From NCBI RefSeq assembly GCF_921293095.1, contig NC_060246.1, forward strand, positions 10,248,001-10,312,000: a stretch of 64,000 bases of DNA, written 5' to 3'. A program made the translations under genes and the position numbers. Source of the stretch: Ischnura elegans (taxonomy: Eukaryota; Arthropoda; Insecta; Odonata; Coenagrionidae). The first letter of the stretch is position 1. Each line of letters starts with the position of its first letter. The notes beneath the pieces were generated by a model that searched no databases, was not told the origin of the DNA, and worked only from the letters and a program-made list of their open reading frames with translations. Shown one piece after another: positions 1 through 64,000 of the stretch.

Positions 1-170
1 CGAAGAAAATCTGTAATCCGTCACCTCTGATGGACGAAACGACGAAACATAGTCATTACAAGAGTGGTAATATGCAACACAACACATTCGCTCGGCGCTG
101 ATCAATTGTCTGCCGTCTGGTGCTCGTAAATCCGATTGGCGGTGAAGTGTTTACAGAAAACAGAGTGGAA
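1..170 (+). promoter_or_regulatory. Upstream region / 5' leader of mRpS7
   Basis: This is the sequence directly before the inferred mRpS7 start codon at 171. I see no TATA box. A short upstream reading frame begins with ATG at 30 and ends before the start codon; whether it is transcribed depends on a start site I cannot place. The promoter role is inferred only from position. Confidence 0.35.
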
Positions 171-3100
171 ATGTTGTGTAGAAGTCAAACCGGAATTTGT
201 TCAGTCTTGCTTAAATTGCAGAAGTTAGTAATACCTATCTTTAGATTAAATGAGCGATTATGGTGAAAATTATTTTACTCTGCTAATTTTTTACAGCAAC
301 TTCAAGAACGCATGTTATAGCAACTACGCTCCATATTTCGTTGATCCGGTGTATAAAAAGCATGATCTTGAAGAATTAACTGAATCTGGAGAAGCAGACA
401 AGTTGAAACATGTGCCTATTAAAGCGGCAAAAAATGAGCACACTTCTTCTGTCTACCACGATACCTTAACGCGGTAAGATTAGTAACAGGTATCTTAGTT
501 TCAATACTACCATAATATTGTGCTCGTCCTTACCTATTCTATACCAATAATGTTTAATGACTTCTGTTGCGTCCAGTGCAGAAACGCTGATGTATACGAT
601 ATATTATTCCCCAGTTATTTCCTTTCAGGTTCATTTCAACCGTTTTTATTGTCTTCTTCAGTCTCTTTTAATCTTCACCCTCCCTTGCGTAACATTTTCA
701 ATTACATTTGGAATCCTACTTCGTAGTAGTTTCAGCAGTGCCAAGCGTATTGACTTCACATTCACGAATGCAGTGCGCAATCCTCCGAGACTTGGCCACG
801 CTTGCCATAAACTGCATGCAATCAGCCACCCACGTCGTGACATAAAGAGGTTCTACTCTCGCTTAATGGTCCCGAGAACTAAACTTGTGTCGTATTCAGT
901 ACAGTTTAATTCCCTGGACTCAGATAATATATGTACTAAAGCCTTGGACACAATTCCTCTAACGCCTTTTAATAATGTTCTTGCAGTTCTTATTTCGAAA
1001 ACTTGTCATTACAAGGTAGCAAAATGTTATTTTTCTGTATAGCCTTAGTTGTGTTTGTTATTGTGTGTTCCCTATCATAAATCATTATGGCCTGTTTACA
1101 TGAAACCGTAACACGTAGTAGCTAAAGTCTGATTGCATGTACGATTGTAATGGACTGGAGCATGTATGAATGCATGAACCAAATTAGAACAGGTTCTATT
1201 TTCTGTTCATGCGTTCGTACAAGGCAGGTGTTTACTTGATGTATTTTCACTTCATACATTTAGGCATTAACTCACACGGATTAATGTACCGTGTAAACTG
1301 GCCTTACGGCATTTTTTGGTCGTAATAAATTCCTTCCATCGTCTCTGTGGCTTTACAGATGCTGTCAAAGAGACCTAGTCATAATCTTACACTATATCGT
1401 TGGCCCGTGGCGATCAGAGATGATCAAGGGGCATAACTTTAGACTTCACCCAATGAAGAAAAAAATGGAGTTTTGAACTCCTACATCCTTGTAAGCACTT
1501 GGATACTTATTTCCAGCGAGATAGAGCAAGTAGGTGGAATTTAATCTAGGGCCGCATAGAAAATTGGTGGAATTCAGATGAATATAATAATAGATCCACA
1601 AAATCTTATGAAAGATGCAAAATTTCTTTGTAGAGTCCACATTGATCCCATGAGGGTATCGCATTACACCCACATGGGTTTCACCAAAATCCTGTGTCCT
1701 TCTAATTTCCACCAGGGATCCTCTCGTATGCCTTGTGGGTCTCACATCAGCTGCCGTAAAGCTCCACTGCAACTCGAAATATGTACTTCTAAATGGGACC
1801 CACATTGGATCTCAATCGACTGTCATCTAGGATTATACAAAAATCATTAAACCTTATGATTTCCACTAGGAAGCGATGTAAAAATCTATGTTTTTACCTT
1901 ACACATTAAGATGTGATACCATGGAATCTCATTTCAACTCACATATGTATGAACAACAATTTTATTGAAGTTCATACTCTTTTGAGAACAATTTGTTCAA
2001 AGGCACAGTCCACACTATTAACCCACAAAACAATACCTCTGATTAGTCTATTTAAGTCTCTACATCATTTAAAATTACCTGAGTTATGGTACAGAACACA
2101 TAAGGAATAGCCTAACCACCAGGAAGAGGAACTGATTTGAAGGGTTGAAAGAGTGCTTGGAAAGTGGTTCAAGTGCCTTTCTTGGCAGAAGGTAATCATA
2201 TCAACAAAAATAGCCGACACCTTTATACTGTGTATACATTATTTATTGAGGTGCTTTATGATACTTTTTTTAGAATTATTTATCCTGGAAAAGGAATAAA
2301 ATCATAATATTTGTTTGAATTTAGTAGTTAATATTTTCCTTAGCCAAAAGGCACAAAATGGTTGTTAAATTGAAAGAAATAATTAGAAGTTATGAAACTG
2401 GTATGTATGAGTCACAATGTATATGTCATGATATTCCAAAGTAAGAGTTATTAACAGTGAGACAGACTATGATGTCCCATCTCAAATAATCAAATATTTT
2501 GTAGCATCATAGATTGCTCCTGTTTATGTCCTAAATATTATCACCGTGTGATATGCAATTGTGGTTCAATGGCATTCTAAGAAGTATTAGAGTGCAGTGA
2601 CCACAATACATTCAGTCAGAACATTAAAATTAGTGAAGCTGAACCTTTACATTTCCAATCAACTGATGTGTCAGCCTTCTCTGGCCAAAAATCCCAATAG
2701 TCAAAAGATTTGACGAGTTGTACATGATCGACTATACCCATTTCTCATCTACCAAAATAAGATGGTGTATCCTAAACATCGACTGATTTTCCATTTTTAA
2801 CCTTCTGCAATTCTATCATTTCTTCTATTTTCATTTTGTTATTTTTTAGATGTCAAACTACAGTTCACTCTGTGATTTTTTTCCTCCTTGCAGGAAACTG
2901 ATTAATTATGTTTTGAGGAAAGGAAAAAAGGATCTTGCCCGTGACCTCATCGAAAAGGTGCGAAATAGGCTGTTGTGGACATCTCTCAATAGAATTTCCT
3001 GATTATCCTGAAGTATTTTTTGCTAATCATTAAATGAAATATTACGTTAAATTTTTTTGTGGATATTGGGCAAGATATATGATATTTATTAAGTTTTAAA

Positions 3101-6100
3101 AACAGCTGGATGCAATAGGGTGGTTTCCTATTATTTTTTTATTGCCTAAATCGAAAGATTATTACTCCTGGAGTACGTATTCCACGCTTTTAGATTTTTA
3201 AATGACGATATCTATTTTTCGCGATTAAATGAAAAGTGAAAATTTCCTAGCGCGCGAAAACGCGACGCGTAAGTATGAATGTCGGGAAATCTCTCCGTGT
3301 GACGTATTTCTGGTTCCCGCTGCCGCCTTGTGGGGTGACCTTGAGGCGAGTTGAGCGCTGATACGACGCAGGCTGCTAGCGGGTAGCCGAGTACCCTGCT
3401 GGCTGGTAGCGCTTGGCTTAAATAAGGATTATTAATACCTTATCAAATGAAGAAAACTTTCCGGCCTTAGCTAGTTTTAATAAGTGATTATTAAGACATG
3501 TTTCCCTGAGCTCTGCGCCTCATGCATGCATTGGTAACCTCAGACGACGTATAACTCCTATCTTCTCGTATAGAAACTAGGTCCCTGTGACGTCACGTGG
3601 AGTGGCATCGCATGGGCGCCAATTTGGCCCTTTTCAAATGAGGATAAAAATGGACCATTGCCATTCGTCTAAACCGGTATTTCTAAAACGAAATAATTTG
3701 TATATTATGAATACAGTAATGATGGGTAACGAATCGAAATCAATGACTTTCGTTTTCTTTGATGAAGGAAACTACCCTATTTGGATAGGTTTAACACTGC
3801 ATGCAAAAATTAATGCACATTAGTGGCTAGTTATTAAATATAATGCCTATCCTTGGAGTGTGGGAATAATGAGCAGGTACTTAGTTGTTCCTCTAAAAGA
3901 AAAACCTTACTTCATGGCGGAATCTTAATTCATGGAGGAATGACATCATTGGGGAGAGTTGAAAGGTCTCATGCTGTTTATTTAGAAAGAAGTAAGTAGG
4001 GATTGTAGTGGAATGGGGTTGTATTTTTTTAGAACTTATAGTGCATACTCATTTTTTCTATAATGAAGTAGTTTAACGTAGTTCATATTGATGCAGTACA
4101 CTGATGATGAAATACATGAAGTAATGGATAGGCATTAGTTTTACTTAATAGATATTTACTTATGATTAAATAAATTGCTAGTTCTAAATGCATATCTCAT
4201 GCACCTAATCATATATCTTTATCTTATAAAATATTAATGCATTTTCTTTGTAATTTGGATGATTAAAACTTCCAGCTGCAAAAAATGTCTATTTTCAAAT
4301 TTGTATCAATGAATTTAGAGCTGATGCATAAAAATTTTCTTCTGTTGTTTCCTAAATTTTTTGTAGACCTACGAAAATATGAAGCGAATTCAGTTGCAGA
4401 AAATTAATGGTCCTGAAGGAGATAAACTATCAATAGAAACCAATCCAGTTGTTATTTTGGAAAAAGCTGTAGAAAACTGTAAACCACTCCTACAACTGTC
4501 CCCTATTAAGCGAGGTGGCGTCGTGTATCAGGTTGTATCATTTTCCATTAATTACCAATTTCCTCAAGTGCATGTCCATTTGCAGCCATTCTATAACATG
4601 AGTACCATTTTGATTGAAGGTTCCTGTGCCCATATCCGCAAAGAGGTCAGAATTTTTGGCTTTTAAGTGGTTGGTGCTGGCTGGCAAGGAAAAGGAGCGC
4701 ACTATTCATTTCCCAGAAAAAATGGCATGGGAGTTAATAGATGCATCAGAAAACAAGGTACAGTTTTACTGAAGGGAATTCTGCAAAGCTTAGGACAATA
4801 AATCGTGAGCCTGTTTTATTTTTTAACCATTCTATTTAATCAGAGATATGGTTCCAGTCCCATTACATTTTCAGTGAGAAAATGGACATGCACCATTTGC
4901 CTATGTCCATTTTTTCCCCTCATTATTTACTCAATAAAATATAGCCTTTCACTTTCTACTTCATTGGTAAGATACCAAGGTGCCGTTCATATTTTTTTTT
5001 TATATCACTTGGCCAATATGGTGGAGCCAAGATTGAAGTGGATGGAATTGGAATAAATGGCAGAATCATCTTGGTATATTTTATTTAAGATTCTGGCTCA
5101 TCTGATTTCCCACGGTGAGGGGGTCAGTTATTTCTTCTAGCCTTAACACACTTGCTGTTTCAGGTTTTCTCGTGGTAACGGAAGTGCTAAAAGGAAACAA
5201 ATTCAAGGTTGATATGCAGTTTGTAATAACCTATGTTCCTTTTCTATTATCTTCTTGTGTTATCCATCTTATTTTCCTCACATTTTGTTTGCATGACACA
5301 TTATCACATAAAATTCTATGCATGTCCATGGCCATTTTCAATCACTTGGACAAATATCTTGAACCCATGGTTTCAAGATGAATTGGTGATCCTGCTGTTA
5401 TCAGAACCGAAATGTAAATGTTACAATAAATTTACGCATTAGGCATAATTAATATAATGCCTACTATTTCAGGAAATATGGATACGTATTAAGGGAGAGC
5501 ATTTGGTAATGATATATTATCATGGATTTTTTTGATTATTATTTAACTAAAATAATGTCAAAGCCTTACTTTTGTGCATAGTTCCTACATACGAGTTAAC
5601 CCATGTGAGAAAGAGGGAGGCAGGTAACCATAGTATCATGCACTGGGCCAATTGTTGCCTCTCTTTTATAATGTACACCCAGTAGCATAGCTGGGGGGAG
5701 GGTGAGGATGGAGGGGGGCTCATGCCCCTCCCCAGACAAGTAATTTCAGTAGAAAAATATTAACCTGTACAACAAATTCATTCTACTCCACCAATATGTT
5801 TTAGAAAAAACAGCTTCCCATCAACCCATCAATTGTGTAATTTCAAGTGCCAAAATAGCATAGAATGTGATTTCTAGGTACGAAAATTTTCACATTTTTT
5901 CAAAAGAGGGGTTACTCCTCTCGGACCCCTTGGGTCATGCCCCCTACAACGTATTGTCCTGGCTATTCCCCTGTGTACACCCTTACCTCTGATACAATGG
6001 CATCAATTGAAAGTGAATCACCAATGGACTTAAAAAATAGCTTTTCTTAGCTGATGCCTACACTTCATGTGTCTCTCCTTCTCTGACTTGGGGATCTCAT

Positions 6101-6378
6101 TCCCTACTTGTCACCAAACCCTTCTATCATAATGGGATGACTCAGGTGGGCTTGCCTGGAAATTATGGTGCCATTTTTCACTGTGGATCACCTTGAATAA
6201 GAGTGGAACTTTCACTGATATTTCATGACTGGGGATATAGTATGGCACTTTTCATTGCTGTATTCTGGTGTCTCTAAAATTTGAATTATCTTTTCAGGGT
6301 AAGGTCGTCAAGAAGAAACAGGATTTGCACAGGCAATGTGAAGCCAATCGAGCATATGCACATTATAGATGGAGCTAA
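171..6378 (+). CDS. mRpS7: Mitochondrial ribosomal protein S7 (uS7m), six exons
   Basis: Small-subunit protein of the mitochondrial ribosome (uS7 family), which binds the 3' domain of the small rRNA. Exons are 171-223, 297-473, 2894-2957, 4367-4531, 4620-4757 and 6298-6378. Every intron is GT-AG and all phases close, giving 678 nt and 225 residues, close to other animal mRpS7 proteins. Recognisable family signatures are [20 protein letters not shown] (exon 3), IETNP...[25 protein letters not shown] (exons 4-5), [23 protein letters not shown] (exon 5) and the C-terminal [13 protein letters not shown] (exon 6). Exon 1 supplies a short hydrophobic and basic N-terminus starting MLCRSQTG, consistent with a mitochondrial import signal. 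The start is chosen because exon 1 splices in phase to exon 2 (AA + C). Introns 2, 3 and 5 carry MITEs at 1088, 3117 and 5680. The gene converges on TMEM186. Identity is secure; exon 1 is the least certain part. Confidence 0.93.
1088..1305. repeat. Inverted-repeat MITE in mRpS7 intron 2 (family H, copy 1)
   Basis: The ends are imperfect inverted repeats: GGCCTGTTTACATG at the left and the complement of GGCCAGTTTACACGG at the right. The middle carries a palindromic core, TTAGAACAGGTTCTA, flanked by ATGCATGAACC / GTTCATGCG. On the opposite strand this core resembles the centre of the element at 7797-7975. There is no coding capacity. No clear target duplication could be fixed, so the superfamily is open. 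Confidence 0.55.
1306..2893 (+). other. Rest of mRpS7 intron 2
   Basis: AT-rich intron sequence. Short open frames exist on both strands near 1446-1850, but I recognise no domain or repeat copy in them. The intron ends in a pyrimidine-rich tract and CAG at 2893. Confidence 0.5.
3117..3778 (+). mobile_element. MITE family B, copy 1 (662 bp)
   Basis: Non-autonomous element in mRpS7 intron 3. It starts AGGGTGGTTTCCTATTA and ends GGAAACTACCCT, giving a terminal inverted repeat of about 12 bp, AGGGTRGTTTCC. The dinucleotide AT lies on both sides. Four more copies are at 16043, 18581, 34671 and 43292, all of similar length with the same internal landmarks (GTGACGTCACGTGG-like box, CATGCATGCATTGGTAA). 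There is no coding region. The AT duplication is compatible with the ISL2EU superfamily; that assignment is inference. Confidence 0.85.
3779..4366 (+). other. Remainder of mRpS7 intron 3
   Basis: AT-rich intron sequence with no recognised gene or repeat. It ends TTTTTTGTAG at 4366, a good acceptor for exon 4. Confidence 0.5.
5680..5973 (+). mobile_element. hAT-type MITE, family A, copy 1
   Basis: The element runs from CAGTAGCATAGCTGGGGGG to GGCTATTCCCCTG, with inverted ends CAGNRGNATAGC. It is flanked by a perfect 8-bp direct repeat, TGTACACC, at 5672-5679 and 5974-5981, the length typical of hAT transposition. It is in mRpS7 intron 5 and is related to the copy at 8476-8688 through the shared interior GTGCCAAAATAGCATA.ATGTGATTT. 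There is no open frame. Confidence 0.85.
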
Positions 6379-6406
6379 ATAATGTAGAAATTTTTTCATT
6401 AATTAG

Positions 6407-6412
6407 AATAAA
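6407..6412 (+). terminator. Poly(A) signal AATAAA of mRpS7
   Basis: Canonical hexamer 29 nt after the mRpS7 stop codon. It lies 7 bp from the opposing signal of TMEM186. Confidence 0.75.
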
Positions 6413-6419
6413 TCAATAA

Positions 6420-6425
6420 TTTATT
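6420..6425 (-). terminator. Poly(A) signal AATAAA of TMEM186
   Basis: The + strand reads TTTATT, which is AATAAA on the - strand, 15 nt past the TMEM186 stop codon. The two 3' ends must therefore overlap or nearly touch. Confidence 0.7.
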
Positions 6426-6440
6426 ACACACGTATTTTCA

Positions 6441-7049
6441 TTAACTTCCAAATACTACTTTAAACAACTCAGCATTTTCAACCTTGCCATGTTTAAGGCT
6501 CAACTTCAGCTTAGAAGGCTGTGAGTATCGTTCGATTACGAAGTATATCTGTGATGGATTTCCAGAGATTTCTGAAAGAGGAACAATGTCGTCTGTAGAA
6601 ATCAACACATCCCTCCTTCTTCCCCAAAAGGTAAGATACGCCACTTTGACCTTTTCCCGGTCATCTGAAAGATACACACTTCCAACCAAATTCGTGCACG
6701 GGATCCCTAGGGTGTAAAATGGCAAATTCAATGCAAGCATCAAGTACGAGATACCATACAATGCAGGGTAATCAACCAACCCCGACCCGTAGAGTGCAAA
6801 GCTTATCGATACACTGGCAGCAGCAACAGCAGTCTGAAAAAACTTAATACGATTAATGAGGCTGGCGTATCGAATGTGGGGCAATCTGTACACCACGGAC
6901 TTGAACTCATCTTTCGAACTCAACTTTGGCTGGTCTGACGCCACATATCTTGGTAGACATCTTAAGAAGGTAGAATGCCTTCCAAGGGATCGACACGGAA
7001 GAATCGCACGTAACATTACATCCGCTGCAAATGGAAATATATTGCTCAT
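6441..7049 (-). CDS. TMEM186: Transmembrane protein 186 homologue, mitochondrial complex I assembly
   Basis: Single-exon gene of 202 residues. The TMEM186 signature is clear: VYRLPHIRYASLINRIKFFQ before the first membrane segment, and VAYLTFWGRRRDV.I.TDDIVPLSE followed by IERYSQPSKLKLSLKHGKVEN and VFG at the C-terminus. Two hydrophobic segments are at about residues 71-92 and 94-121. The N-terminal 40 residues are basic and Ser/Arg rich (RAILPCRSLGRHS), consistent with mitochondrial import. In mammals TMEM186 is an inner-membrane component of the mitochondrial complex I assembly (MCIA) machinery. The start at 7049 is supported by an in-frame TAA 30 nt upstream. It converges on mRpS7, with 62 bp between the stops. 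Identity is strong from the pattern of conserved blocks. Confidence 0.88.
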   Translation of the reverse strand: MSNIFPFAADVMLRAILPCRSLGRHSTFLRCLPRYVASDQPKLSSKDEFKSVVYRLPHIRYASLINRIKFFQTAVAAASVSISFALYGSGLVDYPALYGISYLMLALNLPFYTLGIPCTNLVGSVYLSDDREKVKVAYLTFWGRRRDVLISTDDIVPLSEISGNPSQIYFVIERYSQPSKLKLSLKHGKVENAELFKVVFGS

Positions 7050-7796
7050 GATAAAGTGGCAAGAAGCCGACGAAAATTATCCCGTAAGATAATTGAAAGG
7101 AATACTACTTACTGAACTAACACTTCCACATCTGAGAAGAATGCGAAAAAATGTTTAAATGAGACGCCCAATTCACGAGCACAATTCCAAAAGAATGAGA
7201 TTCATACCGATGGTAAGATTTTCCGAGCAAAGAAATAGTGGTACAGCCGCTGTTCATGAACACAATGCGGCATCGCGGCATGAAGCGAGAACACCCCTGT
7301 TAAGTATCACAAAATTGCCTGAATTCCAGGGGCAAATGACGATCGCAACTGCGGGAACCATTTAAATTGGCAGAAAAGGATAACCCAGATAATGATCGAT
7401 TATGGGCCCATAAGACGACGAATTCGAAATATATCTTCATGAATTCACCGAGATTATTTCATTATTGATTCAACTGTTTCCGGTTGACATAAGTTCGAGT
7501 TGCAAGGGGATGTCACAAGCGAGACGGTAAGCACTAATGGATCCTAATACTGAAGTAAGCTTACAGTGACTTCTAGGCAAAATTAGCAGTGCCGGAACGC
7601 ACTGTCCCTAATTTCTTTTAGAGGTGAAATATTACTCTGTGTGCTTTTTATCAAAAGTTATTATTTATATTTTATTAATTTTTTTTGTTTTGGTCACGAA
7701 TGTATATATTAAAAATTTTGATGCACCAAAATTGGAAAAAAGTGTTATTTGATTGTTATGTCTTTTTTAAACCACGAAACCACCGCCAACTCTGCC
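7050..7796. other. TMEM186 upstream region, otherwise unassigned
   Basis: Probable TMEM186 promoter side, then AT-rich DNA. Short frames at 7159-7365 show no known domain. Confidence 0.35.
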
Positions 7797-7975
7797 GTTA
7801 TACACGGTGAATGATCATGCGAATGAAATAATTCGCTGTGTATAACGGACAAACTCGCTAATGAAACTTCCAGCGCATTATCATTCAGTGAATGTTAGAA
7901 CATGTTCTAATTTGCTCGCATGATCCTGTAAATGATCACATGATCATTCACTGTGTATAATGTCCTTTAGAGGCG
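7797..7975. repeat. Palindromic MITE (family H, copy 2)
   Basis: The ends GTTATACACGGTGAATGATC and the complement of GATCATTCACTGTGTATAAT form a nearly perfect inverted repeat around about 120 bp. A second inner palindrome lies near the left end (CATGCGAATG.AATAATTCGC). The centre TAGAACATGTTCTAATTTG matches the opposite strand of the element at 1088-1305. Confidence 0.6.
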
Positions 7976-8204
7976 GGGGATGTAGTCATATCTAGAAACG
8001 TTTGAAGATGGTATGGGTAGAATGAAATAGGGTGCCCGTTCGGGAATGTTGGAAAATGTTATGTTTAAATGACATTTAAAGGTGTACTGAGCCTCAAAAT
8101 TCTCTCAGTAATTGCATTTTTTCTATAAACAAAATATTTGTTCACTTTATTATCAATGAGGTTTATGGTTTTCAAAAACCCCTTCCGTTGATCTTCCTAT
8201 AGGC

Positions 8205-8740
8205 ACTTCTAGAAGGGTTTTTGAAAGCAATGGATAGAGTTCCTGCAGAAACCCAATCTGGTGTATGTCAAGTTAACTGCTGCTGGGGCAGTGCATACAT
8301 CAGGGAAACATATTGAGCCTTAAAGATACAGCTTCAAGAATACCAAAAAGAAACAATATATCAGCAACTGTGCCTCTCTTGGAGTGGGCCCACTCACAAT
8401 ATTGACAAATCAATGCAAAAATAATTTCTGAGGAGGAAAGATACTATCCACTTACCTTTAGGGAAGCGATGGAAACAGTGGTCTAGCCAGGGGGGCACAG
8501 GCCCACCCCCAAAGCAATTAATTTTAGCAAAACAGCTTCTCGACGACCCATCAATCGTGTAATTTTAAGTGCCAAAATAGCATAAAATGTGATTTATAGA
8601 GATAAAAATGTTCAAACTTTCCCCATTGTGGGATTCCACCTCCCTTATCCCCCAGGTCGTGCTCTGCCCCAACACATCGTCCTGGCTAGATAGAGATTAT
8701 GAAATCCACAAAACCCTGAAATAGGGAAGATGGATATTAA
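8205..8740 (+). pseudogene. Penelope-like element, GIY-YIG endonuclease relic, split by a MITE
   Basis: Translation gives SGVCQVNCCWGSAYIRETY, then LQEYQKET, and in a shifted frame AKIISEEERYYPLTFREAM. This is the order seen in the C-terminal GIY-YIG endonuclease of Penelope-like retroelements and related ends. The frame has a stop and a frameshift. A family A MITE (8476-8688) interrupts it, and reading across that insertion gives a continuous REA-IE-IMKST...NREDGY. The matching 3' tail appears at 10960-11190, so the element is also split by a copia relic. It is non-functional. Confidence 0.7.
8476..8688 (+). mobile_element. hAT-type MITE, family A, copy 2
   Basis: Starts CAGTGGTCTAGCCAGGGGGG and ends TCGTCCTGGCTA, with an interior homologous to 5680-5973. 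The flanks GATGGAAA (8468-8475) and GATAGAGA (8689-8696) match at 6 of 8 bases. Removing the element plus one flank restores the Penelope reading frame. The right end lacks the last few terminal bases. Confidence 0.75.
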
Positions 8741-8899
8741 CCATCCAAATCATAGAAAAGACTGCTCAAACCATTTGGGAAGAAAAAGGAAAACTCCAGG
8801 GAAGATGTAGAAATGAAAAGTCTCTGATTTCAGTTCAGATAGGGTAAATACAAAAGGAGCTAACTTGATGTAAAGTATATTTCAAATTTGTTATACATG

Positions 8900-10890
8900 T
8901 TACAAGACTGTCTAGAAAAATGTCGTGGCACAGTGGGGATGCCAAAACCAGTAATGGTGAGCTAATTAGTGATTAAGATAAGTTGCATGGAGATAACTAT
9001 TACAGGTGGACTTTGGCACGAAGGGGTCACGTGTAATAACTCAATGCTGGGAGGCTGTACGTAATTTATTTCGAGACACTGATTGCCATTGCAGACAATA
9101 AGGAAGAGTAACTAGGAAATAACTCAACAGATTGGAAAAACTCCCATTCTACCCCAGTGGGGGAATGTGTGGTTATGGGGTTTGAGGCATTAGGGGTAAA
9201 AAGAAGGGAAAGATTGGACAATAGAGACTTTGTATTGATATTTTACAGTGCACAGATATTCTTCTAGACTGCACGGACTCTTTTATGTCCACAAAGTAGG
9301 CATGGGACATGTTGAAGAAAATTGCACCAACTATGGAAGATTAAAACTTGGCAAACTCAATCAAGGAACGTGAAGAATACTAGCGAGATCAGTATTCATC
9401 AGTGTGTAGCTCCAGGAAATGGCTACCCAAGGAAAATCAAGGTTTGTAGCATGGATATTTCTGATAATATGCTGGCTAGCTGTTACCTGAGTGGATATAC
9501 TTAGTTCAGAGTTGCTGGAGACGTGAAATACTATAGTATTATTATGTCATAGAAAAATTATAATGTCAGATGAAATTCTAAATGATATGCTGATCGAAGA
9601 GCAGAAATTTAAATGCATGAAAACTGTAAATTAACCAGAGCAGATATCTGAAAACAGCAAGGGGTTTAAAGAGGAGAATACTCCCAATCAACAAGCTTGC
9701 AAGGCAAGGGCTTGTCTAGGAGTTGAGCCAAAGTGGGTAAATGTAGTCAGACTAGACTAATTGTTTGCTACTTGTGTGGAACAGAAGGTCCCATGTCATT
9801 TGATTGCCTACGGAATGAATATTCTGATAAGAAGGTTGAAAACAAAGACCTAGCTACTGTGATTACAAGAGAGCGCTAGGTACCTTTCATGAAAAAGAAT
9901 GAGATGAAGGGATACAGTGCATGGATCCTGGATGAAGAAACAACAGGCCATATGACCAACGCGAAGGATTTGTTTGCCGACCAAAACCCCTTCCTGGGAA
10001 AGTGGAAATTTGTGATGGTTTCCGGATTGATATTGAGGGCAGTGGGATGGAGGAGATTATTATTTCAAGTGAATATTGTGGTTTTGATCTTGAATTCAGA
10101 AATGTGTTGTTCATTCTAGGACAGAAGGATAACTATTGATATCTCATAAGGTATGTTGGATGATTTGTGTATGAAATTTTTGATGCATCACTGGTGCCAC
10201 TGTTCCTGAGGTCAGTGAAGGTTGGAACTTTGTACTAAACAATTAATAAAGGTGGAACCAGTATTTCTGGAATAAAAGAATTTCAAAATGAGAATGAAGA
10301 AAAGATATTTCCAGAGTGGGATTGTCACTACGGCATAACAGCCTTGGTACATATTTGAATCAAGATCATCTATAGAAGAACAGTGTGGTCAAGGTTGAGG
10401 GGATTAAAACAAGGGTATTATGAAATCTGCTGCAAAGGGAAAATGAAGAGACCAATATTTCCATCAGGGGAGGGTGAGAAGGCTATGAAATTGATGGAAA
10501 GGATGCAATCTCAAATGGTGAGAACAATTTCACTTCGTAAAATAGGTAAAGCAAGATGGTTTGGTACAATGTGTACTTTCAAGGTGTGCAATAGTTTTCC
10601 TGTTCAAGAAGAAGATCAAAGGAGGTAATTGAGAACTTCATGATTTTCAAGAATCCTGTTGAATGTCTCCATGAAAGAAGGTGGAGGACATACAGTGAAA
10701 ATGGGGGCAAATGCATAAGTGAAAAATGTAAGGAGATTTTGGAAGTCAAGAGTGTAATATGTACATAGATTTTCCATTGCGTACATCCCACAACAAAATG
10801 GCCACGATGCCTTTGCCTACACAGCAGTAGGTACCTCTCCATCCGAGGTATTATTTGCTTCCAAGAGGACACAAAAAGGATGCATTAGAA
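8900..10890 (+). pseudogene. Degenerate Ty1/copia retrotransposon (gag-protease-integrase relic)
   Basis: Ordered remnants are visible. There is a zinc knuckle VCYLCGTEGPMSFDC at about 9762-9808, with the usual His replaced. A protease-like AWILDEETTGHMTNAKDLF follows at about 9920-9976 (consensus D-S/T-G is lost). Next is a CKGKMKRPIFP block before the integrase at about 10430, and then YIPQQNGHDAFAYTAVGTSPSEVLF near 10780-10860, which corresponds to the integrase PQQNG motif and downstream residues. Stops and frameshifts occur throughout. I cannot locate LTRs. The relic sits between Penelope fragments, so it inserted into that element or was joined to it by later rearrangement. Confidence 0.65.
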
Positions 10891-10959
10891 CAGAGAGAAA
10901 TTAGACAATGTGATAAAAACTCATCATCACTCAATTACATGAGCTTTCAACATATTTCT

Positions 10960-11190
10960 CGATTGTTATCAATCCCACACCCATTGCACAATTGTGTACT
11001 GAACCCCAGCCTGAATCCCCTACCCTCCACCACATGACCCAACACCTTAGGTCAACCCCCTCCTCATCCCTCCCTTCCTCACTCATAAATACCGCGGTTC
11101 GATGGACTTCTGTTCAATGTAAGACCTGATGATGGTGTAGCAACCAAAATCAGTTGTCGAACTTTGTAATTAAAATATGAACACAACTTC
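10960..11190 (+). repeat. 3' tail of Penelope-like element
   Basis: C-rich stretch (CCCCTACCCTCCACCACATG), then CTCATAAATACCGCGG and GACCTGATGATGG...CAACCAAAATCAGTTGTCG, then an A-rich end. This is the layout common at Penelope and related 3' ends (CTGATGATG...GAAACGCGTTGTCG). A similar CTGATGATGCCGCAAATTGG motif occurs at 22286. Confidence 0.55.
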
Positions 11191-11299
11191 TTGTCTTCTA
11201 ATGCTTATAAGCATGAGGAAGCATTTGTTTTATGATGTAGGTGAATATATGAAGTGTCGCTTTTGAGGTCAAGCATTGTTTGCTGTTCTCCATATAGAT

Positions 11300-11440
11300 G
11301 CACTTTTCTTATTTGGTATAGTGTATTTTGTATTTTAGTAATGTAATTGACTTGACTAAGTTTATGTATTGTATGAACTTTACGACTCCATGCAAATGCA
11401 TTTGCCCACAGACAATAAAATTTATTATTATCATTATTAA
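11300..11440 (+). repeat. Probable non-LTR retrotransposon 3' end
   Basis: Contains TATTGTATGAACTTTACGACTCCATGCAAATGCATTTGCCC followed by CAATAAAATTTATTATTATCATTATT. A gene-end signal followed by a TTA-rich microsatellite is typical of some LINE tails. No coding part is attached. Confidence 0.4.
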
Positions 11441-11760
11441 CCTCAAAAAATTAATTTCAAGTAGGTACATATTTTCCTGTCTTTGGATGTCGACCATGAA
11501 TGTGAAGGCTAGCAACTACACCCTTAGAGGAGAAGAGACAATCATGAAAGGATCTCTTTTGTGGAATCACAAAGAAGGAAAAACTTACATCTATCAAGAT
11601 GTGAAATTAATAAAAAAATCCATTTCCTATTATGAACTTCAAGAGTGTTGAAGAAATCAATCCTTAAGACAATGTGACGACCATAAGAAATCCAGGAGTT
11701 GATTATAAAGATGTAGCCTATCCCGAGTGTCCAGTGCAGGATGCTCAACTCTGCCCAAAG

Positions 11761-12065
11761 CAGTGGTGCAGCAAGGGGGGATTTTGAGGGATAAACCCCC
11801 CCCCCCCCCAGAGCTTATAGAAATTTCCAAGTTTAATCCATTTAACTTAATTGGATTGATATTACTAATAGAATAGTGTAAGGATTAATAAAATAGCCCT
11901 CAGAAAGCCATAAAACTCACCATTTTGAACCATTTATTTTTAAAATTACGCAATTTATTAATATCGCACCTACCGCTTATCCTGGTGGGTATTCCATACC
12001 CCCACACACCCTGGTATTAGTTGCACCTAAACATTCCCCAGCCTTAAATCATAGCTGTGCCCCTG
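11761..12065 (+). mobile_element. hAT-type MITE, family C, copy 1
   Basis: Runs from CAGTGGTGCAGCAAGGGGGG to CATAGCTGTGCCCCTG. The interior has GTGTAAGGATTAATAAAATA, CCTCAGAAAGCCATAA and CGCACCTACCGCTTATCCTG, shared with copies at 12683 and 15716. A homopolymer C tract is present near 11801. The flanking 8-mers do not match, so the duplication has decayed. Confidence 0.75.
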
Positions 12066-12682
12066 GTCCTGAGATCCCCTGGAACACTACCACTTGGAGT
12101 ACTACTGTTCCAGATGTTGCAGTTCCCAGCCCAGACCAAACATGGGTAGTTGCTCCGGAGGCCACAATCACACTGATACGGGTCAACCAGAGATGGCTAA
12201 TCCAATGGTCATTTATCCTGAGGAATCAGATTCAGATGTGGAATGAGGTCAAATCCAACGGTCTGTAAAGATGCTGTCAGTCCAAGCAGCTGGGAATTAA
12301 GGCTAGGAGGGGTTTTACAGTCCGGCCGTCGAGAGTTGTCCGATGACAGTTCAAAAGGAGGGGCGGAGAACCCTGCGCCTGCACGGTTTGCAGCCAATTG
12401 CTGTCCCCCAAACGCACCTCATACCCTCGCCCAGTCATAGATCGTTGTCTCATGGATATGAAGCACTGAAACAAGCCTGAGCCACCAAAACAAGCCCTTT
12501 CTGCGAATCGCCAAAACAAAGGAATCTTCCTTTGGGTCCTTCACGCTCGTCGTCCCTTCTGGTTCCTCTCTTAAGGGAACCCTTTTGTTTACGAGTGGTG
12601 TGGGCGTTTCCATTTCTTACCTGGCAACCTTGCCCCCTACTCCTTCTAGCTGTCATCGGACAACTCTCGGCGGCCGGACTGT
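12066..12682. repeat. Unidentified segment with 33-bp inverted arms
   Basis: CAGTCCGGCCGTCGAGAGTT... at 12318-12350 is repeated in inverse at 12650-12682 with one mismatch. The segment lies between two oppositely oriented family C MITEs. Short frames here (for example 12419-12613 -) show no known domain. Confidence 0.5.
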
Positions 12683-12945
12683 AGGCGCAAATAATACTGG
12701 GGTGTCAGGGGGTGTGGTATACCCGCCAGGATAAGTGGGAGTTGCGGGGGCCCTCCCTAGAAAAAAAATTAGGATAAATATTGAGTTTTACGGCTTTCTG
12801 AGGGATATTTTATAAATCCTTACAAAATTCTATAAGAAATATTAATGCAATTAAGTAAAATGGATTTGACTTTTAAAAGATTTTTGAGCTCTGAGGGGGG
12901 AGGGTTTATCCCTCAAAATCCCCCCCCCCCTCGCTGTGCCACTGA
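12683..12945 (-). mobile_element. hAT-type MITE, family C, copy 2 (end-truncated)
   Basis: Reverse-strand copy of family C. It ends on the + strand with CCCCCCCCCCTCGCTGTGCCACTG and carries TACGGCTTTCTGAGGGATATTTTATAAATCCTTAC. The terminal 40 bp at the other end are missing; it begins at AGGCGCAAATAATACTGGGG. Confidence 0.7.
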
Positions 12946-14292
12946 GTCCAAGGGCCTGTAAAGAAGCTGTCAGTCCAACTCCAATGAGATCCATGAAGTT
13001 AATAAAGTACAGGGAGTCTTGGAGTTCATGTAGTGTTTTTATGGTGAGGTAGTTTTTGCTGACACCATCAAGGATACTTAGGAGTGGTGCTCAGGAAAGA
13101 CATGAGCGTGAAGCCATAACAGAGGAGATGAAAAATATGTGTGGTCTGCAGACTTGGGAGATCATGGTAAGAACCAAAGGATTGAATGCTATAGAGTCTT
13201 AATCGGGGATGCCGACTTACAAAAAATATTGGGGGGCCCATACCGGGGATCTTGAACTGGGAAATTATATAAGTAGTGAGTTTTAAATTTTTTAAGCATT
13301 TTCGATGAGTCACATGATCAACATTAGAACCCTGATAACTCGAATCTCGATATCTGGACACTCCGGGGAAAAATCGACAAGCCTGACACATTATTTCCTC
13401 ACACCCGTAACGAATTTTTGAGGGGCGATCGGGCCCCATTGAGTTGACGCCACTGGTCTTACTTGGTTTTTGCTTTGATCAGTATTTCTACTGCATACCC
13501 TTTAAGTCAGTTTAGCAACTCTCCTTTTCTAAGGACAGGATAAATATAAAAATATGTTCTCAGATATTTGTAAAAGACTAAATTTTATGCACTGTATCAC
13601 AGGAAATTGCCAGTGTTGTCACAGCTTAATGTGATTATGACTGGTCAGGGGATTTATAAATATACTAGTCATACTATTCATATTAATTACTATTAATAAT
13701 ACCAGAAATATTCCCTACTACCTCTCCTGTTATTTTTAAGGGGCGTGGCCGGAATGTTGTTCGCTTACACTAGAAAAATACGTAGAACCGGCCCCGGGTT
13801 AAGGCCGTCAATTTTTCACCCCGAGTACCTCGGAAAGTAAGCGTAGGTTCGCAGAGTTGAAATGTATGTGTTTCTTCCTTCCTCGAAAATAATCAAAATC
13901 GGCGTTTGAGAAATTGTGTGAACGAGCCCGGCTTCGTAAACATCCGCCGCCACTCATCGGTGCCGTACTGCCCGCGCTAGCCGGCGGCGGCGCGCCAGTC
14001 GCCCGCGGGGCAACGTTGAAAGCGAAAACGACCGATCGCCTGGGGGCGCGGGCCCTTCTGCGGCCAGCTCGCTTTCTTTTTCGCCTCCTTCCTAACCCGT
14101 AGGTACCTGTGCATTAGAATTCGAAAGCGCGGACATTGCTTTCGCTGAGGATTCCGGTCTCACGCAAACAGCCCCTCGAAGGCAGTCTTTTTCCCCCGCT
14201 GCCCACTTCTCTCTACCGCTGTGAAAACATACGCTTTTGTCCGTCCATGTCTTCAATAACATATTGCTCTGGGGATACTTCTTCTGTGATAC
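12946..14292. other. Unassigned DNA with a GC-rich island
   Basis: No gene is recognised. From about 13740 to 14110 the sequence turns CpG- and GC-rich (GGCGCGCCAGTCGCCCGCGG, GGGCGCGGGCCCTTCTGCGG), unlike its AT-rich surroundings. This could be an unmethylated island or promoter, or a fragment of a GC-rich gene. Confidence 0.35.
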
Positions 14293-14448
14293 CAGTGCGG
14301 ATTCAGAGAGGGGCTAAGGAGGCTATGGCCCCCTTTCGGTATCCAATTTACGCAAGATGAAATGGGCCCCCACCCCTGTTGGGAGGTCACCCTCCCAGGC
14401 CCCTCACTTACGTTAGCCCCTCTTGTCCCAATCCTGGGTCCGCCACTG
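14293..14448. mobile_element. Short hAT-type MITE with CAGTGGCGGA ends (156 bp)
   Basis: Starts CAGTGCGGATTCAGAGAGGGG and ends CTGGGTCCGCCACTG; the ends are inverted repeats of each other. The outer bases TGTGATAC and TTCCATAC are a weak 5-of-8 match. Confidence 0.6.
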
Positions 14449-14579
14449 TTCCATACTAATTCCGGCCCGGCGAGATAACTAAATTAATGTCGATAGGTCC
14501 TTGATGTTAAACGATAAGCATGACTGATATTTGCATAAAGTTCGAATATTGACTGTGTACTTACATACAAAACATGCTA

Positions 14580-14672
14580 AATTTAACACTTTTCATAATC
14601 GAAAAGTGTTTTTATATGTCGGGGGGTGGGGGAGTGTCCGGACCCCATGGACCCCCCCTGGCTACGCCATTG
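14580..14672 (+). mobile_element. hAT-type MITE, family G, truncated copy 1
   Basis: Contains TTTTCATAATCGAAAA and the right end GGACCCCCCCTGGCTACGCCATTG seen in the complete copies at 23206 and 44509. It has lost the left end and the AT-rich middle. Confidence 0.6.
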
Positions 14673-15365
14673 TCTGTGACCCCCATAAACGGAGCTGGTA
14701 TGTCGCGTTGCCCAAGTTGAACTTGGTCGACTTTAATGGAGATTTTAAAACATTCTTTACGAGCAGAGTTTTCAGACATCTTTGTGGCGGTCATTCATCG
14801 GATGTTGAGAAATTTACGGTCAAACCTGAAAGGGAAATGCTTACGGCGGGATATTTTCGTCCGAAACGGTATCATTTTCATTTGATTCGCCGACCCTCGG
14901 CTCTAGAGTTATTTTGCTCCCTCCGACGCGCAAATACTATTATCCAATACTATGATCTAAATTCTCAGCTAATTCACAGGTTCTCATCCAGAGAAATGTT
15001 TTGGGAGCAGTTTGAGGTCGAAATCGTCTATTGGTCCAAATATGAATTTCGATTTTGGGAAAATACGCAGACGGCCACGACGTTATCTGTTGTATCACGA
15101 CAGTTGTGAAAGTATAGCACTATCCCGACGCTTGGAATAACAATTTATTCGTACGAATTTTTCAGAAATCTAAAATTAATTTTCCCAAGTTTTTTTTCGC
15201 ACGCTCAACAATTTCAACGAAATATGAAATCAGCATTGAATTTTCCGCTACATAGATAAATTCAGGAAAAGCTACCAAAGCATACCAATGACAATGGTTC
15301 GATCAAGGAGTATTCATCACTACTGCAGAAGATCGTAGGACATATGCTAAATTTATTAAGGGTAT
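14673..15365. other. Unassigned DNA
   Basis: An open frame (14531-15109 +) starts before and reads through the family G MITE and has no recognised domain. I treat it as chance. Nothing else is seen. Confidence 0.35.
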
Positions 15366-15715
15366 CAAAAACTGGGTGAGGTGAATGAATTCTGTTATTT
15401 GGGAAGCAGAATAACTAGCGATGGAAAAAGCAAGAAAGATAATGTCAATAGAATTGCCCAAGAGATCACACAAAAAGAAGGATATAGCATCAGTAGGAAA
15501 TTGAAGCATAGAACTGAGGAGACAATTCGTAAAAACTTGTATGTGGAGCGAGCTTCTTCGTAGAGCAGGGGAGAATGGACGTTGACAAGAGCGGAGAAAT
15601 AAGTGTGGAGCCATTCGAAATGTGGTGCCACAGAAGAATGATGAAAACCAAATGAATCGAGCGAGGGAGGAACAAGGAGATAGAGTAGAAGTTAGAGAGT
15701 AAGAGACATGAGAGG

Positions 15716-16711
15716 CAGTGGCGCAGCGAAGGGGGGGGGGGGTGGGGGGGGGTTTGGGGGATAAAACCCACTCACAGAGCTTAAAGAAATTCTTAAGTTT
15801 AATACACTTTACTTAATTTGATAAATGCACTTATGGAAGAGTGTAAGGATTAATAAAATATCCCTCAGAAAGCCATAACACTCAACATTTTGAACCTCAT
15901 TTTGAAACTCAACATTTATCTTAAAATTCCGCGATTTATTAATCTCGCACCTACCGCTTATCCTGCAGGGTATTTCATACCCCCACACACACCGGCATTA
16001 GTTGCACCTAAACCCCCCCCCCCCCCCCCCCCCAGCCTTAATAGGGAGGTTTCTCCATCAAAGAAAACGACAGGCATTTATTGCGATTCGTTACGCATCA
16101 TTAATACATTCATAATATACAAATTATTTGGTTTTAGAAATCCCAGTTTAGGCGAATGGCAATGGTCAATTTTATCCGCATCTGGAAAAGACCAGATTGG
16201 CGCCCATGCGATGCCCTCCACATGAGGTCACAGGGACCTAGATGCTATACGAGTAGGTAGGAGTTTTACATCGTCAGAGATTACCAATGCATGCATGAGG
16301 CACAGAGCTCAAGGAAACGTCTCTTAATAATTAAAACTGCCTATGGTCGGAAAGTTTCCTTCGTTTGATAGGGTATTATTAATCCTTATTTAAGCCAAGC
16401 GCTACCTGCTAGAAGGGTACTGTGCTACCTGCTAGCAGCCTGCATCGCAGCGGTGCACATGTCCTAGCCCCAAGGTCACCTCACTTTGCGGCAGCGGGAA
16501 CCAGAATGACGACACACGGGCTTTTCCCAGCATTCATACTTACCCGTCGCGTTTTCGCGCGCTTGAAAATTTTCACTTTTCATTTAATCGCGAAAAATAC
16601 ATATCGTCATTTAAAAATCTAAAAGCGTGAAATGCGTACTCCAGGAGTAATAATCTTTCGATTTATGCAATAAAAAAATAATAGGAACCACTCTATTCCT
16701 AGCTGCGCCCC
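15716..16711 (+). mobile_element. hAT-type MITE, family C, copy 3 (contains family B copy 2)
   Basis: Left end CAGTGGCGCAGCGAAGGGGG, right end CCTAGCTGCGCCCCT. The body shares GAGTGTAAGGATTAATAAAATA and CGCACCTACCGCTTATCCTG with copy 1. It has long G runs near 15731 and C runs near 16013. Outer flanks CATGAGAG (15708-15715) and TATGAGAA match at 6 of 8 bases. A family B element interrupts it near the right end. Confidence 0.75.
16043..16694 (-). mobile_element. MITE family B, copy 2 (652 bp), reverse
   Basis: Starts AGGGAGGTTTCTCCATC and ends AATAGGAACCACTCT, flanked by AT at 16041-16042 and 16695-16696. Removing it and one AT leaves CCTTAATTCCTAGCTGCGCC, exactly the sequence of the uninterrupted family C copy at 31618-31637. 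The insertion is therefore defined to the base. Confidence 0.88.
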
Positions 16712-16945
16712 TTATGAGAAGCGTTATGAAAAAGAAGGCGGAACAGCTTAATCGACTTGAGCTTGAGGCATGATGACCTGCTGAAGACAATCGTCGAGGG
16801 ACAAGTGAATGGCCAGCTCAGGCAGGGTAGATCTCGAATAAAGTATGTATATGAAACCGGTATTTACGTATTTGAAAGACAGAAAAGAAATAATTAGGCA
16901 TGATAAGATTAACTGATAGGAGTATTGAATGGAGATCTGATTAAA

Positions 16946-18299
16946 ATCAATTAAAAGACTGCTAAACGGAGATGATACATTGAAAACTTCACCGAGGTCC
17001 GAATTCCATTACCTACTGCTGAATCAGTTTTCGATTGACTGCAGAATCATGGAGGTTTGTTACACAGGTGGTTTCGTGTTAGGAACATTGAACATTTTCC
17101 CATGATGATTGAACTTTCAAAGAATCTGGAGCCACAAATTCAGAGACATAACAATTCAGCTTTTGGTTACTCTTTTATATAATGTGTAACGTAAAAATAA
17201 TATTCATACTGCGCATTGTAATGATAAAAAATTAATCGATTTTTTAAATTTCCACTGGTTCTAGTTCCCAGGGAAAAGTATATGTAATGTCGAATTCCTA
17301 AATAAACGAAAACTGTCATGATAAGAAACAATGTAAAACTATCACTAGAAAAAATAGAATTTTTATGACAATTTCGATTAATAAACAAGCAATTCTCGAG
17401 GGTCGAATAGAAAAAAAACTTTTTCACCGTGGTGGTACGTGCTACAGCGACCTAAACGGCTGCAAACCGCTCCATTGTCACAAAAAATAGCGGACGATTT
17501 CATTCCACACAAACTGCGAGGACATAAATTTGAGTTTCGTAGATCTTACCATTCTAACTGCAGGAGGAATTCCCCCCTGATTGTGGAGATGAAACCCACG
17601 TGGTGGAAAGACTTCGGATTCCACTGCACCGAAAAATCAAGCAATTAGATAGTACGTGTCACAGTGAAACAGTTATTTTCAATTCCGTTTTCAAAAATAG
17701 TTTGTTTAAATGATATAAATTCGATTTGCGCATTTGGACATCTTGGGAAGGGCCTCGCGCGCCGCGCCCTATTTAAATTCATACGGAATCGTTCAAATTT
17801 GATTTATTTTAGGTCATGTGCGTCGGATTGACCTATACTTAGGGTTATAAATTACTGGAGGCCTTTACAAACTTCTGAGAACTTAAAAAAATTAACATCA
17901 TCACACTACAATTTTGCTTTTTTTCTCATTCCAAACGCAAGATCAGCCGTGTTCGGACTTGATTCCGCATATTATCCCGCGCGCGGCGCACAGCGATCGT
18001 CAAATCATTGGCTTTGACGGCGTTCAGTGAGTTCAGACGGAGTTTAGTGCGTTCAAATACATCATAAATGCGATAACCATGGACCATTACTTCGATGAAT
18101 AAAGTACTCTTACGTGTGCATGAAATAAATTAGTGTGGCAACAATCGCAAATCAGGGCATTATGTTGGTGACGAGCAACCATTGGTAGTTGGTATCCTTT
18201 AAGGGTAAAAGATGAGTTGAAGTTCACGAGTCCCGTGGTGCAAATTATCGATTCCAGATGGTCGATTTTGGCAGACTCATCGTTCCTTACTCAGAATTC
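16946..18299. other. Unassigned DNA
   Basis: A 69-codon frame at 17439-17648 + is not recognised. AT-rich and GC-rich (GGCCTCGCGCGCCGCGCCC at about 17753) patches alternate. No repeat copy was found apart from the unit starting at 18300. Confidence 0.3.
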
Positions 18300-18545
18300 T
18301 TTATGGTAGTAGTTTCATTGCACCTACTCGACACCATTGGCGTTATTTGCGATAGTCAAAATTGATGTTTATAAGGTCACTTAAAATTATACCTGTTGCT
18401 TTATCTCTATACAAGGGTATTCCTTGCTTGCTATAGTTTGGTCATGTCTTTATTCGATAAGGAGTTGAAACCTAAGCAAACATTTACCGATAATAGTGGG
18501 ACTGAAAGACAGCAAACACTGAAAATGCTTCGGAGTGAATGTGAA
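18300..18545 (+). repeat. Dispersed repeat R, copy 1
   Basis: Diverged duplicate of 21133-21372. Shared blocks are GTTTCATTG, CTATACAAGGGTATTC, TTTGGTCAT.TCTTT, CCTAAGCA and ACTGAAAGAC...GAAAATGCTTC. There is no coding signature. Confidence 0.65.
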
Positions 18546-18580
18546 GGGGAATATTAAGAGGCGTTTGGATTGAAGTGAAT

Positions 18581-19207
18581 AGGGTGGCTTCCTATTATTT
18601 TTTATTGCCTAAATCGAAAGATTATTATTACTCCTGGAGTGCGAATTTCACGCTCTTAGATTTTCGAATGACGATATCTATTTTTCGCGATTAAACGGAA
18701 AGTGAAAAATTTCAAGCGCGCGAAAACGAGACGGCTAAGTAGGAATGATGTGACATATTTCTGGTTCCAGCTGTCGGCGTGTGAGGTGACCTTGGGTCGA
18801 GGCTTGAGCGCTGATACGACGCAGGCTGCTAGCAGGTAGCGCTTGGCTTCAATAAGGATTATTATTACCGTATCAAACAAAGGAAACTTTCCGACTTTAG
18901 CCAGTTTCAATAGGTGATTATTAAGACATGTTTCCCTGAGCTCTGTGCCTTATGCATGCATTGGTAATCTCAGACGATGTAAAACTCGTATCTACTCGTG
19001 TAGAAACTAGGTCCCTGTGACGTCAGGTGGAGTGGCATCGCATGGGCGCCAATTTGGCCTTTTTCAAATGAGGTTAAATTTGACCATTGCCATTCGTCTA
19101 AACTGGGATTTCTAAAACCAAATAATTTGTATATTATGAATACACTAATGGTGGGCAACGAATCGCAATCAATGCATTTCGTTTTCTTTGATGAAGGAAA
19201 CTACCCT
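18581..19207 (+). mobile_element. MITE family B, copy 3 (627 bp)
   Basis: AGGGTGGCTTCC to GGAAACTACCCT with AT on both sides. It is collinear with copy 1 and lacks about 35 bp internally. Confidence 0.85.
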
Positions 19208-20170
19208 ATTAGATTTATCGTTAGGTTGTGGGCATGAACCGTGTAAGGCCGGAAGAGGATGGGAGAGGGAGAGAGAGGAAGGGATTGGTGCCAGGAGAAA
19301 CAAATGACGGAGGAGAGGACCGCGGAAATGGAGACACGCCGCCGTAAAACCAGGAAAGTAATCACTGCAACAAAAAAACAAAACAGCAACGAGGAGGAGG
19401 ATGCCGAGTCGGACGATCTGTTAAAGTGCTTCCTTGGGCGATGCGCTTGTTTTTGTGACGACCTCGATCGAATGAATAGCGGAAAACTTCCGATGCTCTA
19501 AGACGTCGTCGCCGTGGAGTGGGCCCGAAGACAAAAGGCGACGGTCGGCAGTTGTGGAGCTAGGCACGCGGATGTCTCTGTTTCCGGTGAAATTGAGAGC
19601 ATGCAACTGCCGCCATCCCGAGGGCGGATGCTGCGGACGCTTACCTACGGTGGTGACTGATAATGTCCCATTGTGGGAGGCCGATTGTGGGTCGAACGAG
19701 GGATTGAAGAATCGATTTCGGTTTTAATCGAATATCTCACTCCGATTTTCTATTAACCCTTTCTAACCCAGAGCTGCTTCTGGAAGATATCAAATTTCAA
19801 GATTTTTCATTTTGAAAACGTGAAAATTTTGCACTCAATCATAATTATCGTGGAAGCTAAATATTTTGTTAACACAATTTACACCTCAAATAATGAGTAG
19901 TTTAGATTTTTCCTAAGTATAGCAGAAAATTTATAAATTTTTGACGTTGCTGAGAAGCAACATTGAGTTATAAAAGGCAATTTCGAAGTCGATCTCTGAT
20001 TCTAAAAATCGATGCAAATTGATTTTACCCGATCGCTTTCCGATGTTTGGCTTGCTATCGAATTTGAACTCTGCCGCCGCCTCGCAATTTAATTCTGCGT
20101 CGCCGGTGGCAATGTGCAAGTGCAGGCAAAATGCTTCGGACATTTGCAGGTTGTAGTTACCAGCTGTAGG
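19208..20170. other. Unassigned DNA
   Basis: Purine-rich stretch at 19250-19420 and several short frames on both strands. No domain is recognised. Confidence 0.3.
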
Positions 20171-20901
20171 CAGGGGCGGATACAAATGGGGGCGCACGCC
20201 CCCCGCCCCGGGTCGAGGGGCTGCCCGCATTGCCGAACATTGCAGAACCACAATTGTAACTAGGGATGGACGGATCCAGGATATTTTTCGGATCCGGATT
20301 CGGATCGGATCCTTGATTTTCGGAGCCGGATCTTTCGGATCGGATATTTTCGGATCCAAATGCATTTTCAAATTCTGAGCTGAGATTCCCCCGATGATTG
20401 TTCAATCTCTTGGGAAGAGTCACACTATGTGCCGGTCGTATTTTTTTCTATTTTTATTTTCCACGGCTGAAATTCTGCTACGTAACCTCTGGGAGAGCTT
20501 TCAAACGAAACGGTTCATGAGTAGGACAAAAATCACATGCGACGGCGCATTCGAAGAGAAAATCGTAACTCTTTCCACCATTATGGGGCGTTGCATTCAC
20601 TGATGCTATTATTTAAAATTTCGGATCCAGATCCGATGTCTTCCGCGACTTTGGATCCGATGCATCCGATGAAGGGCAATATCCGCGGATATTTGAATCC
20701 GAAGTATTAAATCCGACCATCCCTAATTGTAACTTCTTCATATCGTATGATGGCATTGTCTTGTATATATCTATAATCAGTTTTAATAAAACTTTCTTAA
20801 AACTTGCATGTGACTTGATTATTTTTCAACACGAAAAAAGTGAAGGTATCTGATGATATCTTTTGCGCCCCCTCTTTCAGTATGTTCTCTATCCGCCACT
20901 G
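20171..20901 (+). mobile_element. hAT-type element E, interrupted by element D copy 1
   Basis: Left end CAGGGGCGGATACAAATGGGG, right end TGTTCTCTATCCGCCACTG. Flanks GCTGTAGG (20163-20170) and ACTGTAGG (20902-20909) match at 7 of 8 bases. Without the nested element it is about 270 bp. It has no coding capacity. Confidence 0.8.
20271..20725 (+). mobile_element. hAT-type MITE, family D, copy 1 (455 bp)
   Basis: Ends TAGGGATGGACGGATCC and the complement TAGGGATGGTCGGATTT. A perfect 8-bp target duplication, ATTGTAAC, lies at 20263-20270 and 20726-20733. Both subterminal regions are crowded with GGATCCG / CGGATC motifs, probably transposase-binding repeats. It is nested inside element E. Confidence 0.9.
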
Positions 20902-20909
20902 ACTGTAGG

Positions 20910-21132
20910 ATGTGGATTTTCGTTATGATTATATTCTTTCCGGCTGGGACTCGCGCTTGGAAGTAATGCATTGCAGATCGCGTGAAGAAGATTCGAAATA
21001 ATTATATGCGTTGATAAAGTGCTTTTTTTGTCTATTGAGTGCTAGATTCACCGCCATTTAGACCATAGAGTACGTATTTATCTAAGATTCCAATTAAAAA
21101 GAATTATAGAGGAAAGCACACGCTACCTCTTT
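20910..21132. other. Unassigned DNA
   Basis: AT-rich sequence between element E and repeat R; nothing is recognised. Confidence 0.3.
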
Positions 21133-21372
21133 TGGTGGTCGTTTCATTGTAACCGACGCCGTAGGCGTTCCACAGTTATTATTTCTGTTTATTGCGACAT
21201 CAATTTATCTAAAGTTACATAAATTTATACCTCTATACAAGGGTATTCTTAGGTTGGGTACACTTTGGTCATATCTTTTTAAAGAGTTAAAGCCTAAGCA
21301 TAAATTTGCAGATTATATTGTGACTGAAAGACCGAAAATAGTGAAAATGCTTCAGAACAATAGTGAAGGGTA
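21133..21372 (+). repeat. Dispersed repeat R, copy 2
   Basis: Homologous to 18300-18545. Element F is inserted at its end. Confidence 0.6.
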
Positions 21373-21698
21373 ACATGGGCGTGCCCAGCGGTGGGCAGTA
21401 GTGGAGGGGGGCTCAAATGCCCCCCCTCACCACTAGAAGCGAAAATAAATTTAGTTCAAAACAAAAGTTACGAAGAAATTTTCTTTTTGAAGAAAAACGA
21501 TATTAGTATAAGACATGGAACAAAAATATAAATGATTATATTTTCAAGCAAATAAATATAAAAACTAATACATTGCTGTCATAATTTCCTTAAAATTTTG
21601 TTTTCATTAACCTTTTCTGTGCAAAAAAGTTAAAACTTGAACGATTACAGCTAGTTTTGCCCCCCTTCCCCCCTAGTTTTGATTCTGGGTACGTCCAC
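21373..21698. mobile_element. MITE F with TGGRCGTRCCCAG ends (326 bp)
   Basis: Left end ACATGGGCGTGCCCAGCGG, right end TTCTGGGTACGTCCAC. It is flanked by GAAGGGTA at 21365-21372 and 21699-21706, a perfect 8-bp direct repeat. The interior is AT-rich, with C/G-rich subterminal tracts. Confidence 0.8.
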
Positions 21699-21770
21699 GA
21701 AGGGTAATTTTAGTTTTAAGTATAACAGGACTAGCAGCGGTGATAACTTTTCTGGGAGTCACCCGCAATG

Positions 21771-21870
21771 CACAAATATTGTGCGAAATATCCACAGAGA
21801 AAAAAATCATTCGCCTGGTCCTGGTCAAGGCGAATGATTTTATCTCTGTGGATATTTCGCGCAATTTGTG
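21771..21870. repeat. Long hairpin (inverted repeat arms of about 40 bp, 11-nt loop)
   Basis: The arm CGAAATATCCACAGAG.AAAAATCATTCGCCT is followed by loop GGTCCTGGTCA (21817-21827) and by the nearly perfect complement ending at 21870. Only a few mismatches or gaps occur. It is not part of any repeat family I could recognise here. Confidence 0.85.
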
Positions 21871-22689
21871 AAGGGCAATGCTTGGATGTGAATGAGAGTG
21901 ACAATGAGGTGTGCGAAATAGCTGTAGGTACGCCGTTTCTTCCTCCTGTACACCGTTTAGTCCACGAAACGATTTTCAAAAAGTAGGACGAAAATCTGGC
22001 CTCAGTAGAAACTAGTTCGCTGACGTACCAGCAGGATGGCAATTTAATTCCTCTTTATTTTGTCCAAATGTCTTACGGGCAGGCGTGTTGACTGGAATAA
22101 ATGCTTTAATAGCCCCGCGAATGGAAGCCCCGTGTAGAAAGTTACGTAAGACATATCCTACGGGTTTAGGCTTCACTTCCCAGAACCCGATTACATTCAT
22201 GTTTGATTGAATATGCGCTTTGTTGTCTTCTGCTACTTTTTGATGCACCCGACGACGACGTGCGGCAGCATAAAAATTGTGTTACCCTGATGATGCCGCA
22301 AATTGGCGAAACGCATCGGATGAATTAAAAAGTGGTAAAGGACAAAAAAAGTTATTCAATCAGGACAGGAGAGTTACGTAAGACATTGAATATCCGAGAC
22401 GCAAATTCATTGTTCTTAAAGTTATAACTAAATGTTGTTTTCTTGCTAATTAAAAGCGAGTTATCTCTTGATCGCTGATCATTCCACATCGGCTGAACAC
22501 AAATGATTCGAACAAACATACTTTACAACTTAAGATGACTGACTATTTGCACAGTTGAAAGTTGATTGCTAAATTTTACATGCTGACCACTTGCTTTTGT
22601 ACGAAGGGTCCTTACTATCCTAACATGAACAACTTGCAAATGAGCAATTTGAAATCGAGAGACCATTGATCACATCATAGCTCTCATTG
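21871..22689. other. Unassigned DNA with a Penelope-like 3' motif
   Basis: CCTGATGATGCCGCAAATTGG...CGAAACGCATCGG at 22285-22320 resembles the end motif at 11120. A 78-codon - frame at 22012-22248 is open but not recognised. Confidence 0.35.
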
Positions 22690-23530
22690 AGGAAAGGAGG
22701 ATATATTTGTAAGCAAGGAAAGAAAAGAACAGAGAGTCTATGCGAGATTGACAAATAAAGACATCTTAGAGTCGAAAAAGGCCATAGAGAAATCGATTGA
22801 AAGTTGCAGCGAGAACACTGACGAATACATAATGAAGGAAGGAACTCAGGAACAGCCTAATCAATACGCACTGCGGAGAGAGGAGACCAAGACACCAAAT
22901 ACATAAGAGATTCCAACGGTAAACTGCTGCTGGAGGATGGAGACATTGGAAATAGATGGACGCTGTACGTAGAAGAACTATACCTAGGTGGGGAACCCCT
23001 CAAAGAAACGAGACGAAATGGAGGAAGACAACCGTGGTGCAGGAATACGAAGTAGGGAATTTTAGAGAGTCGTTGGCGACTTAAATAATGGAAAAGTGCC
23101 CAGAGAAGAAAAAAATCACCGGAAAATAATCATAACACTCAAGAGGCACTCCATCGAATAATTCGAGACTTGTATGAACTTGAGAGCTGCTAGAAGACTT
23201 CAAGACAGGGGCGTAGCTAGGAATTTCGTTCGGGGGGACCCAAATCCAAGGGTGAAATGTTTTTAAACACGGGGTACTAAGTAATGGTTTTAAACTAATT
23301 TTAACACATTTCATAATCGAAAAAACTTCATTTGTGAAAGAGATATTTTGTAAATTCATGATTTTTAATTATTTTGTTTTATTTTACGAAGAAAAATTAT
23401 TGAGTTTATATATTTCTGGGGGGGGGGATCCAGGCCCCCTGTACCCCCCTGGCTACGCCACTGCTTCAAAAGGAACACAGTAGTGACCACACCGAAAAAC
23501 GCAAAGGGCTGAGAAATGAGAGGAGCACGG
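22690..23530 (+). pseudogene. LINE reverse transcriptase N-terminal region relic, split by a hAT MITE
   Basis: Translation shows IRDSNGKLLLEDGDIGNRW followed by TLYVEELYLGGE at about 22903-22995. This is the linker typical of LINE ORF2 between endonuclease and RT (RD.dG.ll.e..ei..RW..Y.eeL). Downstream, LNNGKVPRE resembles the start of the RT domain (L.nnKApG). It is heavily frameshifted. The MITE at 23206-23463 interrupts it. Confidence 0.6.
23206..23463 (+). mobile_element. hAT-type MITE, family G, copy 2 (258 bp)
   Basis: CAGGGGCGTAGCTAGGAATT to GTACCCCCCTGGCTACGCCACTG. Flanks CTTCAAGA (23198-23205) and CTTCAAAA (23464-23471) match at 7 of 8 bases. The same length and ends are seen in the reverse copy at 44509-44765. 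Confidence 0.85.
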
Positions 23531-25100
23531 ATGCCTGAACCCCGAGACTTTTGATGATGACGATGAAATTTTAAATGACAAGGAAAAATAATGTTAACGA
23601 TACCAAAGAGATTATCCTAGCTCCATGGCATTAACTGAGATGTAAAACCAACGCAGTGTTTTACGATAAAATCGTTGATTTGGCAGGAAAATATCATTCC
23701 TATTCAGGGAATGCTTATTTGGTAATAATTAAAACCTGTTTCAGTCCTCATTCATAATTAACTTCACTGTCCCGTAAAATCAAATAGATTTTAACATAAA
23801 AATATAAGAAAAAGCAAGATTCAAGACTGGAATTCAATGTCCTCTTAAATGGTATGTTTGAAGGATCAATGGCTGAACTTTCAGCATTTATGGAAAAGTG
23901 TTGACCAGTAGAAAAACTTTAATCGATACATTTTTTATGCCTCAGCTGAAATTAATTACAATATTTTGTTCCAAAGTTAGACCGAAAATGAAAAAATTCA
24001 CATGCAAAAATGGGATTCCACAAACTGCTCAAAACTTTCTAAACTTCTAAATTCAACATAAAAATATTTTTGAAGCAGAAGTTGATGGGTGGCCAAATTT
24101 ACATAGTGGCTTTGGAACTCGCACATGAATGTTAATTATAACCCCATCATGGTGGATTTGGTGTCTAAAAGGCTATAGGGTGGCTTTGGACAGCCGTAGT
24201 TATAAAACAGTAAATACTATTTACATTTAAAAACTACGAAAGAAAAATTATTTCAAAACATCACTCAGTTTACAATTATAAATCATAAAATGATTCCTGT
24301 CCTATCCTGGAGGATATGCAACGCAAATACCGATTAAAATACCTTACTTTGAAAACGTAGATTACAGCCAAATCCATAAGTTTTATCAAAATTGATTTTA
24401 GGTGAATATTAAAGACTTAATTCGTTAAAACTCTAATGAAAACACTTCAATAAACTCGTTACAAATTGAATATTATTCTGAAAAGGCAGCAATAATATCT
24501 ACAATCTACATGGTATTGCATAGTAGTATCTTCATTATAACTCGTATAGACTGAATAATAAAATAGCGCTAGGTTATCTATCCTCAGCATTCAGTAGTTA
24601 CCGCAGTTGACTCTTGAGCACTAATTATGTTCACGCTCCCATAGCCATCAATCAATCTTGGTGCCGTGTTTACTTGGTCTTCAGCTTGGACCATCCCATT
24701 TATACATTCCCTCAAAACACACTGCACATCCGTTGGTTCACATTTTTTTACGAACCTTTCTGTCTCGGTCTATTTCTTCGAGTCGTAAAAAGAATTCAAA
24801 AGCTGCTGCTCCCTTTGTCGGAGCGTTTTCTACACTCGAGGTTAGCGTTTGTTTTTGCGGAGACCTCGGTTGGAAAGCCTCCTCAGCTCATGTTCCACGT
24901 TGACGTATCCATCCTCCTGTTTGATCTCACCTCGGCAATCTCTACTTCCTCCGAATGTTCCACTGCCATTTTAAGAGCCGAATTCGCCCTTCTCTGGAGG
25001 CTAATTGAGGTGAGGGGCTCAGGAAAGGAAGGGCTGGATGGATGGGTAACACGTCGTTCATCCGAAAAGCATTTAACGGAGAAAATAGAAATTCGGATAC
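23531..25100. other. Unassigned DNA
   Basis: AT-rich to 24600. A 199-codon open frame at 24614-25213 + runs into family D copy 2 and shows no known domain, so I do not call it a gene. Confidence 0.3.
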
Positions 25101-25571
25101 TAGGGATTGTCGGATCGGATACCTCGGATCCAAATATCCGCAGATATTGCCCTTCATCGGATGCATCGGATCCAAAGTCGCGGAAGACATCGGATCTGAA
25201 TCCGAAATTTTAAATAATAGCTTCAGTGAATGCAACTGCAATGCAATAAGGGTGGAAAGAGTTCCGACTCTATCTTCGAATGCGCCGTCGCATGCGATTC
25301 TTGTCCTAAACATGAACCGTTTTGTTTGAAAGCTCTCGCAGAGGTTACGTGGGAGAATTTCAGCCGTGGAAAATAAAAAAGGCAAAATACGACTGGCACA
25401 TAGTGGGACTCTTCCCAAGAGATTGAACAATCATCTCTCAGGAATCTCAGCGTCAGGGATCTGAAAATGCATTTGGATCCGAAAATATCCGATCCGAAAG
25501 ATCTGGCTCCGAAAATCAAGGATCCGATCCGAATCCGGATCCGAAAATAATCCTGGATCCGTCCATTCCAA
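25101..25571 (-). mobile_element. hAT-type MITE, family D, copy 2 (471 bp), reverse
   Basis: Reverse-orientation relative of 20271-20725. TAGGGATTGTCGGATCGG is at the left and GGATCCGTCCATTCCAA at the right. Perfect 8-bp duplication TCGGATAC at 25093-25100 and 25572-25579. Confidence 0.9.
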
Positions 25572-25828
25572 TCGGATACGTGACTTTTAGAGAGGTCGTC
25601 ACAAAAATGAACTATTGGGTGAATTAGCTGAGATGCGGGTAACTGATATCCAGTATCCGACAAGTAAGTTTCATTTGCTCTTAAATCCATCAAACATAAA
25701 ATTTACCTCATACACTGAATTACTGCAGCAATTTGTTTATTTTCTGACGACGCTAACTACCCCTAAGTCGGTTCCTGGCAAATTCACGGCTTGTTCATAG
25801 GTTTTGGAATCATTCATATGGTCAGCCT

Positions 25829-26086
25829 CGTTGGCGGATTTAGAGGGGGGGCACGGGGAACGTGCTTATATATTAGACAAAATTTTTAATACCGTTCATT
25901 TTGTTCTTTTTATTTTGTGTATTACGTAGCCTCTATCATTTAATTTCATATTAACAACTTTCATGCAAAAATAAAGAGAATATTTCGTTAATTGCTGTAT
26001 CTCGTTTTTTAATCTCAAGTATGAGAAGAACGTTGTTCTGTCAGACCCTTGTGCCCCCCCCAGAAAAAAACATGGATCGGTCCTTG
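25829..26086. mobile_element. Probable hAT-type MITE with degraded ends
   Basis: TGGCGGATTTAGAGGGGGGGCAC at the left and GTGCCCCCCCCAGAAAAAAACATGGATCGG at the right, around an AT-rich middle. The layout is like the other CAGTGGCGGA elements. No duplication could be fixed. Confidence 0.5.
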
Positions 26087-26398
26087 GTCACCCTATCCAT
26101 ATATAGACCAATACCCTCAGAACATAGTCGCTTTTTGCCTACGACAGCTTTTTCGACGAGTGAACTCGCTTATACCGCAGCTGACCTCTATATCTAGATC
26201 TACCTCTATATCTAGAGGTCTACCATCCGCAAACCGGGGGTCGCAGTTGTGCTAGCACTTTCCGGCACCACTAGCTCATTAAGGCGGATTGTGGGGCAGT
26301 ATGAAACGTTTGCTTTAATAAACAAATCAAATTAACGCAAATAGCAAATGCAATTGTCCTAGGTATTACCATAGAGTAAGCTTATACTTACTCTATGA

Positions 26399-26725
26399 CA
26401 GGGGTCTCCAATTTACTAGGCCACGAGGGCCACATTCCAAGTTCCGAATCTCCCCGCGGGCCGGATAGCAAATTTGCCGATGACTGAGGTATTCGATACC
26501 AACGTCTACTGAAGAATCAGGTGGCGTATTTCTTATTTACGGACAGTTGAAGGCGACTTTGACGTGCCATAGATCTTTCATCTGTATAAAAGATGTATGC
26601 AGTACAGCGCTGCAATGCTCCTAGCGGCGTCTCACAGATTTCAACGAGCGAGAATCGCGCGCTACTTGAAACGAGTGCGCGGGCCGGATGAAAGCCCTCC
26701 GCGGGCCGTATTTTGAAGACCCCTG
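26399..26725. mobile_element. hAT-type MITE, CAGGGGTCTCCAA ends (327 bp)
   Basis: Left CAGGGGTCTCCAATTTACTA, right TTTTGAAGACCCCTG, inverted repeats of each other. GCGGGCCGGAT is repeated near both ends. Flanks CTCTATGA and CTCCATGG match at 6 of 8 bases. This terminus type is widespread among hAT elements of animals. Confidence 0.8.
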
Positions 26726-26814
26726 CTCCATGGTATTTTTCACGAAGAAACATCGGGAGCGAGAACACGCACCGTTACATCACAAATCACACTGAAACAA
26801 ATTATTGACACAAT

Positions 26815-27021
26815 CAGGGGCGGTTCCAGGATTTCTTTCTGGGGGGGGGGGGGGGGCCCAACCAAAGCCCCCACCAGGATTTTGTTCTGGAGGGGACACA
26901 AGGATACCCCATAATACAAGACGAACGCAATGATAACGAGACCATATTAAAAATCTTGCCTATTTTTTGAGGGTTTGGGGGGGGGGGGGAGGGTACGTAC
27001 CCTCCTCTTTATCCACCTATA
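26815..27021. mobile_element. hAT-type MITE (207 bp) with perfect target duplication
   Basis: Starts CAGGGGCGGTTCCAGGATTT and has two poly-G tracts. GACACAAT lies on both sides (26807-26814 and 27022-27029). Confidence 0.8.
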
Positions 27022-27150
27022 GACACAATTGTCTTGGGTAGGTACTCACGAAGAAAAATATGGAGGGATTACACGTACTTCACAAATCAAATTAACACAA
27101 ATTAAAATTACAATTGGTAAGTATTCAGGACGAAAAATCGTGAGCAGCAA

Positions 27151-29350
27151 CAAGTATGATTGAACGCCACTATTTACATTACATGACTCCATTTCTGTTT
27201 GTTTTCTCGTCGTCAGCGAGAATTGTAAATTTGTTTTCCATTACTTGACTATCATTTTTTCTCCCGTCGCATCTTCAAGGAGACTTGTAACAGTATGTAG
27301 AAGGAAATACGCATGAATTGTGATTATATTGATTGCAACCACTGCACAGTGGATATCTGAAAAAGTCGGACAAAATTACAGAATTTTTTTAGTTGGAAAT
27401 TTTAAATTTCGCGTGTTAACTCAAAAATAATTGAACTTTATTGAAATATATTTAATTTGACATGAATCTCACCCGTTACCGAGATATACTGGTGAAAATA
27501 TGAACGCATTTCCATAAAAATGCCCGTCTTCAATTTTCTCTGAAAATCTTCCAAATGAGGTAGATGGTGAAGTTGAAGGTGAATTCTTACGGAATAAAAA
27601 ACTATATAATCTGTTATTGAGGTATGTTTTCTTTTAATTTCCGTAACCTAAACGAATATTTTCGATAAATTCTCATCGTGCAGTTACAAAATGTCGGACA
27701 CTGTTTTTCGACAGAATTGTACATTTACTTAGTAAGAGTTTCAAATGGGTTTTCGTCAAAACCACGCAAATTAACTTACATCAGAGCATTATTTGAAGAT
27801 TTATCGAGGTGTACATGCAGTTAACTTTGAAATAAGTTTGCCACGCCAGTTATTAACTTGATTTTTCGATCGCGAGGCAGGGTTCGTCTCCGCGCGTCGG
27901 AAGCTGGATTATCTGCGACGCGGTAAGGTTATTGGAACTGTACGGATTTTAACGCTCAGCATTCACCGTTTTTAAGCTGTACTTCAAGACATCGATCCTC
28001 AAAGAGTCTATGGTGAAAAAAAGGGAAGATTTTCAGCGGCAAGATTCATTGGGGTTGATTTAGTTTTTTCTTTTATATGATCGGAGACCATGATTTTATT
28101 AAAAGTGTTCACACCTCGAAAAAGTGAGTTATTTTCCTGAGACTCATATACAAAGATCTCTTAAAAAGATACCATCCGAGATCTGTATACCTTCTTTATC
28201 TGGCGATCCTTAACACCCAGGATTCTAATGCGAAAAAGGTCGTTTTATGACACCACGGAGCGGAGCCTATGACGGTTTTTAGTGGGATATTTTCTGTCCA
28301 CCTTAAGGTTCTACGATACACTTATCTACATTTCGGCTGGCAGAATAGAAGTAAAAATTTCTTGATGAACTCATGTTACTATTAGAATGAAAAACTAGGA
28401 CGTTAAACCGCTAAGCAAAGCAATAGATAGTGAATAGATAGTTTTAACTGTCAAAAATAAGGTACAATCAACTATGGTGTAGTGCGCGCATGGTGAAACA
28501 GTACTTAATATTCATTCCGTAATCAAATAAGTAGGCCTCAGATGAACGGAAATAACCTCTTCGAGCACTTCATGCACGACAGGGTTGGAGCCTCGGGAAT
28601 AGCCTCTCTACATTTCAAAAACCTCAGCCCTTGTGTAGAAAACTTCACCACTTATACCTGTGAAGTAAGCATAATACTTATAGCATGCAAATTTGATTTA
28701 TTACAAAATAATAATATCTTAATGGACACTGTTCATGGACACTGTTTACCCGTTGCCATGCGGCCATAGCGGCCGGATGGATTCCTTTCGACTTGTCATG
28801 TATAGCTATTCTTTTATCTTAAAACTCCTTTTCATACTCGATAACAGTTGATTTCTTTTACATTATTTAGCTCATTCTTCAATAAATAATACATCTAAAA
28901 ACCACGAAACGATTCCGTTCTATTATATAACTTTTCTCTGACTAAAGAAAACTTTTCATCGTGAAAAATCAACGACCTTCCATGCATGATAATTAATTGC
29001 TCCACGTCTATTTTCTCCAAAATATAAATATTTAAAGCATTTTATATTGCTATTTTCTCCAAAATATAAATATTAAAAGCATATTTATATTTTTCATAAC
29101 TATTTCAAATGATTGAAAGTTAAAATAAAAATAAAATCAAGAGACCAGTGTACTGTAATCTTAGTTTAAAATCAACCGTCCATTTAGGCGTCTGCGACTA
29201 TGGGACCAGTGATTCGCTCTTCTCTCACTTTGACTCTTATTTGTACTGGCAGGTGCATACTTACCAACCTGTGAAATACACCGTTATTCAGTTCAAACAT
29301 CAGCTTACCCAAAATAATAAAAAAAATCCCATTTCAAACTTTCATTTTTG
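27151..29350. other. Unassigned AT-rich DNA
   Basis: No domain, repeat copy or RNA gene is recognised. A two-copy tandem unit of 42 bp (ATTTTCTCCAAAATATAAAT) lies at 29010-29093. Confidence 0.35.
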
Positions 29351-29375
29351 AACGTTTGTCCACTTAAAGTGGGGT

Positions 29376-29771
29376 TTGGCTCCACAGCCGCGGCACGGGC
29401 GAAGACTGGTCGAACGGCGGAAATTCATCCTCTTAATTAAACTCATAACGCCACCTCCATTGTCTATCGAACAGAATTACTATTATGGTCGTTATTACCC
29501 ACGCGGAAGCAGATTTCCGCAGAACAACAGTTCGGCGGAAGCGATTTTGAGCGAAGCCGTCAAATGGGGCTCGCAAGGGTCTCATTGGGATGCAGCATTT
29601 GATTCACTTCGCCCCCGAGAGAGGAACGCCTCGAGCCAAGACGAAGGAGCGTGGAATTTAAAAAAAGACGAAGTGCACGGGCCACAGCGCCTCCTATTGC
29701 TAGAAAGAAGAGATACGCCTGAGGAAATTCGATGGCTGTCGCAACCGCATGCTTGGCACGAAATTAATTGA
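29376..29771 (+). CDS. Unrecognised open frame, 131 codons (low confidence)
   Basis: An open frame whose composition is less AT-rich than its surroundings. It encodes a basic, charged product (RHGRRLVERRK at the start, then WGSQGSHWDAAFDSLRPRER, then LLLERRDTPEEIRWL). I recognise no domain and no repeat relationship. It may be a chance frame, an exon, or a transposon fragment. Confidence 0.2.
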   Translation: MAPQPRHGRRLVERRKFILLIKLITPPPLSIEQNYYYGRYYPRGSRFPQNNSSAEAILSEAVKWGSQGSHWDAAFDSLRPRERNASSQDEGAWNLKKDEVHGPQRLLLLERRDTPEEIRWLSQPHAWHEIN

Positions 29772-30205
29772 AGAAGTCCATTGGCTTCCTATTACTTCCT
29801 CTCGCTATTAGACATGCTAACCTAAGCGCCCCTCATCCACGAAGCGCCTCCCTCCATTCAACCGGCAAGGCGACACCAGCTGTGAGGTATTACGGTCCGT
29901 ACTCTCTTCTCATCCCGAAATCGATTAAATAACCTTAAGCTAGCAACGAGTTTGTTGACATTTGCACTATAGTTATTGGTTTTCTCAGGAAACCCCAAAA
30001 TCACTTATTTCGTACAACAGTGCGAGAAATGGCAACTGGTTTCTAAAATGTATGTACCCTTATACTTCGCAATCGGATGACTTGCCCAACTTAGCATACT
30101 CATTTGTAAATACTGCAATGAATGGTCAATATATGTAGATTTAAGGAAGCAAATGCATCAGTTTTATTAGCGTTTTAATTTATGTTTTTTTCCTTCAAGA
30201 ATAAT

Positions 30206-30838
30206 TAAATTACGAGGGCTGTTTTTTACGTAAGGGCCGTTTTGGCGTACTCTGTAGCAGTTCGCACTCCGTCCGTAACGAGTATGCGCGCCGACTCCCG
30301 GAATTCCTTGCGAACAACCACGTGTCAGTTGCAGTTCTGCATCTAACCTTTACGCTTTACTGTGGATCTTTAAAATGTTTTAAGATGATTGAATCGTCCG
30401 CCGCGTGTGAGATTCGGTCAGTGATACGATTTTTGACTTCAAGAAACATGTCGATTGCAGACATTCACCCTAAACTATGTGAAGTGTATGCTGCTAATGC
30501 AATTCGCGAAGATGAAGTGCGGAAATGGGCCGGAGAATTCAAGGATTGCCGCGAAAATGTTCACGATGTCGATGATGATCGCTCAGGACGGCCATCTTTG
30601 ATCACAAACGTTGTCGCGCTGCAAAATCAAGGCAACGGTGTTCTGGGACAGGCGCGGTGTTTTGCTAGTGTACTTTATGACACGAGAAATGACGATCAAC
30701 TCAGAAGCCTACTGGCCAGGCTCCGACGCGCCCTTCAAAGCAAAAGACGCGGTATCTCGCGTGAACTCCTGGTGGTCAGGGCAGGCGGCAAACTTCTTTA
30801 AAGAGTTGTTTCAAAACTTAGTTTTAAGGTATGACTAG
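30206..30838 (+). pseudogene. Internally deleted mariner-like element
   Basis: The left end has ACGAGGGCTGTTTTTTACGT, as in mariner-like termini. The frame from 30385 encodes a SETMAR/mariner-type DNA-binding region: CEIRSVIRFLTSRNMSIADI, then VYAANAIREDEVRKW and DVDDDRSGRPS. It then jumps to ATVFWDRRGVLLV and INSEAY...RRALQSKRRG. It ends with the C-terminal tail QAANFFKELFQNLVLRYD in another frame. The part with the first catalytic Asp and the HDNARPH-type second Asp is missing, so no active transposase is possible. I see no matching 3' terminal repeat. Confidence 0.75.
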
Positions 30839-31364
30839 CTGACCCGACGAACTTCGTACCGCCTAACATTCAATGAACTTATAGTTTAGTTGCACCATTT
30901 ATAATTAAAGAGCGGCTGTATCGTTTTAATCATATTCGATTTATTATAAATTAAATGAGAAAATATTGATGAAATAAAAATTATACGCATTCAGTTGTTG
31001 GCTATTTGTGTTATTAACCGTAAAAAAATGTTTTTAGATCTTAGTCCGTAGCGTAAACTTGGCTCGTTCACGGGGCAGGTTAACGCAACGCTAGACCGAC
31101 GCTTGACTGATGCTGAAAATAGTGTAAGAAAAGCCCCGATGAAGAAGCATTCGTATCAAATGACTTTAGGTGCGCCAGTTATAGTATCTCTGTTTGGAAA
31201 AAATGCACTGCGTAAACGTGCTGCATGCGTAAACGCACCACGGTTGCTCTACACATTCGGGTTTAATGTTTTGCGTCAAGCGCCTTCTGATAAACAACAG
31301 TTTTTGTTTTGTTATCAGGCGCAAGATAAAGCGAATGAAGCTAAATAAAAATAGCGAAGCGAAG
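30839..31364. other. Unassigned, probable repeat junction
   Basis: Begins AGCTGACCCGACGAACTTCGT, a string I associate with dispersed arthropod repeats. An open frame at 31103-31348 + (SLFGKNALRKRAACVNAPRL) has no recognised domain. Confidence 0.35.
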
Positions 31365-31641
31365 CAGGGACGCAGCGAGGGGGGTTTTTGGGGGTTAAAA
31401 CCCCCCCAAAAACTCAGAGAATCTTTTTATAAAACATTTGGTTATTAATATTAGGGGGACGGATGAGCCACAAAATATTTAACTGTTCACACAGCCGCAA
31501 AACCTACCATTTTGAACCTTTTATCCTAAAAAATGCCTGGGGAGGGCCCCCACACCTCTCGCTTACCTTGGCGAGTTTTCTATACCCTACAGACCCGCCA
31601 GTATTAGCTGCGCCTATCCTTAATTCCTAGCTGCGCCCTTG
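31365..31641 (+). mobile_element. hAT-type MITE, family C, copy 4 (277 bp)
   Basis: CAGGGACGCAGCGAGGGGGG to CCTAGCTGCGCCCTTG with a perfect 8-bp duplication, AAGCGAAG (31357-31364 and 31642-31649). It provides the empty-site sequence for family B copy 2. Confidence 0.85.
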
Positions 31642-31649
31642 AAGCGAAG

Positions 31650-34213
31650 GAAGAAATACAGCAGATGGTTTACCGACTCGTAAACATACCACATATTATT
31701 TACCATGAGAAAATCATGGGTTTTCACTGACACATGAGAACAAACATCACAAAAACTGAAAGACTGACCATCCGATTTGTTAGTCGTTATCACGAATGCA
31801 ACACGAATTGGAAATTGAATACGTTTAAGCGCAAAAGGGCATATAATTTGGGATCATGGAATCTTCGGAATGAGAACTTCCTCATCTTTGAATTTTCCGT
31901 CGAGTAAAGTCTCGTGAATCACATTCATTATCAATTTTTTTAAATCACCAAACGCGTTCCGTTGGATAGTTTTGGTTGGTTTAGGTTTCGAAAGATCATG
32001 AAACAGAGCCCACCTTTAGCTGTAAATCGTGCCGTGGTAAGCCAGGTGCGTCCAAGGACTTTAAATATTCAGATAGATAGTTGGTGACTTCGTCTTCGTT
32101 TATTACAAAGTTAAAAGATTTGAATTCATGCAGAGTACACGGACATTACTGATGATCAACAATTGCTTATAGGTTTTGTCAAGCGAGCTTTCGCGAATAT
32201 ATCAGGCGATGAATAATTTGCTTTTAAATTCACTGACTGATGAGCGGTTTTTATTCACCGCCAGATGACGCGTTCTGCAATGACAGCGAAAATTCTCTTG
32301 ACAAAACAATACGCAGCAGCTCCCAAAAACTTACGGTACTTACGAATTTCGATGTGAAATCCTACTTTTCCCTTATTTTTTTACAAGATTTTAAGTAAAT
32401 AAGTGTATCTTCCGCAATTTTCAATGTTTCATCATTATTTCTTGCCACACCGCCATAACGGTAGTTGACGTCTTTAGGCATAATACCAAGCGGTAGGTGC
32501 GACGTGATGACCTTGAAACAAAAATCATGGTAGGGCTTCAATGGGATGATTTACTTCATTTGAGTCCCTCGCTTATCAAAATGAGGATTCTGAAAGAGAG
32601 TAAGTACTTCCGCAGACAACTATTTTAGAATCTTTTTTTTTTCCTGAGACACGGAATGGCATATTTTCCGCGAATTGTAAATCACAAGTATCAGGACAAT
32701 ACCGCTGTCTCGCAGGCGTGACTTGGGATTTGATAATTATTGTGAATGAAAAGCAGAAAAATAATTATTCCACTCGTATTTATAGAAAACGACCTAGGTT
32801 TCCACGATGAAAATAATGATCAGATACAAACACAGCCGATCTGAGACGTGCAACATCGGAAAATTGGTTGTGCTAAATGTATCACAGTGGAATTTCTAGG
32901 CTATCGTATTTTTTCATTTTCAAAGCGTCATAAAATGTGAGGGATAAAATATCGTGTGTTGGAGTGAAAACTTTAGTCCACATTATTTTTTATCTTCCAC
33001 AGCCTCTTTCATTCGTGATCATCATCAATGTTATATTCTAGCCTACACAGAAATGCTTCTATTCACACATTCTTAAGGCTCAACCATGCGATAGTTTTTT
33101 CAGTCCCTCTGAGTGATCGCTTCTTCGATTTATTTTTCGGGACCAAAGAGTGATCTTTCGACCCTATAATTTTCTGAACCACACGGTCATCCCCACATTT
33201 TTCTATCGCATATTCCGTCACATTTCGTATTTAAAACAATTGAAATCCAAGCTTGGCATTATAATAACTTTAAGAGGCCACACGTTCTCATTGGCTGATG
33301 GATATTGCCGTACATCGTGAATATTCCAAGGAACCACGCATTAGGAAAGATTTTAGGAAAATTTAGAAGTCAACGGCTTCGATCATAATTAACGTCAAAC
33401 TGAGTTGCTCCAACCAATTCATTGACCCCGAAAAGGCCAGTCGTAACCGCAGGACTCCGAGAGGAGGAGCTGATATCGTTCAACCGACTTTCTGTCTTTC
33501 GACAGATTTCCTTCGAGCATCGGAGGCGTGGAAATGATAGCGTACCTGTCTGGAGAAAATGAAAGTTTCATCGCGGAAGTTGATCTCGCTCCAAAATCCG
33601 AATACTGAGCGGAATTAGTTCGTTGAATGGGTCCACCGTTCATCGGCGCTAATCGTTGCGTCAGCTTTCTACTTCCGTCCGACCAGGATTCCCTTTAAGG
33701 AGGAAACATCATTTCAGGCACGCCCGAAAACCTCCCCTCATTCACCATACGCATTTAATTGGTCATCATTTTTCCAATCGAGGAGTGGCGAAAAAAAATA
33801 TTTCCATGTCATCGGCCATTTAAAAGAAGATTGGTGGATATTGCAAATTATGGATTTTTACGTTGAATAATGTCGTTTTACGTTCACGTCTTACTGGAAA
33901 AATTACAAATTTCCCTTGTAAAACATTTTTTTAATCTCAAATTTGGCCCAAAACATGTCGTAAAAATTAGCACAACATAGAAGAGACATCGACGACCATT
34001 ATATATATGTTTTCAGAAGGGGTTACCCATATGTTAAAGTCAGTACTTAAATTTAAAAAAACATACATCCGGTTTTCTACAAAGCGAGCAACAATTATGC
34101 AGTGGCAACGTTGCGAAGCACAGGGAGGTAAAATATGAACTGCGATGATGGACCTGTCGCCTGATTGTTCTAAAAAAATTCATACATTTTCAAATTCAAT
34201 TCAGATCTTTAGG
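31650..34213. other. Unassigned DNA
   Basis: About 2.5 kb without recognisable gene, RNA or repeat copy. Short open frames (for example 33419-33643 -) carry no known motif. Confidence 0.35.
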
Positions 34214-34579
34214 TACAGTGGGTGCAAAAAGTATTCGGACAGTACTTGTTTCCAGTCAATATTACCATTTTAACTCCGTTTCTCTTGTTTTTCGGATTCA
34301 AGATGAATTTAGTGTTATCAGTTGCTGTTCTAGCAAAGGTTTACAAGTCGAAATAAGGAATATTCGTTGCTATTTTGCTATAAATTGAGTCCAGTAGACG
34401 AATATGCAAAAATGTCGCGGGCGTAAAGTAATCGGACACACGGTGCACGTCGATTTAAAAGCGTTTATAGGGGAGTCCACCGGTGTCATTGGTGTCCAGC
34501 TGAGGACGCATATGCTTCTCCCTGGCTGTGGCGAGGTGAAACGCATCTTTGACCGAACGGCGATCTCAAGTGTCGACAG

Positions 34580-36195
34580 GCAAGGGACGGAAGGCGACTG
34601 AGACGACTGAAGCTGAGCGAAAGCTCATTATTTATAGCTACTATAATGAATGTAATTCACTGAATCAAATAGGGTGGTTTCCTATTATTTTTTATTGCCT
34701 AAATCGAAAGATTATTACTGCTGAAGTACGCATTTCACACTTTTAGGTTTTAAATGACGATATCTATTTTTAGCGATTAAATGAAAAGTGAAAAGTTTCA
34801 AGCGCGCGAAAACGCGACGGCTAAATATGAATGCTGGGAAAAGCCCGCGTGACGTCATTCTGATTCCCGCTATCGCCGGGTGAGGTAACCTTGCGGCGAT
34901 GATATGTGCGCCGCTGCGATGCAGGTTAGCAGAGTATCCTGCTAGCAGCTATCGCTTTGCCTAAATATGGATTATTAATACCTTATCAAGCGAAGGAAAC
35001 TTTCCGACCATAGGCAGTTTCAATGGGTGATTATTAAGACACGTTTCCCTTAGCTCTGTGCCTCATGCATGCATTGGTAATCTCAGACGATGTAAAACTC
35101 CTATCTACTCGTATAGCAACTAGGTCCCCGTGACGTCACGTGGAGTGGCATCGCATGGGCGCCTATCTGGCCTTTTTCAAATGATGTTAAAATTGACCAT
35201 TGCCATTCGTCTGAACTGGGATTTCTAAAGCCAAATAATTGGTATATTATGAATACACTAATGGTGGGTAGCGAATCGCAATCAATGCCTTTCGTTTTCT
35301 TTGATGAAGGAAACTACCCAATTACTGGACTTGTCAAACGACCTAGGTCAACTGTCTACGGCAGAGTAAATTGGTTCGGGAATACCAAGACTGTTCTAAA
35401 CAAGCTCCTAAGCGGACGTCCACGGAAATTGACTAACAGTGACACCCATGCGGAGATCAAGAAGGACCTAAAAACCAGCGCTCCCAAGGTAACTGCCGAT
35501 CAAGACAAGTGTGATGCTTACGCATATGTAGGTACCGTCCAGAATGTGTGGAAGCAAAACGGTCACCACGGCCAAGTAGCAAGGAGGAGAATGCCGTGTA
35601 TCAGCGTAGTCAATCGCAAGAGGCAGGTGGATTTCGCTCAGGAACATCAATCTGAGCCTTTAGAGCAGTGGTATCGCGTGATTTTCGCTGACGAGAGCAA
35701 GTACAAAATATTCTGATCCGATGGTCATCAAATGATGAGGCGTCGGAACAATACTGAGCTCGATCCCAAGACCATGAAAGCAAAAGTGAAAGCAAATGGG
35801 GTTGGTTCTGAGATGGTGTGGGGGTCTATGGGCTCGTCTGGAGTGGGTAAACTGCACTTTGTGGAAGGGATCATGGACCGCAAGATCTAAATCGACATAC
35901 TGAAGCAAAATTTGTTACTTAGTACTGATAAAATGGGACTGAGAAACAAATTTACATTTCAACAGGACAATGAGCCAAAACTCAAGGCAAAGAATACAAT
36001 GCTGTGGATCAAGCATAACACACCCGAGATACAAATAGGGTAAAGGCAAATATAAAACATGAATGACCTCAAGATTTCCTTGTTAGAAGAATGGAAAAAA
36101 TACCCACTATTGTTACATCAAAATTGGTCCATTCAATGTCAAATCGCCTTCAGGGAGTCCTGAAAACCAAAAGGAATGCCACAAAATACTAATTA
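34580..36195 (+). pseudogene. Tc1-type DDE transposase, inactivated
   Basis: The helix-turn-helix region starts TETTEAERKLIIYSYYNECN, is interrupted by family B copy 4, and resumes TGLVKRPRSTVYGRV...SGRPRKLT. The catalytic part shows VIFADESKYKIF (first Asp), then SEMVWGSMGSSGVGKLHF, and FTFQQDNEPKLKAKN (second Asp; usual DPKH altered). The DLNPIE block with the third acidic residue is deleted, while the tail LLEEWKKYP persists in another frame. In-frame stops occur at 35716 and near 35887. It is not functional. Confidence 0.88.
34671..35320 (+). mobile_element. MITE family B, copy 4 (650 bp)
   Basis: AGGGTGGTTTCC to GGAAACTACCCA, flanked by AT. Excision of the element plus one AT joins ...SLNQI to TGLVKRPRST in frame, which is the expected Tc1 transposase sequence. 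Confidence 0.88.
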
Positions 36196-36724
36196 TCGCG
36201 TGAAGTGTGTCTTACGGCTTCATTTAATTTGAAACTTTCAGGTGTCCGAATATATTTTGTGCGACACATTTTAAGTTGTTTTTCTATTTTGTTTAAATTT
36301 TCGAAATTTTATTATTTGTTGCTGTTGATGCAGTGCATACACAAATAAAGGGCATCTATAGTACACACTAAGAATCATTTCAAGCCGAAGACATAAGCGT
36401 AACACAAAAAAATGAAAATTTTAGCTGTCCGAATACTTTTTGCACCCACTGTATGTGTAGGGTATGTATGGGTAGGTAGGGAGTAAAAAAAACTACACAG
36501 ATATCTGAGAAGGATATCTTAACGTTTCGGAATACGTGGAATCCTTGACGTATTGCTCTTCATAAATCTTTGCGAAAATAACACCCCTCCTCTGATCCCC
36601 GTCCTTACTTCGTCAAATACGTTTATATATGGATACGGCGAACAAAGATTATATGGAAAATAAACATTAAAATCTATGTTTGTTTCATTTCATGGAACTA
36701 TATCGCGCATGCGTTCATTAGTAT

Positions 36725-36987
36725 CAGTGGTGTAACAATGGGGGTGTGAGGGATTGAATCATCCCCCAAAGCCTCAGAGAAATAAAAAAAATATTTAAAA
36801 CTACTGTTTAGTTTTGACATATAGTGACTGCATCAACTATAAAGTTCAACTTTTAGGGTCGAAATAATGTAAAATGCATTTCCAGGCATATCAATTTTCG
36901 AATATTTTACCAGATTTAGTCTAAGGGGAGAAGTCGCCACCCCAGGCCAACCCATTCCCCCGAGGCATATTCCTAAATACGTCACTG
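36725..36987. mobile_element. hAT-type MITE (263 bp)
   Basis: CAGTGGTGTAACAATGGGGG to CCTAAATACGTCACTG. Flanks ATTAGTAT and ATTAAGAT match at 6 of 8 bases. Confidence 0.65.
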
Positions 36988-36991
36988 ATTA

Positions 36992-37170
36992 AGATGATAT
37001 TGCAGAACAAGAATTCACGTGTTCTTTGCACATTAGATCGTAAAAGAGAATCCATAAACGCCGATAGTGATTTTATCTGCCTCAAGAACTTTTGATTTTC
37101 AACTACAGGAAATAAATGTGCACATTATTAAACCATGGTTATGAGTATTTGAAGACATGAATCAAACTTT
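36992..37170 (+). repeat. Left copy of a large inverted repeat around the Transib locus
   Basis: GATGATATTGCAGAACAAGAATTC, GAACTTTTGATTTTCAA and GGTTATGAGTATTTGAAGACATGA reappear in inverse orientation and order at 41883-42203. The right copy carries about 150 bp of extra sequence. Confidence 0.7.
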
Positions 37171-37952
37171 TGTGCAATCTCTTTCACGGTAATTCACGCT
37201 CTCAGGAAATCAATGGGTTCGTAAACCAATTTTCTTTTTTGTTAATTGGGATAGAGTTGAAAAAATAAGTAGACACTTTTGATGATAAGTTGGTGGCGTC
37301 ATCAACTCATCTCTTGTGTTTCACCACATCTCTGCTTCTCCTCAGTGTAGCGCATGGGCCTCGTTATCGTTTACTCTTTTGCCTGAGCGACTCTCTTAGA
37401 CTCAACCAAAGGTTCTCCCATACTGAGTAAATGAACCCGAGCTCTAATGACGTCACCAACTCATGAAAAGTGAGAGGAGGGATTGTCACGTGTTCTTATT
37501 CCGAATTCGCATTAGAGTGGCTGAAGCGGAGAATATGTTTTTTCGTCGTAAGGTGACGTCTTTCCTCTGCCTCATCATTTCACTGAATGCGATTTCGGTC
37601 TGACTAGTGAACGACCCCTTCAAAACTGCAAACTTGCAGATTTGGTTTATCGTCTAAATGAACATTTCTAGGGAGAAATAACAAACGAAATCATGAATAA
37701 AATGCGAAATTAAAAAAAAACAAGTAAAATAAGGAAATAAAGTGTTTTTCCTCACGAATGAAGTTTCTGAGTTTGTATTCGTGATTTGCGAATGAGACTC
37801 AGCGTGGCGGAAATTTCCTGCGCGGATCATGGATTTCTCCGAGCACATCAATGGTCATTGAATGCACGAGGAGTGAAATGCGAAGTGCGAAGGTGGACGG
37901 CAGGCTCTCGTCGTCGGGAGATGTGCCAGGTGATCGGGGGATGTAGTAGGGG
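37171..37952. other. Unassigned DNA left of the Transib element
   Basis: No gene is recognised. It ends with a G-rich patch and the left target duplication CGGGG at 37953-37957. Confidence 0.35.
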
Positions 37953-37957
37953 CGGGG

Positions 37958-37996
37958 CACAGTGGGGCGAAAACCGTTTTGGTCTGCCAAAACCCT
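37958..37996 (+). repeat. Left Transib terminal repeat, RSS-like
   Basis: Heptamer CACAGTG, a spacer of 22-23 bp, then CCAAAACCC, comparable to the RSS nonamer ACAAAAACC. The match to the nonamer is partial. Confidence 0.7.
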
Positions 37997-38505
37997 AAAA
38001 TTCATAATGTCCGGATTTTATTTAAATTTTTTTCTTAGGTATTATAATGTCAAGAGCAATGGAATCTGAAGAAATATTTCCGTTTCAATCATTAATGTAG
38101 AGACAGCAACCCTACAAACATGAGTGATGCAGAAATGCATCGCCAGCACGCGCAGATTTTGGTTTTATTCGTCAAGTTCTTCACGGCCACTGCTAAGTAC
38201 CAGCAAAAAGTGTTTCTATCCACGAGATAACCAATACTTGACGATCACTACCTTTAAATATCAGACCCTAGTACTTCTAGAAGAAGTCATTTTTTGGGCC
38301 TTCATAACATGTGCTACAAGTTTCAGAATAACACAAAATGTCACTTGAGCTACAAAAAATGTCTAACGATGTCGGATCGATATATTACTTTGAATCAAAT
38401 GGTTGTTATGTGCTCGAAGAGCCAGAAAAAAATTGGGTGCTGGTTCGCGCAGGTTTTTGAGATAATTGCTTTAGAGTGCAACTATGTATTACTTTGGTAA
38501 GCGCT

Positions 38506-38523
38506 CCGCGGCGCGCGCCGCGG
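38506..38523. repeat. Perfect 18-bp GC palindrome inside the Transib 5' region
   Basis: CCGCGGCGCGCGCCGCGG is its own reverse complement. It lies in AT-rich surroundings, directly after a GTAAGC donor-like sequence and 130 bp before the transposase start. Confidence 0.85.
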
Positions 38524-38654
38524 TATAGGCAGCAACAAAACCTCTCACATATCGCCACCGAGAAGATTTTGTCCATTACTTTTTCGCTGGTGATTGAGAT
38601 AGATAGGGCCAGTGGTAGTAGGGTTCTCCGGTGTTCTAAAACGTGCTCGTGGTT

Positions 38655-40838
38655 ATGTTAACGATATCGAGGCATGAGTTACATAAGCTGTTGATGACGG
38701 AAAAACGTCTTCCATGGGAAGAACGTTACCAGCGTGTGTATCTTCATTTGGATGAAGTATTTGGTTTTCCCAAAGACAATGTGATAGAGGAGAAAATGAA
38801 AAGGACGGTGCGGCGGCTTTGTGGGGAAGTGCGAAAGAAATGGATGGAATCTCACCGCATTGAAAAGGACTTTCTTCGCTACCATGGAGATTGGCTGGAT
38901 GCGAAAATTGTAATTAATATTCCTGGAACTACAAAAACGACCACAAAAACTTCAGGTATTTATAATATTTTCAACGTAATAATTTTTTATTTAGATTCTA
39001 ATTAAAATATTTTGATCGATATATTACTAGTACTGTTGCACACTTTAATGTATTTGTATGTTCAATCAAATTGCTGATTAAATTTTTGCAGGCAGCGGTC
39101 GGCCAAGAAGAGGCTTTGAGGAGAGTAGCTACCGCAGTAAGATGAGAATGGTGGAGGAAATGACGGCAACTACGAGTACACCGGCCCTAACTTTTGCGAC
39201 CGAAAAGGCTCTCCGTGCTCAAGGCAGGGATGCAGAGGCTGGACTGGTGAAAGAAGCTCTCCACTCTACTCCCACTCAAGCATCAAAAATAGTAAATGCT
39301 TGGAAAAAGTCTCAGTCGAAAGAGAGTAAGTTCATCCATCCATACTCCCCTGAAGAAGCCCTTGCTCGCATGATTGAAGCCGATTTGTCTCGCAAATCAT
39401 ATCAAACCTTACGATCGCAGGCGATAGAAAGGGGATCAGATTTATATCCCTCTTATAAGAAGTTCCTTTTAGCCAAACAGAATTGTTATCCGTGCAACAC
39501 TGCGGTCATAATCACTGAACGTAAGGCTGAAGTTAACGTACAGGCCTTACTTGACATAACTGTTTCCAGAATCGCCATGCTGCAAGCGGACGTTATGGAG
39601 ACCCTTTCTCCCATCGTTCTCCAAAATTTACATTTGATCTGCAAGTGGGGGCTTGATAGTAGCAGCTCCCAATCTATGTACAAACAGGTCTCTAAAGACA
39701 ACTTTATCGACAGTGTTCTTATAATGACGTGTGTCGTCCCTCTTCAGTTGTACTACAAAGAAGACAATAGTGCAAAGGTAGTGGTGTGGCAGAATGTTCG
39801 CCTTTCATCTACAAGGTATTGCAGGATTTTAAAGCCAGAGTTTAAAAAAGAAAATAAGGAAACAATACTTAATGAACAGCAAAACGTTCAGACACAAATT
39901 GATGGACTAGAACCTTAGAATGTTGTCATACCGAGTTGTGGTCCTATTCAAGTACGCCATACAATGATAATGTCAATGATTGACCGTAAGGTATGCAACG
40001 CCATTACACACACTTCGTCTCAACGGTGCTGCCTTTGTGGTGCATTCCCCCGGGAAATGAACAACATCGACAAAGTTCTGGAAAGGGGATTTAATACAGA
40101 ATCGTTTCGATATGGACTTTCAACTCTGCATACCTATATTCGATTCTTTGAATGGCTTTTACGCGTTAGCTACCGGTTAGAGACTCTAGCATGAAAAAAA
40201 ACTACAGATACTAAAGACCTAATACAGAGAAGGAAAATTGAAATTCAAAAAAGTTCAAGTCTGAGACGGGTCTTCTAGTAGACATCGTCAAGCAAGGTAG
40301 CGGCAATAGTAACGACGGAAATGCTGCGAGTCGTTTCTTCCTGAACGCTTCAAAGTCAGCCGCAGTAACTGAATTAGATGAGGAACTAATTAGCCGGTGT
40401 GACACAATCCCACGAAGTCTCTCCTGTGGTTACGCTGTTAATGTGCAAGCATTCCAAAAGTATGCAATTCATACAGCTAGGCACTGTGCCCGTCTCTACC
40501 CATGGTATCTAATGCCCGCATCAGTTCACCGAATATTAATTCATGGTTCGGATGTAATAGCAGTTGCACTTCTTCCCATCGGAATGTTAAGTGAAGAGGC
40601 TATGGAGGCGCGCAATAAAGATTTCAGGAGATTCCGGGAAAAAAGATGCAGAAAAATCTCCAGAGAAGATATTAATAGAGATCTTTTCAACATTTTAATG
40701 GTATCGTCAGATCCACTTATCTCATCCTTGCGGCCATTACCTCCGAGAAAGAATGGAAGTCTAAAACCGGATGTCTGCGCTCTTCTTCAGAGTGTTAGCA
40801 GATCTACAACGGACAGTGAAAGCGAAGACAGCGATTAA
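38655..40838 (+). pseudogene. Transib / RAG1-core-like transposase, two exons, inactivated
   Basis: Exon 1 is 38655-38955 and exon 2 starts at 39092, with a GT-AG intron of 136 bp; the phases fit (G + GC). The coding length is about 680 residues, normal for Transib. At the junction GSGRPRRGFEESSYRSK resembles the GGRPR nonamer-binding motif of RAG1. Further blocks are CKWGLDSSSSQSMYKQ (candidate first Asp, residue 289), VVVWQNVRLSSTRYCR, MIDRKVCNAI and CCLCG (Zn-type cysteines). Then come GSGNSNDGNAASRFF (candidate second Asp, codon at 40314) and LSEEAMEARNKDFRRFREKR (candidate Glu, codon at 40605), the last resembling RAG1 NKLFRRFRK. Breaks are in-frame TAG at 39916, TGA at 40192 and a frameshift in the A-run near 40250. 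The start at 38655 is the first ATG after an in-frame TAA at 38637. Confidence 0.9.
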
Positions 40839-41288
40839 TACAAATTCAAAGTGAATCAAATTTTTTTCTGATATATGTTTAAGAATTTGTTTAGCGTTTA
40901 ACTTGTTAATATTAGAATTTATTTTGAAAAAGGGTATTATCTGTATTAAGAAGTGATCAATTTGATATTTTACTTAAAATTTATGTAGTGAAAGCTATAT
41001 TGGAAGTTGAATTTTTATACCTTAAACTATTATTTGTCTTGTAAAACAATATTTATAAAATTTATAAACATATAAATGTGATTATAAATGTCCACGTGTT
41101 ATTCTCTAGGTTATTATATGATATTATTTCCGTTCTCAGTAAAAAAAACATTAAAAGTTCAATGCAAATTTTTTAATTTGTTTATAATTTTTCCGCTTTT
41201 CCTTTTCTTAAAATTTAATTGCATATTCCTAATTACCAGCCCATAATATGCAATCATATGAATTTTTATGTAAATCAGACAAGTCCTT

Positions 41289-41327
41289 GATATTTTGCCG
41301 ACTTTCTCCGAATTTGGCCCCACTGTG
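41289..41327 (-). repeat. Right Transib terminal repeat, RSS-like
   Basis: On the - strand, CACAGTGGGGCCAAATTCGG, with GCAAAATAT at the same 22-23 bp distance from the heptamer as in the left end. Confidence 0.7.
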
Positions 41328-41375
41328 CGGGGGTTCGGAAAACGGAAGAGTCCGGATCTATTTATTTTACGAAAT

Positions 41376-41886
41376 CTATCCCAATAAACAAACAAATGGA
41401 ACAATTGGTGAACGAACCCACTGGTTTTCCTTAAATTTGGAATTGCCGTGAAAGAGAATGCAATTGCAAGTTTGAGTTTTAAAATTTCTATTTTTTAATT
41501 TTAACTAAATCTATCCCAATAAACAAAAAAATGGAAAAAAATTGGTGAACGAACCCACTGGTTTTCCTTAAATTTGGAATTGCCGTGAAAGAGAATGCAA
41601 TTGCAAGTTTGAGTTTTAAAATTTCTATTTTTTAATTTTAACTAAATCTATCCCAATAAACAAAAAAATGGAAAAAATTGGTGAACGAACCCACTGGTTT
41701 TCCTTAAATTTGGAATTGCCGTGAAAGAGAATGCAATTGCAAGTTTGAGTTTTAAAATTTCTATTTTTTAATTTTAACTAAATCTATCCCAATAAACAAA
41801 AAAATGGAAAAATTGGAGAACGAACCCACTGGTTTTCCTTAAATTTGGAATTGCCGTGAAGGAGAATGCAAATGCAAGTTTGAGTC
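41376..41886 (+). repeat. Tandem repeat, unit of about 136 bp, 3.8 copies
   Basis: Units start with CTATCCCAATAAAC at 41376, 41511, 41648 and 41784. Each contains GTGAACGAACCCACTGG, TTAAATTTGGAATTGCCGTG and AGAGAATGCAATTGCAAG. Copies 2 to 4 are nearly identical; copy 1 is more diverged. The array begins 44 bp after the Transib target duplication. Confidence 0.95.
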
Positions 41887-42203
41887 ATGTCTTCAAATAC
41901 TCATAACCACATGCAATGCTAACATTTGAAAATCAAAAGTTTATGAGCCGCCTAAAATCGCCATCAGCTTTTACTGCCTCGGAAAGACATTAGGGATTGA
42001 TTAGGGTTAGGAATTAATTGCTACGCTAATTAGTATGTCGAGGAAAAATAGACTTCAGTTATGAAGTAATAACCGCATGTTTTCAGTGGAGAAAATTTTC
42101 AAGTTGCGAGTAAAGTAGATTAGAGGCAAAAGTAGATTAGAGAAACTCTCTAACGATCTCATCTCCAGGTACCCGAGAATTCTTGTTCTGCAATATCACC
42201 CTA
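41883..42203 (-). repeat. Right copy of the large inverted repeat
   Basis: Inverse homologue of 36992-37170, starting TCATGTCTTCAAATACTCAT and ending GAATTCTTGTTCTGCAATATC. It includes an inserted segment at about 41990-42130 that is duplicated at 42957-43080. Confidence 0.7.
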
Positions 42204-42956
42204 ATGATCTCACGGGAGGTTTCATCTCCGTGGAATGAATCAAAGATAAACTTTACTGTTAATTTTCTTAATCAACTTCATTATATGTACCCGCATCTGA
42301 AAGTATTTGATATAATAACATCCAATTATTGTACAAAAGGGTTCCAAAAGAGGGTCAGCGGTGAGAAACGAGGCGACCAGGGTCTCGGGGGTGTGTGGAG
42401 GGGTGGGGAGAATGGTCTCTTCCATTTTCGCAAATACTCTGTCTCAATCCTCGATTTCAATGACATTTCTCACGCACCCCTTCCCCCAAAACACGATTCT
42501 CGCCCTCGATTAGCAGAACAATGAAGTCGTCGCTCCGCGCACAAGGTTACGCCACGAACGCCCGGCTTTCAAAATTCGGTTTTGCCGACCGCAATTACTG
42601 CCCTTAATTACTTATAAATCTTCATTTCCGAAGCTGAGGCCACTGGAGGTGGAAGACAATGCCTTGGCGTTAGTTTCCAAGTCAACAAAAGGGACTGGCC
42701 ATTTTTAATATGGATGAATGGATTTTTCTCGCCTCGGGAAATGGCATTCCGATCAAGATAAGTGCAAAGCAGACCGCTCCAGCAGCTTCATGAATTATGA
42801 ATTAACACGATAGTAAACGGTGCAAAAATCCGTGTGATTTGGCATGGAAAGAGCAGTAGAAAATTTGCGGATTACAACGTGGGACTTCTCAAATCGTAGC
42901 ATAAATGAATACCGTCTATCGATAATCAACACTGCTTCGATCAGGGCGTATTCTGT
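42204..42956. other. Unassigned DNA
   Basis: An open frame at 42183-42524 + has no known domain. No RNA gene or repeat copy is seen. Confidence 0.3.
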
Positions 42957-43080
42957 TTAGGGATTGATTGTTACGCTGCTTAGCATGTTGAGGGATAAAA
43001 GGAATACGATTATCAGGGAATAACTGCATGTTTTACAGAGGAGAAAATTGTCATATTGCGAGTAAAGTAAACTAGAGTCT
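42957..43080 (+). repeat. Direct repeat of 41990-42130
   Basis: Shared order: AGGGATTGATT, TTACGCTG, ATGTTGAGG..AAA, CTGCATGTTTT, GGAGAAAATT, TTGCGAGTAAAGTA. Identity is moderate. Confidence 0.6.
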
Positions 43081-43291
43081 GCAGGAACTCTGAGACGCAG
43101 AAGACCAACAAAAATTAATACTTACAACAAAGTCATTTAAAAATCGACGAAGAATAATAATAATGGCCAAAGAAGGATTCTGGGTTCCTTAATAATATGA
43201 GAAGAACATCAGCAGCTTCCTGCTTAGCGGAGTAAAGACTAACTACGATCCTGGTAAAAAGGCCAGTTACTTCCCCTGGGCAATCAACATT

Positions 43292-43952
43292 AGAGTGGTT
43301 TCCTATTATGTTTTATTGCCTAAATCGAAAGATTATTACTCCTGGAGTACGAATTTTAAACTTTTAGATTTTTAAATGACGATATATATTTTTTGCGATT
43401 AAATGAAAAGTGAAAATTTTCAAGCGCGTGAAAACGCGACGGCTAAGTATGAATGCTGGGAAAAGCCCGTGTGACGTCATTCTGGTTCCCACTTTCGCTG
43501 TGTGAGGTGACCTTGGGGCGAGGACATGTGCGCCGCTGCGATGCAGGCTGCTAACAGATAGCAGAGTACCCTGCTAGCAGGTAACGCTTGACTTAAATAA
43601 GGATTATTAATACCCTATCAAACGAAGGAAACTTTCCAACCTCAGCCAGTTTTAATAGGTAATTATTAAGAGATATTTCCCTGAGCTCTGTGCCTTGTGC
43701 GTGCATTGGTAATCTCAGGCGATGTAAAACTCATATCTACTCGTATAGAAACTAGGTCCCTGTGACGTCACGTGGAGTGGCATCGCATGGGCGCTAATCT
43801 GGCGTTTTTCAAATGAGGTTAAAATTGACAATTGCCATTCGTCTAAACTGGGATTTCTAAAAGCAAATAATTTGTATATTATGAATACACTAATGGTGGG
43901 TAACGAATCGCAATCAATGCATTTCGTTTCCTTTGATGAATGAAACTACCCT
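43292..43952 (+). mobile_element. MITE family B, copy 5 (661 bp)
   Basis: AGAGTGGTTTCCTATTATG to TGAAACTACCCT, collinear with the other copies. The flanking AT pair is not preserved (TT on each side). Confidence 0.8.
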
Positions 43953-44508
43953 TTTGCCGACCAATCTCTGAAGTTAAGAAAAACATACAGGGATTGTGTA
44001 CGAAAGTGTCCAAATCACTTATCACTCGAATTGGGAGTCGGGATGCTCCATTTCTTTTCAAGCGACCCAATATACCCTGGCGACCTTGCTGTCCGTTCAG
44101 CTCGTGATGAAAAAAAATGTAAGCGGACGGGATAATGTTGGTGAGTGATTTGATTCGTGTATACGAGGAAGTGGTGCGGCAGGAAGACCTCGAAAAAGCA
44201 ATATATTTCCCGACGTTAAGACAGAGGCTGGTATGTGAGGCCACGGTACCGCAAGAATAACATCTCCGAAAGGGCGTCTCGCGACCATTACTCGATGCGC
44301 TTCCTTCCATTGAAGTCAATGCATTCGCGTGAAACGAACGACGGGAACGCATCAATGGATGGAAGTAATGAGGACGACGGGGAGAGGATGTACTCAGGAT
44401 GACGATTTTCACTGGTTGTATTATACAACTAAAAAAGGGTATTCTAAGATGATTAAGACGCTGTTCGGGCGACTCTAGGAGTTTGTGAAAAGGGGACTGT
44501 GACGGTTT
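43953..44508. other. Unassigned DNA
   Basis: A long - frame (44571-43879) reads through MITE ends and has no domain. Nothing else is recognised. Confidence 0.3.
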
Positions 44509-44765
44509 CAGTGGCGTAGCCAGGGAGGGGTGCGGGGGGTCCGAACCCCCCCACCACAAATATAAAAACACACTTATTTTCCTTCATAAAAGAAAAGAAA
44601 ATATTAAAAAATCATGAATTTACTAAATATTTTTTTAATAAATAAAGTTATTAATATTATGAAAAGTGTTAAAATTAGTTTAAAATCCATTACATAGAGC
44701 ATTGTTTTTAAAAAAAATTCCCCCCCCCTGGTTTTGGACCCCCCCCAAACGAAATTGCTCCACTG
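44509..44765 (-). mobile_element. hAT-type MITE, family G, copy 3 (257 bp), reverse
   Basis: CAGTGGCGTAGCCAGGGAGG to CGAAATTGCTCCACTG. Flanks GACGGTTT (44501-44508) and GACGGATT (44766-44773) match at 7 of 8 bases. Confidence 0.85.
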
Positions 44766-44773
44766 GACGGATT

Positions 44774-45360
44774 GGTTGGAAATTGAAACTTGTAACTGAA
44801 GCGGTTTTTACAGATATTTTTTAAATTAATTACCACTTAAGTAGAATAATAACGAAGTGACACTGATCATTTAAGCAAGATTTAATGCCTATTGTATTTA
44901 TTCAATAAAATGACGCACAAAGTACTTCACGGTGCACAGAAAGCGTTACCCAATTGTTAAACGAAATAGGCCGGAGACTCCTAGGCCGGGCGTTGGGCTT
45001 AGATTGCTTGAGAAATTGAGAATAGATATCATTAAAAGCGACACGAAGGACATCATATTAGATCCCCACCGCATTTCCACTTCCGAAGGAGCGATACATT
45101 AAGAGAGATATTTTGCCGAACGAATAGATATGCGAATTTCTTTTCCCCGCGAACCATAAAGGACTTCAATAAATGCTAGTCGCAATTCTGTTTGAGCATC
45201 TGATATTTATATGTAAAAGGCTAGAGTCCTAACACCCCCTGCCATACATCATTTTAAGCGGCTTGCGGGGTAGTATTTTGATGTAAATGATCTTGATAAC
45301 ATTAAAATCTGCAGACGTTGGGCAGGTAGACGGAGAAATTGTGTTACTAGAAAGTTCCGA
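44774..45360. other. Unassigned DNA
   Basis: AT-rich, no recognised feature. Confidence 0.3.
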
Positions 45361-45640
45361 GGGGGTTAGATCGTGGTAGCAATGTGAGCATACCTCTCAG
45401 CTGCAGACTGGAGGGTCCCGTGTTCGAGCCTCCGGTGAAGTCCTTGAACACCCACGATATAAATCGCCAAAGTGCGAGGAGGCCAAGGGAAAGGCACTGG
45501 CCCCCATCCTAAAATGCATACACCTGTGGTTTACCCTAGGGTGAGCTTTGGCCTCGGCCATTCTCAACAACCTTCACTTAGAATCAATGAGGGAGTGAAA
45601 TATATAGGAAAGGTTCAAACAACCTTGGAATGAAAGATTG
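45361..45640 (+). repeat. Candidate tRNA-derived SINE
   Basis: A tRNA-like head contains GTGGTAGCAATGTGAGCATACC and a B-box-like GTGTTCGAGCCTCCGG about 50 nt later. A tRNA-unrelated body follows (GGCACTGGCCCCCATCC, GTGAGCTTTGGCCTCGGCC). Such a composite is typical of SINEs transcribed by RNA polymerase III. It has no second copy in this window. Confidence 0.45.
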
Positions 45641-47300
45641 TTTTTTTCGGCAAAGCCATAAGACTGATTAAATCAACAGTTGCATCAAGGCAATACGAAT
45701 ACGAAATCTAACTTCGCGCATTATAAAGATGACCACTTTTCCACCAGCACCGCGATGCATCGAGCCCTCGCACCGTGTCCACATTAATCTTCGAGGGATT
45801 GCGGACGAATCACAATTTTCAACCGATCTTTGGCGACAAAAATCACTGTAATTATTCGCGGAATATTCTGTCGCGAGTAAGATGTGTGTCTAGAAAGTCA
45901 AATGGCGACCACTTCTCTCTGTTGCTTCATAGAGTGGCGCATTCGACTCGAACTGCTCTGCGCGCTGATTACCAATTACTTACGTATCGTCATGGATGCC
46001 TCATCGCTTCCTAGTTTTCGAAACCAGAATGTTTGAAGCGAAATTGGAATGCTGTCTCCTGAATTGAAATCTTCTCTCATCGCGTCGAATTACGAAATTA
46101 CCAATTTTTTTAATATTGTAAAATATGTACTGGGCGGAACTAAACACAAAGTTAAACCTGAAAATGAAACTTGTTCATGGATGCCTAGGACACTAAAATA
46201 TTTCGTCTATTGACCTATTTTCAATCAAAAGATAGCCATAATTTAAAAAGTATTTGCTTTCCATACCAGTAAAAAACAGGCAATTAAAATTTAATATCAA
46301 ATTGGAAGTTAAAATTTAACTAAATCCTGGTATTTTTCAATGATTTAAAGTGCTTGCATAACACCAAGCATTTCTCTAAACAATCTTTCAGAAACATATC
46401 TTAATTAGTAGTTTAGTACCACGACAACGGCCAATAGAAAATTAATTACCAGCTCTGGGATATTTTTTATTCCTAAGAATCGAATAGTGACTTCTAATAA
46501 TTTTCCAAAAACTTATAAACCAAAGAATTACCATTAACCTGTTATTTTCCAGCAATTAAAATTGATGACAATTATCATTTAATTATTTCATCAAAATTTT
46601 ATGCTGGTAAATGAAATAGGTTTTAGTGGTAGTAATCTAACGGATTATCATTACTAGATATTTATCTTAATATCGAAAATAATTATAACGAGATTTTATT
46701 AATATAATTAATAACAGATTTACCGCTTATGAATACTCCCCTCGTCAATTTATTTTCATTAAAAATAATCCATTACTGTTCATCGTTTGCCCTACCAGCC
46801 GATATTTTCTCCAACGACATGCATATCTAAAGTGGAAACCGAATTCATTGAAGCGTTTAAAACGTTCACGGTAATTTTCCTATAACTCCTAACTTTCGTA
46901 TTCTGAACACACAATATCGTTTTAGAGGGCGCATTTCCGACCGATACTAATAAGGAAATATTTACAAAAGAATGTTATCATAGATAAAACTTTCGCTATT
47001 AAATGTTACACATCCATATTTGGATAATTATTGATTAATATATTATGTACGTGATGCTTATAAAGAGACTAATAAACATACACTTTTCATACGAGCAGTA
47101 ATACTTTATTTGTTCACATCCTGTATAGAAATTGTGTAAAAAAAAATTCATTGTGGTGCCTGCTATAGGCACCCTCAAGGCGCCTTTTGGGGGCAGTGTC
47201 TTAAGTGGGATATTAATACCAGAAAATATATTTGTAAATCTAAGCAATTCTCATCCCTGCTTGAAGGTGAGCTGTGACTGAGTTTTCTGACAAGAAAATA
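45641..47300. other. Unassigned AT-rich DNA
   Basis: No gene, RNA or repeat copy is recognised. Confidence 0.3.
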
Positions 47301-47415
47301 TTTCAACCTTGACATGGCAAGGTAAAATCAATTTGGGTAGCTTGACATAGGCTGGACACAGGCTTGAAAAATTCAACCTTGGCATGGCAAGGGAACATCA
47401 AACTTGACATAAGCT
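47301..47415 (+). repeat. Two-copy tandem repeat, unit of about 70 bp
   Basis: TTCAACCTTGACATGGCAAGG at 47302 is repeated as TTCAACCTTGGCATGGCAAGG at 47372, each followed by CTTGACATA.GCT downstream. Confidence 0.65.
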
Positions 47416-48257
47416 TACATGCTATGTGGGTAGTCTTCCTGAAACAAAGCACTGTCCAAAAATACGTATAATATTATGTTATGTCGAGGCCCGAGGATAA
47501 GTGAATAATTATCTTGGCCTCTGCTCCTCTGGTGCGATTCCAGTAAAAACCATATGTCTTGAAACGTCATTGGTAGCTGACCCAATTTGGGTCGGTAATG
47601 TGCACCTAAGTATCATCCCCACTCAGTTCACACGAAGAATCTCAAAGATGTTTCCATTCGAATGAATCTCTCGCCCCGTTTGCGAGCAACTGTTCATGCC
47701 ATTCTTCCTCCACACGAATTAAAAATTACTCTTGGATATTTTGAAATCGTATCCATCATTGATTTCGCAACTAAAATTTTAACCTGTGGTAAAAGGAGTA
47801 CATTAAAATTATTGGTAAAATTTGAGAGGTAACCTTTAAATTGAATTTCAGGGAGGAATACTTAAATAATAAATCGTAGAGCTTACTCCATTAGACCCTG
47901 GTGAGTGCATAGCTGACTATATTGAAAGAGAATGTTGGAGTGAATGGTGATAATTCACGCTTCTCTTGGTTTAGGTGGTATAGCAAATCTGGCAACAACA
48001 TGGAATAATATAAAACACTAGCAAAGAGCGAATCCTGGGAAGTGTATATATTTATTTCGAGAGAAATCTTCTAAAGATGAGCGGACGGTATCAGTGACAC
48101 TAACGACCGAAAAGCAAATGAAATCGGACGCTGCATGACAGCACAAATAGCTGAAGGAAAATAGCTCATACCTTTCGAATGAGTGATATTCCTCCTAAAA
48201 AGCTAATCTTTGGGCAAAAAAATGAGCAAACGAAAAAATTACCGTCCACTTCTCATG
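47416..48257. other. Unassigned DNA
   Basis: Nothing is recognised. Confidence 0.3.
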
Positions 48258-48470
48258 AACGAACCACACGAGTCCCTAGCACAAGGACGAGGGAGGAGTG
48301 GCTGAGTAACAGCAGGAGAACCCTTCGGAATGAGGTTAGAGTGTAAACAACAACGAACCACACGAGTCCCCACTACAAGGCCCTGGGAGAAATGGCTAAG
48401 AGCAGGTGACCAGCTCGGGATGAGGCAAGAGTATAAAGAAAAACGAACCACACGAGTCCTAGCTCGAGAT
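48258..48470 (+). repeat. Tandem repeat, unit of about 92 bp
   Basis: AACGAACCACACGAGTCC starts three units at 48258, 48352 and 48442. Between them GGGAGRARTGGCTRAG and GGAATGAGG / GGGATGAGG recur. Confidence 0.75.
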
Positions 48471-49043
48471 ACCATCAATTTATTCGCCGAAGCATTTAGT
48501 ACCGTTTAGTCGTTTCAAATATCTCGGGAAGCAGGCGGCGGATAGAAACATGGAACAATACGGGTCTCTTCATTTTTCAACCTCAATACAAGCGACGACA
48601 GATTATAATTGGCGACCAAGCACTGCGAGTGCACCATACGGGAAAGAGAGCAACTAATCAGACAGATTCCTGCCGCTGTGGATACGTGTCACGATTCCAG
48701 CTGCATCACTTGTATTGCTGGCAATCCGACGTAGTCGTGGGTCTCCCAAACAGACCTTCTCCGTCCACAAATGTCAATTCAGTGCAGCTGAGAGACGCCA
48801 ACGGAGCAGTGGGCTGCCAGGACGCAACGTAGGGAAACCCGGAAATCCAACAGCTTGAGCACTTGAAGGCCGACCATAAGTTTATGCTCAAATAATTACG
48901 CGCGACCACTAAAATAACATGACAGCTACATGAAATGGAGTGCAGATTCAAAAAGTCATCATCATCTTGTGGTGTTCTGCCCGTCGGCAGGTCCCCCGCG
49001 CCAATGCTCCCTCTCCATTCCCTCCTGTCTCCGGCCATCTCCT
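48471..49043. other. Unassigned DNA
   Basis: Moderately GC-rich. Short frames on both strands without recognised motif. Confidence 0.3.
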
Positions 49044-49370
49044 TCAAGTCTCCATTCCTATTTTTAAGTTGTCAATAAACTTGAGCCTTCTCCTTCCCCT
49101 TCTTCTGACCCCTTCCACCGTTCCCTCCAAAGCTACCTTCAAAATGCCATTCTCTCTCATCAAATGTCCCAGCCAGTCACCCTTCCTTTGACTTATTTTG
49201 TCCATCAACGTTCTTTCCTCATCTACCCTGTTCAACACTTGCTCATTCTTTACTCGATCCGTCCACCGTATTCCCTCCATCTTCCTCCAAACCCACATCT
49301 CAAACGCCCCAATCCTGTCCCGGTCTCTCTTCCCCATCGTCCAAGTCTCAAATCCACACATAGCATTTCA
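49044..49370 (-). pseudogene. LINE ORF2 C-terminal fragment
   Basis: Reads CGFETWTMGKRDRDRIGAFE, then MWVWRKMEGIRWTDRVKNEQ, and ends GDWLGHLMRENG..K.ALEGTVEGVRRRGRRR. This is the standard tail after the LINE reverse transcriptase (G.E.W...D...FE.W..RRm..I.W.d...N). About 105 codons remain. Confidence 0.8.
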
Positions 49371-49589
49371 CCAATATCTTCCATAATTTTAATTCCAGTG
49401 CCTTGTTACACAAGGCTCTTTTCTTCTTTTTCAAAACTTAAAAAAAATCAGTGTAAAAAAAAGAAAATGTAACAGTGGATTTTTGTGCTCAAACGAAGAT
49501 GAGAATCCTGCGATTGCGGATTTCTGCAGATGGATAAATCGCCTCCTTCTATCTCGGAGCAGAGATGCTGGGGACGAGAGAGGGAAAGT

Positions 49590-49845
49590 GAGGTGGGGGA
49601 GGGGGGAGGGGAAGGGGGGGCGCCGTCAGCCTGCCTCGACGTCCCCGTTTCCCGGGCCTCTCCCCTCATTGGACGGAAGGTTGGGGTGGGGGGCGCTTTA
49701 AGGGGAGGGAGAGAGAGAGTGGTTGGGGTTCCCTGCCTCCACCTGTTGATCTCGGGGGGTGGGGTGTGAGGGAGGGGTTGTTGGAGGGGAGAACCCCAAC
49801 CCCCCCCTCCGTCGTTTCCTCCCGGTGGTGGTGGTCGCGATGCTG
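49590..49845 (+). promoter_or_regulatory. G-rich promoter-proximal region
   Basis: Many G runs (GGGGGAGGGGGGAGGGG at about 49593, GGTTGGGGTGGGGGGCGC at 49680, GGGGGGTGGGGTG at 49754) precede the inferred first exon. They could form G-quadruplexes. The regulatory role is inferred from position. Confidence 0.35.
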
Positions 49846-49854
49846 GGTCACTCA

Positions 49855-50147
49855 GTCACTCAGTCAGCTACCTTGCACTCGCAAGCAGACAAGTATCTCT
49901 CTCTCTCTTGCTCTCTGTACCCGCCTTCGGCCTTCAAGAAGGCAGCCACAGCGAAAGTGTGTGTCCGTCTCGTGCGGGCCAGCGCAGGACTATTCCAGTG
50001 CCGTGAACAAGCGAGGAAGGACGCTCTCATACTCTTTTAACTCTTTATCTCTCACTCTCGGAATTCATACAGACTTTGGAGACAAGTGCTTCTGTGTTGT
50101 GTGTGCGCTGTTCCCACTACCGAGGAAACCAACTTCGCTTCAAAATG
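49855..50147 (+). CDS. Putative first exon (5' UTR plus start codon) of an unidentified gene
   Basis: CACTCAGTCACTCAGTCAG at 49846-49864 contains repeats of the arthropod initiator TCAGT. From there to 50144 I find no ATG in about 285 nt. Then CAAAATG is followed at once by GTGAGT (donor at 50148). A start codon as the last three bases of exon 1 is common in animal housekeeping and structural genes. The coding part would lie downstream of a first intron that may fill the rest of the window. Only Met is encoded here, so the product cannot be named. Confidence 0.5.
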
Positions 50148-52787
50148 GTGAGTAATTGCCTTCCAATGAACTCTTATTAACTAGCTCACAGTGCAGTCAT
50201 CAAATTTGCGAATATTCCATACGCACACGCCGAATAAAGATCCTGATCTGAGAGAAGTTTAGTTGAAACTTCACACTCTCTTATTGTTTAACACCTCAAT
50301 TCGGGAATACGTGGTAGTTAAAGGGTTAAGTAGGTCGTTTTCTCTGCTAGTCGGAAGGTCGGAAAAGACAAAGATAGCGTTTAAGCTCACGACGAGCGAA
50401 TGCCTTTAAATTTTCACTTTTGGAAAAGTATAAAAACACTCGAATTTCTACAAAGAATTTACTTAATATAATCATTTGTGGAGGAAAGGGGAGCCTTAAC
50501 GCTTATTATTACATTATCAATAATAATTCAACTAAAACATCCGTCTTTGTGAGAGGATTTTTGTTCATACTCCAATTCTCGAGCAAAGATTGCCATTGAC
50601 GGTGCAAATGTCCATTTCCGGGATGCATATGCAAATCCACGTCCCTAAATCCCGAGTGTCCGCACAGAACAGGTTGCAATGAGGAGGCGGGAAGTGGATA
50701 TCTACATTGGGAGTGCTGACGTGATTTTTGGGCAAGACCGTAAACTACCCTAACTGGAGCTAACCACAATAAAACGAACCACTCCGCGCGGAGCGATTCA
50801 ATGCATTCAGAGCACGGTGGTCTTTATCTCGCGGTCCAGGGAGAGCAACTGACTCCCCGGACTCCAATGGATGAGATTCACACCCCTACTTGAGTCTGTC
50901 AGAGTTGAGTTCCGACCTCGCCTATTCGAACCAACAATCATGTTTAAAAACCGATTTAATGAATTATCTTGCGCCCAGTGTTAAGACCTTGGAAACAGTA
51001 ACAGCCATATAGTCTATTTTTTTTATCAAATTTTGGCATAAAACTTAGTGATGATGCCACACGGTATATATCGTCATTTTTATTTTATACAAATGGTTAT
51101 AGGCCAACATGATTCCATAATACGTAATAAATGTCACGGAAGCGCGTAAAATAGGAGAAAATGTGAAGTAAAATTGGAATTAACGGCTTTCGGGAAATGT
51201 TTTTAGCTCATGAACGAATGTCATTTATATTCGTTCTTAAGTTTCCGTAGAGAGCAGTGAACTATTCAATATAGCTCCGATTCCGAAAATATTCCACATT
51301 AATGTCCAAGATAAGCATCCACTTGCTTTTTTAATCGAGTAATTAATTGTTTTGATCCTTGCGCATGTGGCGTATGCGTGGTGGTGGCTCGCCTAAATCT
51401 CTCCGCGGCATTTCTGTTGACGTGTACTGGGCGGAGGGAAGGGAGCACGTCGAGGCAGCGGATCCCTCTTCTGTATGCCGACTCTCTTTTTCCACTTCCC
51501 ACTCGGATTTATGAATAGGTGCACGTACCAGAAATATGAAGTGCCTTCCCTCCCAGTGAAACGAAGCCGGAATATTAATGCGGTTTGCGTAGCCCAAAGG
51601 ATTCGTTCTCAGAAAAAGACTTCCCACAGGAACTAATATCGAGAACTTAAGTAGCAACTATAAAATTCCATCTCAAACGTGTAAAAAAATTCATCAAACG
51701 AATACGTACACTAGTTTCATTTGTGTCATAACTCGCCGATAACCGAGAGATAACTTTGTTATACGAATTTATTTAGCTTACCATAAATAATCATTTCCTA
51801 TCCAAAAAATGTTAAGCTTCCTATTCCGACTTTTCGTGCACAAATACATTCCATACTTGCAATTAATGGCCATTATTTACATCCTTAGAGATGTTCCGAA
51901 CTTAAGCCTCGAATGAGTTTATACAGGTATAATCATAAACAATAAGAACCTACATTTCAATGCGTACTTAACGGAGTTTATTAATAGTCCATTTAAGTAA
52001 TTTCAATAAACATGCTAAGGAAACACCAAATAGCTTTGTATTCTCAGTATGTAGTAATACTACGCATAGTTAAGAGTCCAGCATAAAATATCTTACGAGA
52101 TACTTTATACCAATACTTAACGTATTTTTGCAGTCAACAGTAGTGATATTTACGCCACACAGAGCTAAGGCACTGTTAACTAACTCTTAACACCAATAAG
52201 AACCTTTAGATAATAGCAGCACTTTAGATTGAATTAAATTTAAATAGTTTTTTATGATGCAGCATCACTACGCGAGGAGACTTCAAAGGGTGTTCACCAT
52301 TGAAGCTACCATTTAAATTACGGTCTTGAAAATAAATGCCTGAATTTTTCCGTGATCAGGAATTATAGCAAGAGTCTCTCTTTTTCTGGCCAAGGTCGAG
52401 ATTTCACAAATAAAATGTACGTTTGATAGCCATCTCCTTTTCTTTCAAAACGAATGCAATCTGTGAGTGAAAGAGAACAGCTTTCAGCCTCAACTCGATT
52501 GTATCTAATCGCATTTCATACAGTCATGCTTTCGGCAGCCTACGCGTAAATTATCGTGGACGAAGGAGTTGGGATTACAAAATCGTTGGAAGTCATTGGT
52601 ATTTTCTTCAGTGAATGATTGATAGGGGAACTCAATCGCTAACCAGTCAACAGCCACAGCGTTATGTTCGAGATTCAGATTAGGTATCGAAATGGAGCAC
52701 AATGAATGTTGGGAAAATCAGCATAAGCATTGTTTCATTACGTAGGTATTTAAGAACTTGTATTCCCAGGTTTAATTTCCGATTGAT
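50148..52787 (+). other. Probable first intron; no recognised feature
   Basis: Mostly AT-rich. No exon with a recognisable protein motif, and no repeat family shared with the left half. Confidence 0.35.
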
Positions 52788-52789
52788 TT

Positions 52790-53345
52790 GTACCCTCTTT
52801 TACCCTTTTATTTTAATAATAAAACTTTATACTCCAAATGGTATTTAGCCTCGCCAACTGTTTGCCGCCAACTCCTTCTAACTTCTGCATCCGCCTCGCT
52901 GACTCCCATTTTCCCCATATCAATCACCACCGCATCCTTCCATCTTTTTCTCGGTCTTCCTGGAGGTCGTCTTCCATCAGGGTTTTCTGCCCAGACTTGT
53001 TTTACTAGGGCCTCTTGCTCTCTTCGCATGATGTGTCCTGCCCATCGCAATCTGCGGCTCTTAGCTTCGGCTACTACGTCTGGCGAGTCGAAAAGGTCCC
53101 TGAATTCCCTGTTGTGTTTTAATAATGAAAGAAACTTTGTATCTTCCAAAAGTCGTTCTGTTGTGTTTTCTATTCTAGGCCCCATTCTCTCTTGTTGGTC
53201 CAAAAACTTTCCTAAACACTTTATTTTCAAAGACAATTTCTTTTCCGTTCTTTTGTCGATAACCCATGATTCAGATCCATGTAGAAAGATAGGTCATATT
53301 ATGGTTTTATAAATTCTAAGTTTGGTTCTGATGGATAAAATATTT
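52790..53345 (-). pseudogene. LINE ORF2 C-terminal fragment
   Basis: Reads IRTKLRIYKTII, one stop, PIFLHGSESWVIDKRTEKKL, then RRLRWAGHIMRREQEALVKQ and PDGRRPPGRPRKRWKDAVVI. This is the RT-distal region and C-terminal GRP-rich tail of CR1/RTE-type LINEs. It is intact for 142 codons downstream of the stop. The tail ends in AT-rich sequence at about 52790. Confidence 0.85.
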
Positions 53346-53870
53346 GATGTTAGCTGTTCTGTATTCAGAAATTAGCAATTCCAAATTTTAACTCAAACTC
53401 GGTCGTAGAGTCTGGTATGGCCTAAAATTGAGCAAAATGCTTAAATAATAAAAGTAATAAATTTAACGATCTATTACCAAATTTATCTCGAGTGGGGAGA
53501 AGTTTCGTTAGCATCGTTGTTACAAAAACAGGAAGATGGTGGACGGGCGAATGATTATTCCGAAGATAGAGGTATCAAACCGTATACAAATCGGATATTC
53601 AGTCATCCAACGCCATAATCACGACGAACCTCGGCAGCGGATGTTTAGTGTGACACAGAACCACAAAGCGCAATCTCAGTGTGACGCAGAACGAAGAGAT
53701 AAAAATACTAAGCACAGTAAAATGATGGAATAGTATGCACAAAATGACGGAAAAAAGCAAGTCAGGTTTTAATTATTCCTCTACCGTGAGTTTCTCGCGT
53801 TTCCACGGCGAGGGATTTCAACGACTGTATCCAGGGGTAGGAGCTTAACTAACAACCTTAGCTATCAAGG
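53346..53870. other. Unassigned DNA
   Basis: No recognised feature. Confidence 0.3.
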
Positions 53871-53875
53871 GAGAC

Positions 53876-54489
53876 CCCTCAAGTGTCACCATCAGATCTC
53901 GTTCAAATTTTGCGAGGTGATACGAAATGAGGTGTACTTTTTGTTTCAGCCGTCAATTCTCAAAACTTTCCGAAGTATAAGTGACGGAAAGTACGAGGAA
54001 AACGCCTAACTGTATGCCACTCTCAGAGCAACAAGAGCCCCCTATACTCTGTAGCTAGGATGTAGAGCACTGCCGGTGCATTACTGTGCTGTGGAGTGCA
54101 TAATGACACTGCAAAAACGCTCAACAATCGCCCACCGAATCAAATCCGCTCTTTTAGTAGCCCAACAATACGAATGCGCTCAACTGGCAGTAGCCGGAGC
54201 AGAAACGCTCACCTCCAATTATCCAACCTTCGGAGGTGAGCGTTTATGCTCCACCTACTGCCAGCTGAGCGCATTCACATCGTTGGACTACTAGATGAGC
54301 GGATTTGATTCGGTGGATGAATGATGAGCGCTTTTGCATTGGAGGTATCGATAAAATTAGGAGTTTCCCTGGTACATTCCGTTGTTTTATGCTTCGAACA
54401 GTATTGAGCGTTGGCACCCAAACCAAAACTACATCTCATTTCGTATCACCTAGAAAAATCTGAACGAGATCTGATGGTGAAACTTGAAG
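53876..54489. repeat. Large foldback (palindromic) element of about 610 bp
   Basis: The outer arms GTGTCACCATCAGATCTCGTTCA / TGAACGAGATCTGATGGTGA and TACGAAATGA / TCATTTCGTA, middle arms, and inner arms AACGCTCACCTCC (54204-54216) / GGAGGTGAGCGTT (54232-54244) are in mirror order around a 15-nt loop. The left arm has about 70-100 bp of extra sequence. There is no coding capacity. Confidence 0.85.
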
Positions 54490-57400
54490 AATTTTCGTTG
54501 TAAGTCTGGAAATGTGTATTGTAACGAAGTAACATTTTCCAGCACAGTCGTTTTTAGCCTGAAAAAGTCAGTCCGCCCCATACGGGATAACGTGATCCCG
54601 GACTTTGCCATTTCGATATTTTTGTAGCAGGCGTGGATGCCGAAAATCACTCTTGCTCGTGCAGACGCTGAGTGCAATGATTGTACGCAATGTTATAAGT
54701 CCCAAGGAAAATTCCCCTCCCTGTCAGGCGGCCGCCGTCAGCAACCCCGCGCGTCAGAACTTCGGAAGCGCGCTCCACGCCGGATTCGTTAGCGGAAGGG
54801 ATCGTCGGCGCCACTGCTTTGGGTTCGATTCCCTGTCCCACTGCCTCTCCTAACCAACCGGCGACGCGCTATTGACGTCAATGACCGCTCCGAAAGAGAA
54901 TTTGAGGCTGAAATGGCGAGAATGTTTCTGATGAATGATAGGTGCATACAACTGCCTGTAAAACTCCTTAATTACCATTATGCACCGTCGCATGAAATTA
55001 TTTTCATATGAAAGCATACATGGACACGTGGAAAAGCAGAAATGGACATCAAGCGAAAAATAACGCCCGGAATCCGGTGTCATTTACAGCGAAAGGAATG
55101 AGTTGGAGGAATGGAGAGCGAAATTTCTCAATAAAACTAGTTTGTCATAAATTAGGATTCGAAGAGACAATGAGCTTATCGACAAAATGCCGAAAAATTA
55201 AAGAAAACGTGTATTGTTTCATCAATATAACCATGCAAAATTTTAAGATGATGTGACAAAATATCGATGTAAATGAAAAATTGAAACCAAAATACCCGTA
55301 CAGTATCAATGATATCGCACTGTGGGCTGAAATCGAAAAAAAGTGGATACAATTACTAATGACGGTTTTCCTTGCGGGTACTTCCAACTTCGCAAAAATA
55401 CTCAAAATAGTTGAAAATCAATTAATGGGATAACAATTGACTGTTGTCTACTTACAGGCATGTCAACATGACAAAACTTTTCAAAGTACCGGGGTTTTCA
55501 TTTTTCTTGAAAAACTTTTCGGATCTTATGTAGCTGCTCACGCTTTTGTAGTATTTTTATGGACTAAAAATACTTCACTATTAAAATGATATTTCATATA
55601 TATTTTTAAATTCATTTCAGAGAATTTTAAGTGAATTTGGGTGTCCTTACGTCACAAAATGGTGGACGCTAATTTTACGGGATTTTTCTCATAAAAGAAG
55701 TAAAAATATATAGAGATTCTGAAAGAGCTATCAAGGGTATAAGGATCAAATATGATCAAGATATAGCATAACAATACTTGTAGGAAACGATTTGTTCTCT
55801 GTCCATTCTTCAAATTGTATAATTTCCAATGTGAAAAAAAATCAGCTATCGAGAGACAAAGAAACTAGAAAATCGCAAATATATCCAACAATGGGGAGAA
55901 AACGTGGACGTAAGCTGAGCTACTATAAAAATTTTAAAACTAGAGCAATAATGATATAAGGCGTAACTTATGATGGAGCCAGCTTCTTTCTCGAATTCAC
56001 TCTGCTGTATATCAGCTGTTTTCCGGTCCAATTATTTTCAAATGAACGGGTTTAGCGCGAGAGGTAATCTCAACCAAAGTAGGTGGTGGAAATTATGGCT
56101 CCCTTCATGCACTTTTAACAGCCTTTTATCAGTGAGATTCAGCATGGATGAGCATGGAGGTATTAAAAGTGATCAGGATGTAAGCCAGCCTTCGTAAATG
56201 GCTGATACCTGTGTATTTTAATCAATCCCTATCGGAGAGCCCGGAAGAAACCCTGGGTGCTCGTCGCTGACTTTCGCGGATGTAAAAGCCGCCTCTGCCT
56301 GTGAGTATCTCCCTCGAAGATTTCTCATAATCCGCTCCAGGCATTAAATGGTGCATGAATTCAAGGCCCGTCCCGTGACCTTAAAAAGAAGATGGTTCTC
56401 TCGTGCGCAGATTTTTTTGGCGAGCGTCACGCGAGGATCTCGAGCACGCAGCAGGGCCATTGTTTTCCCTCCTTCGGAATGAAGGTCGAGCCCCGCAACA
56501 TAAAGAAAGGATCTTAATTCGCCGCGGCAGCCCATTTTCCAGGCGATATTCGAGGGCTTATGCCTCGGCGAGAATTGGACTTATTTCTCAAGTTTAGACC
56601 TCCATTGTCTCACTTACTCCCAGGCTCTCGGCTCATTTAAAACCGTAATTATCGAGCACACGGAAAGATTTGTGCAGGAGATAAAACAAAAAAAGGTTTC
56701 ATATTCAGCGACATGATGGAATTTTAGCGATGGAATCGTTTCACAAAATGTTAATAGCATTGCTATCAAGTAGCAAGACTGGATTTCAAAGAAATCAAGT
56801 ACAATGTCTGCTGTATCTCTTAAATTATAGCAATTCCCCATGTTTTGATACTTCACTGCTAGTGACCCATGGAGTAAAATTAGGATTGAGAAGAGTTAAC
56901 TAGTTTCCTGGGATGGGATTTTGAACTCTATTTTGCTGCTATAACTCACAATCTCAACCCAAAATCGCTCCTGTATTTTACTTGGATTTTATGAAATTTC
57001 ATCAAACAAGCCGTAGGTGAAATTGAATCGTAACGATGGCGATTTATTAGCTCTAATGCCGAGCCCTCGCAGTGATAAGCACCGAGATTAATGCAAAAGT
57101 ATCGCACGCTTACTGGAGGGTTAAGTAAGTATTTGAACGCCAATAATGATTGACTCGGATCCCTTAATCAACTCAACGTCACTTCTTCCGATCGGATCCC
57201 CAAATCGCATCGTGACTTGAAGGTACGTAACATTGAATTCGTTCAGTGGTCCACTAATCATAATCATTGACATGTTTCCCTCATTGATTATTGAGCTTAA
57301 ATTATTCGTTGATTACAAAAATTTCGCCACCTCGAGCCACTAATGAGAACCCAAGGGGGGTTCTTTCAGGGTTACAACACACCGGGGCCTGGGCCCAGTA

Positions 57401-60400
57401 ACTTAACTGATACGCCCGCGCTCCCGGAGAGGAGTTTGGAAAAGAAGGAAAAAGGAAAGAGGTACCGCCGCAATAGAAGCCCGACGACGCCCCTGGGATA
57501 GGGATAGCGAAGGAAGGGAGGGACAGGAAAACCCTCGACGCTATAGAAGCGACCAGGGCCCCAAGCAAGCGAAACCTGGCTACAGCCATTAATGGGCCAA
57601 CGATTTCGGTGGACTTTCCAATAAATAAGAAAAACCGATCGATCAAATCGTTGGATCCCACCTCGTGCCATCTAATCCGAAAGAAGTGGCGTGCTTGCGC
57701 CCTTAATTTTTCGTTTGATGCGAATATTCGCTGAGAATTCCGGATGTGCATCATCCACAGAATCGCACTCAAATTTTACTTCGCTCCTCTCCCTCACTCT
57801 GATTTCTGTTCCGCAGAGACCGTTTCCCTCGAGCACTTCAACTCTCCATCCGATGGCGGAGGTGGGGGAGCTGTCTTCGCCCGTCGCCACCAGGCACCGC
57901 CACCACGCCCTCCCACCACTAATCTCCCTGCTACTCTCTATTATCCGATGCGATGTCCATACTCTCCATACCACGCTGTGCGAAAACGAAGCGAGCTGAC
58001 GTTAGGTCGCCAACAAAGCCTAAAGCTTCACACAGTTTTCCGAAAAAATCTCTCAGTTCGTTTAAAATGTAAATTTAAGAATTCCAAGAAATAAATACAG
58101 ATGACGAGTAGCGAATGGTGATCAGGGCAAAATTTCGATAACTACTTATTTTCGTGACAAACCCACGCTTTTATCATGATATATATTCCGGGTATTCACG
58201 GTAGTTTGCTTGTATCTCAAATTTGAAAATGTCACCCCATCAATTTCTCTCTAGAAATTTAAAAAAAATGTATTTTGACAAGATCTTATGTTCATAACCT
58301 GAAATTTTGAGATGTCAGCGAGAGTTTTACACGATTAATGTGTCACGAAAAAAGACTTTTATGATCGGTACATAGGGAGTGAGTTTTTTTTCTTCATTGG
58401 ATGAGAACTTTTAGTGTCCCTCTTATTGCCATGCTGGTTGGTTTTCGTAGCATTAAAGTTCGTTCACCTCTCCTAGTGGCCACATTATTTCGTTGCATGA
58501 AACTCAGATCTGATGGATGAGGCCAAAACAATCAAATGTCGTCTTCCGATGAGGCCCGTTGCTAATTTGAATTTCGCGTCTGTGACGCTGTTCATTTTTA
58601 AATCACCGACAGGATGTTGTTACAAGTGCCGTAATGACGACGCCTTCATGCTAGCATGGAGAGTAATAAATACGATGAACCAGAGTGTGCTGCACCATTA
58701 GCTAAGCTTATTATCCGGTCCAATCACTCCGGATGGCGGCATTTCGAAGTTCAGTGCCTGCCCTCTCGATGCGATGGGAGGCAGTGCCTCATTTACATAT
58801 GTATAACACAAATCGCATGATATGGATCGCATAGTCAATGAAATTTTGATTCTGATTCGTTAATCGTCTTGTGTTTCTATTTTGTGCAACTGTTAAACTT
58901 GCATTATAAATAAACTGAGAGGTATTTTCGGAAAATAAACAATAGGTGAGTTCGGATAGCAAATAAGTCTTATTTTCTCGGCTCTAAATGGATGTGAGTT
59001 CTCTTCACGAATAGTCTTCCCGCATATTTGACCAATCAATTGGATTTAGCGCACCTGGTGATGCGGAGAAAGTTAAAAAGCCTTGAATGAATCTGCTAAA
59101 TTAAGATTCTAAATTTTTGTCATTTATCAAATTAGACGAGAGAGTGAGAATCGTTACTGTATTTTAGGGGTTAGGAACATTGGAAAAAGCCAATGGTATG
59201 AAGGCAGCATCAATTACCGAAGTGCCAGTGCTATTGAGCCGATAATAATTAATTGACTACGTGGAATAAAATCGATGAATCCGAATTTTAATGAAAACGG
59301 CGTATTGCAACTCAAGCGAGGGGCACCTTAATATAGGTACACATTTCCGTACATACGTCTCTCCGGCACGGTGGCCACCCATTCGGTGAATATAGCAGGA
59401 GGGATAAGGCACAGCGCGTGGAAGGGGCGAGTTTTCGTGTCTGCGCTCTCTGCGGTGGGGTCGGATGCTAGCAAGTAAGTGGAGCAATGCTCTCTCATTC
59501 TTACCACCGCCCACCTCTCTCTGCTGGTGGCGTAACTGCCGCTCCGCCCCGGTTCAACGCACTGCGAAGCGATCACAAACCGACTGACTGGCCTCTGCGG
59601 TCAAATCCCCCCCAAAACCACCCCTCCACCCTCGCCCGAACACACAGCACACATCGCATCGATAATATTGCTCGAATCATGCGGCTAAGTTTGACATAGC
59701 GAGTAAATTTTTATTTAGATGAAATCTAGAATATTCTCGTCGAAGAACAGGTATCAGGCTATGATTTGAAACTGTTTTGAGGCTTTAGTGTAGCCGAACC
59801 AGTCCTACACCCTACAAAAACATGGCGGCCAAATATCGTTTGCTGATCACTTCGATTTAAGGATCTACGTTACAATGGATATGAAGGAGACGAGCTCACA
59901 CAAACCATTTTAAAATGCATAGTAACACAGCGGAAAGGTAATAGTACTACCACATTATAGCCACCTAGTTAAATAAATTATAAAATTGACTGAACTAATA
60001 ATTACAATATAGCGGTCAAGTTACCACGTCAATGATCATATTTGCTCCTTAATTATTATTACCTTGTACAGACCGCTTTTGAAGTAATTTAAAGACAATA
60101 AGGTTCTACTTTTGGCTCGACAAGAGAGTATTTGTAGAGATAATTAAGGTACCTACACGACCTGGAGGACGACACCGATTGTTTATTTACCTTGAGCCGA
60201 TTCCCTAATAATACGCCCGAAAATTGTCGGACGTCTTTTCTTACTTAGTTTCATAGTTAGTTCCCATTATGCCACTAGAGTGGAAAATTGGCGCTAAGCC
60301 ATCATCTACGTCATCTCAGAGAACTTGACGACGGAATCACCCCCCACCACTTATGTAGGATCGACTGAGAAACGCATGTAGGGGACTTTTGTAATGTAGG

Positions 60401-61571
60401 GTCGACTAAGAATACGGCTCTTTTAATTAAATTTAATGGATAGAGCACCCAGAGCATTGCTCTACATCGGCGTGAAGAAAACACACTCGAGATATTTTGG
60501 GGATGTGAGGGAATATTTAGAGATTTTGATGATGATGAGATGAGCGCATGGAGTTCATGCGTAGAGTTTTAATCCGTAGACTAAATAAAATGCAGAGGAA
60601 AAGGGTTACATTTTGGAGTATTCATCTGCCAAATATTCCGTTCAAATATTGGTACCATTCCTCAAGGACGTCGATTCCATGCTTATGGTTGGCCTGAGCT
60701 TTCAGTTGCTACGCGGCCACGCCCATCTATCTTGTCTGCATTCACCGCGTGTGTTTGTGTGTAATAGCCAGGAGGGGAATCGCCCCCAGTGTTGAAGGCG
60801 GATCGTTCGTTCAAAGACTCCCTCCTTTCCGATTGTCCGGTCATTGGCCCACGCCCACCTTTGCGTAGTTGAAGACACTCCTCGAGGTAATCCAATTCAT
60901 AACCATATTTACATCAATATCACTAATTGTAACCCTTCGTTTTCTGGACGTTTTAAGCAAGCAAAATTCGTTCATGATCAAATGCAACATTCCATACTTA
61001 GCGTGTTCACTTCAACATTTTTATTGCCACAATTCTAATAATGACAAAACATAAAACGTAAAAAAAGTATGAAAGGGAAAATGAAATGCAATCAAGATCA
61101 TGTCTGTGTTGCCTGACGCCTCCTCCAATAATCTTTGGAACTCGTCCCTGGTTAATACTCCCACGGTTTTATTTTTCCTGTCATTCGCTCGCAATTGATC
61201 ATAACACCGGCGGATTCTACAAATGATTTTTTATGGAGGTGAAACGCGTCGAATAGCCGGAGACTGTACCCAGAGGCGGATTTATCTTTAACGGCGCCCA
61301 ACAACAGACGCATTCCTCAATGTTCAGATGTCCAGGAGAAGTGCTACCATTCTCATCGGCGAGCCATTATGGGGAAGCTTGCACGGGTGGAAAACAGTTA
61401 AAACTACTCTGAAAATCGTCGTCAATTCTGATTAATATATTATATACTACCACGTTGTTAATTTACGCGAAGGAATAAAAATTGAGTTGGATACTACTGA
61501 TATGTTGCCGTTCGAGCACATTTCTGAGCTTAAATGGAATTAGATATCAGGAGTTAGATAACTGGATTTCC
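54490..61571. other. Long stretch with no recognised gene or repeat family
   Basis: Open frames are short and unrecognised. A box-A-like TAGCGGAAGGG (54790) and box-B-like GGTTCGATTCC (54822) occur but do not fold as a tRNA. GC-richer patches lie at about 57430-57560, 57840-57930 and 59380-59650. Confidence 0.35.
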
Positions 61572-61625
61572 TTAATATCCCTAACAGGATAGTGAAGTGA
61601 AGTAATATCCCTAACAGGATAGTAA
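61572..61625 (+). repeat. Two-copy 30-bp tandem repeat
   Basis: TAATATCCCTAACAGGATAGT occurs at 61573 and 61603. Confidence 0.8.
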
Positions 61626-64000
61626 AATATAACATCGCAGTGGGATCCGATATGTTATGATATCTGTATCGTGATTAGTAATCGCATTTCGATTGAAACA
61701 AGAACTTCTACGGTGCCTCCCCGCATGGACTCCTTTGCCGTGCGGTCGTGTCTCCCTTAATGTCGGGCTGCCCGCCAAGCACTCGCATTAAAACACGGCG
61801 AAAAGTGCCCCCCCCCTTGATCCCACCTTCCGCCCCTGCACCATTTCGAAGGCGATTACTTCAAAGTTGTGCTTGGCACCCGCCGCGGTGACAGACGAAA
61901 TCCACGGAAAATCAATAGCAGAGAAGTTGGCGGACATGAAGCAGTGAAGATAGTCGAATGAAATATCGATTGCAAAGAAATCCGCTCCTCTTTTGTCTAG
62001 TGACATCAACGCTTTATCGTGACCCTTCTAGGAGATAATGCAACGAAATGTAGCTTTTTCAGAGGCGACGGCGGAAGAAACACTATTTCCGCTCTCGATG
62101 TTCGTACCATCAGGCGATAATAAGATAACAGGGATATGTGTCGTTCGCGTGAACATCAAGTATATTTCTGAAAGCCGCGGAGAGCTCTTATGCACTTCAA
62201 AACAAAGATGAATAATATGGTTGAGCGATTTGATAGAGCAAAACTATATAGATCAGAGGAAGTCCAATTTATTTGAAGGATTTGATTAGAATTGCATAAA
62301 GTCTGGCATGGACCGATTTCAGTGGATATCAAACAACCTCGCGATGCACGCGTCTAGGAAGTAGAAGCGGGCAGCGTGGATGCAGAGTGCAGCTATGGGA
62401 TAAAAAAAGAAGAAAAATCGATGCTCATCGCTTAACATGGTAATGGGCATCAATTCTCTCGAAACTAACGCTTCACGTTCCGCTGGAGGTAGCTCGCCTT
62501 AATGACGGAGGGATATTCTCCATCGCCTCCAGTCTAACTATCCTAACCTTCTTGGATGCCTATAGTTGAAGAATCGCTTCCCAAAACGCAGCCCATTCAG
62601 AAACTGCTGGCTAAAACATCCATGGATAGTATATGCCGCTTGTGGAGCGAAAGTCCGCGAGATCGCGGCTCTCCATTCCGCTGTGCGTCGGTTAAGCAGA
62701 ATGATTGGAGGATGCGGAGCTGAGATTGTGGAAACAGCAAGAATCTGGAAAGGTTAACGGCGGAGGAAGAGCGCTGAGGGAGCAAATGGGTAGTAGGACA
62801 AAAGACAAAGGCTTTCGCCTGCACCAAATTAGGGAAGCGAATATATTGTAGTCCTCCCACGGTCTGATGCACTCGTTATTCGAACGAAACGTATCATTGT
62901 TCACGGAAATTATCCCAGAGATACTAATTAAGAGGACCATTAGCATGCTCTCGGAGATGGCCAACGATTTAAACGCCTAATTCTGGATTTCAGAGGAAAT
63001 TTTCAAGAGTATCCAGTTCCAACTCCCGTCGAATTCCATTGTTTTCCCAAGGCTGCGAAAATTTCCTGTTGGCCGAAATTTCCTGGATACTGAATTAAGA
63101 ACAGATCACTAAGGCTCATCAACTGGTGTGGAAGCGATCAAAAATAAGAACGTCTATTCGCAAGTTGGACGTCGCTTCCGGATGCCCGAACAAAAGGCAA
63201 TGAATGCTCGCTCATGGTACGCGAGGCCTTTCGGCGACGAGGGAGAAAATAGACATCCGATGATATCGCATGTGCCAGCGCGCGTGACCTCGCTTTCTTC
63301 GCGGCCGCCGCTGACACGCACGGCGGGCATCACGCGACCCCTCACCTACGCGCTCGACCCCCGTGGGACCCCATGCTCTCTCCTAGTCACTGGGCTATGC
63401 ACTTGGCTAAAAGCGGTTAAGAGGAGAAAAATCAGCGAAAAGGGGAAATATTAACAGCGATTCACTTTGGCGAAGAGAGCACTCCTCTTGAGATTAAAGT
63501 GTCCTACGGTCAATGGCAGCGCTCATAGAAAAAATGGGATAAGATCTGGGTAAACAAACGGATAAATTAGTATGGGTAAAGTGCATGTTGATTTAGCTTG
63601 GAAGTAAAGTGTGAAAGTAATTTTTTTCTGCGTTTTTCTTGCTCTCTTTACTAATTCAAAGGGTAAATCATGGAAGAAGACATCTCATGATGAATGCTAG
63701 CATTGGCAGGGAATAAATTGCCTCGGAGACGGCGTCAAGACAGCTAAGGAATGAATCAACACGATTTTTATACCGTGTACGGCAATTTCCTGATAGAGTG
63801 GTCTTTCGGTAATCCGGCAAATATCGAACCAGAGCACTGTTGGATTACCGAAAACGCTGGATTACTGGAAACCACTAATAATGACGTAATTAAACAGAAG
63901 AAGTTATATTTTACTGTATACATCCATGTATATAATGTATTTTATTATACACTACAGTATAATACATACACGCAATTGAAGTGTTATCATGAAGTAAGAC
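61626..64000. other. Right end of window, no recognised feature
   Basis: Short frames near 62566-62964 and 63128-63454 lack known motifs. A GC-rich patch is at 63290-63370. The last 150 bp are AT-rich with TATAATGTATTTTATTATAC repeats. Confidence 0.35.

Follow-up and report, generated by a model that had tools for sequence, protein, structure and literature searches.

A decayed Transib transposon in Ischnura elegans and a family whose broken copies were probably moved in trans

What kind of element occupies positions 37958-41327 of the Ischnura elegans DNA analyzed here (a stretch of 64,000 nucleotides, hereafter the window), and how could a family of copies with damaged genes have multiplied? 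Read from its ends in the sequence, the element measures 3,370 bp on the forward strand. Both ends start with CACAGTGGGGC, the left one reading CACAGTGGGGCGAAAA from 37958 and the right one, on the reverse strand, CACAGTGGGGCCAAAT from 41327. A 5-bp target duplication, CGGGG, flanks the element at 37953-37957 and 41328-41332 (forward strand), as seen in the sequence and in the comparison of family copies. The terminal inverted repeats are CACAGTGGGGCGAAA at 37958-37972 (forward strand, heptamer 37958-37964) and CACAGTGGGGCCAAA at 41313-41327 (reverse strand, heptamer 41321-41327); both recur among the family copies and were followed by pattern search, and an inverted-repeat search recovered the terminal pair as 37957-37972/41313-41328. 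The heptamer is CACAGTG, the usual consensus of the RSS heptamer. A second block, CAAAA, lies at positions 31-35 of both ends (37988-37992 on the forward strand and 41293-41297 on the reverse strand). The original prediction had described a complete Transib transposon with RAG-type heptamer ends, and when the sequence was re-read its ends, the CGGGG on each side and the register of the CAAAA block proved correct to the base. The window element therefore carries the CAC-initial terminal inverted repeats with an RSS-like heptamer and the 5-bp target duplication of a Transib.

The enclosed gene points the same way. The protein blocks GRPR, LDSSSSQS, NDGNAA and SEEAMEARNKDFRRFR named in advance were all found in it, and comparison with solved structures matched three pieces to the transposase chain 6pqn of HzTransib from Helicoverpa zea, namely 39142-39915 (E 3e-31), 39919-40191 (E 1.4e-14) and 40266-40835 (E 1.6e-50). 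The anticipated RAG1-related Transib transposase was thereby recovered, the coding blocks giving a significant match to HzTransib rather than none to Transib or RAG1. The catalytic residues of HzTransib are reported as D126, D225 and E436 (PMC6941560), and with these published numbers offset by a constant 17 from the chain numbering in our alignments, all three acidic positions (D, D, E) are kept in the window element, in the forward-strand codons 39655-39657, 39982-39984 and 40605-40607, respectively. A homologous transposase with the D-D-E residues of Transib is thus present. Its gene appears to have two exons on the forward strand: exon 1 (38655-38955, about 100 aa) is open in the window copy, with borders predicted from the open frame, GT/AG and codon phase, a putative GT...AG intron follows at 38956-39091, and exon 2 (39092-40838) holds the transposase body by homology to PDB 6pqn. 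The reading register was taken from locus L030, the sole full-length copy of the family with an open exon 2. In this register the window copy is interrupted three times, by stops at 39916 and 40192 and by a frameshift of one base near 40246, so that a full transposase cannot be made from it. The element is therefore complete as DNA, as originally claimed, but not in the coding sense, and without an intact transposase gene the window copy is not autonomous. It is an ordinary, decayed member of Transib, a kind of element that is already known. A GC-rich near-palindrome was noticed by eye within the element at 38500-38525, on the upstream side of the gene; a part in a promoter would be a guess.

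HzTransib, the closest point of comparison with solved structures (PDB 6pqn and five further entries), is 3518 bp long and encodes 489 aa (PMC1852546). It shares with the window element a homologous transposase, the three acidic residues, terminal inverted repeats, a 5-bp duplication and a similar length. The alignments nevertheless place the two in different families, HzTransib is reported to be functional (PMC8355894; PMC6941560) whereas the window copy is broken, and its single reported duplication, GCTCG, is not of the CGNCG form. Transib is the family from which RAG1, the recombinase of antibody genes, arose. We also weighed whether the element could be a RAG-like (RAG1L-RAG2L) transposon. 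The frame of L030 does match the RAG1L chain 6b40 (E 5.4e-07), and the last, C-terminal piece of the window gene approaches RAG1 in Pfam (E 0.035) and RAG1L chain 6b40 (E 1.1); the Pfam value is below the curated cut-off, which none of the window pieces exceeded for any Pfam family. Against this, the HzTransib match is far stronger than those to RAG1 or RAG1L, the open-reading-frame list shows nothing longer than 81 aa within the element apart from the transposase pieces, and the ends published for protostome RAGL differ, with the consensus CACTWMCAAACKTYKBB (PMC7204232). With no partner frame and a much better match to Transib, a RAGL transposon was rejected as highly improbable, and we proceed with the Transib assignment.

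The search for further copies covered the genome of 1.72 Gb in 110 contigs and scored the best 40 of 86 candidates, so that whole-genome counts are lower bounds. Among the 39 family loci fetched, of which the window copy is L009, are fragments and two diverged copies (L042 and L044). Twenty of the loci are full length (L009-L027 and L030), ten (L032-L041) lack the same internal stretch of about 405 bp, starting at 39063, and the remaining nine are truncated or diverged. The possibility that other copies would have different ends or lack a 5-bp duplication was not borne out, as the ends are the same and an exact duplication is present, at the same boundaries, in 27 of the 31 two-ended copies. 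The four lacking a matching duplication are L014, L017, L019 and L042, one of which belongs to a group of seven near-identical copies discussed below. CGNCG is reported as the preferred Transib target site (PMC4735498), and 24 of the 27 duplications fit it (CGGCG in 10, CGACG in 5, CGCCG in 5, CGTCG in 4, and CGGGG, CGGAG and GGCCG in one each). The family as a whole accordingly has this preference, but the CGGGG of the window copy does not fit: the GC-rich duplication of the original prediction is the CGNCG kind of site, from which the window copy deviates at one base. A pattern search extended this beyond the fetched loci, finding CACAGTGGGGCNAAA at 596 places in the genome (1 with the reversed pattern as control), with CGNCG directly before it at 409 of them (control 0).

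Insertion itself could be followed at a sister copy. When the flanks of L037 are joined with a single CGTCG, the result is an uninterrupted host repeat, matched over all 400 bases at 93-98% identity in 20 of the 41 matches listed. Because these copies of the host repeat run uninterrupted across the joined flanks, L037 is an insertion, and this adds to the ends and the shared boundaries in delimiting the element. The flanks of L037 are like those of L039 (100% and 99.2% on the two sides, over 500 bp). Both loci (on contigs C9 and C8 of the assembly, G000), as well as several of the uninterrupted repeat copies, sit near contig ends. L037 and L039 are thus probably one insertion that was copied along with a subtelomeric repeat. 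Searches of the genome for four-unit runs of telomere-type repeats gave 3 overlapping hits at a single internal place for TTAGG and none for TCAGG, and neither occurred at the contig ends. For the window's own flanks, no element-free copy of the site was found in this single assembly.

Each end had also been described in the original prediction as a heptamer, a spacer and a partial nonamer. The window-family copies are young, so conservation of positions 31-35 within the family is uninformative and only comparison between families counts. Such a comparison was possible with two other Transib families of this genome, B (L068) and C (L070), set against the window family, A. Over six ends and twelve cross-family pairs, mean identity was 100% at positions 1-11, 75% at 12-15, 46% at 16-30, 87% at 31-35 and 46% at 36-45, with the qualification for the 31-35 conservation that A, B and C are few and related by descent and that a fourth family, D (L069), fits at one end (in the one copy read, CAWAA lies at 32 of one end and at 29 of the other). 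Genome-wide, CACAGTGGGGC is accompanied by CAWAA between positions 26 and 36 at 567 places (controls 0 and 3). Among 100 listed of these, the block begins at 31 in 52 and at 32 in 45, a figure of 97 that is conditional on CAWAA at 26-36 and includes many places that are copies of a single family and at least two that look like chance. The second block is therefore kept in register beyond the window family, as anticipated, and because this register is held across families whose neighboring bases diverged, the CAAAA block looks functional. The comparison supports a two-part end in Transib.

How closely this end resembles an RSS is a separate matter. The consensus of the RSS nonamer is ACAAAAACC, and if CAAAA stands for nonamer positions 2-6 the spacer is 22 bp; the proposed arrangement stands to this extent, but the fit to the nonamer is modest, at 7/9 in the left end and 5/9 in the right. 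Compared with the RAG1/RSS system of jawed vertebrates, the element shares the heptamer CACAGTG and a distant transposase homology (best E 3.3e-06, for family B against RAG1 chains). It differs in these nonamer letters and in that no RAG2 partner is seen among its open frames. A 12/23 asymmetry was rejected, as both ends have CAAAA at 31-35. Symmetric spacing of 20-22 bp to a nonamer-like block is reported for Transib, and the same source gives CACAAAG as the most common heptamer form in Ig loci (PMC8355894). The window element shares this spacing with the superfamily along with the CAC-initial ends, the 5-bp duplication and the CGNCG preference, and no departure from Transib was found in the features tested. 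The view of this locus as a near-ideal paleogenomic comparison for RSS evolution was therefore overstated, since its ends are symmetric, its spacing falls within the published Transib range and its nonamer fit is partial. Transib transposases are related to RAG1 and act with no RAG2 partner, and families with common outer ends, target and second block but different spacers allow a test of which end bases these enzymes need. The same multi-family genome also allows a test of whether the RSS nonamer has its precursor in this second block.

The state of the copies raises the question of how the family spread. A coding defect is present in all 20 full-length copies, in exon 1 only for L030 and in exon 2 for the other 19. 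Despite this damage, two groups are nearly identical: the seven full-length copies L018-L024 differ by 0-0.21% over 21 pairs (two of the copies show no difference along the aligned length), and eight deletion copies (L032 and L034-L040) differ by 0.03-0.34% over 28 pairs. The window copy belongs to neither group, with its closest sister 2.3% away. L018-L024 and all ten deletion copies carry the same in-register stop, which lies at 39679, eight codons past the first catalytic Asp, and the seven-copy group also has a 7-base deletion in common. Apart from L037 and L039, no pair of near-identical copies has flanks that match on both sides, and a short repeat is common to a flank of some of the others. 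With a stop ahead of the second catalytic residue, near-identity and differing flanks, the lineage would have multiplied after its gene broke, with enzyme from elsewhere. Gene conversion between copies could instead have made older insertions look alike. We favor recent movement, in which the transposase for these near-identical broken copies was probably supplied in trans.

Taken as a whole, the observations are best explained by a DNA transposon of the cut-and-paste type that belongs to the Transib superfamily, a reading we hold with high confidence, and whose broken copies would be moved by an enzyme in trans. A transposase dimer would bind the outer 11-15 bp of each end together with the CAWAA block at 31-35. 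By analogy with HzTransib, for which hairpin-forming chemistry has been published (PMC6941560), cutting may leave hairpins on the flanks. Insertion would then occur preferably into 5-bp CGNCG sites and leave the duplication. Any copy whose gene ends ahead of the second catalytic residue would have been moved by a trans enzyme, either of the same family (L030 or an unassembled copy) or of another, related Transib family whose outer ends are the same.

DNA transposons are usually moved by helpers of the same family, which counts for an own-family source, and we lean slightly toward this: either L030, with translation beginning inside exon 2, or an intact copy, polymorphic or missing from the assembly. 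The exon-2 frame of L030 is uninterrupted over 585 aa, has all three acidic positions and on its own aligns with the HzTransib chain over residues 8-471 of 497 (E 1.8e-125). The HzTransib protein is 489 aa long (PMC1852546), so exon 1 may be dispensable, and initiation within exon 2 may still give L030 an active protein. This has to be set against a 4-base insertion that shifts the frame of L030 exon 1, about 1.1 kb inserted in its intron, a distance of 2.6% to its nearest sister and the broken exon 2 of every other full-length copy.

The enzyme could also come from another Transib family, family B being one candidate. Its locus (C1:12574177-12577440) has the transposase body in a single stop-free frame of 691 codons, about 45% identical to the window-family protein, which matches HzTransib with E 9.2e-106 and Pfam RAG1 at 28.8 bits (above the cut-off of 25); PADLOC gave no match for this frame. 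Five full-length copies of the family are at 99%, three of them with the stop-free frame, and the one copy inspected for it has a CGTCG duplication. At both ends family B agrees with the window family in the outer 11 bp and in CAAAA at 31-35, the positions that are conserved across A, B and C. A transposase of such a family, reading the outer 11 bp and CAWAA, is a possible though not the expected mover of the broken copies: the ends common to the three families may be plain inheritance, bases 16-30 differ between families and may matter in binding, and L030, itself a member of the window family, may be where the enzyme comes from. The fuller proposition, that a family with hardly a working gene was multiplied by the transposase of a family about 45% identical to it reading mainly the outer 11 bp and CAWAA, we consider rather unlikely. 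If true, many element types of this genome, with its 596 end places, would draw on one transposase pool.

Family B is not alone in this genome. A search for other families scored the best 75 of 5,739 first-look candidates, and among these other Transib families have stop-free frames of 691-714 codons at about 39-45% identity. L069 (about 1.3 kb) and L070 (about 2.25 kb) have CACAGTGGGGC ends and CGNCG-type 5-bp duplications without an intact transposase, L070 retaining a transposase fragment. Open frames of about 243 aa that hold only the N-terminal Transib half were considered as a domesticated gene family. This was rejected, as the frames look like a repeat that is young, non-autonomous and present in many copies. 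With one such frame as query, the best 150 of 2,122 first-look candidates were scored and 154 matches were obtained (L071, at G000:C19:3181939-3182664, and 153 others), the best 18 being 94-100% identical over 241-242 of 242 aa, and many of the further ones are shorter pieces, often with one TAG.

Further repeats were noticed around the element in the window. Four tandem copies of a unit of about 136 bp occupy 41365-41947, starting some 30 bases to the right of the element. A direct repeat of about 560 bp lies on both sides of it (34670-35226 and 43291-43858, 8.6 kb apart), with pieces 89-92% identical. Fragments of two further transposons were also observed, one of Mos1-type mariner at 30205-30801 (Pfam HTH_48, E 4.5e-06) and one that is Tc1/Tc3-like at 35117-35716 (Pfam HTH_Tnp_Tc3_2, below cut-off).
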